A stretch of DNA of 64,000 nucleotides, from positions 1-64,000 of the forward strand of contig NZ_JANHAV010000001.1 in assembly GCF_024464655.1 (NCBI RefSeq), in the 5' to 3' direction. Positions 1-64,000 of the stretch are shown here, piece after piece (positions within the stretch are counted from its first letter, which is position 1; each line of letters starts with the position of its first letter). The stretch comes from Halobellus inordinatus (GTDB lineage: Archaea > Halobacteriota > Halobacteria > Halobacteriales > Haloferacaceae). The translations under genes were made by a program, and so were the position numbers. Below the pieces are notes generated by a model. The model was given only the letters and a program-made list of their open reading frames with translations. It did not search any database and was not told the origin of the DNA.

Positions 1-1
1 T

Positions 2-259
2 GATGCCGCAGTGCCCGCCGAGGACGGCACGTACACGGCACCGATCGGCGACCTGAAAGAGCGGATGGACGCGCTGTCGATGGCCGAAGACGCGTTCGTC
101 GAGCTCATCCTGGCGGATATGCCGCCGCGGCCGGCGAACTACGAGGACATCATCGCGACGAACCTCGGGCAGAACGTGGCCGACGACGAGGAAGCCTTCT
201 CGCTGGAACTCGGCCCCAACAACTGCGCCGCCAGCCAGGAATCGCTCGCCGACGACTGA
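2..259 (+). CDS. MBL-fold metallo-hydrolase, C-terminal end (partial)
   Basis: The frame is open from the first bases of the window and ends at a TGA, so only the last 85 residues are seen. The tail (PPRPANYEDIIATNLG) resembles the C-terminus of haloarchaeal metallo-beta-lactamase-fold hydrolases of the persulfide dioxygenase/rhodanese-linked type, which typically precede YeeE/YedE genes. The metal-binding HxHxDH region lies outside the window, so catalytic integrity cannot be judged. The two sulfur-transport genes follow 41 bases downstream on the same strand, which fits a role in reduced-sulfur handling. The family is assigned from the tail and the context only. Confidence 0.6.
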   Translation, partial: DAAVPAEDGTYTAPIGDLKERMDALSMAEDAFVELILADMPPRPANYEDIIATNLGQNVADDEEAFSLELGPNNCAASQESLADD

Positions 260-300
260 GACAGACGACCCTAAATCAATACGACTCTAAAATATACGAA

Positions 301-858
301 ATGGTAACAGATCCACTTCCACTACAGATGGCCGCCGAGCTGTTCCCGAACGGGATCAGCCGCTACGCCGTCGGGGGATTCCTCGTCGGCCTCGGCGTGG
401 TCGTCATCTACATCGGCACCGGCATCCCGGCCGGCGCGAGTACGTTCCTCGAGTCGACGCTGTCGTACTTCTCGGGCCAATCGCGGTTCCGGCAGTACGT
501 CTCCTCGCGGAACTGGCGCGTCGTCTTCACGCTGGGCATCATCCTCGGCGCGCTGGCATTCGCCGCGACAGTTCAGTCCGGGCTCATCTCGACATCGCTC
601 TACGAGCCCGGATCGACCGGGACACTGTACGAATTCGCCGGCATCACGCTCTGGACGACAGATGTCCAGCCGTGGCGGCTGTTCGTCGGCGGGATCTTCG
701 TCGGGATCGGGACCCGAATCGGTAAGGGCTGTACGTCGGGTCACGGCGTCTGTGGCGTCGGCTCGGCGTCGAAGACGTCACTTGCCGGCGTGGGAACGTT
801 CCTCCTCGTCGCGATCATAACGGCGCAGGTCGTCGCTGCGCTGGGGGTGAGCCCATGA
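301..858 (+). CDS. YeeE/YedE family sulfur transport protein
   Basis: This 185-residue integral membrane protein has about five hydrophobic segments and the family signature GKGCTSGHGVCG around residues 142-152, with C144 and C151. In YeeE/YedE (TsuA-type) proteins these conserved cysteines relay thiosulfate or a related sulfur species across the membrane. At this length it is a half-size family member, and the next gene supplies a second half with its own Cys motif, so the two probably form one transporter. The stop overlaps the next start by 4 bases (ATGA). A TATA-like stretch near 270-277 would give a leaderless transcript starting close to the ATG. Confidence 0.85.
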   Translation: MVTDPLPLQMAAELFPNGISRYAVGGFLVGLGVVVIYIGTGIPAGASTFLESTLSYFSGQSRFRQYVSSRNWRVVFTLGIILGALAFAATVQSGLISTSLYEPGSTGTLYEFAGITLWTTDVQPWRLFVGGIFVGIGTRIGKGCTSGHGVCGVGSASKTSLAGVGTFLLVAIITAQVVAALGVSP

Positions 859-1274
859 GCGACCGTCATCCGCTGTTCATCCCGCTGATCCTCGTCGGCG
901 GGCTGATCTTCGGCTTCGGGCTCGGGTTCAGCCATATGGCGCGGCCGGAAGTCGTGCTGAACTTCCTCCAGTTCGACGACCTCGGACTGCCGTTCGTGAT
1001 GTTCGGCGCGGCGATCGTCTCGGGAATCGCCTTCTGGGCGATGCCTCGGATCCGCGACAGCGCGCCGCTCACCGGGAGTCGGTACGAGCGCCGGCTGAAG
1101 CCGTTCGACAAGAACGTCTTGATCGGCGGCGCGGTCTTCGGCGTCGGCTGGGGACTGTCCGGTATCTGCCCGGGCGCGGCCTACGCCAGCCTCGGCGTCG
1201 GTAACGTCACGATCCTCTGGGCGCTCGCCGGGATGTTCATCGGTGCGTACATCCAGGGCTACGCGCGCAGCTAA
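855..1274 (+). CDS. DUF6691/YeeE-type membrane protein, second half of the sulfur transporter
   Basis: The 139-residue membrane protein has four hydrophobic segments and the motif GLSGICPGAAY, with C105, which matches the conserved cysteine loop of YeeE/YedE proteins. It starts inside the stop codon region of the preceding YeeE-type gene (4-base overlap), so translation is probably coupled. Paired half-length YeeE/DUF6691 genes next to an MBL-fold hydrolase are a common archaeal and bacterial arrangement. The transported species (thiosulfate, sulfite or persulfide) cannot be told from sequence. A hairpin with a short T-run lies about 110 bases after the stop. Confidence 0.8.
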   Translation: MSDRHPLFIPLILVGGLIFGFGLGFSHMARPEVVLNFLQFDDLGLPFVMFGAAIVSGIAFWAMPRIRDSAPLTGSRYERRLKPFDKNVLIGGAVFGVGWGLSGICPGAAYASLGVGNVTILWALAGMFIGAYIQGYARS

Positions 1275-1580
1275 GACGCGCTGTTCTTCCGCGTTCGCGC
1301 GGCCCCGAAGTCGCGTCGAAACTGCCGTTCTACGATCCGAGATCCAGCGGAGTGAGTATGACGACTCTGTCGCCGCATTCGGGCGTCAGACGCCACAAGT
1401 CTGCCTGCCGTCTGACGCGGTTTTAAGTGTGGTACGAAAGAGCACACGGTTGGGCGCGCACTGACGGCCAAATCAGTTCCCATCCTCCCACCGCGCGCCC
1501 AACACGCGGACGTTGCACCCCGGTACACGGCGTCGTCGTCCCCCGCGACGACGCATACAGTTCTCGGTTTCGAGTGTCGA
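1275..1580. other. Convergent intergenic region with two inverted repeats
   Basis: This 306-base stretch lies between the plus-strand YeeE-type gene and the minus-strand TrkA-type gene, and I see no credible coding region in it. Besides the hairpin at 1383-1424 it holds a second perfect 10-base inverted repeat, TTGGGCGCGC at 1450-1459 with GCGCGCCCAA at 1493-1502. Inside this sits a small nested stem, ACTGA/TCAGT (1460-1477). A TATA-like TTTTAAG at about 1421-1427 lies before the second structure, so a short structured RNA is conceivable but unsupported. Confidence 0.4.
1383..1424 (+). terminator. Hairpin followed by T-run after the YeeE genes
   Basis: A perfect 10-base inverted repeat (GCGTCAGACG at 1383-1392 and CGTCTGACGC at 1409-1418, 16-base loop) is followed by GGTTTTAAG. 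The position, about 110 bases after the stop of the sulfur-transport genes and between convergent genes, fits transcription termination. The T-run is short, so an RNA-processing or other structural role is also possible. Confidence 0.45.
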
Positions 1581-2252
1581 CTACGCAGTTGCGCTGTCCG
1601 GTCCGAGAAGCGCCGATTTCATCCGTTCGAGGCCGTCCTCCTCGACTACGAGCGCCAACTGGTCACCGGGCTCGATGACCGTCCCCGGGAGCGGAATCGT
1701 CATCGGCTCCCGGTCGCGGCCGTGTGCGTAGACGCGGCCGAAGTCGTCGAGGTCGACGTCGTTGACTTTCTGTCCGACCACCGGCGCGTCCTCGGGAATC
1801 GTCACCGTCGTCAGCCGCAACTGCTCGGTCAGTTCGCCGATGGCGTTGAAGCTCCCGCCGAGTAGCGCCGTCTTCGCGCCGGCCGCACCGAGGCGTTCCG
1901 GGTAGATGACCTCGTCGACGTCTTCGGCGTACCGCTCGTAGATCTCCTCTCTGTAGTCCTCGCTGATCCGCATCGCCACCCGGCACCCGAACTGCTTGCC
2001 GATCATACAGGCGGCGAAGTTCGTGTTCGGGTCGCCGGTGAGACCGCCGAGCGCGACCGCGTTCTCGACGCCAGCGCGCTTCAACACCGACTCGTTGCTG
2101 CCGTCGCCCTCGACGACCTCGAATCCGGACTCGCGGGCCCGGTCGGCCTTGTCGGGGTCGTTCTCGACGACTACGACCGGGTGGCCCTCCTCGTGGAGAA
2201 TCCGGGCCGTCCGCGCGCCCACTCGTCCGTACCCAACGATAATGAACGTCAT
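1581..2252 (-). CDS. TrkA family potassium uptake regulatory protein (RCK_N-RCK_C)
   Basis: The 223-residue cytoplasmic protein has an N-terminal Rossmann fold (IIVGYGRVGARTARIL, GxGxxG-type dinucleotide-binding loop at residues 5-10, acidic residue after beta2 at VVVVEND) and a C-terminal RCK_C-like domain from about residue 140. TrkA/RCK subunits bind NAD(H) or nucleotides and gate Trk/Ktr K+ channels. K+ uptake is central to osmotic balance in haloarchaea. No trkH partner is adjacent. The start was set at the ATG at 2252, which places the Rossmann strand right after the initiator; an upstream in-frame ATG would add five residues. Confidence 0.8.
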   Translation of the reverse strand: MTFIIVGYGRVGARTARILHEEGHPVVVVENDPDKADRARESGFEVVEGDGSNESVLKRAGVENAVALGGLTGDPNTNFAACMIGKQFGCRVAMRISEDYREEIYERYAEDVDEVIYPERLGAAGAKTALLGGSFNAIGELTEQLRLTTVTIPEDAPVVGQKVNDVDLDDFGRVYAHGRDREPMTIPLPGTVIEPGDQLALVVEEDGLERMKSALLGPDSATA

Positions 2253-2294
2253 ATGACAACGTAACACACTCGGAGTACAAAAGCGTAGACCCGG

Positions 2295-2912
2295 TCACAC
2301 CGCGAGCCGCTCCCGGAGCTGTTCGGTCAGTTCGGTGAGGCGTTCGGTTCCGAACAGCGCGACGAGGATCGCGCCGACGGTATCGAAGACGAGATCGAGG
2401 ATCGTATCTTCGAGTCCGTACTGGACGAGGACGGCCTCGATCCCGAGCGTCGCTGTGGCCTGTCGTGCCGCGAACTCCAGCACTTCCCAGAACACGCCGA
2501 GTGCGAGCGTGAACAGCAGCAAGAACAACGAGAGAAACCGCGGCGGGAACGAGACCTCCTCGGAGTGGAGGTCGATCGCCCGCGTCGCAGCGTAGCCCAC
2601 GGCCGCGACGAGCATCGCCGAGAGCGTGTGCGTCAGGTGGTCGTACCACCAGACCTCCTCGTAGAGACCGACCATTCCCAGCGTGTGCAACGACACGGCG
2701 AGCGTCACGACGAACGTCAGTTCCGGGGAGAGGCGAACGTCCCAGTCGCGCTCTAACAGCGCTGGGAGGTACGTGACCGCAAGTGCGACGACGGCGTTGA
2801 TGATGACGCTGAGGTTCCGCGTCGCGATGCCGTATCCGAGGATGATGGCGACGCTCATCCGCATTCCGCTGGCTGCCTGTCTCGCCGCCTCCGAACGGGA
2901 TGGCAGCCACAT
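2295..2912 (-). CDS. Multi-pass membrane protein, DUF2238-like
   Basis: The 205-residue protein (start at the ATG at 2912) has about six hydrophobic segments. The motif WWYDHLTHTLSAMLVA near the middle and GVFWEVLEFAARQ later, with conserved His, Trp and Glu, recall the DUF2238/YjdF-type membrane family, whose biochemical role is unknown. An alternative start at 2864 would remove a short Arg-containing N-terminus. It is transcribed away from the plus-strand YdjM-type gene at 3029 across a 116-base shared upstream region. No function can be named with confidence. Confidence 0.55.
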   Translation of the reverse strand: MWLPSRSEAARQAASGMRMSVAIILGYGIATRNLSVIINAVVALAVTYLPALLERDWDVRLSPELTFVVTLAVSLHTLGMVGLYEEVWWYDHLTHTLSAMLVAAVGYAATRAIDLHSEEVSFPPRFLSLFLLLFTLALGVFWEVLEFAARQATATLGIEAVLVQYGLEDTILDLVFDTVGAILVALFGTERLTELTEQLRERLAV

Positions 2913-3028
2913 ACCCCTCTTAGACGTTCCGTAGTAAAAAGCCCGGCAGGTATTCTGACCTGCCTGCACCAACAGATATGGTATCGAGATACACGCAACG
3001 GTCTTAGGGCTCATCGCCCTATGCACCG

Positions 3029-3655
3029 ATGATGATGGCTACCACGCACGCGCTCGCAGGCGTCGTGCTCGCCGTTCTCGTCGGCGTGCTCTTCCCTGGG
3101 AGCGCCGCTGGAACCTCGTCGATCCCCATCGCTGCCGCCGCCCTCGGTGGGCTGTTCCCCGACTTCGACCTCTATGCGGGTCACCGTCGGACGCTGCACT
3201 TCCCGGTGTACTTCACGGCCGCGGCAGCCGTCGCCGGAGCCGTCGCTGTCGCCGTTCCCACGACGCTCACCGTCGCTGCCGCGCTGTTCCTCGCTGCAGC
3301 GGCGCTGCACTCGGGGATGGACGCTCTCGGCGGCGGACTGGAGCTGAAACCGTGGCTCGGGACCTCCGAACGGGCGGTCTACAGCCACTACCACGGCCGC
3401 TGGATCCGTCCGCGGCGCTGGATCCGCTACGACGGCGCGCCCGAGGACCTGCTGGCCGCCGCCGTGTTCGCGGTCCCGGCGGTGTACGCCTTCGACGGCG
3501 TCGTCGAGACCGCCGTCTTCGTCGCTGTCGGTATCTCTGCAGTGTACGTCCTCCTGCGTAAGCCGATGGTGACCGTCGCCCAGATCGCCGTCGAAGCGCT
3601 CCCTCCGCACTTCGTCGACCGGCTCCCGGCCCGGTTCGTCGAGGACTTCCAGTAA
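3029..3655 (+). CDS. YdjM-like membrane-bound metal-dependent hydrolase (DUF457)
   Basis: The 208-residue protein starts with MATTHALAGVVLA, the TxHxxxG signature of the YdjM/DUF457 family of membrane-bound metal-dependent hydrolases. It is followed by FPDFD near residue 43 and H(R)RTLHFP near residue 51, then several membrane segments. These His/Asp residues are typical metal ligands in the family, and activity is inferred from the phospholipase-C-like fold only. Three consecutive ATG codons open the frame, and the downstream two are equally plausible starts. Upstream it faces the DUF2238-like gene divergently. Confidence 0.75.
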   Translation: MMMATTHALAGVVLAVLVGVLFPGSAAGTSSIPIAAAALGGLFPDFDLYAGHRRTLHFPVYFTAAAAVAGAVAVAVPTTLTVAAALFLAAAALHSGMDALGGGLELKPWLGTSERAVYSHYHGRWIRPRRWIRYDGAPEDLLAAAVFAVPAVYAFDGVVETAVFVAVGISAVYVLLRKPMVTVAQIAVEALPPHFVDRLPARFVEDFQ

Positions 3656-3807
3656 TTCGCTCTCGATCTGTTCCGTCCACTTTTTCGGCAATTACTTTCG
3701 GTTATTCGAAACGCGACCGCTCCTGTTCGCTCCGTCCCCAACCGATATTAGGAGTATGTATGTGTATGTCCAGAAGTATTTTGAGGTAGTGTGTTGTTTA
3801 CGGGAGT

Positions 3808-3954
3808 ATGTCCTCGAAAAGTGGACTAACGCCGATCGAATCCCATACCGAGTACACGCACACCCGGTTTCGGTGTCCCCGCTGCGGGACCGTGGTACCG
3901 AAGGAAGACGAGAGCGCGCTGTGTGTAAAGTGCGAACGGGCGACGAGCGCGTGA
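3808..3954 (+). CDS. Small zinc-ribbon protein, 48 aa
   Basis: This short gene begins at the ATG at 3808 and ends at a TGA at 3952. The protein has a CPRCGTVV knuckle (about residues 23-30) and a second CVKC knuckle near residue 40, a rubrerythrin-like treble/zinc ribbon. The length and layout resemble the many 40-60 residue zinc proteins of haloarchaea (rubrerythrin-like or DUF7129-type), some of which affect biofilm and swarming in Haloferax. No partner gene is adjacent; tRNA-Thr lies downstream on the other strand. The coding call rests on the paired CxxC motifs and an uninterrupted frame. Confidence 0.6.
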   Translation: MSSKSGLTPIESHTEYTHTRFRCPRCGTVVPKEDESALCVKCERATSA

Positions 3955-4089
3955 TCGGTCGGTCAACTCGACTCGTTTTGTCGGAGGCTATTCACTCGAC
4001 AGCGACGAGTACGGAGCGCACGCGCTCGCAATTCACGGTCGCTGCCGGACGCGACGGCTACAGACTCGAACAGCGCGAAAATACGACGA

Positions 4090-4161
4090 AGCCTAGGCCG
4101 GGATTTGAACCCGGGGTCTCGTCCTTACCAAGGACGCGCTTTACCGCTAAGCTACCCAGGC
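4090..4161 (-). tRNA. tRNA-Thr (anticodon GGT)
   Basis: Reading the minus strand gives a full cloverleaf: acceptor GCCTGGG/CCTAGGC (one G-T pair), anticodon stem CGTCC/GGACG around loop TTGGTAA with anticodon GGT, and T-arm CCGGG-TTCAAAT-CCCGG. Discriminator U73 is typical for archaeal tRNA-Thr. No CCA is encoded and no intron is seen. A TATA-like TCTTTAGGC (4189-4197) lies about 30 bases upstream of the 5' end. Unlike three other tRNAs in the window, its 3' end is not duplicated downstream. Confidence 0.95.
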
Positions 4162-4256
4162 GCGTTTCTCCGTAGCGCGGATTCGTCTTTAGGCGTTTCG
4201 ATTCCCGGCGGTGACGTGTGCGATACGAACTCACGCGACAGGTCGGACTTCGGGCG

Positions 4257-4955
4257 TCAGGAGTCGGTCGCAGAAGAGGGTACGCGGTCGTCCGAACCGC
4301 CGCCGACGGTCGACAGCGACGCGATGCGCTCGGTCGTCGACTCCGAGAATGCGGCGTCGGCCGACTGGAGCCGTCCACCGCGGTCGCACTCGCGACCCAA
4401 CTCCGAGGCGTATTCGAGTACGGCGGGCGAGGGCGTCTCCCCGACGGCCGTCATCCCGACGACGACGGCGAGCGCGAAGACGTCGGCTTCGAGGTTCCGG
4501 TCTAAGGCGTCGGCGTCGGCGCCTTCGCCACGTCTGAGCGTCTGATCCCGCCCGAAGGCGCGGACGACGTCGACCGCGCGGTCTGCGGCGTCGGTCCGGG
4601 CCAGCAGGTAGAACCCACGCGAGACGAGCACGTCTGCGGCGAGCACGTCGAGGTCGGCGTCGATGTCGCCGCTGACGTCGCTCTCGTCGGTCAGCGTCCA
4701 GGGCTCGTCGTGTGCGAGCGACCGTGTGAGCCGTAGCCCCTCGTAGATCAACTGCACGCCGGCGGCGCGCTCTGCGAGCCCATCGGTATCGGTGTCTACT
4801 CCGGTTTCGGGTGCGCGAGCGCTCACCAGCGCCAGGACGGCTGGCGTCATCGGCGCAACAGAGAGGCGATCGAACAGCACCTCGCGGAGTCGGTCGGGCT
4901 CGATGTCGTCGACCGCCTCGTGCGCGGCGTCACGGACCCGCACGGCGTCGTCCAT
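4257..4955 (-). CDS. Conserved haloarchaeal protein, DUF7114-like
   Basis: The 232-residue soluble protein is acidic and mostly helical, with no membrane segment. I recognise it only as a conserved haloarchaeal family (probably DUF7114). Segments such as GVQLIYEGLRLTRSLAHDEPW (residues about 67-87) and the alternating Asp-rich helices have some flavour of an all-alpha isoprenoid-synthase-like fold, but no DDxxD pair is clear. The C-terminus is a low-complexity Ser/Asp tail. It is divergent from riboflavin synthase with about 280 bases between. No function is assigned. Confidence 0.55.
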   Translation of the reverse strand: MDDAVRVRDAAHEAVDDIEPDRLREVLFDRLSVAPMTPAVLALVSARAPETGVDTDTDGLAERAAGVQLIYEGLRLTRSLAHDEPWTLTDESDVSGDIDADLDVLAADVLVSRGFYLLARTDAADRAVDVVRAFGRDQTLRRGEGADADALDRNLEADVFALAVVVGMTAVGETPSPAVLEYASELGRECDRGGRLQSADAAFSESTTERIASLSTVGGGSDDRVPSSATDS

Positions 4956-5194
4956 CGACCACTCCTAGCGGCGGGAACGGCAAAGACCTTTGGAAACCCA
5001 CCGATCCGCTGGCGGCGCCGGGATGGACGGTGCCGCCCGCCGGTCGTCTGCACGGTCGCGAGACGGCTCAACGCCTGATGGTATGGTATCTCTTAGGTCG
5101 GTCGTTTGAACCCCGGGCCGGCACCCGGATTTGCGGCGCGGAACGCTCGCCACAGTTACTGCCGGTAGTCGGCCTCGACGTCGACCGCACCACC

Positions 5195-5216
5195 GTTCCG
5201 AGACGCTTTTCGGAAC
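5195..5216 (+). promoter_or_regulatory. Palindrome just upstream of riboflavin synthase
   Basis: A perfect 7-base inverted repeat, GTTCCGA (5195-5201) and TCGGAAC (5210-5216) with an 8-base spacer, ends 18 bases before the riboflavin synthase ATG. This spans the region where the basal promoter of a leaderless haloarchaeal gene would sit. It could be an operator; archaeal RbkR regulators of riboflavin genes use palindromic sites. A local hairpin by chance is the alternative. Confidence 0.35.
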
Positions 5217-5234
5217 TGAACCCAACAGAGCAGT

Positions 5235-5858
5235 ATGTTCACCGGCATCGTCGAGACGACGGGCACCGTCGTCGAGGCAACCGACGACGAGGGCGGCCGC
5301 CGCATCCGCATCGAACCGGACGAGGGGGCCGAGTACTCGGATCTCCACCACGGCCAGTCGATCGCCGTCAGCGGCGTCTGTCTGACCGTCGAAGCGTTCC
5401 AGACCGATCCCGCCCAGTTCGAGGTGTTTCTCGCCGCAGAGACCGTCGCAAAGACCTATCTGGGAACGGTCGCGGCGGGCGATCGCGTGAACCTCGAACG
5501 CGCCCTCGCCGCCGACGGCCGCTTCGACGGCCACCTCGTACAGGGTCACGTCGACACGACGACCGAAGTCACGGGTATCGAGCGCGTCGGCGACGACTGG
5601 GTGTTCGAGTTCGACCTTCCAGAATCGATCGCGCGCTACGTCGTCGCGAAGGGGTCGATCGCACTCGACGGTATCAGCCTCACCGTCGCCGAGCGCGGTC
5701 CCGAGCGCTTCGGCGTCGCGATCATCCCGACGACGTACGAGTTGACGACGCTCTCGGAGAAGTCGGTCGGCGATCCGATCCACGTCGAGGTCGACGTGGT
5801 CGCGAAGTACGTCGAACAGATGGTGTCTGGGTACGCCGACGCCCTCAGCGACGACTGA
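5235..5858 (+). CDS. ribE: Riboflavin synthase, alpha-chain type
   Basis: The 207-residue protein opens with MFTGIVETTGTV, the hallmark N-terminus of bacterial-type riboflavin synthase. It shows the two tandem lumazine-binding (lum) domains, roughly residues 1-97 and 98-195: SIAVSGVCLTVE in the first and GSIALDGISLTV in the second. The enzyme disproportionates two 6,7-dimethyl-8-ribityllumazine molecules into riboflavin and a pyrimidinedione. Many other archaea use an unrelated riboflavin synthase, and haloarchaea carry this bacterial form. No other rib gene is adjacent. A palindrome lies directly upstream and may be regulatory. Confidence 0.92.
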   Translation: MFTGIVETTGTVVEATDDEGGRRIRIEPDEGAEYSDLHHGQSIAVSGVCLTVEAFQTDPAQFEVFLAAETVAKTYLGTVAAGDRVNLERALAADGRFDGHLVQGHVDTTTEVTGIERVGDDWVFEFDLPESIARYVVAKGSIALDGISLTVAERGPERFGVAIIPTTYELTTLSEKSVGDPIHVEVDVVAKYVEQMVSGYADALSDD

Positions 5859-5874
5859 CGCCGTTCGGATTTCC

Positions 5875-6894
5875 CTACTCGAATTCGGTCAACTCAGAGT
5901 CGAAGTCCGACTCGGTCGTTTTCGGCGCGTGCGCCCGCTTGTAGCTGTCCCGATACCGCCGGATCTTCCGCAGCAGAAACAGCCCGAAGATGCCGTCGTA
6001 AATGATGACGTAGACCAGGTACGGCGCCAGCCCCGTGAAGCCGGTCGCGATCGAGATAGCCGCTGTGCCGATTCCGACGGTCGTGTTGTACGTCGCGTGG
6101 ACGAACGACGCGAGTAAGATTCCCTTGACGACGATCGGGCCGCGCTTGCCGGGGTTGAACTTCGCGAGCCCGAGGTAGTAGCCGGCGATCGCCGAGTAGA
6201 TCACGTGTCCCGGTCCCGCGAGCGCCCGGACGGCGGTGATCCCGCCACCGGCGCCGATGAGCCCGAGCCCGAGGTCGAGGCCCTGATTCGGGAGTTGGCG
6301 AGTGATGTAGAGCGCGTTCTCGATGACGGCGAAGCCGAGGCCGGCCATCGCGCCGTAGACCGTCCCGTCGAGGACGGCGTCGAAGCGGGCGTCGGTGTAG
6401 GCGTACAGCCGCACGGCCAGGAGCTTCACGGTCTCTTCGACCGGCCCGACGACGAGGAAGAAGAACAGCGCCGAACCCAAGAATCCGAGGACGCGGAAGT
6501 ACGGCTGGAGGACGGTGTTGAGCACGGCGGCGAAGTTCGCCGTCAACACGCCGAGGAGGAACGTCGCGACCAGGAGCGACAGCGGCTCGCTGGAGGTCAC
6601 GTCCGTCGAGTAGACGTACGCCGCCAGTCCGATCGCGGGGATCGCCGAGAGGACCGTGAGCAGCCCCGTCTGCGGATCGGTCAAGGCCGCGAACCCGCCG
6701 ATCCCGAGCAGAAGGAGAAACGCGAACAACACCACGGCGAGGCGGGCGGATCCGGCGACGACCCGCCAGATCAGCGCTGCGGCTCTGTCGACCAGCGTTC
6801 GCTCCTCCCACGTCGCGACGTCGTAGAGGTCCTGCGAGCCGTCGGACGCCTCCTCGACCGGATCCCGTCGCCTCGTCATCGACGGCGGCTTCAC
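5875..6894 (-). CDS. PrsW-type intramembrane metalloprotease
   Basis: The 339-residue protein has a soluble N-terminus (about 40 residues) and eight or so membrane segments. The PrsW signatures are visible: VGPVEETVKLLA with E153 and E154, IENALY at residues 191-196, GPGHVIYSAIAGYYLG with H230, and SFVHATYN with H266. In Bacillus, PrsW cleaves an anti-sigma factor within the membrane. The archaeal substrate is unknown and may relate to stress sensing. The gene is convergent with ribE (16-base gap). The start at 6894 gives a hydrophilic basic-acidic leader; a second Met lies five codons in. Confidence 0.82.
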   Translation of the reverse strand: MKPPSMTRRRDPVEEASDGSQDLYDVATWEERTLVDRAAALIWRVVAGSARLAVVLFAFLLLLGIGGFAALTDPQTGLLTVLSAIPAIGLAAYVYSTDVTSSEPLSLLVATFLLGVLTANFAAVLNTVLQPYFRVLGFLGSALFFFLVVGPVEETVKLLAVRLYAYTDARFDAVLDGTVYGAMAGLGFAVIENALYITRQLPNQGLDLGLGLIGAGGGITAVRALAGPGHVIYSAIAGYYLGLAKFNPGKRGPIVVKGILLASFVHATYNTTVGIGTAAISIATGFTGLAPYLVYVIIYDGIFGLFLLRKIRRYRDSYKRAHAPKTTESDFDSELTEFE

Positions 6895-7003
6895 ACCCCG
6901 CTACCTAAGGTCTTCGGCCCCTGGCAGCTCACAGCGAGTCTCACTCACCTGCGCGGCCGACAGGCTGGATTCAAAACCCGCCCGCTCCTAGCGACGCGTA
7001 CCG

Positions 7004-7378
7004 ATGCACTTCGACCAGCGGACACAGGCTGCGCTACAGGACGTCGGACTCTCTCGCGAGGACATCCGCGAGGCGTCACAGCTCGTCTCGGCGGCCGTCG
7101 AGCGCGACGCCGCCGACCTCCGCGAGTTCTTCGAGTGCGACGTCGTCTACTCCGATATGGAGAAGGCACACAGCACCGACGACATCCACGAACACGACGT
7201 CGAGTTCCTCGACCTCTTCACGCACGGGAGCGACCTCCGCGGGTACCTCCGCTTCGACACCTGGGGCGTCCCGGTCGAGGACGGGCGTATTCTCTCCGAG
7301 GAGGTCGTCGAGCTCTCGCTCGGTCCGACCGTCCACGACCGCGTCCGGTTCGCCCACGACGAGGACGCGTTGCGATGA
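7004..7378 (+). CDS. Conserved haloarchaeal protein, 124 aa
   Basis: This soluble acidic protein has no domain I can name with confidence; it may be the DUF7532 family. The sequence alternates helices with a short beta-rich centre (GYLRFDTWGVPV, residues about 80-91). The gene lies 22 bases before the RNA-binding protein FAU-1 on the same strand, so the two are probably co-transcribed. A link to RNA metabolism would be inference from that position only. The start at 7004 follows an upstream region shared divergently with the PrsW-type gene. Confidence 0.55.
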   Translation: MHFDQRTQAALQDVGLSREDIREASQLVSAAVERDAADLREFFECDVVYSDMEKAHSTDDIHEHDVEFLDLFTHGSDLRGYLRFDTWGVPVEDGRILSEEVVELSLGPTVHDRVRFAHDEDALR

Positions 7379-7400
7379 GCCGGCCGGAGGATCTGCGCCG

Positions 7401-8909
7401 ATGAGCGACGACGAGCACGGGGGCGAGCGTGCCGACGCGGCCGCCAACGATGCCACTGCCGACGCGGCCGCCAACGATGCCACCGACGTGGCGAACGTCC
7501 GCGTCCGCGGCATCTACACCACCGCCGTCACGCATCTGCTCCTCGACGCGGGCCACGCGGTCGTCCAGGCCTCCGAGCCGATCCGCGAGCGGTTCGACGC
7601 CGACTTCGACGACGCGAGCCACGAGGTGACGGTCGCGACGACGAGCGACCGGCAAGGAGTGGGTGTCCACGGCGACGCCGACGCCGTCGCGACCGTCGAC
7701 GGCGAACTCCGGGCGGTCGGCCGCGACACGTTCGCGTGGGACGATCCGACGCCGCCGGGCGCGGTCTTCGACGCCCGCGTCACGGACACGCTCGGTTCCG
7801 GTGCGATCTGTGATCTCGGAGACGCCGAGGGATTCCTCCCGTACAGCGACACCGACGAGTACGTCGACGAGGGTGACACCGTCCGCGTGCAGGTCCGCGA
7901 GAGCGCGCCGCCGTGGGTCGACCACCGCGCGCAACTCGGCACCGAGATCCGGGCCGACGGCGGCCTCGCGTCGCTCGTTCGCGGCCGCGACGGCGTCACG
8001 GTCGACACCCGCGACGACGCCGCCGGGCGCGAACTCGCCGGGATGACCGAGTTCCTCTCGGTCGAGATACCCGACGGCTGGGGCATCGAGTGGTCCCACG
8101 CCGCCACCCGCGCCGATATGGACGCGCTCGAAGCCGCACTCGAACGCGCCGTCGACCGGACGGACGCACTCACCGCGGCGCTCGACGAGCCGTCCCAGTC
8201 CGACGGAACGGAGGTCGGCCTCCACGCCGCGCCGACAACCGGCCGCTGGCTGTGGTTCGGCCGCGAGTCGCGCTTCGCGCTCGACGGCGCCCGCCGCGCG
8301 GTCGCCGCGACGATGCCGGGCCACCACCGGACGAAGGCCGCGAGCGAATCCGCCAGCGCCGGCGTCGATCTCGCGGAGGCGCTGTGCGGCCCCGGTGAGG
8401 GAAGCGAGTTCCCGTTCGAGGTCGTGACCCGGCAGTTCGGCCCCGTCGAGGGTGACTTCGTCGAGATCGAGCACGGGAAACCCGATGGCCGGGCGTTCTC
8501 GCTCGGCCGGGGCGAAGTCACCGACTGGGACGCAGACGGGACGATCGCCGTGACGCGGACGCTCTCGGGCGGCGGCACCTACGACGCGCTCGGAACGACG
8601 CGCGAGGACGGCGACACCGCGCTGACGAAATTCCGCGAGGGCCGCTGGTGGTACCCGACCGTCTACCGGAGCGCCGACGGCGACGCGAAAGGCACCTACG
8701 TCAACGTCTGTACGCCCGTCGAGTGCTTCCCCGACGAGATCCGGTACGTCGACCTCCACGTCGACGTCGTGAAACACCCCGACGGCACGGTCGAGCGCGT
8801 CGACGACGACGAACTCGACGCGGCGGTCGACGCGGGGCTGGTCCCGGACGCGGCCGCGGAGAAAGCGCGGTCGGTAGCGACGAGTCTGGAACGCGCGCTC
8901 TCGGATTGA
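7401..8909 (+). CDS. FAU-1-type RNA-binding protein / RNase E/G-like
   Basis: The 502-residue protein matches archaeal FAU-1 (AU-rich RNA-binding, RNase E/G-related). An N-terminal RNase E/G-like segment starts at VRVRGIYTTAVTHLLLD (about residue 34). An S1-like stretch follows (VFDARVTDTLGSGAICDLG, about residues 122-140), and a C-terminal DUF402 domain ends in FREGRWWYPTVYRS and YVNVCTPVE. FAU-1 homologues bind or cleave RNA and are linked to rRNA maturation. The extreme N-terminus holds a 27-base tandem duplication encoding ADAAANDAT twice, a disordered linker outside the conserved region. Probably co-transcribed with the 124-aa gene upstream. Confidence 0.8.
   Translation: MSDDEHGGERADAAANDATADAAANDATDVANVRVRGIYTTAVTHLLLDAGHAVVQASEPIRERFDADFDDASHEVTVATTSDRQGVGVHGDADAVATVDGELRAVGRDTFAWDDPTPPGAVFDARVTDTLGSGAICDLGDAEGFLPYSDTDEYVDEGDTVRVQVRESAPPWVDHRAQLGTEIRADGGLASLVRGRDGVTVDTRDDAAGRELAGMTEFLSVEIPDGWGIEWSHAATRADMDALEAALERAVDRTDALTAALDEPSQSDGTEVGLHAAPTTGRWLWFGRESRFALDGARRAVAATMPGHHRTKAASESASAGVDLAEALCGPGEGSEFPFEVVTRQFGPVEGDFVEIEHGKPDGRAFSLGRGEVTDWDADGTIAVTRTLSGGGTYDALGTTREDGDTALTKFREGRWWYPTVYRSADGDAKGTYVNVCTPVECFPDEIRYVDLHVDVVKHPDGTVERVDDDELDAAVDAGLVPDAAAEKARSVATSLERALSD
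7431..7484 (+). repeat. 27-base tandem repeat, two copies
   Basis: Two adjacent 27-base units (7431-7457 and 7458-7484) differ at only one base and encode the nine-residue unit ADAAANDAT twice near the N-terminus of the FAU-1-type gene. The unit is a multiple of three, so copy-number change by slippage would keep the frame. Confidence 0.85.
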
Positions 8910-9097
8910 ACTGGCGCGCGGATGCTACCCCGGTCGTCGCGGGTGGATGCCGACCCATTGGTTCGGTTCCACATCACACGATCGACCCCTCTGACGGCCG
9001 TTTCTCCCCGTTCACGGACGATTTATGCTCTCACAGCGAGTAGAGAACAGCAACTTTATCAGTCGCTCGCGGCGAATTGCTCCCAAGATTACTCTCT

Positions 9098-9104
9098 AGG
9101 AGGT
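9098..9104 (+). promoter_or_regulatory. Strong Shine-Dalgarno deciding the aIF2 gamma start
   Basis: AGGAGGT at 9098-9104 matches the anti-SD of 16S rRNA fully. Spacing is 2 bases to the ATG at 9107 and 5 bases to the in-frame GTG at 9110, so the GTG may be the preferred initiator. Most genes in this window look leaderless, which makes this site stand out and implies a leadered transcript. Confidence 0.7.
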
Positions 9105-9106
9105 CA

Positions 9107-10339
9107 ATGGTGACACAACAAACACAACAACCGGAGGTGAACATCGGGCTCGTCGGTCACGTCGACCACGGGAAGACGACGCTCGTGCAGGCGCTGTCCG
9201 GATCGTGGACGGACCAGCACTCCGAGGAGATGAAGCGCGGCATCTCCATCCGACTTGGGTACGCTGACGCCACGTTCCGGCAGATTCCCGGCGTCGACGC
9301 GCCGGAGTGCTACACGGTCGACGAGACCGGCCCAGACGGCGAGGAGACAGAGGTACTCAGAACGGTCTCGTTCGTCGACGCGCCGGGCCACGAGACGCTG
9401 ATGGCGACGATGCTCTCGGGCGCGGCCATTATGGACGGGGCCGTGCTCGTCGTGAGCGCGACCGAGGACGTCCCGCAGGCCCAGACCGAAGAGCACCTGA
9501 TGGCGCTCGACATCATCGGGATCGAGAACATCGTCATCGCACAGAACAAGATCGACCTCGTCGACCGCGAGCGCGCGGTCGAGTCCTACGAGCAGATCAA
9601 GGAGTTCGTCTCCGGCACCGTCGCCGAGGACGCGCCGATCGTCCCCGTCAGCGCGCAACAGGAAGTGAACATCGACCTCCTCATCGACGCCATCGAGCGG
9701 GAGATCCCGACTCCCGAGCGCGACGAGACGGAGTCCCCGCGGCTCTTCGCCGCGCGCTCGTTCGACATCAACCGCCCGGGCACGACCTGGGAGGACCTCT
9801 CCGGCGGCGTCGTCGGCGGGTCGGTCGTGCAGGGCAAACTCGCCACGGGCGAGGAACTCGAACTGCGCCCCGGCCGCGAGGTCGAGGAGGGCGGCTCCTC
9901 GGAGTGGCAGCCGATCACGACCGAGATTCGCTCGCTGCAGGCCGGCGGCCGCTCCGTCGAGGAGGTCCGCCCCGGCGGTCTCTGCGGCATCGGGACCGGA
10001 CTCGACCCGAGCCTCACGAAGGGCGACGCACTGGCCGGCCAGGTCGCGGGCGAGCCCGGGACGCTACCGCCGACGCGCGAGAAGTTCACGATGGACGTCG
10101 AACTGCTCGACCGGATCGTCGGCGAGGACGAGGGCAGCGTCGAGGAGATCTCGACCGGCGAACCGCTGATGCTCACCGTCGGGACCGCGACGACCGTCGG
10201 CTCGGTCACGAGCGCTCGCTCCGGCGAGGCCGAGGTGGCGCTGAAGCGCCCCGTCTGCGCCGAATCCGGCTCGAAGATCGCCATCAACCGCCGCGTCGGC
10301 GCTCGCTGGCGACTCATCGGAATCGGAACGCTGCAGTGA
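9107..10339 (+). CDS. eif2g: Translation initiation factor aIF2 subunit gamma
   Basis: The 410-residue GTPase delivers initiator Met-tRNA to the small ribosomal subunit as part of the aIF2 heterotrimer. The visible motifs are G1 GHVDHGKT (residues about 17-24), G3 DAPGHE, and G4 NKID, followed by two beta-barrel domains (residues about 210-410). The usual zinc-ribbon cysteine set of the archaeal G domain is largely replaced, with a single Cys at APECYTVDE. It heads the conserved archaeal order aIF2 gamma, PIN protein, Rpo7, Spt4, dephospho-CoA kinase, S24e. The start is at ATG 9107 or GTG 9110, set by the strong SD. Confidence 0.95.
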
Positions 10340-10417
10340 TCACCGCGAGCGACGCCGCGCGCCGGACGACGAACTGACGCGGAGAGCCACGAGATGACGC
10401 CGGGACCCCACGAGACG

Positions 10418-10801
10418 ATGACGACGGTAATACTCGACACGAACGCGCTGATGATGCCGGTCGAACTCGACGTCCGGATCTTCGACGAGCTCGACCGCCT
10501 CGTCGGCGCGGACGCGGATCTGGTCACCACCAGATCGGTCGTCACCGAGCTGGAGAAGCTCAGCGAGTCGGGCAACGGCGCCGAGGCGACGGCCGCGAGC
10601 GTCGGTCGGGACCTCGTCTCGCGGTGTCGCATCGTCGAGACCGGCGAATCGTACGCCGACGACGCAGTGGTCGAACTGGCGGAAGCCGAGGGCGATTACG
10701 TCCTCACGAACGACAGGCCGCTCCGGGACCGATTGCTCGAACGCGGAATTCGCGTAATCGGTTTAAGGGGCCGAAACACATTGGAAATAACAGAACCATA
10801 A
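10418..10801 (+). CDS. PIN-domain protein, VapC9/UPF0129-like
   Basis: The 127-residue protein has a PIN nuclease fold: VILDTNALMMPVE at the N-terminus (first acidic residue D7), a central acidic helix (SVVTELEKLSE), and DDAVVELAEAEGDYVLTNDRPLRDRL with the later acidic residues. It is the PIN protein regularly found between aIF2 gamma and Rpo7 in archaea, so a housekeeping RNA-processing role is more likely than a toxin; no antitoxin gene is next to it. The start at 10418 gives MTTVILDTN. An ATG at 10394 would add eight residues. Confidence 0.85.
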   Translation: MTTVILDTNALMMPVELDVRIFDELDRLVGADADLVTTRSVVTELEKLSESGNGAEATAASVGRDLVSRCRIVETGESYADDAVVELAEAEGDYVLTNDRPLRDRLLERGIRVIGLRGRNTLEITEP

Positions 10802-10804
10802 CGT

Positions 10805-11383
10805 ATGTACAAACGGGTACGACTCAAAGACACAGTCGAGGTGCCGCCAGCGCACCTCGCGGACGTGACGCCACAGCGGGTCAAGCGGCTCCTGCAGGAC
10901 AAACTCGAAGGACGGATGGACGAAGACGTCGGCAGCGTCGTCAGCGTCATCGACGTCCACGACATCGGCGAGGGGACGGTACTCCCCGGCCGCGCCGGCG
11001 TCTACTACGAGGCGGAGTTCGACGCGATCACCTTCGATCCCTCGATGCAGGAGGTCGTCGACGGCGAGGTCGTCGAGGTCGTCGAGTTCGGCGCCTTCGT
11101 CGGCATCGGGCCGGTCGACGGGCTACTCCACGTCTCGCAGATCTCCGACGAGTATCTCGCCTACGACGGCGAGAACCAGCAGCTCGCGTCCACCGAATCG
11201 AACCGGACGCTCAGCGTCGGCGACTCCGTCCGCGTGCGGGTCGTCACGAAGAGCATCGACGAGCGCAACCCGCGCGACTCGAAGATCGGCCTCACCGCGA
11301 AACAGCCCGGTCTCGGCAAGCACGGGTGGCTCGAAGCCGACCGACAGGCCAACACCGCCACGACCGAGGCGGAGGGAACGTAG
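10805..11383 (+). CDS. rpo7: DNA-directed RNA polymerase subunit Rpo7 (E')
   Basis: The 192-residue protein has an N-terminal tip domain (residues 1-80; MYKRVRLKDTVEVPP, LEGRMDEDVGSVVSV) and a C-terminal S1 domain (residues about 82-170; GEVVEVVEFGAFVGIGPVDGLLHVSQI). Rpo7 with Rpo4 forms the RNAP stalk, which aids promoter opening, RNA binding and termination. The start lies 3 bases after the PIN gene stop, and the Spt4 gene starts immediately after this stop. Rpo4 is not in the window. Confidence 0.96.
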   Translation: MYKRVRLKDTVEVPPAHLADVTPQRVKRLLQDKLEGRMDEDVGSVVSVIDVHDIGEGTVLPGRAGVYYEAEFDAITFDPSMQEVVDGEVVEVVEFGAFVGIGPVDGLLHVSQISDEYLAYDGENQQLASTESNRTLSVGDSVRVRVVTKSIDERNPRDSKIGLTAKQPGLGKHGWLEADRQANTATTEAEGT

Positions 11384-11581
11384 ATGGCGGAGTCCCGTCT
11401 CGCCTGCCGGGAGTGCCACTACATCAACCACGCCGACGCGCAGGCGTGTGAAAACTGCGGATCCAGCAGCCTCACCGAGGACTGGGCGGGCTACGTCGTC
11501 ATCACGCATCCCGAGCAATCGGAGATCGCCGAGGAGATGAACGTCAGGGAACCGGGCGGCTACGCGCTGAAGGTCCGCTGA
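11384..11581 (+). CDS. spt4: Transcription elongation factor Spt4 (RpoE2)
   Basis: The 65-residue zinc protein has CRECHYIN (residues 8-11) and CENCGSSSL (residues 22-25), two CxxC knuckles, followed by the Spt4 core TEDWAGYVVITHPEQSEIAEEM. Spt4 binds Spt5 NGN and raises RNAP processivity. It begins directly after the rpo7 stop and ends 4 bases before the dephospho-CoA kinase gene, in a compact operon. The length is normal for archaeal Spt4. Confidence 0.96.
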   Translation: MAESRLACRECHYINHADAQACENCGSSSLTEDWAGYVVITHPEQSEIAEEMNVREPGGYALKVR

Positions 11582-11585
11582 ACGG

Positions 11586-12119
11586 ATGCTCACCCTGCCA
11601 GCGGAGCTGCGTGGCGCGTTCAAAGAGCCGTTCGGCCCCGTCTACGAGGACGCCGAGGCGTTGCTGGCTGACGCCGGACGCCCGGTGATCGCCGTCGGCG
11701 ACGTCGTCACCTACCACCTCCGGCAGGCCGGCCATATCCCCGCCGTCGCGCTCGTCGATGGCCGGACTGAACGCGAGGCGGTCGACGAGGAGATCAGCGA
11801 CGCGCTCTCGGACCCCGAGCACCGTCGGGCGGTCGAAAACGCCCCCGGCGTCATCTCCGAAGACCTGCTCGTTGCGCTCGTCGACGCCCTCGACGCCGAC
11901 GCCCCCATCACAATCGTCGTCGACGGTGAGGAGGACCTCGCGGCGCTTCCAGCCGTTCTCGCCGCCCCGACGGGCGCGACAGTCGTCTACGGCCAGCCCG
12001 GAGAGGGGATGGTCCGCGTCGAGGTGACGGCCGACGCGAAAGCCGAGATGCGCTCGCTGTTCGAGCGGATGGAAGGCGACGTCGACGCCGCGCTGGCGAC
12101 GCTCGGCGTCGAGGACTGA
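11586..12119 (+). CDS. GTP-dependent dephospho-CoA kinase (DUF359)
   Basis: The 177-residue protein belongs to the archaeal DUF359 family, shown in Thermococcus to phosphorylate dephospho-CoA with GTP, the last step of coenzyme A synthesis. Family signatures are GPVYEDAEALLA (residues about 17-28), VIAVGDVVTYHL (residues 34-45), VDGRTER (residues 57-63), NAPGVISEDL (residues about 83-92), ITIVVDGEEDL with VVDGEEDLAALPAV, and VVYGQPGEGMV. The position after spt4 is conserved in archaea and has no obvious pathway logic beyond housekeeping expression. Confidence 0.92.
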   Translation: MLTLPAELRGAFKEPFGPVYEDAEALLADAGRPVIAVGDVVTYHLRQAGHIPAVALVDGRTEREAVDEEISDALSDPEHRRAVENAPGVISEDLLVALVDALDADAPITIVVDGEEDLAALPAVLAAPTGATVVYGQPGEGMVRVEVTADAKAEMRSLFERMEGDVDAALATLGVED

Positions 12120-12308
12120 CCCGACTCCGACGCCGTGACTGTCGCGGCGATGACAACAGCCGGTGGTCTGAGCTACTGACTCCGATTGCCAATTCCGGCA
12201 CGGGATCGGAAACGCGTCGTGAAAACGGCCTCTCGACCGATTTTCTCACCGCTCTACCCCTTCGAAATCCTTTTACTCCTTTCGGATGGATGGTAGAACA
12301 ACTGAACC

Positions 12309-12623
12309 ATGGAAATCGACATTATCTCCGAGGACGAGAACCCGATGTTGCATCGGTCCGACGTCCGGTTCGAGATCGTTCACGAGGATGCGACGCCGTC
12401 TCGACTCTCCGTTCGCGACAGTCTCGCGGCGAAACTCAACAAGGATTCCGACGAGGTCGTCGTCCACGAACTCGATACGAAGTTCGGGATGCGAAAGACC
12501 GTCGGCTACGCGAAGGTCTACGACTCCCCGGATTTCGCCCGCGACATCGAGCAGGATTATATGCTCGACCGGAACAAGATCGAGGCCGAGGAAGGCGGCG
12601 AAGCGGAAGCCGAAGAAGCCTGA
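12309..12623 (+). CDS. rps24e: 30S ribosomal protein S24e
   Basis: The 104-residue protein shows the S24e pattern: DIISEDENPMLHRSDVRFEI at the N-terminus, TPSRLSVRDSLAAKLN, and VVHELDTKFGMRKTVGYAKVYD. The C-terminus is Glu/Ala-rich. A TATA-like CCTTTTACT (12269-12277) lies 32 bases before the ATG, giving its own promoter after a 189-base gap from the operon upstream. In many archaea a small S27ae gene follows; here only 26 bases separate S24e from Kae1. Confidence 0.96.
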   Translation: MEIDIISEDENPMLHRSDVRFEIVHEDATPSRLSVRDSLAAKLNKDSDEVVVHELDTKFGMRKTVGYAKVYDSPDFARDIEQDYMLDRNKIEAEEGGEAEAEEA

Positions 12624-12649
12624 TTCGGTCCTAACGAGTACTTTTTTCG

Positions 12650-14245
12650 ATGCGAATCGTCGGAATCGAAGGAACCGCGTGGGCCGCTAGCGCCGCGCTC
12701 TACGACACCGAGACCGACGAGGTCGTCATCGAATCCGATCCCTACCAGCCCGACAGCGGCGGTATTCATCCGCGCGAGGCGGCCGAACATATGGGCACGG
12801 CCATCCCCGACGTCGTCGCGACGGTTCTCGATCAGGCCGCCGAAACCGCCGGTGGCGACGGTCTCGACGTCGACGCCGTGGCGTTCTCCCGCGGACCCGG
12901 TCTCGGCCCGTGTCTCCGCATCGTCGGGACTGCGGCGCGTGCCCTCGCCCAGACGCTCTCGGTCCCGCTGGTCGGCGTCAACCATATGGTCGCCCACCTG
13001 GAGATCGGTCGGCACCAGTCCGGCTTCGACTCGCCGGTCTGTCTGAACGCTTCGGGGGCGAACGCACACTTGCTCGGCTATCACAACGGCCGGTACCGCA
13101 TCCTCGGCGAGACGATGGACACCGGCGTCGGCAACGCCATCGACAAATTCACGCGCCATCTCGATTGGTCCCATCCCGGCGGGCCGAAGGTCGAACAGCG
13201 GGCGAAAGACGGCGACTACTACGACCTCCCGTACGTCGTCAAGGGGATGGATTTCTCGTTTTCGGGCATTATGTCCGCGGCGAAAGACGCCGTCGACGAC
13301 GGCGTCCCGGTCGAAGACGTCTGCGCCGGCCTCCAGGAGACGATCTTCGGGATGCTGACGGAGGTCGCAGAGCGGGCGCTGTCGCTGACGGGGACGGACG
13401 AACTCGTCCTCGGCGGCGGCGTCGGGCAGAATGCGCGGCTCAGAGCGATGCTCGCGTCGATGTGCGAACAGCGCGGCGCGGACTTCTACGCGCCGGAACC
13501 GCGGTTCCTGCGGGACAACGCGGGGATGATCGCGGTGCTCGGCGCGAAGATGTATGCCGCCGGCGACACCCTCGACGTCGCCGATTCCTCCGTCGACCCC
13601 AACTTCCGACCCGACGAGGTGCCCGTCACGTGGCGCGGCGAGGAGGAGTCGGTCGTCAGAGACCCCAGCGCGTCGGGGACGATCCGCGGCGCGGAGGCGA
13701 CAGTCACCTTCGAGGACGACCGGGTGATCAAACGCCGCGTACCCAAAGCGTACCGCCACCCGGCGCTCGACGAACGTCTCCGTGCCGAGCGGACCCGCGC
13801 GGAGGCGCGCCTGACCAGCGCTGCCCGCCGCGTCGGCGTCCCGACGCCAGTCGTGTACGACATCGACCCGCAGGACGGCACGCTCGTCTTCGAGTACGTC
13901 GGCCACGACGACCTCGCGGCGGCGCTCACGGTCGATCGGTGCCGCGCCGTCGGCCGCCACCTCGCGGCGATCCACGACGCGGGCTTCGTCCACGGCGATC
14001 CTACGACCCGAAACGTCCGCGTCGGCGAGGAGCGGACGTACCTCGTCGATTTCGGTCTCGGCTACCACACCGGGCACGTCGAGGATCACGCGATGGATCT
14101 CCACGTGTTCAAACAGAGCGTCGCGGGGACGGCGGCCGAGTCCGCACCCCTGCTCGACGCCTTCGAGGCGGGCTACGCCGCTGCGGGCGACGCAGAGGTC
14201 CGTACCCGGCTTCGAGCGATCGAAGGACGCGGCCGGTATCAGTAA
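12650..14245 (+). CDS. kae1-bud32: Kae1-Bud32 fusion, tRNA t6A synthase and kinase
   Basis: The 531-residue fusion has two parts. Kae1 (residues about 1-325) carries the metal-binding NHMVAH (H112, H116), the nucleotide-binding loops SRGPGLGPCLR, and VLGGGVGQNARL. Bud32 (residues about 340-531) carries HGDPTTRN and VDFGLG kinase motifs. Kae1 transfers threonylcarbamoyl to A37 of ANN-decoding tRNAs within KEOPS, and Bud32 is the activating small kinase/ATPase. The fusion is typical of haloarchaea and methanogens. Pcc1 and Cgi121 are not nearby. It starts 26 bases after S24e. Confidence 0.96.
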   Translation: MRIVGIEGTAWAASAALYDTETDEVVIESDPYQPDSGGIHPREAAEHMGTAIPDVVATVLDQAAETAGGDGLDVDAVAFSRGPGLGPCLRIVGTAARALAQTLSVPLVGVNHMVAHLEIGRHQSGFDSPVCLNASGANAHLLGYHNGRYRILGETMDTGVGNAIDKFTRHLDWSHPGGPKVEQRAKDGDYYDLPYVVKGMDFSFSGIMSAAKDAVDDGVPVEDVCAGLQETIFGMLTEVAERALSLTGTDELVLGGGVGQNARLRAMLASMCEQRGADFYAPEPRFLRDNAGMIAVLGAKMYAAGDTLDVADSSVDPNFRPDEVPVTWRGEEESVVRDPSASGTIRGAEATVTFEDDRVIKRRVPKAYRHPALDERLRAERTRAEARLTSAARRVGVPTPVVYDIDPQDGTLVFEYVGHDDLAAALTVDRCRAVGRHLAAIHDAGFVHGDPTTRNVRVGEERTYLVDFGLGYHTGHVEDHAMDLHVFKQSVAGTAAESAPLLDAFEAGYAAAGDAEVRTRLRAIEGRGRYQ

Positions 14246-14350
14246 CGGCCTCGATGGCGGGTCGACCGCCCTCGAGGCGCGAAGCGGAAATCGCCCAACG
14301 CGGCAACACGATGCCAAAACGATTTATTAGAGCCCGGCGTATGCTGTCGT

Positions 14351-14629
14351 ATGGTAGACAAACCGAAACAGGGTGAGATTCTCGGGATCCCGTACAACTT
14401 CGAGCGCCCCTCGCTCGGCCGGATGCTGTCGTCGTACTGGCGGCCCGGCAAGGGAATGCTCGTGAAGAAGCCGTTCGGCATCGGCTACACGCTCAACCTC
14501 GCGAACTGGCGCTCGTGGGTCGCACTCGTCGTCGTCGGCGGACTGCTCTGGCAGGAGCAGAAGTCCCGCAGCGACGCCGAGGAAGCCGACGAGGACGAGG
14601 GCGGCCCGGTCGAAGTCATCGTCGACTGA
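14351..14629 (+). CDS. DUF5808 family protein with C-terminal membrane anchor
   Basis: The 92-residue protein has a polar N-terminus with the DUF5808 pattern (GIPYNFERPSLGRMLSSYWRP, then KPFGIGYTLNLANWRSW), one hydrophobic segment (residues about 56-70) and an acidic tail. The role is unknown; small DUF5808 proteins look like single-pass membrane proteins. A good TATA-like CGATTTATTAG (14319-14329) sits 22-32 bases before the ATG, so the transcript is probably leaderless. It stands alone between Kae1-Bud32 and the NTP pyrophosphatase. Confidence 0.7.
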   Translation: MVDKPKQGEILGIPYNFERPSLGRMLSSYWRPGKGMLVKKPFGIGYTLNLANWRSWVALVVVGGLLWQEQKSRSDAEEADEDEGGPVEVIVD

Positions 14630-14734
14630 CCGTTCCACTTTCGACGCCGCCGTCGCCGCGTCGTCGCACCGCAGCGGACGGACGCGACGCGGAACCGACG
14701 ACGCTTTCTCCCGACCCACCCGACCTCGGAGCGA

Positions 14735-15394
14735 ATGCTCCGATACGTCACTACCAACGCGGGCAAGGTGCGCGAGGCCCGCGAGTATCTCGACGGCGTC
14801 GAGCAACTGAACTACGACTACACCGAGGTCCAGGCTTCGGATCTCGGCCCCATCGCGGCCCGCGGCGCCCGGGAAGCGTACCGCTACGTGGGCGAGCCGG
14901 TACTTGTCGACGACGCCGGCTTGTTCGTCGAAGGGTTCGAGGGTTTCCCCGGTCCGTACTCCTCGTACGTTGAGGAGACGCTCGGTATCGACGCCGTCCA
15001 GCGACTCGTCGCTACCGAGATCGACGCCCCGCGCCGGGCTTCCTTCCAGTGCGTGCTGGCGTACTGCGACGGCGACGACTTCGCGGCGTCGCCCGACCCC
15101 GTCGACCGCGCGGACCGCAGCGCCGCCGCGGCCGCTGGGGCGGCATCTGTCGACGAAGACGGCAATGGCGACGCCGCAGCGGACGCCGACGCACTCCCCG
15201 TGAAACTGTTCCGTGGCTCCGTCCGCGGCCGGATCGTCGAACCGCGCGGTGAGGGCGGCTTCGGCTACGATCCGATCTTCGAACACGACGGGACGACGTT
15301 CGCAGAGATGACCGCCGACGAGAAGAACGCCGTCTCACACCGCGGCCGCGCCTTCGCGAAGTTCGCCGAGTGGTTCGAAGGCCGCGCGCCCTGA
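14735..15394 (+). CDS. XTP/dITP diphosphatase (Ham1/RdgB type)
   Basis: The 219-residue enzyme hydrolyses non-canonical purine NTPs (XTP, dITP) to the monophosphate, keeping them out of DNA and RNA. The visible motifs are VTTNAGKVREA (residues about 5-15, substrate P-loop), LVDDAGLFVEGFEGFPGPYS (residues about 56-75, metal site) and GGFGYDPIFEHDG plus AEMTADEKNAVSHRGRA at the C-terminus. Family members are usually about 180-200 residues. The extra length comes from an Ala/Asp-rich insertion at about residues 115-152, likely a disordered surface loop. Confidence 0.93.
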   Translation: MLRYVTTNAGKVREAREYLDGVEQLNYDYTEVQASDLGPIAARGAREAYRYVGEPVLVDDAGLFVEGFEGFPGPYSSYVEETLGIDAVQRLVATEIDAPRRASFQCVLAYCDGDDFAASPDPVDRADRSAAAAAGAASVDEDGNGDAAADADALPVKLFRGSVRGRIVEPRGEGGFGYDPIFEHDGTTFAEMTADEKNAVSHRGRAFAKFAEWFEGRAP

Positions 15395-15578
15395 CGCCGC
15401 CGCTGTCTCGGCTGTCGCCGGCTGACCGATTCTGTTCGAGGCAGCTGTCCACGCCACGTATCGAATCTGATAGCGAGAGGCAAACGTTGATTTAGACAGC
15501 TATCTCTCGGCAAATTCTGTTTTCATCTGATGAGAACGCAATGATAGGCTTATGGGATGCGTCCAGAGACGGTAGGGT

Positions 15579-17282
15579 ATGTATCTGCTCGAACCGTACG
15601 AACGGCTCCTGTGGGGGACGATGGACGTCCTCGGCGTCTCCCGCTCGGTCGCCCGGAAGGTGCACGTCGCGGTCGGGATCCAGTTCGCGATCTCGGTCGC
15701 ACAGGCGGCGCTTCCGTGGATTGCCAGCGGGGAGACGCAGACGCTCTTGTCGGCGCTGCTCCTCGTCGGCGCGGTCGTCGCGTTCCTCAATACGGTCCTG
15801 ATCGTCCGGCGCGACGTCGTCACGCCGATCGACCAGCTCTCGAGGTCCGCGTCCGCCGTCGCGGCCGGTGATCTCTCGACGTCGCCACCGACGACCGACG
15901 GCGACGACGAGGTCGCCCAACTGGTCGAAGACTTCGGAGATATGCACGAGCACCTCCAACTCGTGTCCGCGCAGGCGACGGCGATGGCGGATCGAGAGTT
16001 CGACGACCCGGTGCTCGAGGAACGACTTCCGGGCGAGTTCGGCGACTCGCTCGGCCGGATGGCCTCAGACCTCACGACGCACACGCGGGCGCTCCAGCAG
16101 TTGGTCGACGCCTTCGGCGAGGCGACCGAGCGCGCCCGCGAGGGCGACCTCACGGCGCTGATGCCCGCCGAGGAACTCGCCGCTGAGGACGACCGCTACG
16201 GCGAAGTCGCCCGCTCGTACAACGAGTTCCTCCGGACGCTCTCGGCGACGCTCGGCGACGTCCAGACGTTCGCCGACCAGGTCGCAGAGATGAGTTCGGA
16301 CGCTCAAACGCACGTCCGGCGTGCGACCGAAGCGAGCGAGGCCGTCGCGGCCGCGGTCGACGAGATCGAAGCCGGCGCCGACGAACAGACCGAACACCTC
16401 CAGACGGTCGCCTCGGAACTCTCGACGCTCTCGGCGACCGTCGAGGAGATCGCCGCTTCTGCGGACGAGGTCGCGGGGACCGCAGAGCGCGCCGCCGAAC
16501 GCGGACGCGCCGGCCGCGACGTCGCCACGACGGCGATGGAAGAACTCGACGCCGCCGAGGCCCGGATCGAAGAGACGGCGGCAGCGATGGAGGAACTAGC
16601 GGCACACATCGAGGAGATCGACGAGATCGCCGAGTTCATCGACTCGGTCGGCTCCCAGACCGATCTGCTCGCGATCAACGCCTCGATCGAGGCGGCCCAC
16701 GCCGGCTCCGCCGGTGACGGCTTCGGCGTCGTCGCCGAGGAGGTCAAATCGCTGGCCGAGGAGACCCGCGAGTCCGCCGACGAGGTCTCGACGCTCATCG
16801 AAGACGTCACCGAGCGCTCCGAGGAGACGCTCGCGACCGTTCACGAGACCGACCAGCAGGTGAAATCCAGCGTCGAGACCGTCGCGGAGGCCATCGAGGA
16901 GTTCGAGTCGATCGTCGACGACGTCGAGGGAATCGACGCGAGCATCCGTGAAGTGAGCAACGCGACCGACCAGCAGGCGGACTCCTCGCAGGACGTCGCC
17001 GCCCGCGTCGACGAGGTCGCGAACATCTCCGAGGAGACGACCGCACAGACCGCCGCGGCCGTCGAGGACGCGACCCAGCAGTCCGAGTCGCTCACCGAAC
17101 TCGAAACGCAGGCAGATCAGCTCTGCGAACGCGCGAACAACCTCGACGACCTCGTCGACTCCTTCGAGATCCTCGAGGAACACCGCGACGAAGGGTTCGA
17201 GTGGACGGAGCAACCTGTCAGCGACGCCGACGGCTCCGTGGATGCCGGAGGCCCCGCCGCTAGCGCGGCCTCTGACGACTGA
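15579..17282 (+). CDS. Methyl-accepting chemotaxis transducer, no large external domain
   Basis: This 567-residue Htr-type transducer has two membrane segments (residues about 29-48 and 58-76) joined by a loop of only about ten residues. A HAMP domain follows (VTPIDQLSRSASAVAAGDL) and then a long cytoplasmic coiled coil. The signalling tip contains IDSVGSQTDLLAINASIEAAHAGSAGDGFGVVAEEV (residues about 353-388), and Glu/Gln pairs fit methylation sites. Without an external sensory domain it may act with a membrane partner, as rhodopsin transducers do, or sense cytoplasmic state. No rhodopsin gene is near. TATA-like AGGCTTATGG (15546-15555) fits a leaderless start. Confidence 0.88.
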   Translation: MYLLEPYERLLWGTMDVLGVSRSVARKVHVAVGIQFAISVAQAALPWIASGETQTLLSALLLVGAVVAFLNTVLIVRRDVVTPIDQLSRSASAVAAGDLSTSPPTTDGDDEVAQLVEDFGDMHEHLQLVSAQATAMADREFDDPVLEERLPGEFGDSLGRMASDLTTHTRALQQLVDAFGEATERAREGDLTALMPAEELAAEDDRYGEVARSYNEFLRTLSATLGDVQTFADQVAEMSSDAQTHVRRATEASEAVAAAVDEIEAGADEQTEHLQTVASELSTLSATVEEIAASADEVAGTAERAAERGRAGRDVATTAMEELDAAEARIEETAAAMEELAAHIEEIDEIAEFIDSVGSQTDLLAINASIEAAHAGSAGDGFGVVAEEVKSLAEETRESADEVSTLIEDVTERSEETLATVHETDQQVKSSVETVAEAIEEFESIVDDVEGIDASIREVSNATDQQADSSQDVAARVDEVANISEETTAQTAAAVEDATQQSESLTELETQADQLCERANNLDDLVDSFEILEEHRDEGFEWTEQPVSDADGSVDAGGPAASAASDD

Positions 17283-17366
17283 CTTCGACCACCTCGTTTT
17301 GTCTCGCCGCTGATTGGTCCGCCAGCAGTCTATACCCTTATTTGTCCGCCGATCGAATCCGGAGAT

Positions 17367-19232
17367 ATGAAGATAGTGCCGGACACGAGCGCGGTCATCG
17401 ACGGTCGCGTGTCCGAGCGAGTCGAGTCGGACGGCGAGGTCACGGTTCTGGTCCCCGAAGCCGTCGTCGGAGAACTCGAATCCCAGGCCAACGACGGCCT
17501 CGACACGGGCTGGGCGGGCCTCGAAGAGCTCCAGCGCCTCGCGGAACTCGCCGACGCGGGCGACGTCGACGTCCGGTACGTCGGCCGCCGGACGAAACCC
17601 AGCGAGGCCACCGGCGCACACGAGGGCGACATCGACGCGCTCATCCGCGACATCGCAGAAGAGGAGCAGGCGACGCTTCTCACGAGCGACGTCGTCCAGT
17701 CGGAGGTCGCGAAGGCGAAAGGGATCGACGTCGAGTACGTCGAACCGCGCGTCCGCGGTTCCGGCGAACTCGTCATCGAGGAGTTCTTCGACGACCAGAC
17801 GATGTCGGTCCACCTCAAGACCGGGACGAAGCCGAAAGCCAAGCGCGGCGCCATCGGCGAGATGCACTACCAGACGATCGACGACGAGGTCTCCGACGAG
17901 GCGCAGATGAAAGAGTGGGCCGACGACATCGAGGAGACGGCCCGCACCAGTTCCGAGGGCTTTCTCGAACTCTCCGAACCGGGGATGAGCATCGTGCAGT
18001 TCCGCGACTACCGCATCGCGGTCGCGCGCCCGCCCTTCGCCGACGGCATCGAGATCACCGCCGTCCGGCCGATCGTCAAGACCGACCTGGATGACTACGA
18101 GTTCGCCGACGAACTCCGGGATCGGCTGAAAGAGCGCCAGCGCGGCGTCCTCATCTCCGGGTCTCCCGGAGCCGGGAAGTCGACGTTCGCGCAGGCCGTC
18201 GCGGAGTTCCTCACCGAGAGCGACTACGCGGTCAAGACGATGGAGAAGCCCCGCGACCTCCAGGTCGGTCCGGACATCACCCAGTACACCGCGCTCGGCG
18301 GCGACATGGAGAAGACGGCCGATTCGCTCCTCCTCGTCCGCCCGGACTACACGATCTACGACGAGGTGCGGAAGACGAAGGACTTCGGCGTCTTCGCGGA
18401 TATGCGCCTCGCAGGCGTCGGGATGGTCGGCGTCGTCCACGCCACGCGCGCCATCGACGCGCTCCAGCGTCTCGTCGGCCGCGTCGAACTCGGGATGATC
18501 CCGCAGGTCGTAGACACCGTCGTCTACATCGAAGACGGGCGCGTCGACACCGTCTACGACGTCAAGACGGAGGTGAAAGTCCCCGAAGGACTCACCGCGG
18601 AGGACCTCGCACGCCCGGTCATCCAGGTCACGAACTTCGAGACCGGAAAGCCCGAGTACGAGATCTACACGTTCAACCGGCAGGTCATCACCGTCCCGCT
18701 CACCGGCGACGGAGAGAGCGAGGAGAGCGGCGTCGGTCGCCTCGCCCGCCAGGAGATCGAACGCGAGATCCGCTCGATCGCCCGCGGGCACGTCGACGTC
18801 GAACTCAAGGGCCAGAACAAGGCGGTCGTCTACGTCGAAGAGGACGACATCTCCTACGTGATCGGCAAGGGCGGCGGCCGTATCTCCGACGTCGAAGACC
18901 GCCTCGGCATCGAGATCGACGTTCGGACGCACGACGAGAAACCGGGTCGCGGCGGCGCGAGTGGAAGCGCCGGCGGCTCCGGGGGTGCAGGCGGCGGCGC
19001 CCAGTCCTCCGAGGGCATCGTCGTCACGCCCGAAGTCACCTCCCGGCACGTCGTCGTCCGGATGGACGAACACGTCGGCGAGACCGTCGAGATCCGCGCC
19101 GACGGGGAGTACCTCTTCACCGCGACGGTCGGTCGCGGCGGCGACATCCAGGTCTCCCGCGGCAGCGCCATCGCGGACGAACTCGAACAGGCGATCGACC
19201 GGAAACAGCGGATCACGGTCCACCCGGCCTGA
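17367..19232 (+). CDS. PIN-PilT-type ATPase-KH protein (PINA-like)
   Basis: The 621-residue protein combines an N-terminal PIN nuclease fold (VPDTSAVIDGRVSE, acidic residues D6 and D12; TLLTSDVVQSEVAK), a central PilT/VirB11-like ATPase and a KH-like RNA/DNA-binding segment (VIGKGGGRISDVEDRLGIEIDV, residues about 495-516). The ATPase shows Walker A GSPGAGKST near residue 265, an Asp box, and VGVVHATRAIDALQRL. The same architecture is known as PINA in Sulfolobus, a hexamer that promotes Holliday-junction branch migration with Hjc. A Gly/Ser-rich linker lies at about residues 528-548. Despite the PilT similarity, no pilus gene is nearby. Confidence 0.88.
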   Translation: MKIVPDTSAVIDGRVSERVESDGEVTVLVPEAVVGELESQANDGLDTGWAGLEELQRLAELADAGDVDVRYVGRRTKPSEATGAHEGDIDALIRDIAEEEQATLLTSDVVQSEVAKAKGIDVEYVEPRVRGSGELVIEEFFDDQTMSVHLKTGTKPKAKRGAIGEMHYQTIDDEVSDEAQMKEWADDIEETARTSSEGFLELSEPGMSIVQFRDYRIAVARPPFADGIEITAVRPIVKTDLDDYEFADELRDRLKERQRGVLISGSPGAGKSTFAQAVAEFLTESDYAVKTMEKPRDLQVGPDITQYTALGGDMEKTADSLLLVRPDYTIYDEVRKTKDFGVFADMRLAGVGMVGVVHATRAIDALQRLVGRVELGMIPQVVDTVVYIEDGRVDTVYDVKTEVKVPEGLTAEDLARPVIQVTNFETGKPEYEIYTFNRQVITVPLTGDGESEESGVGRLARQEIEREIRSIARGHVDVELKGQNKAVVYVEEDDISYVIGKGGGRISDVEDRLGIEIDVRTHDEKPGRGGASGSAGGSGGAGGGAQSSEGIVVTPEVTSRHVVVRMDEHVGETVEIRADGEYLFTATVGRGGDIQVSRGSAIADELEQAIDRKQRITVHPA

Positions 19233-19316
19233 TTCACGGCGTTCGTCGGATCCGCTCAGTCGCGCCGGCCCTCGCTGAATCGGACGATTCTTCCCCCGAC
19301 CGGTGTACTCTCGGGT

Positions 19317-19619
19317 ATGGAATCGGACACGCCGCCGGCGGAGGTGCTCGACGAACTGTTCGCGACGATCGAGGACCGCAAGGAGACGCTACCCGAGGGC
19401 TCCTACACGACGTCGCTTTTCACCCACGAGAAGGGGAAAAACGCCGTCTTAGAGAAGATCGGCGAGGAGGCCACCGAGACGATTCTCGCCGCGAAAGACG
19501 AAAACGAGGAGGAACTGCTGGCCGAGAGCGCCGACCTCGTCTATCACCTGCTCGTCGTGCTCGCGATGGAGGACGTCACGCTCGACGATCTCCGAACGGA
19601 ACTCCGCGATCGGTTCTGA
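19317..19619 (+). CDS. hisE: Phosphoribosyl-ATP diphosphatase
   Basis: The 100-residue MazG-fold enzyme converts phosphoribosyl-ATP to phosphoribosyl-AMP and pyrophosphate, the second step of histidine synthesis. Motifs are SYTTSLFTHEKGKNAVLEKIGEEATE (residues about 27-52, with the ExxE metal ligands) and DENEEELLAESADLVYHLLV. It stands apart from other his genes, as is common in haloarchaea, whose his genes are scattered. HisI, the partner activity, is not fused and not in the window. Confidence 0.94.
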   Translation: MESDTPPAEVLDELFATIEDRKETLPEGSYTTSLFTHEKGKNAVLEKIGEEATETILAAKDENEEELLAESADLVYHLLVVLAMEDVTLDDLRTELRDRF

Positions 19620-19646
19620 GGCGGACCGCAGACCGGGAAAAGAACG

Positions 19647-20315
19647 CTATCGGAACGAAACGCCTAGGTCGTGCAGGCCGTCGTTGTTCTGGGCGACGTT
19701 GATCAACAGCGGCGTCAGCGACTCGACCTCTGCGGCGTTCGCGATGCCGCCGGCGTCGAGCGCGCGGAGGCCGTCGATGTCCTCTGCGATTCCGGCGACG
19801 GTGTCTTTCGCGCCCTCGTCCTCGCCCACGAGGAGCGTGTCGATGCCGAGGTCGGCGTCGAGGTTCGCGAGGCGCCCGGCCGCGAGGTTGTGGAACGCGC
19901 CGACGACGGGCACGTCCTCGGGGGCGGCGTCGGCGACGAGTGCGGTCACGCTGCCCGCGCCCGGTGGGTGGTAGTGGAAGCCGTCCTCGTCTCGCTGCAT
20001 CCCCGCGGCGGGGGTGACCAGCACGTCGTCCGCATCGAGGCTGTCGGCGACGGCGTCGACCGTGTCCGCGACGTGGTACGGCGGGACGCTGAGGACGACG
20101 ACGTCAGCCCGATCGGCCGCCATCGCGTTCTCGAAGCCCGTGATCTTCGTCTCGCGGCCGTGTTCTGCAACGGTCTCCTGATACGCGGCGGCGGCGTCGT
20201 GTGCGGCGTCGGGGTCCCGAGAGCCGATTACGACGTCGTGGTCCGTGTGGTAGGCCCAGCGGAGCGCGAGGCCCTCGCCGACGTCGCCGGTACCGCCGAG
20301 AAGTGCGATTCGCAT
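19647..20315 (-). CDS. npdG: NADPH-dependent F420 reductase
   Basis: The 222-residue protein starts MRIALLGGTGDVGEGLALRW, a Rossmann loop followed by IGSRDPDAA, where the Ser-Arg suits the NADP phosphate. The family motifs VVVLSVPPYHVADTV, LVTPAAGM, and VVGAFHNLAAGRLANLD are present. It transfers hydride between NADPH and coenzyme F420. The ATG at 20315 is chosen because it starts right at the first beta strand; upstream in-frame codons encode an atypical basic sequence. It is convergent with hisE. Confidence 0.88.
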   Translation of the reverse strand: MRIALLGGTGDVGEGLALRWAYHTDHDVVIGSRDPDAAHDAAAAYQETVAEHGRETKITGFENAMAADRADVVVLSVPPYHVADTVDAVADSLDADDVLVTPAAGMQRDEDGFHYHPPGAGSVTALVADAAPEDVPVVGAFHNLAAGRLANLDADLGIDTLLVGEDEGAKDTVAGIAEDIDGLRALDAGGIANAAEVESLTPLLINVAQNNDGLHDLGVSFR

Positions 20316-20410
20316 AGGTGGCCGTGAGGAGGCGGTCGGGTAAAGGGTTGCGTGACCGGGGATGGCTGCCGGTGTTCGCCCCTGTGTCGCGGTGTCGCAG
20401 GCCGTCTCGC

Positions 20411-20626
20411 TCACTCCCAGTCGTTCGCTCTCTCCTGTGCCGCTGTCGCCATCGGGAGGTACACGACGAGGAACCCCACGAGGGGAGCGACGATCAGCGT
20501 CCCGAGAAGCAGACCCGTTCGGATCGAGGTCTCCGGGGGCAGCAGTCGCCACACGCCGAGTCCGAGGACGTCGACAGCGATCACCACTGCGGCGAACCGG
20601 AGGAAGTTCGAGCGGACGTCGCTCAC
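20411..20626 (-). CDS. Small two-span membrane protein
   Basis: The 71-residue protein has two hydrophobic helices (about residues 9-27 and 36-59) with a short polar loop and an acidic C-terminus. I do not recognise a family. Its ATG overlaps the stop of the larger membrane protein upstream by 4 bases (ATGA), so the two genes are almost certainly translated together, and the products may interact. Confidence 0.6.
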   Translation of the reverse strand: MSDVRSNFLRFAAVVIAVDVLGLGVWRLLPPETSIRTGLLLGTLIVAPLVGFLVVYLPMATAAQERANDWE

Positions 20627-21000
20627 GCTCTCGACCCTCCGGTCCAGCGCCGCGGATTCAGTCCTTTCGCCTGGGTCGCGACCAGCCAGCCGACTGCGAG
20701 CGGGACGAGGCCGCCGACCGGGCCGCCGACGCCGAGCGCACCGAGTGCGAGACGACCGCCGAGCGCGACGCCGAAGAAGACGAGATACTGGACGGTCTGA
20801 TCGCCCGCTTCCGCCTCCGGCGAGATCGAATCGAGTGCGAACCAGGCGGCCAGCGGGGCGACGACGACGAAGGTGCCGAGGGCGACGCCGAGCGGCAGGA
20901 GGCCGGTCGGGTCGGGCGCGAGGACGGTCGTCACGACGACGGCGACGACCGCGGCGAAGATGCCGGCCCAGGCGAGTCGTTCGATGCGAAGCGCGTCCAT
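20623..21000 (-). CDS. Membrane protein, four spans
   Basis: The 125-residue protein (start at the ATG at 21000, MDALRIERLAW) has four hydrophobic segments, at about residues 10-27, 33-51, 68-86 and 88-105, separated by short Asp/Glu loops. No catalytic motif or named family is evident. It overlaps the downstream 71-residue membrane protein by 4 bases. The longer reading frame to 21057 would add 19 residues without clear support; the T-rich stretch there looks more like the promoter. Confidence 0.6.
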   Translation of the reverse strand: MDALRIERLAWAGIFAAVVAVVVTTVLAPDPTGLLPLGVALGTFVVVAPLAAWFALDSISPEAEAGDQTVQYLVFFGVALGGRLALGALGVGGPVGGLVPLAVGWLVATQAKGLNPRRWTGGSRA

Positions 21001-21088
21001 CGCGTGAGGGTTAGACGGGGACGCAAAAAGCGTGCTCGTTGGGTGCTCGTAGCGCACCTGCCGAGGCGCGCTGCCGCCGCCGCCGGAC

Positions 21089-21955
21089 CTACTCGAAGAG
21101 CAGCGCCGGGAGGTCGTTCACGGAGCCGACGACGGCGGCCGCGCCGGCGGCCTCGTACGCCCGTCGCCCCGATTCGCCGGCCAGTCCGCCAGTCAGGACG
21201 CCGATACCGTAGTACTCCCGCTCGGGATCGCTCTCGGCGGCGTTGACCGCGGTCTTCACGTCGTCGAGGGTGTCGCCGGCGAAGGCGACGCTGTCGGCGT
21301 CGAAGCGCTCTGCGAGCGTCACGAGCGCGTGGGGGTGCGGCTTGCCCTCCTCCCAGTCGTCCATCGTGAAGCGGTGCTCGTCGGGAACCGAGAGTCCGAC
21401 GCGGTCGAGCGCGATCTCGGCCTCCGCCGCCGGCCGTCCCGTGAGGACGCCCACGTCGGCGTGCTGTCGCAGTCGGTCGATCGTCTCGGGTTCGAGGATG
21501 ATCGGCTCGTCGTGGATGTATCCCGCGGTCTCGAACGGCGGCTCGCCGCCCTCTAGCTCTCGATACAGGTCCGCGCCGAGATACAGCGCCTGGAACGCCT
21601 CGCGGAGTCCCTTGCGGTTCCACTCGTCGCGGACGGCTGCGAGCGCGTCGGCGTCGAGATGAGCGCTCGCGACCGCTTCGGCGGCGTCGAGACCGCCGCC
21701 CTGGGCTTCGATCCGGTCGGTGAACGCCGAGAGTCCGATCGGCTCGCGCTCGTCGACGAGGACGTACAGCGCCGCCGCGTAGGTCACGTCCCAGTCGTTG
21801 TTGAAGCCGCCGGCGTCCTTGAACAACTGAACGTCGTCGCGGTCGATCGTCCGGTCGTACAGGCGCTCGACGGATTCCACGATAGCGCGACGATACGAGT
21901 CGGCCACGTCGAGGAGCACGCCGTCGATGTCGAGGACGACCGCGTCTGCGTGCAT
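21089..21955 (-). CDS. HAD-superfamily hydrolase, TIGR01548 type
   Basis: The 288-residue protein has the HAD motifs: [11 protein letters not shown] (motif I, D8 and D10), [11 protein letters not shown] (motif II Thr), a Lys in [14 protein letters not shown] (motif III), and [12 protein letters not shown] (motif IV acidic pair). Haloarchaeal members are annotated as TIGR01548; some related proteins are linked to imidazoleglycerol-phosphate or general phosphatase activity, and the substrate is unknown. The start ([12 protein letters not shown]) is the ATG just before motif I. It diverges from leuS over about 170 bases. Confidence 0.82.
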
Positions 21956-22126
21956 ACTCGTAGGCGGCCGGGCGGCGGCCTTAGCGTTGTCCCTTCCACG
22001 CGCTCGCAGGTGTCGACCAGGACGCGAGCGCTCGTCGCTGTCGATCGAACGCGAATGGCGGACACAGCCCACGCCCTCGGCATCGAGTTAGGAGATATTT
22101 TACCGTGGGGTCGCCAGAGAGGAGAT

Positions 22127-25015
22127 ATGGACTACGACCCGCAGGAACTCGAAGCGCGGTGGCGCGAGCGGTGGGCCGAGGAGGGTCGCTACGAGGCCGA
22201 CCCCGTCGGTGCCGACGACCCCGACACCGCCGCCGAGGAGGACGCGACGTTCATTACCGTCCCGTATCCGTACCCCAGCGGCGGGATGCACATCGGCCAC
22301 GCCCGGACGTACACCGTCCCCGACGTCTACGCCCGGTATCGACGCCAGCAGGGCGACAACGTCCTGTTCCCGATCGCCTGGCACGTCACCGGCACGCCGA
22401 TCATCGGCGCGGTCGAGCGCCTGAAGAAGGGCGAAGAAGAGCAACTGTCGGTTCTCCGCGACACCTACAACGTCTCCGAAGACACGCTCGCGGACCTGGA
22501 GACGCCGATGGGCTACGCCCGCCACTTCATCGAGCAGCACTACAAGAAGGGGATGAAGAACCTCGGGCTCTCGATCGACTGGCGGCGGGAGTTCACCACC
22601 AACGACGACCGCTACTCGCAGTTTATCACCTGGCAGTACGAGACGCTGCGGGACCGCGGCCTCCTGGAGAAGGGGCTACACCCCGTCAAGTACTGCACAA
22701 ACGAGAAACAGCCGGTCACGACGCACGACTTACTGGAAGGCGAGGAGGCCGAGTTCCAGGAGTACACGCTCGTCCGGTTCGGCCACGGCGACACCGTCGT
22801 CCCGATGGCGACGCTCCGCCCCGAGACCGTCCGCGGAGTCACGAACGCTTACATCGACCCCGACGCCGACTACGTGATCGCCGACGTCGACGGCGAGGAG
22901 TGGTTCGTCTCCGCGCCCGCCGTCGAGAAACTACAACTGCAGGGCCACGACGTCACGCCGAAACGCACCGTCGCCGGCGAGCACCTGGTCGGCGAGCGCG
23001 TCACGAACCCCATCACGGGCGAGGAGGTCGTCGTCCTACCTGCGGACTTCGTCGACGCCGAGAACGCCACCGGGGTCGTGATGTCGGTGCCGGCACACTC
23101 GCCGGACGACTACGTCGCCCTGCAGGAGGCGAAAGCCGACGACGAGCGGCTACGCGAGTACGGCATCGATCCCGACGAGGTCGAGGAGATCGAACCGGTT
23201 CCGATCCTCTCGATCGAGGGCTACGGCGACATCCCAGCGAAGACCGCCGTCGAGGAGGCCGGCATCGAGTCCAGCGCTGACCCTGCACTCGAAGAGGCCA
23301 CGAAGGAGCTGTACAACAGCGAGTTCCACAGCGGCCGCCTGAACGACGAGTACGGGGAGTTTGCGGGCGAGATCGTCGAAGACGTCCGCGGCCGATTCAG
23401 GGACGCCTACCGCGACGAGGGCGCGTTCGGCACGATGCAGGAGTTCTCCGAGGAGGTCGTCTGCCGCTGCGGCGGCGACGTCGTCGTCGCCGAGCAGGAC
23501 ACGTGGTTCCTGCGCTACAACGACGAGGCGTGGAAGCAGAAAGCCCACGACGTGGTTTCGCGGATGGAGGCGATCCCGGAGAACACCCGCGGCGAGTACG
23601 ATCACACGATCGACTGGCTGAACGAGTGGCCCTGCATCCGGAACTACGGGCTGGGCACGCGCCTGCCGTGGGACGACGAGTTCGTCATCGAACCGCTGTC
23701 GGACTCGACGATCTATATGGCGTACTACACGATCGCCCACCGGCTGGACGAGATCCCCGTCGAAGACCTCGATCGGGAGTTCTTCGACGCGCTGTTCTAC
23801 GGTGCCGACGCGGTTGAGGACCCCGACGAGCGCGCGCTGGAACTGCGTGCGGAGTGGCTCTACTGGTACCCCGTCACCTACCGCTTCTCGGCGAACGACC
23901 TTATCTCGAATCACCTGACGTTCTATCTGTTCCACCACGCCGAACTGTTCGGCGAGGCCCAGTGGCCCGCGGGCATCGTCATTATGGGGATGGGTCTGCT
24001 CGAAGGCGAGAAGATGTCGTCCTCGAAGGGGCACGTCGTCCTCCCCGGTGCGGCGATCGACGAGTACGGCGCGGACACGGTGCGCTTCTTCCTGCTCAAC
24101 TCCGCGGAGCCGTGGCAGGACTACGACTGGCGCGCCGAACAGGTCGAGTCCGTGCAGACGCAACTGGAGCGCTTCTGGAACCGCGCCCAGGACGTCGTCG
24201 ACGACCCCGGCCCCGAGGAACGCCCCGATCTGGCGACGGCGGACCGCTGGCTGCTGTCGCGCCTCCAGCGGACCGTCGCTACGGTCACTGAGGCGATGGA
24301 AGGCTCCGAGACCCGGACTGCGAGTCAGGCCGCCTTCTACGACTTCGAGGAGGACCTGCGCTGGTACCGCCGCCGGACGGATCGCTCGCGCCCCGCGGCG
24401 CGCTGGACGCTTCGGGAGGTCCTGGAGACGCGACTGCGCCTGCTCGCGCCGTTCGTGCCGTTCCTGACGAACGAACTCCACGAACAGTTGACGGGCACGC
24501 CTGCGGAGGACGCGCCGTGGCCCGAAGTCGACGACGACCTGCTCGACCGCGGCATCGAGGCCGCGGAAACGCAGATCGAACGGCTCGTCGACGACATCCA
24601 GGGCATCCGCCAGTCCCTGCAGAACGCCGACGAGGACGTTCCCGAGGCGGACCCCGACCGCATTCGCGTCACCGTCGCGGCCGACTGGAAGCACGACGTG
24701 TTCGGCACGGTCGCCGACCTCGGTGCGGACCAGGGCGCAGTGATGGGCGAAGTGATGCAGGACCCCGATCTCCGCGAGCGCGGCAACGCCGTCAACGACC
24801 TCGTCGGTGAACTGATCGAGTTCGCCCGCGGTCGCGACGACGACGAACTCGACGCGCTCGCCGGTCTCGACGAACAGGACGCCTACGAGCGCGCGGCCGA
24901 CTTCCTCGGCCGGGAGTTCGACGCCGAGATCGTCGTCCAGAAGGAAGGCGAAGACGTCGAAGCGCGCAAGCAGGCGGTCCCGTTCCGGCCCGCGATCGAA
25001 CTCGAAGCCGAGTAG
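22127..25015 (+). CDS. leuS: Leucine--tRNA ligase
   Basis: The 962-residue class I synthetase is of the archaeal/eukaryotic LeuRS type. PYPYPSGGMHIGHARTYT (residues about 43-60) carries the HIGH motif. The CP1 editing domain lies around residues 170-420, with VTNAYIDPDADYVIA and VMSVPAHSPDDYVALQEA. KMSSSKGHVVLPGAA is the KMSKS loop near residue 631, followed by the anticodon-binding helical domain and an archaeal C-terminal extension. GGAGAT directly precedes the ATG at 22127, and a TATA-like ATATTTTACC lies at 22095-22104. An 81-base palindrome begins 5 bases after the stop. Confidence 0.96.
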   Translation: MDYDPQELEARWRERWAEEGRYEADPVGADDPDTAAEEDATFITVPYPYPSGGMHIGHARTYTVPDVYARYRRQQGDNVLFPIAWHVTGTPIIGAVERLKKGEEEQLSVLRDTYNVSEDTLADLETPMGYARHFIEQHYKKGMKNLGLSIDWRREFTTNDDRYSQFITWQYETLRDRGLLEKGLHPVKYCTNEKQPVTTHDLLEGEEAEFQEYTLVRFGHGDTVVPMATLRPETVRGVTNAYIDPDADYVIADVDGEEWFVSAPAVEKLQLQGHDVTPKRTVAGEHLVGERVTNPITGEEVVVLPADFVDAENATGVVMSVPAHSPDDYVALQEAKADDERLREYGIDPDEVEEIEPVPILSIEGYGDIPAKTAVEEAGIESSADPALEEATKELYNSEFHSGRLNDEYGEFAGEIVEDVRGRFRDAYRDEGAFGTMQEFSEEVVCRCGGDVVVAEQDTWFLRYNDEAWKQKAHDVVSRMEAIPENTRGEYDHTIDWLNEWPCIRNYGLGTRLPWDDEFVIEPLSDSTIYMAYYTIAHRLDEIPVEDLDREFFDALFYGADAVEDPDERALELRAEWLYWYPVTYRFSANDLISNHLTFYLFHHAELFGEAQWPAGIVIMGMGLLEGEKMSSSKGHVVLPGAAIDEYGADTVRFFLLNSAEPWQDYDWRAEQVESVQTQLERFWNRAQDVVDDPGPEERPDLATADRWLLSRLQRTVATVTEAMEGSETRTASQAAFYDFEEDLRWYRRRTDRSRPAARWTLREVLETRLRLLAPFVPFLTNELHEQLTGTPAEDAPWPEVDDDLLDRGIEAAETQIERLVDDIQGIRQSLQNADEDVPEADPDRIRVTVAADWKHDVFGTVADLGADQGAVMGEVMQDPDLRERGNAVNDLVGELIEFARGRDDDELDALAGLDEQDAYERAADFLGREFDAEIVVQKEGEDVEARKQAVPFRPAIELEAE

Positions 25016-25020
25016 GGTTC

Positions 25021-25101
25021 ATACTGTCGGACAGAAGTTCGTGAATCATGTTGGCACCCACGGGGTGCCGCTGATTTTCACATCGTTCCGTCCGACAGTA
25101 T
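25021..25101. repeat. 81-base imperfect palindrome after leuS
   Basis: The whole interval folds on a single centre at 25061. Outer arms are a perfect 12-base inverted repeat (ATACTGTCGGAC at 25021-25032 and GTCCGACAGTAT at 25090-25101). The middle arms are imperfect but keep GAA and GTGAA in register. The inner stem is perfect, GGCACCC (25053-25059) and GGGTGCC (25063-25069), with a 3-base loop. Terminal perfection with a decayed interior suggests a small MITE-like element; a terminator of leuS is the alternative. No second copy was seen in the window. Confidence 0.75.
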
Positions 25102-25200
25102 CAATCGTCGCTGCCGTCGCCGTGACAGTCCAAGTGATTACACGGGCGTAACCTGCTGTAGCACCGTAATCTGGCCGTTCTCTCCGTCCCGACTCGCGAA

Positions 25201-25209
25201 GGTTTATGA
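25201..25209 (+). promoter_or_regulatory. TATA-like box for the HTH gene
   Basis: GGTTTATGA at about 25200-25208 lies 27-34 bases before the ATG at 25235, the position expected for a leaderless or near-leaderless haloarchaeal transcript. Confidence 0.45.
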
Positions 25210-25234
25210 CCGTTCGACTGCTCGAATTGTAACA

Positions 25235-25528
25235 ATGGCAGAGGCAGAAGAGGAGAGTCTCGACGACCTCCCTCCGAGCGCGAAGTTGGTCTTCAAAGTA
25301 CTCGAGTACAACGGCCCGCTAACCCAGAAAGGAATCGTCCAGGAATCGATGCTCTCGGCCCGGACGGTCCGCTACGCACTCGAGCGACTCGAGGGAATCG
25401 ACGTCGTCGACGAGGACGTCTACTTCGCCGACGCGCGACAGAATCTCTATCAGCTCACCGACGACGCACCGGAGACCCACCCCGCCGAGGGCGACGGCGA
25501 CGAAGCGGAAGCCTGCTGCGCGGAGTAA
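25235..25528 (+). CDS. Winged-helix (MarR-type) DNA-binding protein
   Basis: The 97-residue protein has a winged-helix core: PPSAKLVFKVLEYNGPLTQKGIVQESMLSARTVRYALERLEGIDVV (residues about 11-56) matches an HTH with the recognition helix at SARTVRYALERL, followed by a wing. The acidic C-terminus ends in two adjacent cysteines (ACCAE), unusual and possibly metal- or redox-linked. It stands between leuS and ubaA with its own promoter. Homologues are common in haloarchaea, and their targets are unknown. Confidence 0.8.
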   Translation: MAEAEEESLDDLPPSAKLVFKVLEYNGPLTQKGIVQESMLSARTVRYALERLEGIDVVDEDVYFADARQNLYQLTDDAPETHPAEGDGDEAEACCAE

Positions 25529-25595
25529 CCGCTCCCGTTTGGGGTTGGACTAATTTTCCACGAGAAGTTATCCCTCCCCACTCCCGAGTACGACT

Positions 25596-26408
25596 ATGTC
25601 GCTCTCACTCGACGCTACGCAACTGGATCGCTACTCCAGACACATCATTATGGACGAGGTCGGTCCCGAGGGACAAAAGCGCCTGCTCGACGCCCGGGTG
25701 CTCGTCGTCGGCGCGGGCGGCCTGGGCGCGCCGGTGATTCAGTACCTCGCCGCCGCGGGGGTCGGCACGCTCGGCATCGTCGACGACGACGTCGTCGAGC
25801 GGAGCAATCTCCAGCGCCAGGTCATCCACCACGATGCCGACGTCGGCCGACCGAAAGTCGACAGCGCAGCGGCGTTCGTCGAGGGCCTCAATCCGGACGT
25901 CGACGTCGAGACCTACGAGACCAGACTGGAGAAATCGAACGTCGAGGAGGTGGTCCCCGGCTACGACCTCGTCGTCGACGCCTCGGACAACTTCCCGACG
26001 CGGTACCTCCTGAACGACTTCTGTCGGCTCCGGGAGATCCCGATCGCCCACGGCGCGATCTACAAGTTCGAGGGACAGCTGACGACGCTCGTTCCCGGCG
26101 GACCGTGTTACCGCTGTCTGTTCCCCGAAGCGCCCGAGCCCGGAACAGTCCCGGACTGTGCGACAACCGGCGTCCTCGGCGTCCTGCCCGGAACCGTCGG
26201 CTGTATCCAGGCCACGGAAGCAGTGAAACTCATCCTCGACGCCGGCGATCTGCTGACAGGACAACTGCTTTTTTACGACGCGATGGAACTCTCCTTCGAG
26301 AAGGTTCCGTACCGCGAGAACCCCGACTGTCCGGTCTGCGGCGACGACCCGATCGACTCGATCGACGAGGTGGAGTACACGGCGGCCTGTGCGGTCGGCG
26401 GCGACTGA
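25596..26408 (+). CDS. ubaA: SAMP-activating E1 enzyme UbaA (MoeB/ThiF family)
   Basis: The 270-residue protein shows the E1-like core: RYSRHIIMDEVGPEGQKRL, VLVVGAGGLGAPVIQYLAAAGVG (ATP loop), DDDVVERSNLQRQ, and ASDNFPTRYLLND. Two CxxC zinc pairs are seen (CYRCLFPEAPEPGTVPDC region and NPDCPVCGDDP). In Haloferax, UbaA adenylates the SAMP proteins for protein conjugation and sulfur transfer to tRNA thiouridine and molybdopterin. The reactive cysteine is likely in VPDCATTGVLG. No rhodanese domain is attached. No samp gene is adjacent. Confidence 0.92.
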   Translation: MSLSLDATQLDRYSRHIIMDEVGPEGQKRLLDARVLVVGAGGLGAPVIQYLAAAGVGTLGIVDDDVVERSNLQRQVIHHDADVGRPKVDSAAAFVEGLNPDVDVETYETRLEKSNVEEVVPGYDLVVDASDNFPTRYLLNDFCRLREIPIAHGAIYKFEGQLTTLVPGGPCYRCLFPEAPEPGTVPDCATTGVLGVLPGTVGCIQATEAVKLILDAGDLLTGQLLFYDAMELSFEKVPYRENPDCPVCGDDPIDSIDEVEYTAACAVGGD

Positions 26409-26440
26409 ATCCGTCGCTGCGAGGGCGTTCGAGCCCGCGC

Positions 26441-27121
26441 TTACGTTCTCCCGCCCGGAATCGCGTCGACGACGCGTTCCAGTACCGTCGCCTCCGCCTT
26501 TCGGAGGTGTTCGGCTGCGGTTCCGACGGCGCAGTCGAGTTCCTCGGCCACCGCTTCGAGCGTCGCATCCCGGGGATCGGCGTAGTATCCACACGCGACT
26601 GCGACGCGGAGCGCTTCACGTTGTCGAGACGAGAGCGCGGCGGTCGGGTCCGAGAGGCGGCCGTCGTACGGTTGGATCTGCTGGACGGTTACTCCGATTT
26701 CGCTCGGGAGTCCGTCGAGTGCGGTCTCCACTTCGCTCGCCGTCCCGACGAGCGAGACGTCGATACAGCGATCCTCGCGGTAGATGACCGGTGGAACGAC
26801 CACGACGCCGGTTCCCAGGAACGCCGCGGTCAATCTGGCATCGGCGGCGCGTTGATCTTCGGTGACGGCGAGGTGGAACCCCCGCTGTGTCGGTTCAGTG
26901 GCGACTTCGTAATCCAGAATCGACGGCTGGTCGGCCAGCTCCGCCGTGTACGACGTGGGATCGTCGCCGTCGACGAAGAACACGAGCGTGTTTCGATCGC
27001 CGACTGCGGGATTCCAGTGCCGGAGGCGCGTCTCCCGGAACCCGGGTGTGTCGGCCACGAACGCGTGCATCGGATGAACGTACGGTTCGGGGAGGTCGAG
27101 CCGCAACCGCAGCGAGCGCAT
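26441..27121 (-). CDS. Bat-type HTH-10 transcription regulator
   Basis: The 226-residue protein has an N-terminal domain of mixed alpha/beta character (residues 1-150) and a C-terminal HTH_10 bacterio-opsin-activator-type domain: LSSRQREALRVAVACGYYADPRDATLEAVAEELDCAVGTAAEHLRKAEATVLERVV. Such one-component regulators are numerous in haloarchaea. It is divergent from the stand-alone nuoCD gene with 86 bases between, so it may control it. Its own TATA-like sequence (complement of GGTAAAA at about 27145-27151) lies 24-30 bases before the ATG at 27121. Confidence 0.85.
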   Translation of the reverse strand: MRSLRLRLDLPEPYVHPMHAFVADTPGFRETRLRHWNPAVGDRNTLVFFVDGDDPTSYTAELADQPSILDYEVATEPTQRGFHLAVTEDQRAADARLTAAFLGTGVVVVPPVIYREDRCIDVSLVGTASEVETALDGLPSEIGVTVQQIQPYDGRLSDPTAALSSRQREALRVAVACGYYADPRDATLEAVAEELDCAVGTAAEHLRKAEATVLERVVDAIPGGRT

Positions 27122-27144
27122 CGGAGGAGATTGGGTCTGTCGAA

Positions 27145-27158
27145 GGTAAAAGTATACC
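27145..27158. promoter_or_regulatory. Shared AT-rich core promoter between HTH-10 and nuoCD
   Basis: GGTAAAAGTATACC is a near-palindromic AT-rich block in the 86-base divergent region. On the minus strand it lies where the TATA box of the HTH-10 gene should be. On the plus strand its position would place a transcript start about 25-30 bases before the nuoCD ATG. A regulator bound here could affect both genes. Confidence 0.4.
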
Positions 27159-27207
27159 TCAGACGTGAGGCAGCAGTCCCAGGTGAGAGTCTTCCGAACA
27201 CTGCGGT

Positions 27208-28881
27208 ATGCAACACCCGTGCGAACCCTCCGCCGAGCCGACGCCGGTCGATACGCCGACCAACTCGACCGCCGAACGCGCTCTCGCGTCGCTGGAGCAG
27301 TCGTTTCACGTCCGCCGGGAATCCCACCAGCACGCGCCCGGCGTCGTGATCCGCCCGGATGCGGTGCAGGACGTGCTGCGACACCTACGCGAGGTGGCCG
27401 GGTTCGACCACCTCTCGTGTGTGACCGCTCAGGAGTACCCCGACCGCTACGAGACGATTCACCACCTGAGGCAGTACGCCGATCCGACCACGGAACTGAG
27501 CGTGATCGTCCCGGCGCCCAGTGACGCGCCCGCGAGCCAGTCGGCGGCCCCCGTCTTCCCGACCGCGGGCTGGCACGAACGCGAGGCGTACGATCTGATC
27601 GGCATCGAGTACGACGACCATCCGGATCTGCGCCGCCTGCTCCTCCCCGAGACGTGGCAGGGACACCCGCTCTCGCTGGATTACGATCAGCATCGGCCAC
27701 AGATCGTCCCCTACACCGAGAACGTCAATCCCGTCCAGGACGACGAGCGCGACGGCGACACGCTGCTTTTGAACATCGGGCCGCATCACCCGGCCACGCA
27801 CGGTGTCCTCCACCTGCAAGTCACGCTCGACGGCGAGCAGATCGTCGACGTCGACCCCGACATCGGCTACATCCACCGCTGTGAGGAGCAGATGTGCCAG
27901 TCGAAGACTTACCGTCACCAGATTATGCCCTACCCCGATCGTTGGGACTGGGGCGGCGCGGGCTTGCTGAACGAGTGGGCCTACGCGCGGACGGCAGAGC
28001 ACCTTGCCGACATCGAAGTCCCCGAGTACGCCCAGGTCGTCCGGACGATGGCAGCGGAACTCTCGCGGATGCTCTCGCACTTTCTCGCCGTCGGCGCGTA
28101 CGCGCTCGACGTCATCGGCGACTTCACGGCCACGTTTATGTACGCGATCAAGGACCGCGAGACGGTCCAGAACATCCTCGAAGACCTCACCGGCCAGCGG
28201 CTGATGTTCAACTACTTCCGCCTGGGCGGCGTCGTCTGGGACCTCCCCGAGCCACGTGAGGAGTTTCTCGCGAAGATCTACGACTTCGTCGACGACCTTC
28301 CGGAGCGACTGGCAGAGTATCACGACCTGCTCACCGGCAACGAGGTCATCCAGCTTCGAACCGTCGACACCGGAGTGCTCTCGACGGAGACGGCGAAGGC
28401 CTACGGCTGCACCGGCCCCGTCGCACGCGGTTCGGGTATCGACTACGACCTGCGTCGCGACGATCCCTACGGCTACTACGACAAGCTCGAGTGGGATGTC
28501 GTCACCGAACCAGACGGTGACAATTTCGCTCGTCTCCTGGTCCGATTACAGGAACTCGAACAGTCCGCGAAGATCGTCGAACAGTGTGCTGACCGCTTGG
28601 CGGAGTGGCCGGCTGACGAGCGAACGATCCAGGCCAACGTCCCGCGGACGATCAAGCCCGACCCAGACGCCGAAGTGTATCGAGCTGTCGAGGCCGCGAA
28701 GGGCGAACTCGGGATCTACATCCGTTCGGACGGCACCGACACTCCCGCGCGGTTCAAGATCCGTGGCCCCTCGTTCTCGCATCTCCAGGCCCTCCCCGAA
28801 ATGACCGAGGGCGAGTACATCCCGGACCTGATTGCGACGCTCGGCAGCCTCGACACGATTATGGGCGAAGTCGACCGGTAG
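27208..28881 (+). CDS. nuoCD: NADH-quinone oxidoreductase-type subunit CD fusion, stand-alone
   Basis: The 557-residue fusion has a NuoC part (residues about 20-175; GWHEREAYDLIGIEYDDHPDLRRLLLPE) and a NuoD part (residues about 190-557; IGPHHPATHGVLHL, IGYIHRCEEQMCQ, GDFTATFMYAIKDRE, GCTGPVARGSGIDYDLR, IRGPSFSHLQALPEM). In the complete complex these subunits form the peripheral arm around the quinone site. Haloarchaeal nuo genes normally run nuoA-B-CD-H-I-J-K-L-M-N; here CD stands alone with no nuoB before it and mutS after it, so it is probably a second copy. The key motifs are intact, so it is not an obvious pseudogene. Confidence 0.9.
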   Translation: MQHPCEPSAEPTPVDTPTNSTAERALASLEQSFHVRRESHQHAPGVVIRPDAVQDVLRHLREVAGFDHLSCVTAQEYPDRYETIHHLRQYADPTTELSVIVPAPSDAPASQSAAPVFPTAGWHEREAYDLIGIEYDDHPDLRRLLLPETWQGHPLSLDYDQHRPQIVPYTENVNPVQDDERDGDTLLLNIGPHHPATHGVLHLQVTLDGEQIVDVDPDIGYIHRCEEQMCQSKTYRHQIMPYPDRWDWGGAGLLNEWAYARTAEHLADIEVPEYAQVVRTMAAELSRMLSHFLAVGAYALDVIGDFTATFMYAIKDRETVQNILEDLTGQRLMFNYFRLGGVVWDLPEPREEFLAKIYDFVDDLPERLAEYHDLLTGNEVIQLRTVDTGVLSTETAKAYGCTGPVARGSGIDYDLRRDDPYGYYDKLEWDVVTEPDGDNFARLLVRLQELEQSAKIVEQCADRLAEWPADERTIQANVPRTIKPDPDAEVYRAVEAAKGELGIYIRSDGTDTPARFKIRGPSFSHLQALPEMTEGEYIPDLIATLGSLDTIMGEVDR

Positions 28882-29086
28882 CGTCGCCGACGAAACGGCG
28901 TCGCTCACTGAGGGTGAAGGCAAACAGTCGGCACACGCGTCACTGCCCGCGTCGACGTGCCGAACGACCGCTGCCCGACGCGGGACGGATGCTACGTCAC
29001 GGAGACGCTGGCCTCTTCCTCCGATATAAACCCAGGGTCGCGCCGTGCTCATCTGCGCGCGCCGTCCGCCCACACCGCAGCGTTTT

Positions 29087-29095
29087 ATCCGCGCG
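29087..29095 (+). promoter_or_regulatory. TATA-like box for mutS
   Basis: GTTTTATCC at 29087-29095 sits 17-25 bases before the mutS ATG at 29112, giving a transcript with almost no leader. It also helps reject a longer start upstream of 29112. Confidence 0.45.
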
Positions 29096-29111
29096 CAGCC
29101 CAGGTGCGCGT

Positions 29112-31871
29112 ATGGCCTCGCAGGGAATCGTCGAGGAGTTTCTCTCTCTGAAATCCGACACCGACGCGGACGTCCTGACGATGCAGTGCGGCGACTTCTA
29201 CGAGTTCTTCGCCGACGATGCCGAACTGGTCGGTGACGAACTCGATCTGAAGATCTCCGAGAAGTCCTCGCACGGGTCGTCGTATCCGATGGCCGGCGTC
29301 CCCGTCGACGACCTCACACCATATTTAAAGGCACTCGTCGAGCGCGGCTACCGGGTCGCCGTCGCCGACCAGTTCGAAGACGACAGCGGCGACCACTACC
29401 GAAGCGTCACGCGGACCGTCACGCCCGGCACGCTCTTAGAGACCGACGACGCCGACGCGCGCTATATCGCCGCAGTCGTCGGCGAGACGAGCGGAACGAG
29501 TGACGAGCGCCGATCCACCGGCGGCGTCTCGGGTTCCGACGACGACGGCATCGGCCTCGCTTTCGCCGACGCGACGACCGGACAGTTCCTCGTGACGGTC
29601 GCCGACGACGCCGACGACGCGCTCTCGGAACTCTATCGGTTTGGGCCGGTCGAGATCCTTCCGGGTCCTGACGTCCGCGGCGACGACGCGCTCACCCGCC
29701 GGCTTCGCGAGGAGACCGACGCGACCGTCTCGCTCTTCGAGGCCGACGCCTTCGCACCGGGACGCGCGAAACATCGCCTCCGCGAGCACTTCGGCCGCGA
29801 GACGCTCGACAGCGTCGGCCTCCAGCGCGACCCGGCGATCCGCGCGGCGGGCGCGGCCCTCCGCTACGTCGAGGAGACCGGCGCGGGCGTCCTGCCGTCG
29901 ATGACGCGCCTGCGCTCCTTCGAGACGAACGAGCACCTCGAACTCGACTCGACGACGCAGCGGAACCTCGAACTCACGGAGACGATGCAGGGCGACCGCG
30001 ACGGCACCCTCGTCGACACGATCGACCACACGGTGACGAGTCCGGGCGGGCGACTCCTTCGCGAGTGGGTGACCCGCCCGCGACGCGACCGCGCGGAACT
30101 GACGCGCCGACTCGACGCGGTTGAGGCGCTCACCGCGGCCGCACTCGCCCGCGAACGCGTCCGCGAGGCGCTCGACGGCGGCTACGACCTCGAACGGCTG
30201 GCCGCCCGGGCGGCGTCCGGCAGCGCCGACGCTAGCGACTTGCTGGCCGTCCGCGATACGCTCGGAATCCTTCCGGACGTCGCCGACGCTATCGAGGGGT
30301 CACGCCTCGAATCGTCGCCGCTCGCCGCGGTCGTCGAGCGGCCCGACCGCGACGCGGCCGGCCGTCTCCGCAAGGAACTGGCGGCGGCGCTCGCCGACGA
30401 CCCCCCGAAGACGGTGACGCAGGGCGGCCTGTTCCGCCGCGGCTACGACGACGAACTCGACGACTTGCTGGACCGCCACGAGGACGCACAGGAGTGGATC
30501 GACACGCTCGCCGAACGCGAGAAGCGCCAGCACGGCCTCAGCCACGTCACGGTCGATCGGAACAAGACCGACGGGCACTACATCCAGGTCGGCAAGTCGG
30601 TCGCCGATCAGGTGCCCGAGCACTATCGGGAGATCAAGACGCTGAAGAACTCCAAGCGGTTCGTCACCGACGAACTGGAGGAGCGCGAGCGGGAGATCCT
30701 CAGATTAGAGGAGGCCCGCGGCGATCTGGAGTACGACCTCTTCTGTGACCTCCGCGAGCGGGTCGCCGACCACGCCGAACTCCTGCAGGACGTCGGTCGC
30801 GCTCTCGCCGAGGTCGACGCGTTGGCGTCGCTCGCGACGCACGCCGCCGGCAACGACTGGACCCGTCCGGAACTGACCGAGCCGGGACCGCTGCAGATCG
30901 ACGCCGGTCGCCACCCCGTCGTCGAGCAGACGACCGAGTTCGTCCCCAACGGCGTCCGAATGGACGGAGATCGAGAGTTCCTGATCGTCACCGGGCCGAA
31001 TATGAGCGGGAAGTCGACGTATATGCGGCAGGTCGCGCTCGTCACGCTGCTCGCACAGGTCGGGAGCTTCGTCCCGGCGCGCTCGGCGACGATCGGCGTC
31101 GTCGACGGCATCTACACCCGTGTCGGCGCGCTCGACGAACTCGCGCAGGGCCGCTCGACGTTCATGGTCGAGATGCAGGAACTCTCGAACATCCTGCACT
31201 CGGCGTCGGAAGATTCGCTGGTCATCCTCGACGAAGTCGGGCGCGGCACCGCGACCTACGACGGCATCTCGATCGCGTGGGCCGCGACGGAGTATCTCCA
31301 CAACGAGGTCCGCGCGAAGACGCTCTTTGCGACGCACTACCACGAGCTCACGTCGCTGGCGGACCACCTCGATCGCGTCGCGAACGTCCACGTCGCCGTC
31401 GACGATGCGGGTGACGACGTGACGTTCCTCCGGACGATCGAGGACGGTCCGACAGATCGCTCCTACGGCGTCCACGTCGCGGAGTTGGCCGGCGTCCCCG
31501 ACCCGGTCGTCTCCCGCGCGGACGCGGTGCTCGCGCGCCTCCGCGCCGAGGAGGCGATCGAGGCCCGCGGAAGCGGTGGCGGCGATAGTGAGCCGACGCA
31601 GGCCGTCTTCGACCTCTCGGCCGGCCAGTTCGTCGACGAGACGGCGAGCGCGGAGGCGACCGACGGCGGTCGGACGGGCGAGGAGAACGCGGCGGCCGAT
31701 GCGTCGACCACCTCTGCCGCAGACCCCGACGCCGACCCGTCGCGGCCGGCCGCAGTCGACCCGGAACTGGACGATATCGCCGCCGAACTGACGGAACTGG
31801 ATCTGAACGACATGTCCCCGATCGAACTGATGACGACCGTTCAGGAGTGGAAGCAGCGGCTGGACGAGTAG
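29112..31871 (+). CDS. mutS: DNA mismatch repair protein MutS
   Basis: The 919-residue MutS1 carries the mismatch-recognition domain near the N-terminus, with the Phe-x-Glu-like motif QCGDFYEFF at residues about 25-33 and SYPMAGVPVDDLTPYLKALVERGYRVAVADQ. The core and clamp helices follow, then the ATPase with Walker A GPNMSGKST near residue 628, and LVILDEVGRGTATYDGISIAWA and ATHYHELTSLA. A low-complexity acidic stretch at about residues 830-885 precedes the C-terminal helix. It is followed on the same strand by a nudix gene and mutL. Haloarchaeal MutS1/MutL are bacterial-type. Confidence 0.96.
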   Translation: MASQGIVEEFLSLKSDTDADVLTMQCGDFYEFFADDAELVGDELDLKISEKSSHGSSYPMAGVPVDDLTPYLKALVERGYRVAVADQFEDDSGDHYRSVTRTVTPGTLLETDDADARYIAAVVGETSGTSDERRSTGGVSGSDDDGIGLAFADATTGQFLVTVADDADDALSELYRFGPVEILPGPDVRGDDALTRRLREETDATVSLFEADAFAPGRAKHRLREHFGRETLDSVGLQRDPAIRAAGAALRYVEETGAGVLPSMTRLRSFETNEHLELDSTTQRNLELTETMQGDRDGTLVDTIDHTVTSPGGRLLREWVTRPRRDRAELTRRLDAVEALTAAALARERVREALDGGYDLERLAARAASGSADASDLLAVRDTLGILPDVADAIEGSRLESSPLAAVVERPDRDAAGRLRKELAAALADDPPKTVTQGGLFRRGYDDELDDLLDRHEDAQEWIDTLAEREKRQHGLSHVTVDRNKTDGHYIQVGKSVADQVPEHYREIKTLKNSKRFVTDELEEREREILRLEEARGDLEYDLFCDLRERVADHAELLQDVGRALAEVDALASLATHAAGNDWTRPELTEPGPLQIDAGRHPVVEQTTEFVPNGVRMDGDREFLIVTGPNMSGKSTYMRQVALVTLLAQVGSFVPARSATIGVVDGIYTRVGALDELAQGRSTFMVEMQELSNILHSASEDSLVILDEVGRGTATYDGISIAWAATEYLHNEVRAKTLFATHYHELTSLADHLDRVANVHVAVDDAGDDVTFLRTIEDGPTDRSYGVHVAELAGVPDPVVSRADAVLARLRAEEAIEARGSGGGDSEPTQAVFDLSAGQFVDETASAEATDGGRTGEENAAADASTTSAADPDADPSRPAAVDPELDDIAAELTELDLNDMSPIELMTTVQEWKQRLDE

Positions 31872-32046
31872 AGCGCGCCCGACGGGCCGGCCGTCGCTAT
31901 CGCCACGACCGGTAACGATTAGGGCGCATACGACCAGTACCCGGATAGCAAATGTGTTGGGACGAGCGACCGCGCTGTCTGCTGTCGGGCCGAATCGGCC
32001 GTTCGACGCGGTGCGAGGCGACCGCGTCACGGCAGGGAGCGCCGAC

Positions 32047-32478
32047 GTGACCGATGCCGACGACCACCTGGAGGCGACGATCAGTCAGCGAGGTGTCCTC
32101 TTCGCCGCCTCGGGTGACGTGCTTATCGTCCGCCGGAGCACCGACGGCGGGTGGGAACTCCCCGGCGGCCGGCTCGAACCGTACGAGGACGCGCCCGACG
32201 GGATCCACCGCGAGATCGTCGAGGAGACGGCGCTCGACGTTCACGTCGGCCGGCCCATCCACACGGCGTCGTGGCGAAACGACACCGACCAGGGACGCTT
32301 CGCGGTCTACTACTGGTGTGCGGTCCCCGCCGGACTCGACGTCGTCGCCGACGATCCAGTCCAGCTCAGCCACGAACACTCGACGCACGCGTGGCTGTCG
32401 CCGGAAGCGGCCGCCGACCGACTGAGCGCGGTACAGTCCGAGGCAGTTTTGACGGCGACGGAGGTCTACGACCCGTGA
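32047..32478 (+). CDS. NUDIX hydrolase between mutS and mutL
   Basis: The 143-residue protein has the nudix box GGRLEPYEDAPDGIHREIVEETALDV, with the REIVEE metal ligands near residues 59-64, preceded by GDVLIVRRSTDGGWELPGG. It resembles 8-oxo-dGTP or general nucleotide diphosphate hydrolases. The GTG at 32047 was chosen as start; a GTG at 31954 would add 31 less conserved residues. Its stop overlaps the mutL start (GTGA), implying coupled translation and a role linked to mismatch repair, such as cleaning the nucleotide pool. Substrate is unknown. Confidence 0.85.
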   Translation: MTDADDHLEATISQRGVLFAASGDVLIVRRSTDGGWELPGGRLEPYEDAPDGIHREIVEETALDVHVGRPIHTASWRNDTDQGRFAVYYWCAVPAGLDVVADDPVQLSHEHSTHAWLSPEAAADRLSAVQSEAVLTATEVYDP

Positions 32479-34916
32479 GCGGAGACGACGCCGCGGGCGA
32501 TGCCGCAGACGCCGATCCGACGCCGACGATCCGCGCGCTCGACGAGCAGACCGTGCGACAGATCGCGGCCGGCGAGGTCGTCGAACGGCCCGCGTCGGTC
32601 GTGAAAGAACTCCTCGAAAACAGCCTCGACGCCGGCGCAGATCGCATCTCCGTCGCGGTCGACGCGGGCGGCACCGAGGGCGTTCGCGTCCGCGACGACG
32701 GCGTCGGGATGGACCGCGAGGCGGTCCAGCGCGCGGTCGAAGAACACACCACGAGCAAGATCGACGACATCGACGACCTCGAAGCCGGCGTCGGAACGCT
32801 CGGGTTCCGCGGCGAGGCGCTCCACACGATCGGCGCGGTCTCGCGGGTGACGATCCGGACGAAGCCCCGCGGTGGCGACGGCGTCGGCACGGAACTCCGC
32901 GTCGAGGGCGGCGAAGTAACGGACGTGAGCGCCGCGGGCTGCCCCGAGGGGACTGTCGTCGAGGTCGACGACCTGTTCTACAACACCCCCGCCCGCCGGA
33001 AGTTCCTGAAGACGACCGCGACGGAGTTCGATCACGTCAACACCGTCGTCACGCACTACGCGCTCGCGAACCCGGACGTCGCCATCTCCTTAGAACACGA
33101 CGACCGCGAGGTGTTCGCGACCGAGGGCCGCGGGAGCCTCCAGTCGGCGGTCCTCTCGGTGTACGGCCGCGAGGTCGCCGAGTCGATGATCCGCGTCGAA
33201 CACGGCCCCGATGCGGGGCCGATCGAGCGCGTCACGGGACTGGTCAGCCATCCGGAGACGACCCGCAGCACTCGGGAGTACCTCTCGACGTTCGTCAACG
33301 ACCGGTACGTCACCGCCCGCGTCCTCCGGGAGTCGGTCCTCGACGCCTACGGCGGCCAGTTGGCCACCGACCGCTACCCCTTCGCGGTCCTGTTCGTCGA
33401 CGTCCCCGCCGACGCGGTCGACGTGAACGTCCACCCGCGGAAGATGGAGGTCCGCTTCGGCGACGAGGCGGGCGTCCGCGAGGCCGTCACCGACGCCGTG
33501 CGGACCGCGTTGCTCGACGAGGGGCTGATCAGGTCGACGGCGCCTAGAGGCCGTTCAGCACCCGCGGAGACCGCGATCGAGCCCGAATCGCCCGACTCGG
33601 AGGTGCGCGGCGGCGCGGGACACAGCCCGCAGCCGAGCAGTGGAGACGACGCCGGAGGCACGGTGGCTGATAGCGTCACCGCCACCGAAGACGGCGACGC
33701 GTTGCAGTCTTCCGAGACCGGGCGAGCGCGCGATAGCAGCTCCGAAACAGGTGATCTGGACACCACCTCGGACGAGCGTCTCGACGCCGACCGCTTCGCG
33801 GATCGCGGCGACGGCCGCTCGGGGGACACCGAAGACGGTTCCGACAGCGTCGACACCGACAGCGACGGCTTCGAGCGCGACCGTGACAGCGGCGACGGCG
33901 ACGACCGCGCTCAGACGGTCGATCCGACGGACGAGGACGCCTGGACTGTCACCGACGCTGGCAGCGAACGAGAGCGCGGCCGCGACGATCGTCCGCCCGC
34001 CCGCGACTCCCGGACCTCGACGTCGGATCAATCGACGTTCGGCGAGTCGGAGGCTGATTCGATCGGGGAGTCGTCGCGGACCGCTACGCCACCGGGAACG
34101 GCTGCTGATCCGACGGAGACGGCGCGGAGCGCAGACACGGACTCCCGATCGAGCGGTAATTTCGACGTCGACGACGCCCGCGGCACGGCCCGCGACGAGC
34201 GCTCGGACGCCTCACAGCCGCGCCCGACGGGCATCGTCGGGCCGACGACCCAGCGCGACCTCCACGGTGAGGCGGCGACGCTCGAACCCGACTTCGACTC
34301 GTTGCCGTCGATGCGGATCCTCGGCCAACTCCACGATACCTACGTCGTCGCCGAGACCGACTCGGGGATGGTGCTCGTCGACCAGCACGCGGCCGACGAG
34401 CGGGTGAACTACGAGCGCCTCCAGTCCGAACTCGACGGCGACGTCGCCACACAGGCGCTCGCGGACCCCGTCGATCTCGAACTCACCGCGCGCGAGGCGG
34501 CGCTGTTCGAGGAGTACCGCGAGGCGCTGGCGTCGATTGGCTTCCGCGCCGAACGCGTCGACCAGCGCACCGTCGCAGTCGAGGCTGTCCCCGCGGTGTT
34601 CGCGGAGGCGCTCGATCCCGAACTCCTGCGCGATACGCTCACGGCGTTCGTCGCCGAGGACGGCGACGGCGGCGCGGAGACGGTCGAGGCAGTCGCCGAC
34701 GACCTGCTTGCGGACCTGGCGTGTTACCCTTCCGTGACCGGCAACACCTCGCTCACCGAGGGCTCAGTCGTGGATCTGCTGGAAGCGCTCGACGACTGCG
34801 AGAACCCCTACGCGTGTCCCCACGGCCGCCCAGTCGTCGTCGCGATCGACGGCGACGAGATCGGCGATCGCTTCGAGCGCGACTACCCGGGACACGGCGG
34901 CCGGCGGGACGCCTGA
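32475..34916 (+). CDS. mutL: DNA mismatch repair protein MutL, endonuclease type
   Basis: The 813-residue protein starts at a GTG overlapping the nudix stop. The N-terminal GHKL ATPase shows IAAGEVVERPASVVKELLENSLDAGA, DDGVGMD, TSKI, and LGFRGEAL. The C-terminal domain carries DQHAADERVNYE (D636 onward), the metal-dependent endonuclease motif DQHAxxExxxxE, plus YACPHGRPVVV. This fits organisms without MutH, where MutL itself nicks DNA. Between the halves is an acidic Ser/Asp/Arg-rich linker of about 215 residues (about 365-580), longer than usual. Confidence 0.95.
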   Translation: MSGDDAAGDAADADPTPTIRALDEQTVRQIAAGEVVERPASVVKELLENSLDAGADRISVAVDAGGTEGVRVRDDGVGMDREAVQRAVEEHTTSKIDDIDDLEAGVGTLGFRGEALHTIGAVSRVTIRTKPRGGDGVGTELRVEGGEVTDVSAAGCPEGTVVEVDDLFYNTPARRKFLKTTATEFDHVNTVVTHYALANPDVAISLEHDDREVFATEGRGSLQSAVLSVYGREVAESMIRVEHGPDAGPIERVTGLVSHPETTRSTREYLSTFVNDRYVTARVLRESVLDAYGGQLATDRYPFAVLFVDVPADAVDVNVHPRKMEVRFGDEAGVREAVTDAVRTALLDEGLIRSTAPRGRSAPAETAIEPESPDSEVRGGAGHSPQPSSGDDAGGTVADSVTATEDGDALQSSETGRARDSSSETGDLDTTSDERLDADRFADRGDGRSGDTEDGSDSVDTDSDGFERDRDSGDGDDRAQTVDPTDEDAWTVTDAGSERERGRDDRPPARDSRTSTSDQSTFGESEADSIGESSRTATPPGTAADPTETARSADTDSRSSGNFDVDDARGTARDERSDASQPRPTGIVGPTTQRDLHGEAATLEPDFDSLPSMRILGQLHDTYVVAETDSGMVLVDQHAADERVNYERLQSELDGDVATQALADPVDLELTAREAALFEEYREALASIGFRAERVDQRTVAVEAVPAVFAEALDPELLRDTLTAFVAEDGDGGAETVEAVADDLLADLACYPSVTGNTSLTEGSVVDLLEALDDCENPYACPHGRPVVVAIDGDEIGDRFERDYPGHGGRRDA

Positions 34917-35000
34917 TCTTCCGTCTTCGGTTCCTACTCTCCTGAGCGCGGAGACTGTTCATCTCCGGAACTTATGTATCCCCTCGGAGAACGAGCGGGT

Positions 35001-35960
35001 ATGGCGGATATCGTGACTTTCGGCGAGACGATGCTCAGACTCTCGCCGCCGCGGGGCGAGCGCCTCGAACGGACCCGCGAACTCGACGCGCGAACGGGCG
35101 GGGCAGAGAGCAACGTCGCCGTCGCGGCCTCACGGCTGGGCTGTGACGCGGCGTGGGTCTCGAAACTCCCCGACTCGCCGCTCGGCCGACGGATCGTCTC
35201 CGAACTGCGCAGCCACGGCGTCCAGACGGACATCGCGTGGGACGACTCCGAGGACGCGCGCCTCGGGACGTACTACCTCGAACACGGGGGTGAACCCCGC
35301 GGCACCGACGTGATCTACGATCGGACGGACGCATCGGTGACGACTGCGACGCCGGACGAACTGCCGGCGACCGCACTCGACGGCGCGGCGTTCTTCTACA
35401 CGAGCGGGATCACGCCGGCGCTCTCGTCGACGCTCGCGAAGACGACCGACGCGCTGCTCCGGGCGGCCGGACGAGCGGGCGTAACCACCGCCTTCGACCT
35501 GAACTACCGATCGAAGCTGTGGACGCCCGAGGAGGCGAAAGCGGGCTACGAATCGTTGTTTCCGCACATCGACGTGCTCGTCGCGGCCGAGCGCGACGCG
35601 GCCACCTGCCTCGGTCGGGACGGCGATCCCGTCGAGGTGGCAAACGGCCTCCTGCACGACTTCGACTTCGAGACGGTCGTCCTCACTCGCGGCGAAAACG
35701 GCTCGCTCGCCGTCCACGAGGGAGAGGTGTTCGAACAGGCAGTCTACGACGCGGACACTTTCGACGCCATCGGCACCGGCGACGCCTTCGTCGGCGGCTA
35801 TCTCGCCGAGCGCGTCGCCGGTGGCGACGTTCCCGACGCGCTCGCACACGGGGCGGCGACGGCGTCGCTGAAGCGCACCGTCGACGGCGACCTGGCAGTC
35901 GTCACGCCCGCCGAAGTCGAACGCGTCGTCGCCGAACAGGGTGGCGGCATCTCGCGGTGA
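35001..35960 (+). CDS. kdgK: PfkB-family sugar kinase, 2-keto-3-deoxygluconate kinase type
   Basis: The 319-residue ribokinase-fold enzyme has [17 protein letters not shown] at the start, [17 protein letters not shown] (substrate lid region), [12 protein letters not shown], and [19 protein letters not shown], the ATP/anion-hole motif with the catalytic Asp of GTGDAF. The N-terminus and the DLNYRSKLW segment match KDG kinases, which phosphorylate 2-dehydro-3-deoxygluconate (and galactonate) in the semi-phosphorylated Entner-Doudoroff pathway. The start at 35001 is supported by a TATA-like CTTATGTAT about 25 bases upstream. Confidence 0.88.
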
Positions 35961-35970
35961 TGAGTGCGTG

Positions 35971-36693
35971 ATGGATCTGAAGACGAGCGACCGATACCGC
36001 GTTCTCGGCCGCCCTCGCGACCCCGACGAACTCCTGCTCGTCGAGGCCGACGACTTCGACGACGCCGCCGCAGTGGCTGCCGATTCCGACGATGCAGACG
36101 CCGCAACTGTCGACTCCGAGGAGGAGGCAGCGCGGGCAGACTCCGGCCCCGACGAAGCGTTCGCCCCGACGTACGTCGACACCACCGGCTACGACGGTGC
36201 ACTCGCTGATGCCGTCGCGTCGCTCCGCGCGGGCACGCTCGTCGACGCGACGCTCGCGTGGTCCGACGGCGACCCGCGGTTCGAATCGATCGACGTCGTC
36301 GCCGACTCCGTCTTCGAGTTCTACGACGGCGTCACCGGGATCTTCGAGGCGGCCAAACAGACGTGGATGGTCGCCGAGGCCGACAACGCGGCGATGAACG
36401 GCCGCGTGACCAAGAACACCGACGGCGAACCCAACGGCGCGCTCTACGTCTTCGCCAAGCAGGCCGGCGCTCGCGACCTTTTCGAGGAGTTTCGCACCGG
36501 TGTCACGCCGCTTGACCCGCTCGTGCGCCGTGCCGATCGCGGCGAGTCGATCCCGCCCGAGACGGAGCACCCCCGAGCGGTGTTCGTCCTTCGGCCCGCG
36601 GACGAACCGTTCCTCGTCGTCTACGTGGTCTTTCGTCGCGACGGGGTGTTGGCTGAGACTCTCCGATCGACGTACGGCGCCCCCGATTCCTAG
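35971..36693 (+). CDS. Conserved haloarchaeal protein, DUF6663-like
   Basis: The 240-residue soluble protein has an N-terminal motif DRYRVLGRPRDPDELLLVEADDFD, an Ala/Asp-rich low-complexity stretch (residues about 30-55) and a conserved C-terminal half (FESIDVVADSVFEFYDGVTGIFEAAKQTWMVAEADN, then AVFVLRPADEPFLVVYVVFRRDG). I recognise it only as a haloarchaeal conserved family, probably DUF6663. It follows the KDG kinase by 10 bases, so the two are likely co-transcribed. Function is unknown. Confidence 0.6.
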   Translation: MDLKTSDRYRVLGRPRDPDELLLVEADDFDDAAAVAADSDDADAATVDSEEEAARADSGPDEAFAPTYVDTTGYDGALADAVASLRAGTLVDATLAWSDGDPRFESIDVVADSVFEFYDGVTGIFEAAKQTWMVAEADNAAMNGRVTKNTDGEPNGALYVFAKQAGARDLFEEFRTGVTPLDPLVRRADRGESIPPETEHPRAVFVLRPADEPFLVVYVVFRRDGVLAETLRSTYGAPDS

Positions 36694-36694
36694 G

Positions 36695-36703
36695 AATTAA
36701 TAT
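36695..36703 (+). promoter_or_regulatory. TATA-like box and repeated AT motif before the NikR-type gene
   Basis: AATTAATAT (36695-36703) and GTTAATAT (36718-36725) repeat TTAATAT at a 23-base distance. The first is in TATA position for a leaderless start at 36726, and the second runs into the ATG. Such a doublet could also serve as an autoregulatory site for the RHH protein encoded here. Confidence 0.4.
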
Positions 36704-36725
36704 CCGACGGCCTCTGAGTTAATAT

Positions 36726-37154
36726 ATGACCGTCGTCAGCGTCTCGATGCCCGAAGCGTTGGTCGAGCGAATCGACGCCTTCGCCGAAGAGCACGGCTAC
36801 ACCGGCCGGAGCGAGGTCGTCCGCGAGGCCTCGCGAAATCTGCTCGGGGAGTTCGAGGACAAACGACTGGAAGATAGAGAACTGATGGCCGTGGTGACGG
36901 TCGTCTTCGAGTACGAGACGACGAACGTCGAAGAGCGGATGATGAAACTCCGCCACGAGTACGAGAACCTCGTCGCCTCGAACTTCCACAGTCACGTCGG
37001 CGAGCACCGCTGTATGGAACTGTTCGTCCTGGAAGGGGGTCTCGAAGACATCTCCACGTTCGTCGGCAAGATCCGCGCGACGAAAGACACGCTCAGCGTC
37101 GATTACTCGGTGATGCCAGTCGACGAGTTCAGCGGCATTCCGACCGAAGAGTAA
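36726..37154 (+). CDS. nikR: NikR-type nickel-responsive RHH regulator
   Basis: The 142-residue protein has an N-terminal ribbon-helix-helix ([37 protein letters not shown]) and a C-terminal ACT-like domain. The four high-affinity nickel ligands of E. coli NikR (H76, H87, H89, C95) are matched by H77, H88, H90 and C96 in [13 protein letters not shown], so metal binding is likely retained. Haloarchaeal NikR homologues may use nickel or another metal. No nickel transporter or urease gene is adjacent; a ZIP transporter lies 820 bases downstream. Confidence 0.88.
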
Positions 37155-37255
37155 TAGGGATTATCGTACGTCTCCATAGATGTCTCGCCGGACGATACGG
37201 CGAGAATCCCCGAACAGTTACGTACTCCCTATAAGAACCGGCCGCGGTACGCTCC

Positions 37256-37744
37256 TCACTCGGTGCGCCGCGGTCCGTCGGCCAACCGCGTCGTACACCA
37301 CGGACAGAAGTCCAGATCCGGGTCCAACTCCTTCCCGCAGTGAGGACACGTCTCCTCGGCGTCCGCCGTCACCGTCTCGCCCGTCGACGTCGCGGTGTCA
37401 GCCGCCGCCCCGTCGACGTCGTCGCGGCTATACTCGCTACCCGTCGCCGCCCGACGAGCGTCAGCAACCCGCGATCGGTGCTGTCGGCTCCGGGCGAGGA
37501 CGTAGGCGTCGGCGACGCTCGCGACGCCGACTATCAGGACGGGCGCGAGCGTCGCCGGATCGCCGCCGCCGTCGAGAAGCGTCCGTGCGGCCTCGGGTGG
37601 CACGAACAGCACCGAGGTGGCAACCGCGGCGGCGAACCATCCGAGCCCACGCTTCCACCGTCTGAGGTAGAAGTGTCCGAGCCCGGTGGCGAGCGTGCCG
37701 AGGAACGCCGCGAGCCACGGCCGCTTCTCCCGCTGGCTACTCAT
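37256..37744 (-). CDS. Membrane protein with C-terminal zinc ribbon
   Basis: The 162-residue protein begins with basic residues and a TM2-like pair of membrane spans (WLAAFLGTLATGLGHFYLRRWKRGLGWFAAAVATSVLF), a third span (VLIVGVASVADAYVLA), then a flexible linker and a zinc ribbon CPHCGKELDPDLDFCPWC at residues about 134-151. The combination (DUF7575-like) is common in haloarchaea; the soluble ribbon may bind a partner at the cytoplasmic face. Function is unknown. It is convergent with the NikR-type gene and divergent from the ZIP gene. Confidence 0.7.
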   Translation of the reverse strand: MSSQREKRPWLAAFLGTLATGLGHFYLRRWKRGLGWFAAAVATSVLFVPPEAARTLLDGGGDPATLAPVLIVGVASVADAYVLARSRQHRSRVADARRAATGSEYSRDDVDGAAADTATSTGETVTADAEETCPHCGKELDPDLDFCPWCTTRLADGPRRTE

Positions 37745-37841
37745 ACGTACACTTTCGGACGCGACCGATTAGGTCTTGTGGGTTTTCGATCTCTCTCATA
37801 CGATCCACCGCCGGGAGCGACGCTCCCACGTGGTAGCCGAT

Positions 37842-37849
37842 GATATAAG
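37842..37849 (+). promoter_or_regulatory. TATA box upstream of the ZIP gene
   Basis: GATATAAG at 37842-37849 is the best TATA match in the 232-base gap. A start 25-28 bases downstream would fall at the ATG at 37874 of a 33-codon frame, about 100 bases before the ZIP ATG. Confidence 0.5.
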
Positions 37850-37873
37850 CCCCTCGCCGACGAGTCGTCTCCT

Positions 37874-37975
37874 ATGGCTTCCTGTCGGACGGCTTTCACG
37901 ACTCCTGCTCGTCTCCCTAGACGGCAGCGACACCACGGCGCTACGGGACTGATTCGACCCGGCGCGGGGAGCTGA
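37874..37975 (+). CDS. Possible 33-codon leader ORF before the ZIP transporter
   Basis: An ATG at 37874 opens a 33-codon frame that stops at TGA 37973-37975, one base before the ZIP gene ATG. It would be leaderless from the TATA box at 37842-37849. The peptide is strongly basic (many Arg, two adjacent His, one Cys, no Asp or Glu), unlike the acidic proteome around it. That suits either a regulatory leader peptide or a chance frame in a 5' leader. There is no homology support. Confidence 0.25.
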   Translation: MASCRTAFTTPARLPRRQRHHGATGLIRPGAGS

Positions 37976-37976
37976 C

Positions 37977-38804
37977 ATGCTCGCTGATAGGTTCGTCGAG
38001 CTGTTCGGCTCGAACCCGATCGTTCACGGCCTCGTCGGCGGCCTCGTGATCGCGGGGATGAATCTCCTCGGCGCGTCGCTCGTGTTCGTCTGGCGGGACC
38101 CGTCAAAACGGGCGCTCGATGGAGCGCTCGGATTCGCCGCCGGGGTGATGCTCGCAGCCAGTTTCACGAGCCTCATCATTCCGGGGATAGAGACGTACTC
38201 GAACGGCAATCCGATTCCGGTTCTCGTCGGTCTCCTTCTCGGCGCGCTGTTTCTCGACCGTTCCGACGGCCTCGTTCCGCACGCGCACTTCCTCCTGACG
38301 GGACGTCGCCGAGCAGACGCGGCGGACCCGGGCGAGTCGCTACCGCTTACCGACGACCGACTCGCGCCCGTGATCCTGTTCATCCTTGCTATCACGCTGC
38401 ACAATATGCCCGAGGGGCTCGCTGTCGGTGTCGGATTCGGCAGCGGCGACGTTGCGGGCGCGATCCCCCTGATGCTCGCGATCGGCATCCAGAACATCCC
38501 CGAGGGACTGGCCGTGTCCGTCGCCGCCGTCAACGCGGGACTCAATCGGCGTACATACGCCGTCTTCACCGGCATTCGATCGGGTCTCGTGGAGATCCCG
38601 CTGGCGGTTCTCGGTGCCTACGCCGTCCAGACAGTCTCGGTCTTGCTCCCCTACGCGATGGGCTTCGCTGCCGGTGCGATGCTGTTCGTCATCAGTGACG
38701 AGATCGTCCCGGAGACACACGCCAGCGGCCACGAGCGCGTCGCGACGCTCGGGACGATCATCGGTATCGTCGTGATGCTGTATCTCGATGTCTCGCTCGG
38801 CTGA
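37977..38804 (+). CDS. ZIP family divalent metal transporter
   Basis: The 275-residue membrane protein has eight predicted spans. The ZIP metal path is visible as LHNMPEGLAVGVGFG (H142, N143, E146) and IQNIPEGLAVS (Q172, N173, E176). A short His-containing loop lies at VPHAHFLLTG (residues about 100-109). Members move Zn2+, Mn2+ or Fe2+ into the cytoplasm. The Gln in the second motif resembles GufA-type family members, where His is common, so metal preference is uncertain. A leader of about 100 bases and a possible short ORF precede it. Confidence 0.9.
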   Translation: MLADRFVELFGSNPIVHGLVGGLVIAGMNLLGASLVFVWRDPSKRALDGALGFAAGVMLAASFTSLIIPGIETYSNGNPIPVLVGLLLGALFLDRSDGLVPHAHFLLTGRRRADAADPGESLPLTDDRLAPVILFILAITLHNMPEGLAVGVGFGSGDVAGAIPLMLAIGIQNIPEGLAVSVAAVNAGLNRRTYAVFTGIRSGLVEIPLAVLGAYAVQTVSVLLPYAMGFAAGAMLFVISDEIVPETHASGHERVATLGTIIGIVVMLYLDVSLG

Positions 38805-38826
38805 GCGGGCTCGGTGGTAATAAAGG

Positions 38827-38848
38827 ATGGGCCCTGACGGATTCGAAC
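38827..38848 (-). repeat. Exact copy of the tRNA-Met(CAT) 3' end
   Basis: Twenty-two bases are identical to 38929-38950, the T-loop to 3' end of the elongator tRNA-Met plus one base beyond the discriminator, displaced 102 bases in the 3' direction and in the same orientation. It forms part of a palindrome at 38834-38889. Confidence 0.95.
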
Positions 38849-38889
38849 TTCGGTCGCAGCAAAGCTGCTCCCTGATTCGATTCCGTCAG
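38834..38889. repeat. Palindrome joining a direct and an inverted tRNA-Met T-loop copy
   Basis: The two arms (38834-38860 and 38864-38889, loop AAA) share CTGACGGA and TCGAA at the outer ends and GCAGC/GCTGC next to the loop. The left arm is the exact tRNA 3'-end copy. The right arm contains GATTCGATTCCGTCAG, a decayed inverted copy of the same tRNA segment. Confidence 0.85.
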
Positions 38890-38929
38890 CGTTGCAGGCT
38901 CGGTCCTCGCTTCCGCTCGGACACTCGTA

Positions 38930-39004
38930 TGGGCCCTGACGGATTCGAACCATCGACCACTCGGTTATGAGCCGAGCGCTCTAACCAGACTGAGCTAAGG
39001 GCCC
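38930..39004 (-). tRNA. tRNA-Met, elongator (anticodon CAT)
   Basis: On the minus strand the acceptor stem GGGCCCT/AGGGCCC is perfect, the anticodon stem CTCGG/CCGAG encloses CTCATAA with anticodon CAT, and a T-arm with TTCGAAT follows. Discriminator is A73. G1-C72 and the lack of three consecutive G-C pairs in the anticodon stem argue against an initiator, and the initiator gene is found at 51165. CAT could also mark tRNA-Ile2 (lysidine/agmatidine), so the identity is likely rather than certain. A TATA-like TCTTAGAC lies near 39028-39036. Confidence 0.88.
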
Positions 39005-39115
39005 GACGGTCTACCGTTCCGCGGTCTCCCTCTTAGACGTTATCGTTGTCGCGGCGCGGTTCTGCACAGTAGCAGTGACACTACCGGCTCACACGTCGAC
39101 GTCGAGAGGAAGAAG

Positions 39116-39188
39116 CGCCGTCGCCAGGGCTCGAACCTGGGACCACCTCGTTAACAGCGAGGTGCTCTACCAACTGAGCTACGACGGC
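39116..39188 (-). tRNA. tRNA-Asn (anticodon GTT)
   Basis: The minus strand folds as acceptor GCCGTCG/CGACGGC, D-arm AGCTCAGTTGGTAGAGC, anticodon stem CCTCG/CGAGG with loop CTGTTAA (anticodon GTT), and T-arm CCAGG-TTCGAGC-CCTGG. Discriminator is G73. No CCA is encoded and no intron is seen. It lies between tRNA-Met and the CCA-adding enzyme gene; its 3' end is not repeated downstream. Confidence 0.95.
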
Positions 39189-39343
39189 TCGTGCCTGCAC
39201 ACGAACGTACACCGAGGTAGTATGATAGGGCTTTCGTTTTCACCGCACGGATGCGAGGTACCGGCACAGTCGAGACGCCACACGGCGACTGTCCTGGGCG
39301 CATCGACACTCTTTCGCCGAGCCCACCCGAAGCGGTGACAACG

Positions 39344-40762
39344 ATGGTCGATGCCGACGAGAGACGCCAGGTGATCGAACGCGTCCGCGAGCGGATCACG
39401 CCCGACGCCGCGGAACGCGAGGCGATGCGGGCCGCAGTGGCGTCGCTCACCGAGCGCGTCGAAGCCGAACTCGCCGAACTCCCGGTCGATGGCGACGTCG
39501 TTCAGGTGGGATCGACGGCTCGCGGGACGTGGCTCGCCGGCGACCGTGACATCGACCTGTTCGTCCGGTTCCCGCCGTCGCTCGACCGCGAGACGCTGGA
39601 GCGCTACGGCCTCGAAATCGGCAACGCAGTTCTCCCCGGAGGACACGAGGAGTACGCCGAACACCCCTACGTCACCGGCGAGTTCGAGGGCTTCGACGTC
39701 GATCTCGTTCCCTGCTACGACGTCGGCGAGGGGTCCGCGTTACAGTCGGCTGTCGACCGTACGCCACACCACAACGCCTATCTCCGGGCGCGCATCGACG
39801 ACGACCTCGCGAGCGAGATGCGCGTGTTCAAACAGTTCCTGAAGGGCATCGGCGTCTACGGGAGCAATCTCCGGACCGAGGGCTTCTCGGGGTATCTCTC
39901 TGAACTGCTCGTTCTCGAACACGGCGACTTCGCATCGCTGCTTGAGGCGGCCGCAGACTGGCATCCGCCGGTCGTTTTCGACCCCGAGGATCACGGCTCG
40001 CAGTCTCACGACGACCCGCTCGTGATGGTCGACCCGACAGACTCGACGCGGAACGTCGCCGCGGTCTGCTCGGCCGCGAATCTCGCGCGTCTCCAGCACT
40101 ACGCCCGAGACTTTCTCGACGACCCGCGCGCGGAACTGTTCGAGTCCGCGACACCGGCTCCGCTCGCCCCCGAGGCAGTTCGTACCCACGTCGACCGCCG
40201 CGGGACGACGCCCGTCGCGATCGTCTTCGACGCACCTGACATCGTCGACGATCAGCTGTACCCCCAGCTCAGAAAGTCACTGTCGGGAGTCCGCGACGAA
40301 CTCGATCGCCGTGGGTTCGAGCCGATCCGCGCCGCGACGTTCGCCGACGAGCGCGCGGTGCTGTTCGTCGAACTCGCCCACCGGACGCTCCCGGCGATCG
40401 AACGCCACGACGGCCCGCCCGTGCACGTTCGCCAGCACGCTGAGGGCTTCTACGAGGCGTATGCGGACGACGGCGATGCGTACGCGGACGACGAGGAGGG
40501 ACACGACGAGCCCGACTCGGACTCTGCTCCCGACGTCTACGGGCCGTTCGTCGACGGCGACCGATACGTCGTCGAACGGGCCCGCGAGTTCACCGACGCC
40601 GCCGAACTGCTCGCCTCCGAGGAACTGTTTACGGTCGGCCTCGGCGCGCGGATCCAGACCACACTGGAAGACGACTACGACGTGCTCGTCGGCGACGCGG
40701 TCGCGACGCTCTGTGACAAATTCGGCTCGGAGTTAGCGGCGTATTTCGACCCGCAGCCATAG
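39344..40762 (+). CDS. cca: CCA-adding enzyme (tRNA nucleotidyltransferase, class I)
   Basis: The 472-residue archaeal-type enzyme adds CCA to tRNA 3' ends without a nucleic acid template. The nucleotidyltransferase signature GSTARGTWLAGDRDIDLFVRF has the catalytic carboxylates D69 and D71. The tail region SNLRTEGFSGYLSELLVLEHGDF and VDPTDSTRNVAAVCS match class I CCA enzymes. An Asp/Glu-rich insertion sits at about residues 366-390. The ATG at 39344 is preferred to upstream codons because it starts the conserved helix. It lies beside two tRNA genes that, like all here, lack encoded CCA. Confidence 0.95.
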   Translation: MVDADERRQVIERVRERITPDAAEREAMRAAVASLTERVEAELAELPVDGDVVQVGSTARGTWLAGDRDIDLFVRFPPSLDRETLERYGLEIGNAVLPGGHEEYAEHPYVTGEFEGFDVDLVPCYDVGEGSALQSAVDRTPHHNAYLRARIDDDLASEMRVFKQFLKGIGVYGSNLRTEGFSGYLSELLVLEHGDFASLLEAAADWHPPVVFDPEDHGSQSHDDPLVMVDPTDSTRNVAAVCSAANLARLQHYARDFLDDPRAELFESATPAPLAPEAVRTHVDRRGTTPVAIVFDAPDIVDDQLYPQLRKSLSGVRDELDRRGFEPIRAATFADERAVLFVELAHRTLPAIERHDGPPVHVRQHAEGFYEAYADDGDAYADDEEGHDEPDSDSAPDVYGPFVDGDRYVVERAREFTDAAELLASEELFTVGLGARIQTTLEDDYDVLVGDAVATLCDKFGSELAAYFDPQP

Positions 40763-40796
40763 CGGTGGGCTGATCGCTGGCGTCGGGTCCGTCTCT

Positions 40797-41813
<1,017 letters not shown>

Positions 41814-41815
41814 CG

Positions 41816-42247
41816 CTACTCGAAGAGGGCGAAGTACGTCTCGATGTCTTCGGCCTGAACCGTTCGCCGGTCCGCGTGCTGAGCCAGCGTCGCGGCCGCG
41901 CTCGCGACGTTGTCGGCGTAGTCTTCGAGGATGTCCGCGAGGGCGATCCGGGCATCCATCGAGACGCGGTACCGGTCGTCGATTTCGAGGCGGGCGATAC
42001 GGTCGATCGGCGCGATCGGCAGTTCGAGTTCGCGACGACTGACGACCTGCTGGACGTCGAAGTCCTCGGCCATCAACGTCTTGCGGCCGTCTTCGGCCGC
42101 TTTCTCGGCGGCCTCGACGGCGAGCGCCGCCCCGTGTTCTTGGACGCGACGAGCGAGTTCCTCGGCTGCCCCGGAACTGACCCGGAGGTCGCCGGCTCTC
42201 CGTCGAATGATAGTGTCCACGGGGGCGAACGGCAACTCGACACTCAT
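41816..42247 (-). CDS. hpyA: Archaeal histone, tandem histone-fold doublet
   Basis: The 143-residue protein contains two histone folds in one chain. The first (residues 1-70) has ELPFAPVDTIIRRRAGDLRVSSGAAEELARRVQEHG. The second (residues about 75-143) has ELPIAPIDRIARLEIDDRYRVSMDARIALADILEDYA and RRTVQAEDIETYFALF. This doublet form is characteristic of haloarchaea and folds as a pseudo-dimer. The protein is less basic than other archaeal histones. TATA-like GATTATACG (minus strand, 42272-42280) lies 25-33 bases before the ATG, so it is leaderless. It is followed by the deacetylase gene. Confidence 0.93.
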   Translation of the reverse strand: MSVELPFAPVDTIIRRRAGDLRVSSGAAEELARRVQEHGAALAVEAAEKAAEDGRKTLMAEDFDVQQVVSRRELELPIAPIDRIARLEIDDRYRVSMDARIALADILEDYADNVASAAATLAQHADRRTVQAEDIETYFALFE

Positions 42248-42382
42248 TACCAACATATGCGGTTCGACCGGCGTATAATCCTTTCCGTAGCGACCCCTGT
42301 GCCGCTCGCTGTCTGTCCGACGCCGTCGCTCGGCGGTTCTGCGCGGCGCGACTGGCGAACGTCGTCTCCGCTCCGTCGCGGC

Positions 42383-43867
42383 TTACTCCGTCCGCTCGAC
42401 GTCGGCCGCGGTGATCGTTCCGTCGCTGACGGGGCCGGTAACGGTCACTTCCTCGCCCAGGCGGAGCGACTCGTCGGTTTCGACGCTTCGCGTCTCGGTC
42501 CCGTCGTCGAGGACGACCGGGCTTCCGGCCTGTACGACCGTGCCGGTGAACGTCTCGGTGCCGCCCGTCTCCGCGTCCGTGGTCGTCGTCTCCGCCGACT
42601 GGTCCGTGACTGTCGCGGCGACTGCGCCTGACCCCGACCCGTCGACGCTGGCCGCTCCGTCGCTCGCTGTGGTGTCGTCCGTATCGTTGCTACCGCTCGC
42701 CTCGAACGCGCCCAGTCCGGTCGACTGCGCTGCTTCGGCGGTAGTGTCGGCGGCGTCTTCCGGCGCGTCGTCCATCACGCTGATCGTCGATTGCCACCCG
42801 GCGGAGGCTTCGAGGTCGTCCTGCCAGCCGTCCTGAATCTCGACGTCCGTGAAGACGACGTAGTCCGCGAGGTCGATGTCGAGGTCGGCCTTCTCGCCCC
42901 AGAGTGCGACCCGGATGTCGCCGGTCTCGTCTTTGATTCGGACGTTCCGGACCTGTCCCTCGGAGCCGTCGTCGCGGTCGAACGTTCGCTTGGGATCGGT
43001 CTCGATGACGCCGCCCGCGATATCGGTGGTCTCGCCGAGTTCGAGCGCGTCGATGTCCGTCGTGTCGGGGACGTACTCGATCGCCTCGTCGAGGGCTTCG
43101 ACCGCGCCGCGGTTCCCGACGTGGAGTTCGAGCGTGCCGTCGCGCTCTCTGACGTAGCCGTCGACGACTTCGACGGAGTCGCCGGTGTCGAACTCGGTCG
43201 CCAGATCGGCCTTCTCGTCCCAGAGCGTGACGCGCACGCGACCGGTCGGACCGCCGAGCGTCAGGTTCGCGACGCGGCCCTCCGAGCCGTCGTCGCGGTC
43301 GAACGTCCGGACGCTGTCGGTACTGAGTACGCGACCCTTCAGATTCACGTCCGAGAGCCCGAGCGCGAGGTCCTCGACGCGGTAGGTGTCGAGCGCCTCC
43401 ACGTCGACTTCGGCGTCCGGGGCGGGTTCGACCTTGTCGACGTCGACTTCGACGCCGTTGTAGCCCTCTTTCGGACGCCCCGCCACACGGAGCACCTGCC
43501 CGACTTCGAGCCTCTCGACGGCGTCTTCGGCCATACCGTCCCACATCGTGATCCGGATGCGGCCGGATTCGTCGGCGACTTCGACGTTGACGACGCTCCC
43601 GTCGTCGTCGTCGCCGTCGCGCTCGAACGTCCGGAGGTCGCCGACGCTCATCACCTTCGCGAGGAACTTCACGTCGTCCATCCCCGGTGCGACGTCGGCG
43701 ACGCCCTCGACCTCCTCGTCGCGGAGTTCGTGGGCGATGAGCATCGCGGCGGTCTCCTCGTCGGCGAGGCCCCCCATCTGTTCGACCTTGTCCTCGACGG
43801 CGGCCTCGAACTCCTCGAAGTCGACGTCGGTGTCGAGGTCGTCGTACACGTCTTCGATTGCTCCCAT
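42383..43867 (-). CDS. rpa2: Replication protein A, multi-OB-fold ssDNA-binding protein (Rpa2/RpaC-like)
   Basis: The 494-residue protein has an N-terminal helical segment, three OB folds and a further short C-terminal OB-like stretch. Each OB fold carries the repeat (R/K)TF(D/E)RDDGSEGxVxN followed by GRVRVTLWDEKADL or a close variant (about residues 70-150, 175-250 and 275-345). An Ala/Thr/Asp linker (about 365-435) separates the last OB-like part. RPA coats ssDNA in replication and repair. The Haloferax homologue lies close to the histone and deacetylase genes as here. No zinc finger is seen. Confidence 0.9.
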   Translation of the reverse strand: MGAIEDVYDDLDTDVDFEEFEAAVEDKVEQMGGLADEETAAMLIAHELRDEEVEGVADVAPGMDDVKFLAKVMSVGDLRTFERDGDDDDGSVVNVEVADESGRIRITMWDGMAEDAVERLEVGQVLRVAGRPKEGYNGVEVDVDKVEPAPDAEVDVEALDTYRVEDLALGLSDVNLKGRVLSTDSVRTFDRDDGSEGRVANLTLGGPTGRVRVTLWDEKADLATEFDTGDSVEVVDGYVRERDGTLELHVGNRGAVEALDEAIEYVPDTTDIDALELGETTDIAGGVIETDPKRTFDRDDGSEGQVRNVRIKDETGDIRVALWGEKADLDIDLADYVVFTDVEIQDGWQDDLEASAGWQSTISVMDDAPEDAADTTAEAAQSTGLGAFEASGSNDTDDTTASDGAASVDGSGSGAVAATVTDQSAETTTTDAETGGTETFTGTVVQAGSPVVLDDGTETRSVETDESLRLGEEVTVTGPVSDGTITAADVERTE

Positions 43868-44214
43868 CTACGCGACACCCCCATCGCGGCGACGGCCGTC
43901 GGGTTCGAGCGCGAAACCCGCGGGTCGAGCGGATACGGCCACAGGCATATCCACAGCCAGGGTAGGCCGCCGCTTAAGCGTTGTCTTGTCGGTGGTTCTG
44001 CGCCGTGTGCGGGCCGTCTCGCCGTCTCGCGGTTCCCCGATCTGCCCCCGTGCTACGCGCTGTATCCCCCGGTCGATCTCTGGCACGCGAGGTGTGGTTC
44101 CGTCCTCCTATATGAACGTTCGCTGGACCTGAACGTTCGATGCGCCCGTCGGTGCCGGTGCGCCATCTGTTCGCCACGTCGCCGGCGCGCCGTCTCCTCT
44201 CTGCCGGAACGCGG
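43868..44214. other. Long upstream region of the RPA gene with a repeated palindromic site
   Basis: This 347-base region has no convincing gene. A TATA-like sequence for the minus-strand RPA gene (complement of GCTTAAGC) lies near 43974-43981. Further upstream TGAACGTTCG occurs twice, at 44113-44122 and 44130-44139; each holds the 8-base palindrome GAACGTTC, and the spacing is 17 bases. This looks like a two-site operator, though it is also only 76 bases after the downstream end of the lipoprotein gene. Confidence 0.5.
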
Positions 44215-44712
44215 TCACTTCGTCACGTCCGCCACAGTCCGTCGCCCGTCGACGTCGTCGTGGACGACCTCCACACCGGTCGGCGCTGTGCCGCTCGTCT
44301 CGATATCGACCTCGTAGCCGAGATTCGTGAGCACTTCCGCGCACGCCTCGTCTTCCTCGCGTTCTTCGACGGCTGCGACGACGACGGTGACGTCGCCCGT
44401 GTCGGCGTCGTAAGTGGTGTCCTGCAACCGCGGGACGGTACAGGCGTTCTTGCCGACGACGCAGCCGACGACCGAGATTTCGCCGTCGTCGCCGAACGAG
44501 ACGGTCGCCGCGCCGGGCTCGGGGCACTTCGCTCGCGGTATCAACGTCGCTGTGATGTGATTCGTCGTCACGGTGGAACTGGGTGGCGTGTCTGTCTCGG
44601 TGGCTCCGTTCGCGGTGTCCGTCCCCGGCGTCGCCTGCTCTGAGCTGGTACAGCCGGCGACGGCGGTCGGGAGGGCGACTGCGAGGCCCGAGAGGACCGT
44701 TCGGCGCAGCAT
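44215..44712 (-). CDS. Tat-type secreted lipoprotein, unknown function
   Basis: The 165-residue protein starts MLRRTVLSGLAVALPTAVAGC, a twin-arginine-like signal with a lipobox (AVAGC, lipidated Cys at residue 21). A Thr/Ser-rich linker follows, then a small domain with three more cysteines (residues about 63, 83, 90) that could form disulfides outside the cell. The function is unknown and I do not recognise the domain. An in-frame ATG at 44727 would add five residues and is less likely. The gene is divergent from tRNA-Arg. Confidence 0.65.
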   Translation of the reverse strand: MLRRTVLSGLAVALPTAVAGCTSSEQATPGTDTANGATETDTPPSSTVTTNHITATLIPRAKCPEPGAATVSFGDDGEISVVGCVVGKNACTVPRLQDTTYDADTGDVTVVVAAVEEREEDEACAEVLTNLGYEVDIETSGTAPTGVEVVHDDVDGRRTVADVTK

Positions 44713-44888
44713 ACTTTGTGATAGCACGTACCACCCAAAAGCGGTGTCGGAGGCTCAAACGGTCTCTTGTGTCACTCTTCGGTCAGGCTTCGGGTTCGAT
44801 TTGCCGGCCGACCGCAACCGTGTGTGTCGGTGCCGTAGCACCGTCGCATCGTAACCCTCATAAGTGAATGCGGAGTACGAAGAGATGA

Positions 44889-44961
44889 GTCCTGATAGGG
44901 TAGTGGACTATCCTCTTGGCTTGCGGAGCCAGGGACCGGAGTTCAAATCTCCGTCAGGACG
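44889..44961 (+). tRNA. tRNA-Arg (anticodon GCG)
   Basis: The acceptor stem GTCCTGA/TCAGGAC is perfect, the anticodon stem TTGGC/GCCAG encloses TTGCGGA with anticodon GCG, and the T-arm is CGGAG-TTCAAAT-CTCCG. Discriminator is G73. No CCA is encoded. TATA-like CTCATAAG lies at about 44857-44864, 25-32 bases upstream. The last 23 bases of the gene are repeated exactly at 45061-45083. Confidence 0.95.
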
Positions 44962-45021
44962 TTTCTGCGAGACGCAACGCGACGAGCGGAGCGGGTCGTC
45001 TGCGCCGGTTTATACGACTAT

Positions 45022-45075
45022 CGGAGGCTTGAGCAGCGAGCATCGCGAAGCGATGCGAGCGAGTTCAAATCTCCG
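45022..45075. repeat. Palindrome joining inverted and direct tRNA-Arg T-loop copies
   Basis: The arms 45022-45046 and 45050-45075 flank the loop GAA. The inner stem CATCGC/GCGATG is perfect and the outer CGGAG/CTCCG is perfect. In between, the left arm has CGGAGGCTTGAGC, a decayed inverted version of the T-loop segment that is exact in the right arm. Confidence 0.8.
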
Positions 45076-45083
45076 TCAGGACG
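45061..45083 (+). repeat. Exact copy of the tRNA-Arg 3' end
   Basis: Twenty-three bases are identical to 44939-44961 (last T-stem bases, T-loop, 3' T-stem, 3' acceptor strand and discriminator), displaced 122 bases downstream in the same orientation. It forms the right arm of a palindrome at 45022-45075. Confidence 0.95.
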
Positions 45084-45153
45084 CTACAGTGTACCGGTGC
45101 CACACGACGAGCACACGAGACGTCCCCTCTGAGAAAAAATTTGCCAGCGCCGC

Positions 45154-45381
45154 TCACTCGTCGTCGTAGCGCGACGGCGCGTCGGCGTCATCGTCGTCGA
45201 GTCGCCGCACGGAGGGCGTCGTCCGACGCCGGAGCCGGCGGGGGCCCGTCTCCTCGGACTCGCGCTCGTCGGCGTCGGCCGCCCACGACTCGTGACACGA
45301 GAGGCAGTAGTTCCCTCCGTAGCCGTTCGGGCGGACGAACTCGGTACCGCAGTCGAGACAGGTGACGTGCGCGCGGGTCAT
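45154..45381 (-). CDS. Small zinc-finger protein, DUF7563-like
   Basis: The 75-residue protein has CLDCGTEF (residues 8-11) and CLSCHESW (residues about 26-29), a two-knuckle zinc finger, followed by an Arg-rich then Asp-rich tail (GPRRLRRRTTPSVRRLDDDDAD). Such proteins are widespread in haloarchaea and unassigned; the charged tail may contact nucleic acid or a partner. It lies between the tRNA-Arg repeat and the DUF309 gene, both on the opposite strand. Confidence 0.7.
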   Translation of the reverse strand: MTRAHVTCLDCGTEFVRPNGYGGNYCLSCHESWAADADERESEETGPRRLRRRTTPSVRRLDDDDADAPSRYDDE

Positions 45382-45568
45382 TGGCTTCGCCTCCGGGGCG
45401 GGGACGTGGGCTGTGTAGTCATATGCTGTTCACCTGTACGATAGTCCTGCAAGCGGATAAGTTCGTCACCCACTGTCACACTCCTGCTGGCACACTCTCG
45501 CTGGCATCGAGGAGGGCGGAATCCTGCCGAACGCCGAGTATTTACTCGCGCGACGACAACTTCCGACT

Positions 45569-46231
45569 GTGCAAGATGCGCTCCGGATCGGTATCGCGGT
45601 GTTCAACGCCGGCGACCATCGCGCCGCACACGACGCCTGGGAGGACCCGTGGCTCGACCTCGACGACGGGACGCCCGAGGAGCGACTGCTCCACGGGCTG
45701 ATCCAGTACGCGGCGGCGGTACATCACTCTCGCCGGCGCAACTGGAGCGGGGCGCGCGGACTGGCCGAGAGCGCGGCGCAGTACCTCGCCGACGTCGACG
45801 CAGCGTCCCGGGACGTGAACGTCGCGGACGTGCGTGCGTATCTCCGGCGACTCGCCGCCGACCCGGAACTCGCCGAACGTCGTCGGCCGCCCGCGCTCCG
45901 TTACGACGGCGACGCGCTGGAGCCGACGGATCTCTCCTTCGAGCACGTCGCTGCCGCGGCAGCACTCCTGGCGCGCGAGTACGAGGCGTTCGAGGAATCG
46001 GTCGTCGACGACGCGATTCGGTACGCGCGATCAGAGGCGGACGAGAGCGACAGCCCCGACGGCGATTCGCCCGATACGGCGCTCGCGGCCTCGCGCTCGC
46101 GGGGTTTCGTCGGGATGCTGTTCGACTTCGCGGCCGACCGCGAGCGACGCGCGCTCGTCTACGATCGACTCCAGCGGCACGTCGAACGGCAGCGGAGCGA
46201 AGAGCGCGACGTCGCCGGGCTGTTCGACTGA
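45569..46231 (+). CDS. DUF309 family protein
   Basis: The 220-residue helical protein has the DUF309 motif FNAGDHRAAHDAWEDPWLDLDDGTPEERLLHGLIQYAAAVHHSRRRNWSGARGLAESAAQYL (residues about 12-73), with the paired HxxHxxWE pattern that suggests a metal or small-molecule site. The C-terminal half is less conserved. A GTG start at 45569 is used because it precedes the motif at the usual distance. The function of DUF309 is unknown. Confidence 0.8.
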   Translation: MQDALRIGIAVFNAGDHRAAHDAWEDPWLDLDDGTPEERLLHGLIQYAAAVHHSRRRNWSGARGLAESAAQYLADVDAASRDVNVADVRAYLRRLAADPELAERRRPPALRYDGDALEPTDLSFEHVAAAAALLAREYEAFEESVVDDAIRYARSEADESDSPDGDSPDTALAASRSRGFVGMLFDFAADRERRALVYDRLQRHVERQRSEERDVAGLFD

Positions 46232-46285
46232 ACGCCCGAATCAGTCAAAAAATTGAACGACTGTCGGCGCGTACGACTCTCTGGT

Positions 46286-46570
46286 ATGGTAATCCAAGAC
46301 GATATCAAAGACGCCATCGGTGACGGGCGAGACGAGCTCGTTCGCGTGCTGGCGGCGCACGGCGTTCTCCCAACGATCGTCGAATCGGGTGGATCGAGCC
46401 TCGGCGGGCTCTCGTCGTCGCCGACGTTCAGACTGGAAACGTCAGACGGGACCAGCGTCGCCGACAGACAGACGCGCTCGAAGGTGGTCGACGCGCTCGG
46501 GATGTCCTCTGCGGACGACTGCGAGACGGTCCGCGAGGAGATACAGAGCCACGACGCCTGGGAGAACTGA
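46286..46570 (+). CDS. Small conserved hypothetical protein, 94 aa
   Basis: The protein (start MVIQDDIKDAIGDGRDELVRVLAAHGVLPTIV) is soluble, with a helical N-terminal half and a Ser/Gly-rich middle (ESGGSSLGGLSSSPTF), and ends in an acidic helix. I recognise no family. An in-frame ATG at 46253 would add eleven basic residues. It is convergent with the SDR gene that follows. Coding is supported by composition and a clear start with nearby AT-rich upstream sequence. Confidence 0.5.
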   Translation: MVIQDDIKDAIGDGRDELVRVLAAHGVLPTIVESGGSSLGGLSSSPTFRLETSDGTSVADRQTRSKVVDALGMSSADDCETVREEIQSHDAWEN

Positions 46571-46597
46571 TCGTCTCGGTTCGACCGCGAGCGTGCC

Positions 46598-47383
46598 TCA
46601 CTCCTCGACGACGCGTTCGTCCTCGCGCCACTCCGCGGAGTTGTCCTGCGGGTCGTAGCCGAGGACCTCCTTCGCGCGCTCGATGGAGTAGTACTTCCGG
46701 TCGTTGTCGGAGATGCCGTAGACGATCTCGTAGTCGTAGTCCGCCAGGATACAGCGCTCGAAGAGGTGCGCACAGTCGCGGTAGGAGAGCCACATCGCCT
46801 GCCCGCGCTCGTAGTCGATCGGGGGATGGCCCTCGGTGAGGTTGCCGATGCGGACGTTGACGACCGAGAGGTCGTGATGGTCGTGGTAGTACCGCCCGAG
46901 CACCTCGCCGGTCGCTTTGCTCACGCCGTAGAGGTTGCTGGGGCGGGGCAGCTCCGTCCCGTCCAAGCGGAACTCGTCTTCGGGTCGATACAATTCCGGC
47001 GTCCGCGCGTCCGTCTCGTACGCGCCGACGGCGTGATTCGATGAGGCGAAAGCGAACTTCTCGACGCCCGTCTCGACGGCCGCCTCGAACATCGTCTGCG
47101 TCCCGTCGATGTTGTTCTGCAGGACGCTGTCCCACGGCGCCTCTGGGCGCGGATCGCCCGCGAGGTGGACCACGGCGCGGCAGCCTTCGAGCGCCTCGTG
47201 AACCGCCTCGTCGTCGGTGACGTCCGCGACGAACACGTCGTCGTCGTCGACGCTCTCGGGACGCTTCGCGTCCGGCAGCGGCTCTCGGTCGAGCAGTCGC
47301 CAGTCGAACTCGGAACCGACGTGGCGGAGGATGGCCTGCCCGACGCGTCCGCCCGCCCCTGTCAGGAGAACCGGGTCGTCCAT
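46598..47383 (-). CDS. azf: Extended SDR, Azf-like NAD+-dependent glucose-6-phosphate dehydrogenase
   Basis: The 261-residue protein has the extended-SDR TGAGGRVG nucleotide loop (residues 8-15), an acidic residue after beta2 (LLDREPLPD) favouring NAD+, and the catalytic YGVSK (Tyr/Lys) in NLYGVSKATGEVLGRYY. Length and sequence (HLAGDPRPEAPW, VNVRIGNLTEGHPP, YGISDNDRKYYS) resemble Haloferax Azf, the NAD+-dependent G6P dehydrogenase of haloarchaea, which feeds the oxidative pentose phosphate pathway. The similar neighbourhood of histone and RPA genes in Haloferax supports this. A generic UDP-sugar epimerase is the alternative. Confidence 0.82.
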   Translation of the reverse strand: MDDPVLLTGAGGRVGQAILRHVGSEFDWRLLDREPLPDAKRPESVDDDDVFVADVTDDEAVHEALEGCRAVVHLAGDPRPEAPWDSVLQNNIDGTQTMFEAAVETGVEKFAFASSNHAVGAYETDARTPELYRPEDEFRLDGTELPRPSNLYGVSKATGEVLGRYYHDHHDLSVVNVRIGNLTEGHPPIDYERGQAMWLSYRDCAHLFERCILADYDYEIVYGISDNDRKYYSIERAKEVLGYDPQDNSAEWREDERVVEE

Positions 47384-47568
47384 TCGAACGACCATCCGGG
47401 CAGGGAGGCCAAGAAACGTCCGATTCGCGCCCGTGACGGCGAGCCGACAGGTCTCGCTTCGGTTTTCTACGTCTCGGGGGTCGGCTGCCCCGCCCGGAGC
47501 CCATCCTGACTGGGCCGATCCGTCGCCGTAGCCGATAGTCCCTTAGCCCACGGCGACGGAGACCGGAT

Positions 47569-47931
47569 ATGACCGACGCGGGGCAGGCAGGGACGGATGC
47601 AGAGCGCGCGTGCTTCGAGGCGGGTATCAAGTTCGGCACGCTCTATCACCAGTTCGCGGGCACGCCCGTGAGCCCCCAGAGCGCCGAAAGCCTCGGCCGG
47701 GCGATGGAGGAAGCGATCGAGAACCAACCGTACTGCGTCGACGTCGACGTCGACGTCCGAACGGACCGCATCGCCGCAGAGTTGGAGGCGCAGTCGGCCG
47801 AGTACACGGAGCTGACCGGTCGCTTCGTCGACGTCGAGATGCGGATCGAGTACGAGGGCGTGACCGTCCGCACGCGGATGGAGATGGAAGGCGACTATCC
47901 GCTTATGAAACTCGTCGCGGTCGAGGAGTGA
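47569..47931 (+). CDS. mptD: Archaeal dihydroneopterin aldolase (MptD-type)
   Basis: The 120-residue protein matches the archaeal aldolase that cleaves 7,8-dihydroneopterin to 6-hydroxymethyldihydropterin in folate/methanopterin-type cofactor synthesis. Features are ACFEAGIKFGTLYHQFAGTPVS (residues about 14-35), AMEEAIENQPYCVDVDVDV (active-site Glu/Tyr region), and a C-terminal beta-rich half ending GDYPLMKLV. It is unrelated to bacterial FolB. No other pterin gene is adjacent. Confidence 0.88.
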   Translation: MTDAGQAGTDAERACFEAGIKFGTLYHQFAGTPVSPQSAESLGRAMEEAIENQPYCVDVDVDVRTDRIAAELEAQSAEYTELTGRFVDVEMRIEYEGVTVRTRMEMEGDYPLMKLVAVEE

Positions 47932-48015
47932 CCGCGCCCGAGCGCGCATCAGCCGCACGATTTCACTTTCACTTTCGGGCGTGTTTTTAACCCCTCCCGC
48001 GTCGAAGCCGATGGT

Positions 48016-48510
48016 ATGAGTAGCCAGAGCACACTCGGTGACGACGACCTGTTCGGAGAGGCTGCTGCAGAGATGCGCGAGGAGGTCGAGAGCCACCTCG
48101 CCGACGCGCGAGCGGAACTCCCCGATTCCGACGCGGTGTGGGACGCGGAGGCAGACAACGTCCTCGGGGTTCTCAACGCGCTCCGTTCGGCACTGGACGT
48201 CGGCGAGGCGGAAGAGCACCTCCGCCAGGCGAAGAAGACCTTCATCGTGGGACAACGCGCGGAAGCCTTCGACGACCCCGACGCGATCGAAGCGCAGGTC
48301 GAGTCAGTCGAGGAACTCCTTGTGTCGCTCGCCGAGGCCGAAGACCTCGTCGGCGACCTCACCGGCACGATGCCGCAGGTCCGGAGCCAACTGCAGGAAG
48401 CGGCCGAAGCCGCCGAGAGTTCTGCGGCGGACGATGCGGCCGACAGCGACGAGGAGGCCGCAGACGAGGCCGACGCAGCGGACGCGAGTGCGGACGAGGC
48501 GGACGCATAG
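48016..48510 (+). CDS. DUF5790 family acidic protein
   Basis: The 164-residue protein is helical and acidic: EEVESHLADARAELPDSDAVWDAEADNVLGVLNALRSALDVGEAEEHLRQAKKTFIVGQRAEAF forms a conserved core (residues about 22-86), followed by a helical segment and a 40-residue Ala/Asp/Glu tail. It is a conserved haloarchaeal family of unknown function. TATA-like GTTTTTAAC (47981-47989) is 27-35 bases before the ATG. It is on the same strand as the acidic HhH protein that follows, each with its own promoter. Confidence 0.7.
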   Translation: MSSQSTLGDDDLFGEAAAEMREEVESHLADARAELPDSDAVWDAEADNVLGVLNALRSALDVGEAEEHLRQAKKTFIVGQRAEAFDDPDAIEAQVESVEELLVSLAEAEDLVGDLTGTMPQVRSQLQEAAEAAESSAADDAADSDEEAADEADAADASADEADA

Positions 48511-48556
48511 CGACCGCAATCCGGGCATCCGCTCGGTGACGCCGACGCGGCGCAAC

Positions 48557-48568
48557 GGTTTTTAAATA
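48557..48568 (+). promoter_or_regulatory. TATA-like box for the HhH acidic protein
   Basis: GGTTTTTAAATA at 48557-48568 is a strong haloarchaeal TATA match 25-36 bases before the ATG at 48593. Confidence 0.55.
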
Positions 48569-48592
48569 CTCGACGGCCATATCATCAACGTA

Positions 48593-49459
48593 ATGAGTAT
48601 CTTCGACACGATCTTGTCGTCGCTGCGCTCGCTCGTCGGCGGCGGGAGCACGAATGAGTCTGAATCGTCGCCGGGATCGACGCGGGCGGGCGGGCAGGTC
48701 TCTGTCGAACACGAGACGGAACGTGCGGACGCGGACGCGTCGACGGAGGCGACGATCAAAGGCGCCGACGACGCCGAGACCTCGACCGAATCCGAAGACG
48801 CGACTGAGTCGGGGGACGCGACCGACTCAGAGACGTCGACCGAGGATGCGACCGCAGAGCCAGTAGCGGCCGAGACCGACGCCGCGGCGTCGACTGAGAC
48901 GCTCCTCGACGATGAGACCGGCAAAGAGCCCGCAGAGGCCGTCGAAACGGCCGGGGAAGGTGAGGAAGCTGTCTCCCCCGACCCCGACGCCGAGGATATC
49001 GAGACGGCCGACGACGCGGTCGCGGCAGACACCGACGCTGCGGCCTCGACCGAGACGCTCGTCGACGAGGCGACGGGTCAAGAGCCCGCCGAGGCCGTCA
49101 CGCCGACGGAAGCGCTCGAAGACGGGAGCGAAGACGAGAATGCGAGTGCGGAAGATGACGACGCTGCGTCTGCTGACGACGAAGCGGACGCGACAGCGGC
49201 GGAAGCAGATACGACAGCGGACGAAGCGGACACGACAGCGGACGACGAAGCCGCCGGTGCAGAGACCGGCGAAGACGAGAGCGAACCGGTCGAGACGCTC
49301 AAAGGCATCGGTCCTGCCTACGCCGAGCGACTCGGGACCGTCGACATCGAGACTGTCGCGGACCTCGCGGCTGCTGACGCCGACGACGTCGCCGACGATA
49401 TCGGCGTCTCATCGAAGCGCGTCTCCGGTTGGGTCGAGCGCGCTCGCGAGCAGTCTTAG
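48593..49459 (+). CDS. Acidic repeat protein with C-terminal helix-hairpin-helix
   Basis: The 288-residue protein consists of an N-terminal amphipathic segment (MSIFDTILSSLRSLVGGG), about 200 residues of Asp/Glu/Ala/Thr-rich disordered sequence, and a C-terminal helix-hairpin-helix (LKGIGPAYAERLGTVDIETVADLAAADADDVADDIGVSSKRVSGWVERA, residues about 236-284), a non-specific DNA-binding fold. The linker holds a repeated unit DTDAAASTETL(L/V)DxxTGxEPAEAV at about residues 100 and 145. The domain is similar to those on ribosomal or topoisomerase-linked HhH proteins. Function is unknown; a DNA tether with an acidic arm is plausible. Confidence 0.75.
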   Translation: MSIFDTILSSLRSLVGGGSTNESESSPGSTRAGGQVSVEHETERADADASTEATIKGADDAETSTESEDATESGDATDSETSTEDATAEPVAAETDAAASTETLLDDETGKEPAEAVETAGEGEEAVSPDPDAEDIETADDAVAADTDAAASTETLVDEATGQEPAEAVTPTEALEDGSEDENASAEDDDAASADDEADATAAEADTTADEADTTADDEAAGAETGEDESEPVETLKGIGPAYAERLGTVDIETVADLAAADADDVADDIGVSSKRVSGWVERAREQS

Positions 49460-49481
49460 CGCTCTCGTGATCTCCGACCGG

Positions 49482-50378
49482 ATGGCCGACCTCCGCTACC
49501 ACGTCGACGGCGAACTGGTTCCGGCAGAAGCGGCGGCTGTGAGCGTCCGTGACCGGGGATTTGTGTACGGCGACGCGATCTTCGAGACGCTCCGCGCGTA
49601 CGGCGGCGACGTGTTCCGCTGGGACGCACACGCCGACCGCCTCGCGGATTCTGCGGAGGCGCTCTCGCTCGATCACGGCCTCTCGGACCCGGAGCTGAAA
49701 CGGCGTGTCGACGAGACGTTGCGGGCGAGCGACCTCGAAGACGCCTCTGTGAAGCTCTCTGTCACCCGTGGGGTCCAGTCGGACGCGCTCACGCCCGACC
49801 CGGCGGTCGACCCGACGGTTGTCGTCCAAGTGACCCCGCGCCCCCGGGGCGGCGTCGATTCGACCTCCGTCTGGGACGAGCCGGCGACGCTCCAGACGGT
49901 TCGGACGCGTCGCATCCCCGACGAGTCGCTCCCGTCGCGAGCGCAGACGCACAACTACCTGAACGGCGTCCTCGCCCGTATCGAACTCCGCGTTTCGGAC
50001 GCCGACGAGGCCGTGATGCTCGACGGCGACGGTCACCTCGCGGCGGGCGCGACGTCCACTCTCTTCTTCGTCGATGGAGAGGCGCTCTGCACGCCGAGTC
50101 TCGACGGCCCCGTCCGTCCGGGGATCGCGCGCAGAGAGGTCCTCGACATCGCCCGCGACGAAGGCATTCCGGTCCGCGAGGGTGCGTTCACGCCCGACGA
50201 CCTCCGCGGGGCCGAAGAAGCGTTCGTGACGAACACGACCTGGGAGGTCCGCCCCGCCGAAACGGTCGACGGCATCGATGTCGGCGGCGGCCCGCTCACG
50301 ACGCTGTTCCAGCGCGTCTACGACGCTCGCGTCGAGCGCGACCACTATGGCGGGGGCGACAGCGGCCTCCGGGAGTGA
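49482..50378 (+). CDS. Class IV PLP-dependent aminotransferase (PabC/BCAT family)
   Basis: The 298-residue fold-type IV PLP enzyme has DRGFVYGDAIFETLRAYGGDVFRWDAHADRLADSA near the N-terminus, THNYLNGVLARIE with Lys replaced in this stretch by the tyrosine/asparagine context, EAVMLDGDGHLAAGATSTLFFVDGEALCTPSLDGPVRPGIARREVL, and AEEAFVTNTTWEVRPAETVDG. The catalytic Lys normally in SxKxxNYL is replaced (SRAQTHNYLNG), so it could be an inactive or variant member. Candidate roles are aminodeoxychorismate lyase or amino acid aminotransferase. The start is the ATG at 49482 following the HhH gene by 22 bases. Confidence 0.8.
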   Translation: MADLRYHVDGELVPAEAAAVSVRDRGFVYGDAIFETLRAYGGDVFRWDAHADRLADSAEALSLDHGLSDPELKRRVDETLRASDLEDASVKLSVTRGVQSDALTPDPAVDPTVVVQVTPRPRGGVDSTSVWDEPATLQTVRTRRIPDESLPSRAQTHNYLNGVLARIELRVSDADEAVMLDGDGHLAAGATSTLFFVDGEALCTPSLDGPVRPGIARREVLDIARDEGIPVREGAFTPDDLRGAEEAFVTNTTWEVRPAETVDGIDVGGGPLTTLFQRVYDARVERDHYGGGDSGLRE

Positions 50379-50450
50379 CTCCGCCCACGCCTCCCACCGC
50401 GTCGACGCCAAACCGTCACGCTTGAATCGCCGTACCCCAAACGCGCGGCT

Positions 50451-50861
50451 ATGGACGAGGAACGCCGCATCGCTGCGGCCGACGAGGTCTCCGCGGACGA
50501 GACGGTCGTCTTCACCGCGAAATCCGGATTCGAGACGACCGAAGGACTCCTCACTCGACGCGACGACGGTTCTGTCATTGCCTTCACGAACTACTGTCCG
50601 CACTGGCGCGACGTCCGATTAGACAAGGGTTCGAGCGCATTGGTGCGCAACGGCGAACTCGTCTGTCAGAAACACGGTGCGACGTTCGAAAAGCAGAGCG
50701 GAAACTGCAACTTCGGTCCGTGTGAGGGTGCGGTCCTCGACACTTTCGAGGTGACCGTCGACGACGGCGCGGTCTATCTCACCGACGACGAGTGGGACGC
50801 CGCCGAACCCGGCCTCTCCGAGGAGCGGGACCTCTCCTCGGGCGGTCGGATCGACTTCTGA
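50451..50861 (+). CDS. Rieske 2Fe-2S protein
   Basis: The 136-residue protein carries the Rieske ligands C49 and H51 (NYCPHWRDV) and C72 and H75 (VCQKHGATF), a Cx1H-x20-Cx2H set. It has no signal or membrane anchor, so it is a soluble ferredoxin-type Rieske protein rather than a bc1 subunit. Such proteins serve as electron donors to oxygenases or nitrite-reductase-like enzymes; no partner enzyme is adjacent. The acidic C-terminus is typical of the host. Confidence 0.88.
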   Translation: MDEERRIAAADEVSADETVVFTAKSGFETTEGLLTRRDDGSVIAFTNYCPHWRDVRLDKGSSALVRNGELVCQKHGATFEKQSGNCNFGPCEGAVLDTFEVTVDDGAVYLTDDEWDAAEPGLSEERDLSSGGRIDF

Positions 50862-51020
50862 TCGGAAGTATCGTCGTCCGCATAGCATTCTCGCCGGATA
50901 GTGCGGTAAGAGCCGATAAATAATTACGACAATCCTTAGGTGAATCTGACAGCTCGTGGTTTTTGAACCGCATTCGACTGATAACCGTACAGCACCTCTC
51001 GAATGGTTGATTTCAGGAGA

Positions 51021-51042
51021 ATAGCGGGAGGTAGATTTGAAC
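51021..51042 (-). repeat. Exact copy of the initiator tRNA-Met 3' end
   Basis: Twenty-two bases are identical to 51164-51185, the T-loop to 3' end of the initiator tRNA with the discriminator and one further base, displaced 143 bases in the tRNA's 3' direction and in the same orientation. Confidence 0.95.
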
Positions 51043-51091
51043 GACGTCTGCGTCGGTCGCGGCGCTCCCTCGCAGTCTCGTTCAAATCTAC
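51031..51091. repeat. Palindrome of direct and inverted initiator tRNA T-loop copies
   Basis: The left arm 51031-51052 and right arm 51071-51091 share GTAGATTTGAAC/GTTCAAATCTAC exactly plus CTGCG/CGCAG near the 18-base loop. The left arm is the 3'-end copy; the right arm begins an inverted copy of the same tRNA part. Confidence 0.9.
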
Positions 51092-51112
51092 TCGTGCTAT
51101 GACTGCCGAACG
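51080..51112 (+). repeat. Inverted, diverged copy of the initiator tRNA 3' end and trailer
   Basis: GTTCAAATCTAC then GTGCTATG and CTGCCGAACG on the plus strand parallel the minus-strand tRNA 3' end and its first bases of trailer, with a few changes and small gaps. It is therefore complementary to 51150-51185, and the two can form a long stem across a 37-base spacer (51113-51149). Confidence 0.85.
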
Positions 51113-51164
51113 CAGGAGTTACTCGGCGATACGACGCCTCGCTGTGTTACGTTCGGCAGAACCA

Positions 51165-51239
51165 TAGCGGGAGGTAGATTTGAACTACCGATCTCCGGGT
51201 TATGAGCCCGGCGGAATCTCCTGGCTATCCCATCCCGCT
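51165..51239 (-). tRNA. Initiator tRNA-Met (anticodon CAT)
   Basis: The acceptor stem AGCGGGA/TCCCGCT has the A1-U72 pair typical of archaeal initiators. The anticodon stem CCGGG/CCCGG, with three consecutive G-C pairs, surrounds CTCATAA (CAT). The T-arm is GGTAG-TTCAAAT-CTACC and the discriminator is A73. No CCA is encoded. TATA-like CTTAACC (minus strand, about 51263-51269) lies near -25 to -30. Its 3' end is repeated at 51021-51042. Confidence 0.95.
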
Positions 51240-51308
51240 ACTGAAACGAAACCGTGGGTTACGGTTAAGGGTTGTGTTTCGCCCGCAGTGTGGCAATTTC
51301 CCTCGCGG

Positions 51309-51758
51309 TCAGGACCGCGTTACGCGCCACGTGAGCAGGCTCTCTGCGACGTAATTCAGGAACATCGATCCCGCGATGGCGATCGGGATCGGGATCAACT
51401 GCCAGAGGTCGAAGCCGAAGACGACGACCGACAGATCGAGCTGTCGGAGCCCCCGGACGATCAGAAACTGGACGGCGAGACCGCCGCTGCGGACGAGGTT
51501 CGACCGGACGAACCGACTCAGCGTCGGGAGCGCCCCCGACGCACCCAGCTCCGAGAAGGTCCAGCGCTCGTTGATCGCGAACATCACGACGATCGCGACC
51601 TCCGCGCCAACGAGCTTCGCGTACTCGCCGAGAATCCCGAAACCGACGATTAGCGCCGTCGTGGTGGTCATATCGAAGACCGCGCCGACCGCTCCGACGG
51701 AGACGAACTTGCCGAACCGGACGCCCGAGGCGAGCGCGTCGACCGTCTCGCGGACCAT
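51309..51758 (-). CDS. GtrA family membrane protein
   Basis: The 149-residue protein has four membrane spans in the GtrA/DPMS pattern: FGKFVSVGAVGAVFDMTTTTALIVG at the start, then VAIVVMFAINERWTF (the conserved N-x-x-W-TF loop), and two C-terminal spans ending in FLNYVAESLLTWRV. GtrA proteins help flip or use polyprenyl-phosphate-linked sugars. Its ATG directly abuts the stop of the GT2 gene upstream, and the two are surely one operon. Confidence 0.88.
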   Translation of the reverse strand: MVRETVDALASGVRFGKFVSVGAVGAVFDMTTTTALIVGFGILGEYAKLVGAEVAIVVMFAINERWTFSELGASGALPTLSRFVRSNLVRSGGLAVQFLIVRGLRQLDLSVVVFGFDLWQLIPIPIAIAGSMFLNYVAESLLTWRVTRS

Positions 51759-52571
51759 TCAGTCGGCCTCGACGGCGTCTGCGGCGTCCGTTGCAGCGAG
51801 GCGCTCGATCAGCGACGGCTCGGCCTCGCGGCGCGCGTCCAGCAGCTCGTGCAGCCGGTCCTCCCGCAGGAGACGCGCACGGTGTCGCGCCGTCACGAGC
51901 GCTCGGCCGAGCCGAAGCGTCGTTCGGACGGGCGAGACGGTCGACCCGGGGCGGTCCTCCCAGCGCACCGGCACCTCCGCGATCCGGTGATCCAGCGCAC
52001 CTGCGACGGCGACGAGTTCGATGTCCCAGGCGAAGCCGGGCTCGTAGAGGTGTCCGCGGACCTCGCGCCAGGCATCGGCAGTGATCGCCTTCGCGCCGCA
52101 CTGGTAATCGTAGAGCCGTTCGTCGAGGAAGCGGCGCGCGAGCCACGCGAAGCCGTCGCCGAGGCGGCGACGGGCGAACGTCTGATGCGAGGCGACGTCG
52201 GCGTCTGGGTGCCGACGGGAGCCGGTCGCGACGTCGGCGTCTCCAGACGTGACGGCGTCGACGACGGCCGCGAACGACGCTGCCGGCGTGCTCCCGTCGG
52301 CGTCGGCGAAAGAGAGCACGTCGACCGAGTCGACGAGCGCCTCGAACCCAGCCGTGATCGCAGCCCCCTTGCCGCGTCTGGCGTCGACGGCAGCGATCTC
52401 GACACAGTCGGGGAGGGCGCCGAGTTGACTGCGGGGGTCGGACTGCGGCGCGTCGAGTTCGACTCGGATCACGGCGGGATCGAGTCGCTCCGCGAGCGCA
52501 CGGAGATACGCGCCGAGACGTTCGGGATCGGGCCGGTAGGCGGGGACGACGATCCCGACGGAACGAGTCAT
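51759..52571 (-). CDS. GT2 family glycosyltransferase, dolichol-phosphate sugar synthase-like
   Basis: The 270-residue GT-A enzyme begins MTRSVGIVVPAYRPDPERLGAYL, followed by DARRGKGAAITAGFEALVD, the metal-binding LSFADADGSTPA (DxD), ATGSRRHPDADV, and YDYQCGAKAITADAWREV with the acceptor-site motif. It resembles AglD/dolichol-phosphate mannose or glucose synthases without an attached membrane domain; the adjacent GtrA supplies one. It likely makes a polyprenyl-phosphate-sugar donor for glycoprotein or glycolipid synthesis. It diverges from the DUF2298 gene. Confidence 0.85.
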   Translation of the reverse strand: MTRSVGIVVPAYRPDPERLGAYLRALAERLDPAVIRVELDAPQSDPRSQLGALPDCVEIAAVDARRGKGAAITAGFEALVDSVDVLSFADADGSTPAASFAAVVDAVTSGDADVATGSRRHPDADVASHQTFARRRLGDGFAWLARRFLDERLYDYQCGAKAITADAWREVRGHLYEPGFAWDIELVAVAGALDHRIAEVPVRWEDRPGSTVSPVRTTLRLGRALVTARHRARLLREDRLHELLDARREAEPSLIERLAATDAADAVEAD

Positions 52572-52700
52572 CACCCCCAGATACCGGCTTCTGTGTGAAA
52601 AACGAACCGCTAGCGGTCGGCGGAGAGTCACTTCCTCCGGTATCCGCCCGGCGCATCACAAAACGTATGTCTCGGCGTCTCGGTCCGTGCGATACGGAGA

Positions 52701-55133
52701 ATGGAGTACGCCCTCGTCGCCCGCTGGCTGGTCCTCTACGCCGCGCTCTTCGCTCTCGGTCTCCCGCTCGCCGCCAGGCTCCTCCCTCGCGCGAGCGGCC
52801 GGGGCGCGGGCCTCGCCGTCCCCGCCGCGCTCGTCGTTCTCAGCGTCCCCGCCTACTGGGTCGGTCAGTTGACGTGGGGTCCGCTCGCGCTCGCAGCGGG
52901 TGCTCTGACGCTGCTCGTCGCGAGTGCGACTGCCGCGCTCGACCTCACAGCCCTCCGTGGCGGTCGGGTTCGCCTCGGCGTGGACATCGACCGAAACGCC
53001 GCGAGCGACGCGGCGGCTATCTTCCTCCTCGGCTTCGTCTTCGTCGTCGCGCTCCGCGCGTTCGACCCGGCCGTCCACCCCGGCGGCGGCGAGAAGTTCC
53101 TCGATTTCGGGCTCCTGAAGACGCTCCAGCGCTCGGCGGTCCTCCCGCCGGAGGACTTCTGGTTCGCGAACGCGCCGGTGAAGTACTACTACGGCGGCCA
53201 CCTGACGACGACGCTGCTCGCGTGGCTGACGGGCACGCCGCCGCGGTTCGCCTACAACCTCGCGCTCGCGGGCTTCTACGCCGCGTTCGTCACTGCCGCG
53301 TTCGAACTCGCGGCTTCGATCGGCGCCGATCGGGGACTCCCGCGCCGCCTCGCCGGGGGCGTCGCCGTCTTCTTTGTCGGCCTCGCGAGCAACCTCGTCA
53401 CGGCCGGTCGGTTCGCGCTGCTCGCGCTCCCCGAGTCGCTCCGGCGGTCGGCGGCCACCTATGTTGCGGCGCGAACGGACTACACGGCCGAGCGAATCCT
53501 CGCCGGAGCGGACTCGTTCAGCTACTGGAACGCCTCGCGCGTCATCCCCGGGACGATAAACGAATTTCCGCTGTTCGCGTGGCTGAACGGCGATCTGCAC
53601 GCACATATGATGGGGGCGCCGACGCTCCTTTTGGCGGCGGCCGTCGGCTACGCGTGCTACCGAACGCCCGCGCGCGAGCGGGGTCGCAGGCGCGCGCTCG
53701 TCTTCCTCGTCGTCCCCGTGCTCGCGGCCTGGCAGGCGGTCCAGAACACCTGGAGTTTCCCGAGCGTGCTCGCGCTCGGGTGGCTCGCGGTGACCTTCGC
53801 ACCCGCGGATCCGTGGACGCTCCTTCCCCGCACGGCGGGGCTTCGCTCGCGACTCCGCCGCTTCTCCGGGCGAATCGCACCCGCTGACGGCGACGGGCCG
53901 ACCGCCGCAGCGACGGCCGAGAGCAGCCGCATCTTCGGTTCGCTCGTCGTCGCCGGCGTCGCCGCGGTCGTCGCCGGCGTGCTCGCTGCACCCTTCCTCC
54001 TGGGCACGGCGACGGGCGGCGGCGAACGGTCGATCGAACTCCTCGGCCCCGAGATGCGGAGCGGACTCGGCGCGCTCTTGCTCGTCCACGGCGCGTTCGT
54101 CGTCGGCCTCGGCGGCTACCTCCTCTCGCGCCTGCGCGTCGCCCGCCCGTGGCTCCTCGCGGCCGGACTCCTCGCCGCAGGCTACGTCGGCCACTCGATC
54201 GGCTTCGCCGCGCTCGCGGTCTCGGTGCCGCTCCTCGTCGTCGCTTGGGTCGGTCTCCGCACGTCGCGGTCGATCGGCTACGAGGCCGTGCTCGTCGTCG
54301 CGGGTGCCGGTCTGGTCACCCTCGTCGAACTCGTGTACGTCAACGAGCAGGCTGGCCCTGGCCGGATGAACACCGTCTTCAAGACGTACGCGCAGATCTG
54401 GGCGTTCTGGGGCACCGCGATGGGCGTCGCGCTCCCCGGGCTCGTGCTCGGGGCGTGGGCAACGGGTGACCGAGACGCCGCACGCGACGGCGGTGGCGAC
54501 GGCGACACCTCTGGACCGACGTTGTGGTCGCAGATCCCTTGGCGACGCGTCGGTACGATCGGTCTCGCTGTCGCCCTCGTCACCTCGACGAGCGTCTACG
54601 GCGTGCTCGCGGTCGGCACGCACGTCGAGCGTGCCCCCGCGGGCGGACCGACGCTCGACGCCACGCAGTTCGTCGAGACCGACCACCCCGAACAAGCGGC
54701 GGCGATCGACTGGGTCGACGACCTGGAAGGCCGACCGACGATGCTCGAAGCGCCCGGGACGACTACCTATCCCGGCGGGACTGACGGCCGCGAGCGCGCG
54801 ATGTACAGTTGGAACGCAAACCCCGCATCGAGTCTAACTGGCGTGCCGACCGTGGCCGGCTGGCGACACGAGATCGGCTACCGCGGGCGCGAGGCGTACT
54901 TCGACCGCGTGCGCGACGTCGACACGATCTACACCGGCAACGCCTCGGCGCGGGCGGCGCTCCTCTACGAGTATCAGGTACAGTACATCTGGGTCGGACC
55001 CAACGAACGCGCGCGCTATGGTTCGGTATCGTTCGGATCCGAAGCCATCGAGGCGGTCCACCGCTCGGGCGACGTGACGATCTACGAGGTCGCGCTCGGG
55101 GACCTCCGGCGCGAATCGTCTGACGCCGCGTAG
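52701..55133 (+). CDS. DUF2298 multi-pass membrane protein (Chlor_Arch_YYY)
   Basis: The 810-residue protein has about 15-18 hydrophobic segments. The family signature KYYYGGHLTTTLLAWLTG lies at about residues 160-177, preceded by VHPGGGEKFLDFG and followed by INEFPLFAWLNGDLHAHMMG (residues about 291-310) and GRMNTVFKTYAQIW. This resembles GT-C-type glycosyltransferases or oligosaccharide enzymes, with the C-terminal soluble part (DWVDDLEGRPTMLEAPG, YQVQYIWVG). It is shared by Chloroflexi and archaea; no substrate is known. It is divergent from the GT2-GtrA operon over 129 bases, consistent with a shared glycan role. Confidence 0.85.
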   Translation: MEYALVARWLVLYAALFALGLPLAARLLPRASGRGAGLAVPAALVVLSVPAYWVGQLTWGPLALAAGALTLLVASATAALDLTALRGGRVRLGVDIDRNAASDAAAIFLLGFVFVVALRAFDPAVHPGGGEKFLDFGLLKTLQRSAVLPPEDFWFANAPVKYYYGGHLTTTLLAWLTGTPPRFAYNLALAGFYAAFVTAAFELAASIGADRGLPRRLAGGVAVFFVGLASNLVTAGRFALLALPESLRRSAATYVAARTDYTAERILAGADSFSYWNASRVIPGTINEFPLFAWLNGDLHAHMMGAPTLLLAAAVGYACYRTPARERGRRRALVFLVVPVLAAWQAVQNTWSFPSVLALGWLAVTFAPADPWTLLPRTAGLRSRLRRFSGRIAPADGDGPTAAATAESSRIFGSLVVAGVAAVVAGVLAAPFLLGTATGGGERSIELLGPEMRSGLGALLLVHGAFVVGLGGYLLSRLRVARPWLLAAGLLAAGYVGHSIGFAALAVSVPLLVVAWVGLRTSRSIGYEAVLVVAGAGLVTLVELVYVNEQAGPGRMNTVFKTYAQIWAFWGTAMGVALPGLVLGAWATGDRDAARDGGGDGDTSGPTLWSQIPWRRVGTIGLAVALVTSTSVYGVLAVGTHVERAPAGGPTLDATQFVETDHPEQAAAIDWVDDLEGRPTMLEAPGTTTYPGGTDGRERAMYSWNANPASSLTGVPTVAGWRHEIGYRGREAYFDRVRDVDTIYTGNASARAALLYEYQVQYIWVGPNERARYGSVSFGSEAIEAVHRSGDVTIYEVALGDLRRESSDAA

Positions 55134-55205
55134 CCACTCTCGCCTCCCGCAGAAACAGCGACCGATCGGCCGGCGAGCGGTTGACCGACCCGTGATCGAG
55201 CCGAC

Positions 55206-55463
55206 TTACGCGCCGCGTTTGGAGATCACGTTCACGGCCTCGGCGTCGACGGCGACGACGTCGAGGAAGTGCGGGACGAACTCGCGTTTCTCGAAGGCCT
55301 CGCGCTCGTCTTCGGCCCCGACCGTACACCACAGCTGCGGCCGTTCGGCACCGTGGTAGTCGCTTTGGCGGTCGATCGAGAAGCAGACGACCTCCTCGCC
55401 GTCGACCTCGATGGTCGCGCCGCGATTGATGTCCGGATCCCCGCGGATGATGACCTTCTTCAT
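55206..55463 (-). CDS. HAH_0734 family small protein
   Basis: The 85-residue protein (start MKKVIIRGDPDINRGATIEV at 55463) has the pattern EVVCFSIDRQSDYHGAERPQLWCTVG, EREAFEKREFVPHFLDVVAVDAEAVNV of the haloarchaeal HAH_0734 family. It is small, mostly beta and of unknown function, probably a single-copy conserved protein. An upstream in-frame ATG would add a basic stretch unlike family members. It is divergent from the L44e operon. Confidence 0.8.
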   Translation of the reverse strand: MKKVIIRGDPDINRGATIEVDGEEVVCFSIDRQSDYHGAERPQLWCTVGAEDEREAFEKREFVPHFLDVVAVDAEAVNVISKRGA

Positions 55464-55645
55464 ACGACGACGTTTGCTCAGTCGGGGCTTAATCGCTTCG
55501 GAGACGCCTCGGGGGCGCTCCCGGCGTCTCTCAGCGGCCACCGCGGCGGATCTCCCCCTCAGCGTCCGCTCGTCGTTGTCTCACACGCGACCGGCCTCCC
55601 GAAGCCGTCTGGCGGGCGTCGCGAGCGTCGATCCGAACCAAACGG

Positions 55646-55653
55646 GTTTTAAC
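55646..55653 (+). promoter_or_regulatory. TATA-like box for the L44e operon
   Basis: GGTTTTAAC (about 55645-55653) lies 35-43 bases before the L44e ATG, giving a short leader; it is the only good core promoter in the 224-base gap. Confidence 0.45.
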
Positions 55654-55687
55654 TGGCCACATCGAAAAGCGCACAAGGTCGATATCT

Positions 55688-55969
55688 ATGGAGATGCCAC
55701 GCCGATTCAACACGTACTGCCCGAACTGTGACGGGCACCACGAGCACGAGGTCGAGAAGGTCCGAACGGGCCGGTCGACCGGAATGAAGTGGAACGCGCG
55801 GCAGACCCGCCGCGGAAAAGCGACGATCGGAAACGCCGGTAAGTTCTCGAAAGTGCCCGGTGGGGACAAGCCGACGAAGAAGACCCACCTGAAGTACATC
55901 TGCTCGGACTGCGGCAAAGCCCACATGCGAGAAGGGTGGCGCGCAGGCCGTCTCACATTCCAGGAGTAA
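55688..55969 (+). CDS. rpl44e: 50S ribosomal protein L44e
   Basis: The 93-residue protein has [24 protein letters not shown] (zinc C11 and C14), the basic middle [54 protein letters not shown] with the second CxxC pair. It sits near the ribosomal E site. Start: MEMPRRF, with the second Met two codons later also possible. It heads the conserved archaeal order L44e, S27e, aIF2 alpha, Nop10, PAC2. Confidence 0.96.
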
Positions 55970-55971
55970 CG

Positions 55972-56157
55972 ATGGCAGGAAACTTCTACCGCGTTCAGTG
56001 TCCGGACTGTGACAACGAACAGGTCGTCTTCGGCAAGGCGTCCACGACCGTCAACTGCGCCGTCTGCGGGACGACGCTCGCGACGCCGACCGGCGGCGAC
56101 GCCGAGATCCACGGCGAAGTCATCGAGACGGTCGAGCGACGCTCGGCCGAGGCGTAA
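55972..56157 (+). CDS. rps27e: 30S ribosomal protein S27e
   Basis: The 61-residue protein (MAGNFYRVQCPDCDNEQVVFGKASTTVNCAVCGTTLATPTGG) has a four-cysteine zinc ribbon, C10, C13, C29 and C32. It starts 2 bases after the L44e stop, so the two are co-translated. The S27ae gene, a different small zinc protein, is not here. Confidence 0.95.
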   Translation: MAGNFYRVQCPDCDNEQVVFGKASTTVNCAVCGTTLATPTGGDAEIHGEVIETVERRSAEA

Positions 56158-56181
56158 GTCTCCGCTCGGAGGTTCCAATAT

Positions 56182-56985
56182 ATGAAGTACAGCGGTTGGC
56201 CTGAATCCGGTGAACTCGTCGTCGGCGAAGTCGACGAGATCACGGACTTCGGGGTCTTCGTCGACCTCGACGAGTACGAGAACAAACGCGGCCTCTGTCA
56301 CATCAGCGAGGTCGCCAGCGGCTGGATCAAGAACGTCCGCGACCACGTCCGCGAGGGACAGACCGTCGTGGCGAAGGTCATCGACGTCGACGAGAGCTCA
56401 CAGCAGATCGATCTCTCGATCAAGGACGTCAACGAGCACCAGCGGAAAGAGAAGATCCAGGAGTGGAAGAACGAGCAGAAGGCCGACAACTGGATGGAGG
56501 TCGCGTTCGGCGACGACGTCGACGACGAGCGCTACAGCGCCGTCGCGAACGCGCTGCTGGCGGAGTTCGAGTCTCTCTACGACAGTTTCGAGTCGGCCGC
56601 GATCCACGGCACCAGCGCGCTCGAAGACGTCGACCTCGACGACGACGAGATCGAGGCGATCGTCGACACCGCACGCCAGAACGTCTCCGTCCCGTACGTG
56701 AACGTCACGGGCTACGTCGATCTCCGGTGTCCGACCGGCGACGGCGTCGATCGGATCAAGGAGGCGCTCAAGGCGGCCGAGGGCGACGAGGACGAGATCC
56801 CCGAGGAGATCGAACTCGAAGTCACCTACGTCGGCTCGCCGGAGTACCGCATCCGCGTCCGCGCGCCGGACTACAAGACGGCCGAGGACGCCCTCGAGGC
56901 GGCGGCCGGCCGGGCCAGCGAGTCGATCGAGGCCGACGGCGGCACCGCCAACTACCACCGCGACCGGCACGAAGAAGACGAATAA
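56182..56985 (+). CDS. eif2a: Translation initiation factor aIF2 subunit alpha
   Basis: The 267-residue protein has an N-terminal S1 domain (residues 1-85; [45 protein letters not shown]), a helical middle and a C-terminal alpha-beta domain ([32 protein letters not shown]), with which it binds aIF2 gamma. It lacks a serine at the eukaryotic eIF2alpha-51 site as expected for haloarchaea (VASGW region is retained nearby). Third in the L44e operon; the gamma subunit is 46 kb away in this window. Confidence 0.95.
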
Positions 56986-57028
56986 CGCCCCCGACTGACC
57001 GACTGCGACCACGACTCACCTTCCGCTC

Positions 57029-57211
57029 GTGAAATCCGACATCCGCGTGTGTTCCGCCTGGCGCGACGTCCACGAGCGCCCGGTCTACACGCTCTCTTCT
57101 ACCTGTCCCGAGTGCGGCGCCGAGACGGAAAACTCCGTGCCCGCGCCGTTCGACCCCGAGGACGCCTACGGCGAGTACCGACGCGCTCTTAAACGCCGCG
57201 TCCGCGAGTGA
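57029..57211 (+). CDS. nop10: H/ACA RNP protein Nop10
   Basis: The 60-residue protein (GTG start) has VYTLSSTCPECGAETENSVPAPFDPEDAYGEYRRALKRR, the Nop10 core with one CPxCG pair at residues 26-29. Only one Cys (C8) remains of the N-terminal knuckle, as in other haloarchaea. It bridges Cbf5 and H/ACA guide RNA for pseudouridylation. It follows aIF2 alpha by 43 bases and precedes the PAC2 chaperone by 4 bases. Confidence 0.93.
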   Translation: MKSDIRVCSAWRDVHERPVYTLSSTCPECGAETENSVPAPFDPEDAYGEYRRALKRRVRE

Positions 57212-57215
57212 GGGT

Positions 57216-57974
57216 ATGGACGACATCGAAATCGAGACGCTCGCAGAGCCTGAGCTCCGCGAGCCGGCTCTCGTCGAGGGACTACCCGGCGTCGGTCACG
57301 TCGGAAAACTGGCTGTAGAGCACCTACTGGAGGAGTTCGATTCGGACCTCGTCGCCCGCGTCTACTCCGACGAGTTCCCCCCGCAGGTCGGCGTCGACGA
57401 CGACGGCGTCGCCTCGCTGGCCTGCGCCGAGTTCCACGCGGTCGACGCCGGCGAACGCGACCTGCTGGTTCTCACCGGCGACCACCAGGCACAGTCACAT
57501 TCGGGACACTACCACGTCACCGACGCCTTCCTCGACGTCGCGACGTCGTTCGGCGTCGACGAGATCTACGCGCTCGGCGGCGTCCCGACGGGCGAACTCG
57601 TCGAGGAGCCGGACGTTCTCGGTGCCGTCAGCGACGCCGACGCCATCGACGCGCTGGCCGAGGCCGGCGTCGAGTTCCGTGAGGGCGAACCCGCCGGCGG
57701 CATCGTCGGCGTCAGCGGCCTGCTCCTCGGGCTCGGCGGCCGCCGCGACTTCTCGGCCGCGTGCCTGATGGGCGAGACGAGCGGCTATCTGGTCGATCCC
57801 ACGAGCGCGCAAGTGGTTCTCGAAGTTCTCGAGGACGTCATCGGCTTCGAGGTCGGCTACGACTCCCTCGAAGAGCGCGCCGAGGAGATGAAAGAGGTCG
57901 CAGAGAAGATTCAGGAGATGCAGAGCCAACAGCAGGGGATGCCGACCGACGACGACCTGCGGTACATCGGTTGA
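57216..57974 (+). CDS. Proteasome assembly chaperone family protein (PAC2/PbaB-like)
   Basis: The 252-residue protein matches the PAC2 family: EPALVEGLPGVGHVGKLAVEHLLEEFDSDLVARVYSDEFPPQV (residues about 18-60), LLVLTGDHQAQSHSGHYHVTDAFLDVA, LGGVPTGELVEEP, GVSGLLLGLGGRRDFSAACLMGETSGY, and a C-terminal helix ending near DDDLRYIG. PAC2/PbaB proteins aid proteasome assembly; the C-terminal residues resemble an HbYX-like tail (Y-I-G) but it is not canonical. It is last in the L44e operon, an order widely conserved in archaea. Confidence 0.85.
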   Translation: MDDIEIETLAEPELREPALVEGLPGVGHVGKLAVEHLLEEFDSDLVARVYSDEFPPQVGVDDDGVASLACAEFHAVDAGERDLLVLTGDHQAQSHSGHYHVTDAFLDVATSFGVDEIYALGGVPTGELVEEPDVLGAVSDADAIDALAEAGVEFREGEPAGGIVGVSGLLLGLGGRRDFSAACLMGETSGYLVDPTSAQVVLEVLEDVIGFEVGYDSLEERAEEMKEVAEKIQEMQSQQQGMPTDDDLRYIG

Positions 57975-58073
57975 GTCGGATCGTATAATAGAGACTGCGG
58001 CCGATCCAGGTTGGTTCGGATCGGTTCGCCTCCTGAATACGCGGTCTGCGGTACGCCCGTCGGCGTCGAGTGC

Positions 58074-58973
58074 TCACGCCTCGACGATGTCGTCTTCTTC
58101 TGCCGGCGGGACCGCGAGCCGGCCGTCGAGCGACGTCACCGCGCGCCCGCCCACGCGAACGTCTCCCGCGACGCGCACGCGGACTTCGCTGGGCCGGTCG
58201 ACGAAGTGCCCCTGCTCGAAGACCATCTCCTCGGGGAAGTCCTCGAAGGCGCCGACCTCGCGCAGGTACGCGCCGCAGGCGCCGCTCGCGGTTCCCGTCG
58301 CCGGATCCTCGGCGATGCCGACCGACGGCGCGAACGCCCGCGCGTGCAGCGTCGAATCAGCGCCCAGCGCGTCGAAGGTGAACGCGTAGATGCCAGCGAC
58401 GTCGTGCTCGTCGGCGATCGCTTCGACCGCCCCGTCGTTCGGATCGGCCGACCCGAGGTTCTGAAGGAAGTTCACCGGAACGATCAGGAAGGGGAGCCCC
58501 GTCGAGGCGACCGCAACGGGAGCGTCCGCGCCGACATCGCGAAGCGCCGCGGGGTCGATTCCGAGCGCGTTCCCCAGCCGCTCGTAGTCGACCTCGACGC
58601 GTTCGACCCGCGGCATCTCCTGGGTCATCCAGATGCTCCCGTCAGATTCGACCTCGACGTCGAGGACGCCGACGTTCGTCTCGATGGTGTGCTCGCCCTC
58701 GTCTATCGCCCCGGCCTCGCGGAGATGTGCGTGCGCGGCGACAGTCGCGTGCCCGCAGAGGTCGACTTCCTGCTCCGGCGAGAAGTAGCGGAGTCGGCGG
58801 TCGGCCGTCTCCGAGGGGAGCAGAAACGCCGTCTCGCTGACGGCGAGTTCGCGGGCGATCGCTCGCATCTGATCCGCTGTGAGGCCGTCCGCCTCCGGGA
58901 CGACGCCGGCCGCGTTGCCGGCGAGCGGTTCGGCGGCGAAGGCGTCTACGAGCAGTGTGCGGCGGGTATCCAT
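58074..58973 (-). CDS. PhzF family isomerase-like protein
   Basis: The 299-residue protein has the two-lobed diaminopimelate-epimerase-like fold. RRTLLVDAFAAEPLAGNAAGVV is the family N-terminus, SETAF holds the catalytic Glu (E47), YFSPEQEVDLCGHATVAAHAHL the first active-site loop and GIAEDPATGTASGACGAYL the second. PhzF itself isomerises dihydro-hydroxyanthranilate in phenazine synthesis, but stand-alone family members have unknown substrates. It is convergent with the PAC2 gene and divergent from the sensor-regulator at 59115. Confidence 0.85.
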   Translation of the reverse strand: MDTRRTLLVDAFAAEPLAGNAAGVVPEADGLTADQMRAIARELAVSETAFLLPSETADRRLRYFSPEQEVDLCGHATVAAHAHLREAGAIDEGEHTIETNVGVLDVEVESDGSIWMTQEMPRVERVEVDYERLGNALGIDPAALRDVGADAPVAVASTGLPFLIVPVNFLQNLGSADPNDGAVEAIADEHDVAGIYAFTFDALGADSTLHARAFAPSVGIAEDPATGTASGACGAYLREVGAFEDFPEEMVFEQGHFVDRPSEVRVRVAGDVRVGGRAVTSLDGRLAVPPAEEDDIVEA

Positions 58974-59114
58974 ACCCGCCCGAACGAGGTCGCGGGTGAA
59001 AAGTCCCCGTCCCTCCGTGTGTGGTTCGTCCTGCGCCTCGGATTATTGGCGAATGGTGGCGACTCTCACGCGTACCGATAGAATGACCAGTCAGGGGGAA
59101 GGATTGCAGTTCGA

Positions 59115-61601
59115 ATGCCGTCAGCGCAGTTCTTCGAATCGGTTCTCGAATCGCTCTCGGCGGGGATCGTGACGGTCGACGCTGATGGCTGCATCAGGTA
59201 CGTCGACGATACGTTCTGTGACGCCGTCAACACCGACAGCGAAACACTTCGCGATGCGGATCTGTTCGACGCGCTGGTTCCCGCCCACAGCCGCGCAGAC
59301 GCTCGAGAGGCGTTTCGCGAGCGACTCGAGTCAGACTCCAGCGACCCCGAGGACCCGAGCGTCGACGAGCAACCGATCGTGATCGGCGGTGCCTCTGCGG
59401 CCGGTGAGGGACGCTCCCACCTCCTCGTCTGGGAATCGACGATCCAGTCGGCGCAGCAGCGCTTCGTCGTCGGTCGCCTCGATGGGGCGACGAACGGCGC
59501 GCTGCAGTCCGATGCGGCAGCCGACCCCTACCGTGCGCTCGTCGAAAACGCACCGGTTCCGATTCTCGTGAGCGACGAGACGGGACATCTCCGCGAACTG
59601 AACGACAAAGCCGAGCAATTGACTGGGCGATCGCGATCCGAACTGATCGGCGAGAAGATAACGACATTGCACCCTGGTGATGAATCGGACCGATACGAGG
59701 AACTCTTTGAGAGACACCTCGAAGTGGGTGGTACGCTGCGGTATCAGCCTGACGGCGAGCAGATCCACGTCGTGGATGCTGATGGCGACACCGTCCCCGT
59801 GGAGATCAGCGTCGCCGCCGTCGAGGCGCCAGACGATGCGCCGACAGACGAGACGCTGATCCACGGTATCTTTCGCGATATCTCCGAGCAAGTCTGGTAC
59901 GAGCAGACGCTCGAAGAACTCCACGAGAGCGCGCGCGACTTGGTTCGCGCCGAGACCGACGTCGAAATCGCGGAGTCGATCGTCGAGACGGCGGTCGAGA
60001 CCATCAATCGGGACTTCGTCGCAGTCTATCTCTTCGATCCCGACGACGAACGACTGCATCCGATCGCGCACTCGGACGGCGTCCCGGAGGCGTTCGGTGA
60101 TCTCCTGCCGCTGTCGCTCGGCGAGAGTATCATCGGTGAGGCATATCTGACGAGCGAGTCGGTTCGACTCGCCGACGCCCGCACGGACGAGTGCATCCAA
60201 AGCTCGGATACGCCGGTCCGGAGCGTCCTCGTTGCCCCGATCGACGGGTTCGGAGCGATCGTCTGCGGCCACACCTCTGTCGACGAGTTCGAAGTCACGG
60301 ATCAGCGGCTACTCGAACTGCTTTCGCGAAACGCGGAGGCCGTCTTTGCCCGCACGGAGCGCGAACAGGAGATGCGACGACAGCGCCGCGAACTCGAAGC
60401 GCAGACAGAGGCGCTCCAGCAGATCGAACAACTGAACGCGGACATCCGTGAGATCGTTCGGATCGCTATTACGGCAGACACACGTGCGGAACTCGAGCAG
60501 AAAGCGTGTGAACTCTTTAGCACCACCGACCCGTTCACGTTCGCGTGGGTTGGGAGCCTGAGTCCAGAACGCGACGAACTCGTCCCCGAAGCGTGGGCTG
60601 GCCAAGACCAGGGGTACCTCGACACTGACGCGTTCACTCTCGACGAGACGGTCGCGGAGCCCGCAGTTCGGACCGCTCACACCGTTGAGACGACTGTCGT
60701 CCAGAACACGGCGACAGATATCCAACACCAACCCTGGCGTCGGGACGCAGTACGCCGTGGCTTTCGATCGGCTGTCGCGATCCCGCTCCAGTACCAGGGC
60801 GTTCTCTACGGCGTCCTCACGGTCTTCGCGAGCGAGCGTGGCGCGGTGTCGGAGTGGACCACCGCCGTACTCGAAGAGTGTGGTGAACTCCTGGGCTGTA
60901 TGATGAGTATGATGGAGTGGGAGGATGCTGTTCTCTCGGAGCAGGGCCAAAAACTCGACTTCGAGATCCGCTCGCAGTCGTGTCCGCTCATCCGGATCGC
61001 ACTGGAACATCAGTGTTCTGTCTCGTTCGACGGACTCCACCAGAAGGAGAGCGGCGAGACGACGGTCTTCGTACGACTGCTCGCGGGTTCGGCCGAACGG
61101 GTTGTCCAGACGGCGGTGGAGTCGACTGGAATCACGTCCATCCGACAGCTCGGTGACGGCGGCGACCACGTGTTGTTCCAGGTGACGTTCTCAGACCCGT
61201 TTATCGCGACCATCTTAGCCAAGCACGGCATCCGGCTCCAGCAGATCGTCGGCGAAGACGAAACCAATGCCCGGATCCGTGTTACGACTCCGTCGACGAT
61301 GCCCGTCCATCGCGCTGTCGACATCGTCTCGGCGACGTATCCGGACGCAGAACTCCTCGCGGTGACGGAACCGGAGGACCCGCCTGTCGTCTCAGAGCAC
61401 TCTTCGGGTTCCGTCCTCGACGGACTCACCGACCGTCAGCGAGAGACCATCGAGCTTGCGTATTACGGCGGATACTTCGAGTCCCCGAAAGGGCTTTCCG
61501 GCACCGAACTCGCCGCGAAGATGGACATTTCTTCCTCGTCGTTCCACGACCGCCTTCGGGCAGCACAGCGGCACCTCCTCAGCAGCCTCTTCGATGGCTG
61601 A
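59115..61601 (+). CDS. Multi-domain PAS/GAF sensor with Bat-type HTH output
   Basis: The 828-residue soluble protein contains a PAS-like domain (residues about 5-130; SLSAGIVTVDADGCIRYVDDTF), a second PAS (about 140-265; NAPVPILVSDETGHLRELNDKAEQLTGRSRSELIG), a GAF (about 270-415), a coiled coil (about 416-450; REQEMRRQRRELEAQTEAL), a second GAF (about 455-600), a bacterio-opsin-activator domain (about 625-755) and a C-terminal HTH_10 (LDGLTDRQRETIELAYYGGYFESPKGLSGTELAAKMDISSSSFHDRLRAAQRHLL). No kinase domain is seen, so it is a one-component regulator. Redox, light or gas sensing is possible; no cofactor site is evident. Confidence 0.88.
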   Translation: MPSAQFFESVLESLSAGIVTVDADGCIRYVDDTFCDAVNTDSETLRDADLFDALVPAHSRADAREAFRERLESDSSDPEDPSVDEQPIVIGGASAAGEGRSHLLVWESTIQSAQQRFVVGRLDGATNGALQSDAAADPYRALVENAPVPILVSDETGHLRELNDKAEQLTGRSRSELIGEKITTLHPGDESDRYEELFERHLEVGGTLRYQPDGEQIHVVDADGDTVPVEISVAAVEAPDDAPTDETLIHGIFRDISEQVWYEQTLEELHESARDLVRAETDVEIAESIVETAVETINRDFVAVYLFDPDDERLHPIAHSDGVPEAFGDLLPLSLGESIIGEAYLTSESVRLADARTDECIQSSDTPVRSVLVAPIDGFGAIVCGHTSVDEFEVTDQRLLELLSRNAEAVFARTEREQEMRRQRRELEAQTEALQQIEQLNADIREIVRIAITADTRAELEQKACELFSTTDPFTFAWVGSLSPERDELVPEAWAGQDQGYLDTDAFTLDETVAEPAVRTAHTVETTVVQNTATDIQHQPWRRDAVRRGFRSAVAIPLQYQGVLYGVLTVFASERGAVSEWTTAVLEECGELLGCMMSMMEWEDAVLSEQGQKLDFEIRSQSCPLIRIALEHQCSVSFDGLHQKESGETTVFVRLLAGSAERVVQTAVESTGITSIRQLGDGGDHVLFQVTFSDPFIATILAKHGIRLQQIVGEDETNARIRVTTPSTMPVHRAVDIVSATYPDAELLAVTEPEDPPVVSEHSSGSVLDGLTDRQRETIELAYYGGYFESPKGLSGTELAAKMDISSSSFHDRLRAAQRHLLSSLFDG

Positions 61602-61786
61602 TCTGCTGGCTCTGGTCACTGAGTGGAAATATCCAGTATAAATAAAAGTTCGTATGTACATATGACCACAGTGATTTTTCTATCGTAAACACTGCCATAC
61701 GTACAACCAAATGGTAGTGGGGTACTCAGAGGGAATCTCAGGGAACACAACGAGTGTCGTGTGCTCCCCCGTCGGCCACACGGGCT
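61602..61786. other. AT-rich intergenic region before the KaiC-type gene
   Basis: This 185-base gap is noticeably AT-richer than its surroundings. It holds TATA-like runs such as CAGTATAAATAAAAG near 61635-61650, the palindrome ATGTACAT at about 61655-61662 and TTTTTCTATCGTAAAC nearby. It is likely the promoter and control region of the KaiC-type gene. No gene was seen in it. Confidence 0.45.
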
Positions 61787-63256
61787 ATGGGGGGACACGC
61801 TGTGACTGATCGTCGACTCTCGACGGGCGTCGACGGACTCGACTCGGTGTTGCAGGGTGGTCTGATCCCCGGTCGTAGTTATCTTGTTCGCGGTGACCCG
61901 GGGACCGGAAAGACAATTCTTGGCTGTCATTTCTTACTCGAAGGCGTCCGACAAGCCGAGACGACGCTGTTCATCAACCTCGAGGAATCCGCCGAAGATA
62001 TCAAACAGAACGCCACGGCGCTGGATTTCGATCTCGACGCCGTCGAGTTCCTGGATCTGAGTCCGAGCGCGGACGTGTTCTTCGAGGACAAATCGTACAC
62101 TGTCTTCGAGGCGAGCGATGTCGAACGGGAGCCGTTCGCCGAGAGCGTCACCGACGCGGTCGAAGCGATCGATCCCGACCGCATTTTCGTCGACCCGATC
62201 ACTCGGCTGCGGCATCTGACCCGCGACGACCGCGGGTTCCGAAAACAGGCGATTGGCTTCCTCGAGTATCTCACCCGAGACGACGCGACTGTGCTGTTCA
62301 CCTCTCAACATACTGCGAGTTCATCCGACGAGGACCTGCAGTTCCTCAGCGACGGGACGATCGAACTCGACGACGCTGATCGGGGTCAATCGATCTCGGT
62401 TCCGAAATTCCGCGGATCGGCGGCCCAGAGCGGAACGCACGCGATGGAGATATCGGACGAAGGAATGGTCGTCTATCCGGAATTACAGCCCGACGAGCAC
62501 ACTCAGCAGTTCGTCGCCGAACCGCTCTCTTCGGGCGTTCCTGGTCTCGACGAACTGCTTCACGGCGGTATCGAACGGGGAACGGTCACGGTGATCAGCG
62601 GGCCTACGGGCGTCGGCAAGACCACCCTCGGGACGCATTTTATGAAGGAAGCCGCAGCGCGCGGCGAGCGTTCAGTGATCTACCTTTTCGAGGAGAATAT
62701 GGCGACGTTCCACGAGCGCTCTGAGTCGGTCGACGTCCCCGTGGCGGAGATGTGCGAGCAGGGATCGCTGTACGTCGAGGAGATGGAACCGCTGCAACTG
62801 TCACCGCAACAGTTCGCTGGGTGCGTCCGACAGGAGGTCGAAGAGCAAGGCGCCGATATCGTGATGATCGACGGTATCGACGGCTACCGGGTTTCCGTCC
62901 GCGGTCCCGAAGACGAACTCACCAGACGTCTGCACGCGCTGAGCCGGTATCTGAAGAATATGGGTGTGACGGTCATCCTCGTCGACGAGACCTACACTGT
63001 CACCGGCGATTTCTCGGCGACGGGGGCCAAACTGAGCTATCTCGCGGACAACATCGTCGTTCTCCAGCACATCGAGCACCAAGGGACGCTCCGGAAGATC
63101 GGCGGAGTTCTCAAGAAACGCACCAGCAACTTCGAACGTTCACTCCGGGAGTTCGAGATTACCGAAGATGGGCTCTCAGTTGGTGAACCGCTGACGGGGC
63201 TCCGCGGTATCCTCTCGGGCACACCCGAGTGGGAGTCGCCCCGTACCGATGACTGA
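61787..63256 (+). CDS. Double-domain KaiC-type RecA-like ATPase
   Basis: The 489-residue protein has two KaiC-like domains. The first has TGVDGLDSVLQGGLIPGRSYLVRGDPGTGKT (Walker A at G36-T43), FINLEES (catalytic Glu) and IDPDRIFVDPITRL. The second has SGVPGLDELLHGGIERGTVTVISGPTGVGKTT (near residue 272), YLFEEN, and DIVMIDGIDGY. Such archaeal KaiC-like ATPases act in signalling rather than a proven clock. The ATG at 61787 was chosen; a GTG 15 bases later is possible. It overlaps the next gene by 8 bases, so both products are likely functionally linked. Confidence 0.9.
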   Translation: MGGHAVTDRRLSTGVDGLDSVLQGGLIPGRSYLVRGDPGTGKTILGCHFLLEGVRQAETTLFINLEESAEDIKQNATALDFDLDAVEFLDLSPSADVFFEDKSYTVFEASDVEREPFAESVTDAVEAIDPDRIFVDPITRLRHLTRDDRGFRKQAIGFLEYLTRDDATVLFTSQHTASSSDEDLQFLSDGTIELDDADRGQSISVPKFRGSAAQSGTHAMEISDEGMVVYPELQPDEHTQQFVAEPLSSGVPGLDELLHGGIERGTVTVISGPTGVGKTTLGTHFMKEAAARGERSVIYLFEENMATFHERSESVDVPVAEMCEQGSLYVEEMEPLQLSPQQFAGCVRQEVEEQGADIVMIDGIDGYRVSVRGPEDELTRRLHALSRYLKNMGVTVILVDETYTVTGDFSATGAKLSYLADNIVVLQHIEHQGTLRKIGGVLKKRTSNFERSLREFEITEDGLSVGEPLTGLRGILSGTPEWESPRTDD

Positions 63257-64000
63257 CGGCCGCCTCGACCCGCGCGATCCCCAATCACCGACCGTACAGC
63301 GCGACAGGCGAATCCTCCTCCTGTTGGAGCACGAGGAGAATCGACGACACCTCAAACGGTGGCTCCGGGATGACTCGCCGTACACCCCCGTCGTCGTCTC
63401 CGATCCCGAAGACGCGGTCGATGGCGACCTCTGTCTCGTCGACCCTGCTGCACTCGCACGCCACCACGAGTGGGTTGAAGCGTGCAAAGAACGCGAACGT
63501 CCGCGATTCTTCCCCGTATTGCTCGCGACGGCCGACGGCGGTGAGACGCTTACTGACGCTCTCCGATCGGTCGTCGACGAGACGATCACGACGCCGCTTG
63601 AGGTCTCAGAGTTTCGACGACGACTCGAAAACCTCCTCGAACGACGGCGGCTCTCTGCAGACCTCACGACCCGGCTCGAACGGAGCAAAGAGCGCTACGA
63701 GACGATCTTCGCCGCTGTCGACGATGCTCTTTTGATTATCGACCCAGCGGCCGACCGGATCGCGGAGTGCAATCCCCGCGCGACGGAACTACTTGGCTAC
63801 GCTGAGTCTGAGTTGGTGTCGCTGTCGCCGTCCGCTGACCTCCACCGCGAGGACCAAGACGCGTACGAGACGTTCGTCCAGCGCGTCCTCGAAGAGGGCC
63901 GAGCGCGGACCGAGTCGCTTTCGTGTATCCGGAAGGACGGAACCGTCATCGAGACTGAGGTCTCGGCGAGCGTCCTCGAAGGCCACGCCGACGCGCATCC
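63249..64000 (+). CDS. Receiver-like/PAS sensor protein, N-terminal part (partial)
   Basis: The frame opens with ATGACTGA overlapping the KaiC-type stop and runs off the window after 250 codons. Residues about 20-135 resemble a response-regulator fold (RILLLLEHEENRRHLKRWL, FFPVLLATADG, VVDETITTPLEVSEFRRRLENLL) but lack the usual acidic pair and central Asp, so phosphorylation is doubtful. A coiled coil and a PAS domain follow (SKERYETIFAAVDDALLIIDPAADRIAECNPRATELLGY, then SCIRKDGTVIETEVS). A histidine kinase or Bat-type output is expected beyond the edge. This layout is common for partners of haloarchaeal KaiC-like ATPases. Confidence 0.8.
   Translation, partial: MTDGRLDPRDPQSPTVQRDRRILLLLEHEENRRHLKRWLRDDSPYTPVVVSDPEDAVDGDLCLVDPAALARHHEWVEACKERERPRFFPVLLATADGGETLTDALRSVVDETITTPLEVSEFRRRLENLLERRRLSADLTTRLERSKERYETIFAAVDDALLIIDPAADRIAECNPRATELLGYAESELVSLSPSADLHREDQDAYETFVQRVLEEGRARTESLSCIRKDGTVIETEVSASVLEGHADAH

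What the first reader, a model, noticed from the sequence alone, without database searches (positions are those of the whole stretch)
38827..51239. Three tRNA genes share the same 'palindromic tail' built from copies of their own 3' ends
Three of the five tRNA genes in the window (elongator Met, Arg, initiator Met) are each followed, at 102, 122 and 143 bases, by an exact 22-23 base copy of their own T-loop-to-3'-end segment in the same orientation. In every case the copy is one arm of a 54-61 base palindrome whose other arm is a decayed inverted copy of the same tRNA part, joined by a short loop (AAA, GAA, or 18 bases). The three tRNAs differ in sequence, so the pattern is not one element moved around; the architecture itself recurs, each time using the local tRNA. 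The direct copies are exact while the inverted copies have drifted, which suggests selection, gene conversion or recombination that keeps the direct copy matched. Scars of tRNA-directed integrases usually leave the distal 3' copy but not a palindrome of this sort. Possible readings are attachment-site scaffolds, a small tRNA-linked element mobilised in trans, or a tRNA-trailer processing or regulatory RNA.
Basis: seen in the sequence. Interest (0 to 1): 0.8.

Follow-up and report, generated by a model that had tools for sequence, protein, structure and literature searches.

The report
Hairpin repeats behind haloarchaeal tRNA genes
Many tRNA genes of salt-loving archaea are followed by short hairpin units that each end in an exact copy of that tRNA's own 3' end, come and go between species and are built like the 'tRNA-linked repeats' of E. 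coli, so one widespread and unexplained kind of repeat now shows up in two domains of life.

Summary
In this Halobellus genome 15 of 41 tRNA kinds carry a near-exact copy of their own 3' end 73-160 bp downstream; the rest carry none. The pattern occurs across class Halobacteria. Units are gained or lost precisely between congeners (base-exact empty sites), stack up to five deep with the best copy nearest the tRNA, and share HP2 modules between different tRNAs while the arms are re-tailored. At least eight HP2 sequence families fold alike, always in one orientation. They match the hallmark of E. coli tRNA-linked repeats (TLRs), which I find also hold a tRNA-specific inverted arm and a shared hairpin module. 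Best reading: archaeal TLRs, small non-autonomous repeats inserted at tRNA 3' ends, probably by a recombination process that recognises the folded hairpin. The enzyme is unknown. Not ordinary integrase scars; a structured-RNA role is not excluded.

The parts
38930..39004 (-). elongator tRNA-Met gene (its nt 52-73 = template C)
   Evidence: ARAGORN and Rfam
38887..38929 (-). leader with HP1 (GTCCGAGCGGAAGCGAGGAC) between tRNA-eMet and the inverted arm
   Evidence: sequence; similar leader in the tRNA-Val-tac tail elsewhere in the genome
38876..38886 (-). C' inverted arm ACGGAATCGAA, complementary to tRNA nt 54-64 (10/11)
   Evidence: sequence; p=0.004 for this locus; for the family
38849..38875 (-). 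HP2 module, type I (TCAGGGAGCAGCTTTGCTGCGACCGAA)
   Evidence: type I family across Halobacteria; fold
38828..38848 (-). direct copy of the tRNA-eMet 3' end
   Evidence: 21/22
44889..44961 (+). tRNA-Arg(GCG) gene
44962..45021 (+). leader with HP1; chimeric: 5' part as in L087/L090, 3' part as in L095
   Evidence: comparison with L087, L090, L095
45022..45032 (+). C' inverted arm CGGAGGCTTGA
   Evidence: not significant on its own (p=0.42), clean GGAGATTTGA form in relatives
45033..45061 (+). HP2 module, type III (GCAGCGAGCATCGCGAAGCGATGCGAGCG)
   Evidence: same family on Arg-gcg in relatives and on Ser-tga of G010
45062..45083 (+). direct copy of the tRNA-Arg 3' end (22/22)
45084..45112 (+). 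truncated leader of a second unit (matches the HP1 of L095)
51164..51240 (-). initiator tRNA-Met gene
51092..51163 (-). leader with HP1 (TGCCGAACG...CGTTCGGCA)
51081..51091 (-). C' inverted arm GTAGATTTGAA (11/11 to nt 54-64)
   Evidence: p=0.002
51043..51080 (-). HP2 module
   Evidence: fold
51021..51042 (-). direct copy of the tRNA-iMet 3' end (22/22)
   Evidence: the flank TCTCCTGA that follows it stands directly behind the tRNA in tail-less L087

Best explanation
These are archaeal tRNA-linked repeats: non-coding units of 65-160 bp that sit directly behind tRNA genes and end in a copy of the tRNA's nt 52-73. They behave as non-autonomous insertions at tRNA 3' ends. A unit enters at the 3' end of a tRNA gene so that the tRNA stays whole on the left and a second copy of its 3' end stands on the right; new units enter next to the tRNA, so arrays grow there. 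Shown: architecture, precise presence/absence, polarity, HP2 modules shared between tRNAs, arms matched to the local tRNA. Inferred: the recognised feature is the folded hairpin C'-HP2-C (structure kept, sequence free, orientation fixed), acted on by a recombinase supplied in trans. A tyrosine recombinase is the leading candidate, for example the universal XerA-like protein of Halobacteria. C' is kept matched to C by hairpin-templated copying (quasipalindrome correction) or by selection for pairing.
For: Copy bounded sharply at nt 52 and 73, chance left of it, no CCA, so copied as DNA. Base-exact empty sites: Leu-cag of G015 vs own, after-copy 0-396 aligns with after-tRNA 0-396; Gly-ccc 1-396 vs 2-399; Ser-gga; window iMet vs G015. 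Presence varies within the genus: 15/41, 12/41, 19/40 tRNA kinds. Polarity: first copy better in 22 arrays, second in 3, equal in 13, p=7e-5. Modularity: in G056 Arg-cct two neighbouring units share HP1+C' and C but have wholly different HP2; G118 Arg-ccg and Lys-ttt share an identical 29-nt HP2 with arms fitted to each tRNA; four HP2 modules are identical on different tRNA kinds. Zero of 185 distinct modules found inverted. Eight or more HP2 families fold alike: T-arm stem, small asymmetric internal loop, inner stem. tRNA-specific arms. Hits outside tRNA surroundings are rare. E. coli TLR units have the same layout. A XerA-like recombinase is in 31/31 good genomes; PMC8371274 reports that Pyrococcus XerA binds stem-loop att structures.
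Against: No autonomous relative was found; no viral contig carries the type I or II module. No enzyme is linked to the units; the XerA-like gene is universal and so cannot explain which genomes have many tails. Precise loss by recombination between the direct copies would also give exact empty sites. Re-tailored C' arms are not expected from simple cut-and-paste. Structured-RNA selection would also preserve folds.
Confidence: 0.5

Rival explanations
1. Structured trailer RNA. The tails are transcribed with the tRNA and the hairpins act in termination, 3' processing or as small RNAs; selection on RNA pairing explains the matched arms, the conserved fold and the fixed orientation.
For: G-T wobbles raise pairing at nt 64 from 0.50 to 0.68. 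The common fold of unrelated HP2 sequences. Inserts fold better than controls (mean z -1.08 vs -0.06). HP1 stems of >=9 bp in 27% of tails vs 12% of tail-less tRNAs. Three E. coli rRNA-linked TLRs are transcribed and bind CsrA and Hfq (PMC8144298).
Against: Most tRNA kinds in a genome lack tails and the set differs between congeners, so no general tRNA need. The exact copy extends over nt 65-73, which does not pair with C'.
Confidence: 0.17
2. Passive replication products. Hairpin-driven template switching and slippage at the tRNA T arm create, duplicate and correct the units without any dedicated enzyme.
For: Tandem near-identical units (L135, L286; L350 apart from HP2). Chimeric leaders such as window Arg. 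Arms matched to the local tRNA are what quasipalindrome correction predicts.
Against: The same HP2 modules stand behind different tRNAs far apart in the genome and across families. Ends are fixed at nt 52 and 73. Arrays mix module types.
Confidence: 0.18
3. Ordinary attachment-site scars of tyrosine-integrase elements that lost their interior.
For: Such elements do use these tRNAs: a 12.7-kb element with a tyrosine integrase sits in tRNA-Arg-ccg of this genome, directly in front of the tail; a second, with a related integrase (57% identity), displaces a tail in G118. Polarised arrays fit accretion.
Against: The large elements share a core of about 13-16 bp and leave no T-arm palindrome of their own; the tail is a separate feature behind them that relatives carry directly at the tRNA. 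Scars do not carry conserved exchangeable modules. No viral contig has the modules.
Confidence: 0.1

Closest known systems
E. coli tRNA-linked repeats (TLRs; rttR behind tyrT/tyrV, argQZYV, lysT operon)
   Same: Copy of the upstream tRNA's 3' end at the end of each unit, units directly behind the tRNA, 1-5 per locus (PMC8144298). Found here: an inverted arm matched to the local tRNA (Tyr GGGGAAGGAT, Arg GGGAGGAT, Lys CGTGTAGGAT) and a hairpin module shared between different tRNAs.
   Different: The copy is 18-19 bp starting at nt 58/59 and includes CCA; modules differ in sequence and have several hairpins; known at ten loci of one genome, whereas here it is class-wide, in up to half the tRNA genes, with many module families.
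Tyrosine-integrase attachment scars in tRNA genes (SNJ2, pNOB8, SSV types)
   Same: tRNA 3' end duplicated, tRNA left whole, precise empty site, tandem accretion.
   Different: Units are about 100 bp, non-coding, modular, with a tRNA-matched inverted arm and fixed hairpin architecture; no integrase, no full-length relative.
Integron attC sites / cassette arrays
   Same: Array grows at one anchor site; each unit ends in an imperfect palindrome whose fold, not sequence, is conserved, with asymmetric unpaired bases.
   Different: No integron integrase above cut-off in four genomes, no gene cassettes, palindrome arms are T-arm sequence.
PATEs, MITEs and SMRs of Haloquadratum (PMC3119063)
   Same: Small palindromic non-coding mobile repeats of haloarchaea.
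   Different: Not described there as tied to tRNA genes; PATEs do not duplicate a target.

Membership tests
tRNA-linked repeats (E. [quoted passage not shown]
   93 of 177 tails perfect from nt 54 to the 3' end, the others >=75%
tRNA-linked repeats (E. coli TLR) | one to five units per locus | tested here: met
   one to five units; five behind Ser-tga in L336
tRNA-linked repeats (E. coli TLR) | copy of 18-19 bp | tested here: not met
   22 nt here, left end at nt 52, versus nt 58/59 in E. coli. I therefore file it as a variant of the kind, not as the same family
tRNA-linked repeats (E. coli TLR) | inverted T-arm arm plus a module shared between tRNAs (property found here, not a published criterion) | tested here: met
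   both in haloarchaea and E. coli (combined p=5.5e-4, units of one operon not independent)
tRNA-linked repeats (E. coli TLR) | co-transcribed with the tRNA/rRNA | not testable with these tools
   no transcript data available
tyrosine-integrase attachment scar | direct repeat of the tRNA 3' end with exact empty site | tested here: met
tyrosine-integrase attachment scar | derivation from an integrase-bearing element with the same attP | tested here: not met
   no viral contig with the modules; the two large elements seen lack C' palindromes of their own
integron / attC | integron integrase gene in the genome | tested here: not met
   TIGR02249 below cut-off in G000, G010, G118, G046
integron / attC | folded palindromic site, structure conserved, sequence free | tested here: met
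   RNA-parameter folds of 13 examples; in silico only
MITE | terminal inverted repeats and dispersed copies | tested here: not met
   no inverted repeats at the unit ends by inspection; almost all hits are behind tRNAs
casposon / Cas1-type insertion | Cas1-like integrase, target duplication at tRNA 3' end | not tested
   a 22-bp duplication at tRNA 3' ends is seen, but no cas1 search was made

The most novel reading that the evidence does not exclude
Haloarchaeal tails and E. coli TLRs are one class of structure-recognised mobile cassettes anchored at tRNA genes. A recombination system reads the folded hairpin rather than the sequence, inserts units at the tRNA 3' end and re-templates the arms on the new host tRNA at each move. 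It would be an integron-like array system without genes, spread over two domains.
Probability: 0.25. Interest if true: 0.92.

Novelty: new variant of a known kind. Interest (0 to 1): 0.72.

Why it matters
tRNA-linked repeats were described in E. coli in 1978 and those in tRNA operons still have no known function (PMC8144298). Finding the same layout throughout a class of archaea, with many presence/absence differences between close species, turns a curiosity of one genome into a system with hundreds of natural experiments. It makes testable how the copies arise, why they sit only behind tRNAs, and whether a host recombinase recognises folded DNA hairpins at tRNA genes. It also explains partial tRNA repeats that could confuse mapping of integration sites in haloarchaea.

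Tried and rejected
Random coincidence: rejected. Inverted arm as decayed copy of the whole 22 bp: rejected. Copy made from mature tRNA by reverse transcription: unlikely, no CCA after the copy (and inspection). Viral or plasmid origin: no hit for the modules in viral contigs, the phage collection (only chance Mycobacterium matches) or plasmids. The bacterial palindromes found with the first viral scan (L108-L112, L114, L115) are perfect hairpins of another make and were set aside. Integron: no integrase. Exact inversion of modules as expected for double-strand recombination between the inverted T loops: never seen. A recombinase whose presence tracks tails: the XerA-like protein is universal and so gives no correlation. 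Literature searches for such repeats in haloarchaea found no description, but only open-access papers are held. Rfam has no family for the tails.
Full report
1. Observation. ARAGORN finds five tRNA genes in the window. Behind eMet, Arg-gcg and iMet stand copies of the last 21-22 nt at 81, 100 and 121 nt from the tRNA end. The Thr and Asn genes have none.

2. Genome-wide test. All 57 tRNA genes of the genome were located. Leaving out a dense tRNA cluster on C11, which is probably viral, the downstream copy score is bimodal: 15 genes at 30-44, one tandem whole tRNA-Asp, all others at 18 or less; nothing comparable lies upstream.

3. Distribution. A pattern scan of GTDB genomes returned at least 119 hits, all but one of those listed in Halobacteria (Halobellus, Halorubrum, Haloferax, Natrinema, Haloarcula and others). 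In the first 80 loci 71 of 82 hits lie less than 1.5 kb, mostly 37-81 bp, downstream of a tRNA in the same orientation, over 26 anticodons; several of the rest turn out to follow intron-bearing tRNA-Trp. A strict pattern with zero control matches hits 20 of 31 good genomes of the order. A type I pattern hits 6 of the 9 genomes drawn from the own order and none of the 61 other genomes of the phylum. The loci fetched by pattern are enriched for tails by design; the unbiased counts are those of the own genome, G015 and G010 (15/41, 12/41 and 19/40 tRNA kinds).

4. Anatomy. In 177 ungapped tails the copy matches its tRNA at nt 52-73 (0.86-0.99 per position) and falls to chance left of nt 52; nt 74-75 match at about 0.6. 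The inverted arm C' is complementary to the T loop and to nt 61-64 of the own tRNA; at nt 62-64 it exceeds the expectation from swapped tRNAs, and beyond 65 it is at chance. Between tRNA and C' stands a leader with a hairpin, HP1 (9-bp stems in 27% versus 12% of tail-less tRNAs). Between C' and the copy stands HP2. At least eight HP2 sequence families occur; folded, they share a T-arm stem of 11-13 bp, a small internal loop with more bases on the 3' side in most families, and an inner stem, often ending in the GAGCGAAGCGAG mini-hairpin. GCGAAGC-type hairpins are known as extraordinarily stable in DNA (PMC10527192), which would ease folding of single-stranded DNA; that link is inference.

5. 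Dynamics. Tail and tail-less versions of the same tRNA in congeneric species align so that the sequence directly behind the tRNA in the empty version is the sequence directly behind the distal copy in the tailed version (Leu-cag, Gly-ccc, Ser-gga; window iMet against G015). Arrays of two to five units occur; with symmetric selection the first copy is closer to the tRNA in 22 cases and the second in 3 (p=7e-5). The window Arg leader is a chimera of two leader types seen in relatives, and a truncated second unit follows it.

6. Modularity. HP2 modules recur behind different tRNAs. The type I ends CAGGGAG..CGACCGTGG stand behind 20 tRNA kinds, and four modules are identical over their whole length behind two kinds. 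G118 Arg-ccg and Lys-ttt share HP2 and nearly all of HP1 but have arms fitted to each tRNA; G056 Arg-cct has two neighbouring units with the same HP1, C' and C and wholly different HP2. No module was seen inverted. So HP2 behaves as an exchangeable piece bounded by the two inverted T-loop sequences.

7. Relation to ordinary integration. tRNA-Arg-ccg of this genome carries a 12.7-kb element with a tyrosine integrase, a P-type ATPase and universal stress proteins; its attR shares CCCGTCGGGTCCGCTA with the tRNA and stands right in front of the tail, which is now 12.7 kb away. A second case with a related integrase was found in G118. These show what a normal integrase scar looks like at the same tRNAs, and it is not a tail.

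8. Comparison with the known. E. coli TLRs are defined by 18-19 bp identical to the 3' end of the upstream tRNA or rRNA, one to five per locus, without known function in tRNA operons (PMC8144298). I read the tyrT/V, argQZYV and lysT loci of MG1655: every unit found ends in the tRNA 3' end, and the clearest units hold an inverted arm fitted to the tRNA (Tyr 10 nt, Arg 8 nt, Lys about 10 nt with a wobble) in front of a hairpin module shared by Tyr, Arg and Lys (CGTTGC..GCAACGRCCCGWAGGGCGA..GAGT). The combined test gives p=5.5e-4, but units of one operon are not independent. Some Lys modules even contain GAGCGAAGCGAG. I found no description of haloarchaeal TLRs in the open-access literature; the original TLR papers are not held.

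9. Mechanism. Shown: layout, precise gain or loss, polarity, module exchange, tRNA-fitted arms. Inferred: insertion at the tRNA 3' end by a process that reads the folded C'-HP2-C strand; upkeep of C' by hairpin-templated copying or pairing selection. Candidate enzyme: the XerA-like recombinase found once in each of 31 good genomes; PMC8371274 reports that Pyrococcus XerA binds stem-loop att structures. Nothing here links it to the tails directly. A structured RNA role remains possible because wobble pairs are tolerated.

Noticed in passing
own genome C22:99124-111870 (L332:1125-13870): 12.7-kb integrative element in tRNA-Arg-ccg with tyrosine integrase, P-type cation ATPase and several universal stress proteins; it displaced a tail.
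   Followed up: partly
own genome C11:749571-753711 (L028, L030, L039): Dense cluster of about 17 low-scoring tRNA genes with a tyrosine-integrase gene at 755024-755590 nearby; probably a tailed-virus or provirus tRNA cluster.
   Followed up: no
L108-L112, L114, L115 (IMG/VR bacterial contigs): Perfect hairpins whose arms are a tRNA 3'-end-like sequence (GGATTTGAACCATG..CATGGTTCAAATCC) with GCCCCGCTA next to them; perhaps another tRNA-linked palindrome in bacterial integrated elements.
   Followed up: no
L034, L053, L302, L283, L118, L127, L231: tRNA-Asp-gtc stands as tandem whole-gene copies with a period of about 85-100 bp in several haloarchaea.
   Followed up: no
L356:1211-2281 (own C20:102713-103780): XerA-like tyrosine recombinase, one strong match in each of 31 good-quality Halobacteria genomes.
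   Followed up: partly
L160, L170, L179, L207, L208, L213: Tail-like palindromes without a tRNA gene close upstream; displaced or orphaned tails.
   Followed up: partly
L096, L097, L089 behind tRNA-Arg-gcg; L240, L254 and others: A short 65-bp unit type that copies only the last 13-15 nt of the tRNA, intermixed with the long units.
   Followed up: partly
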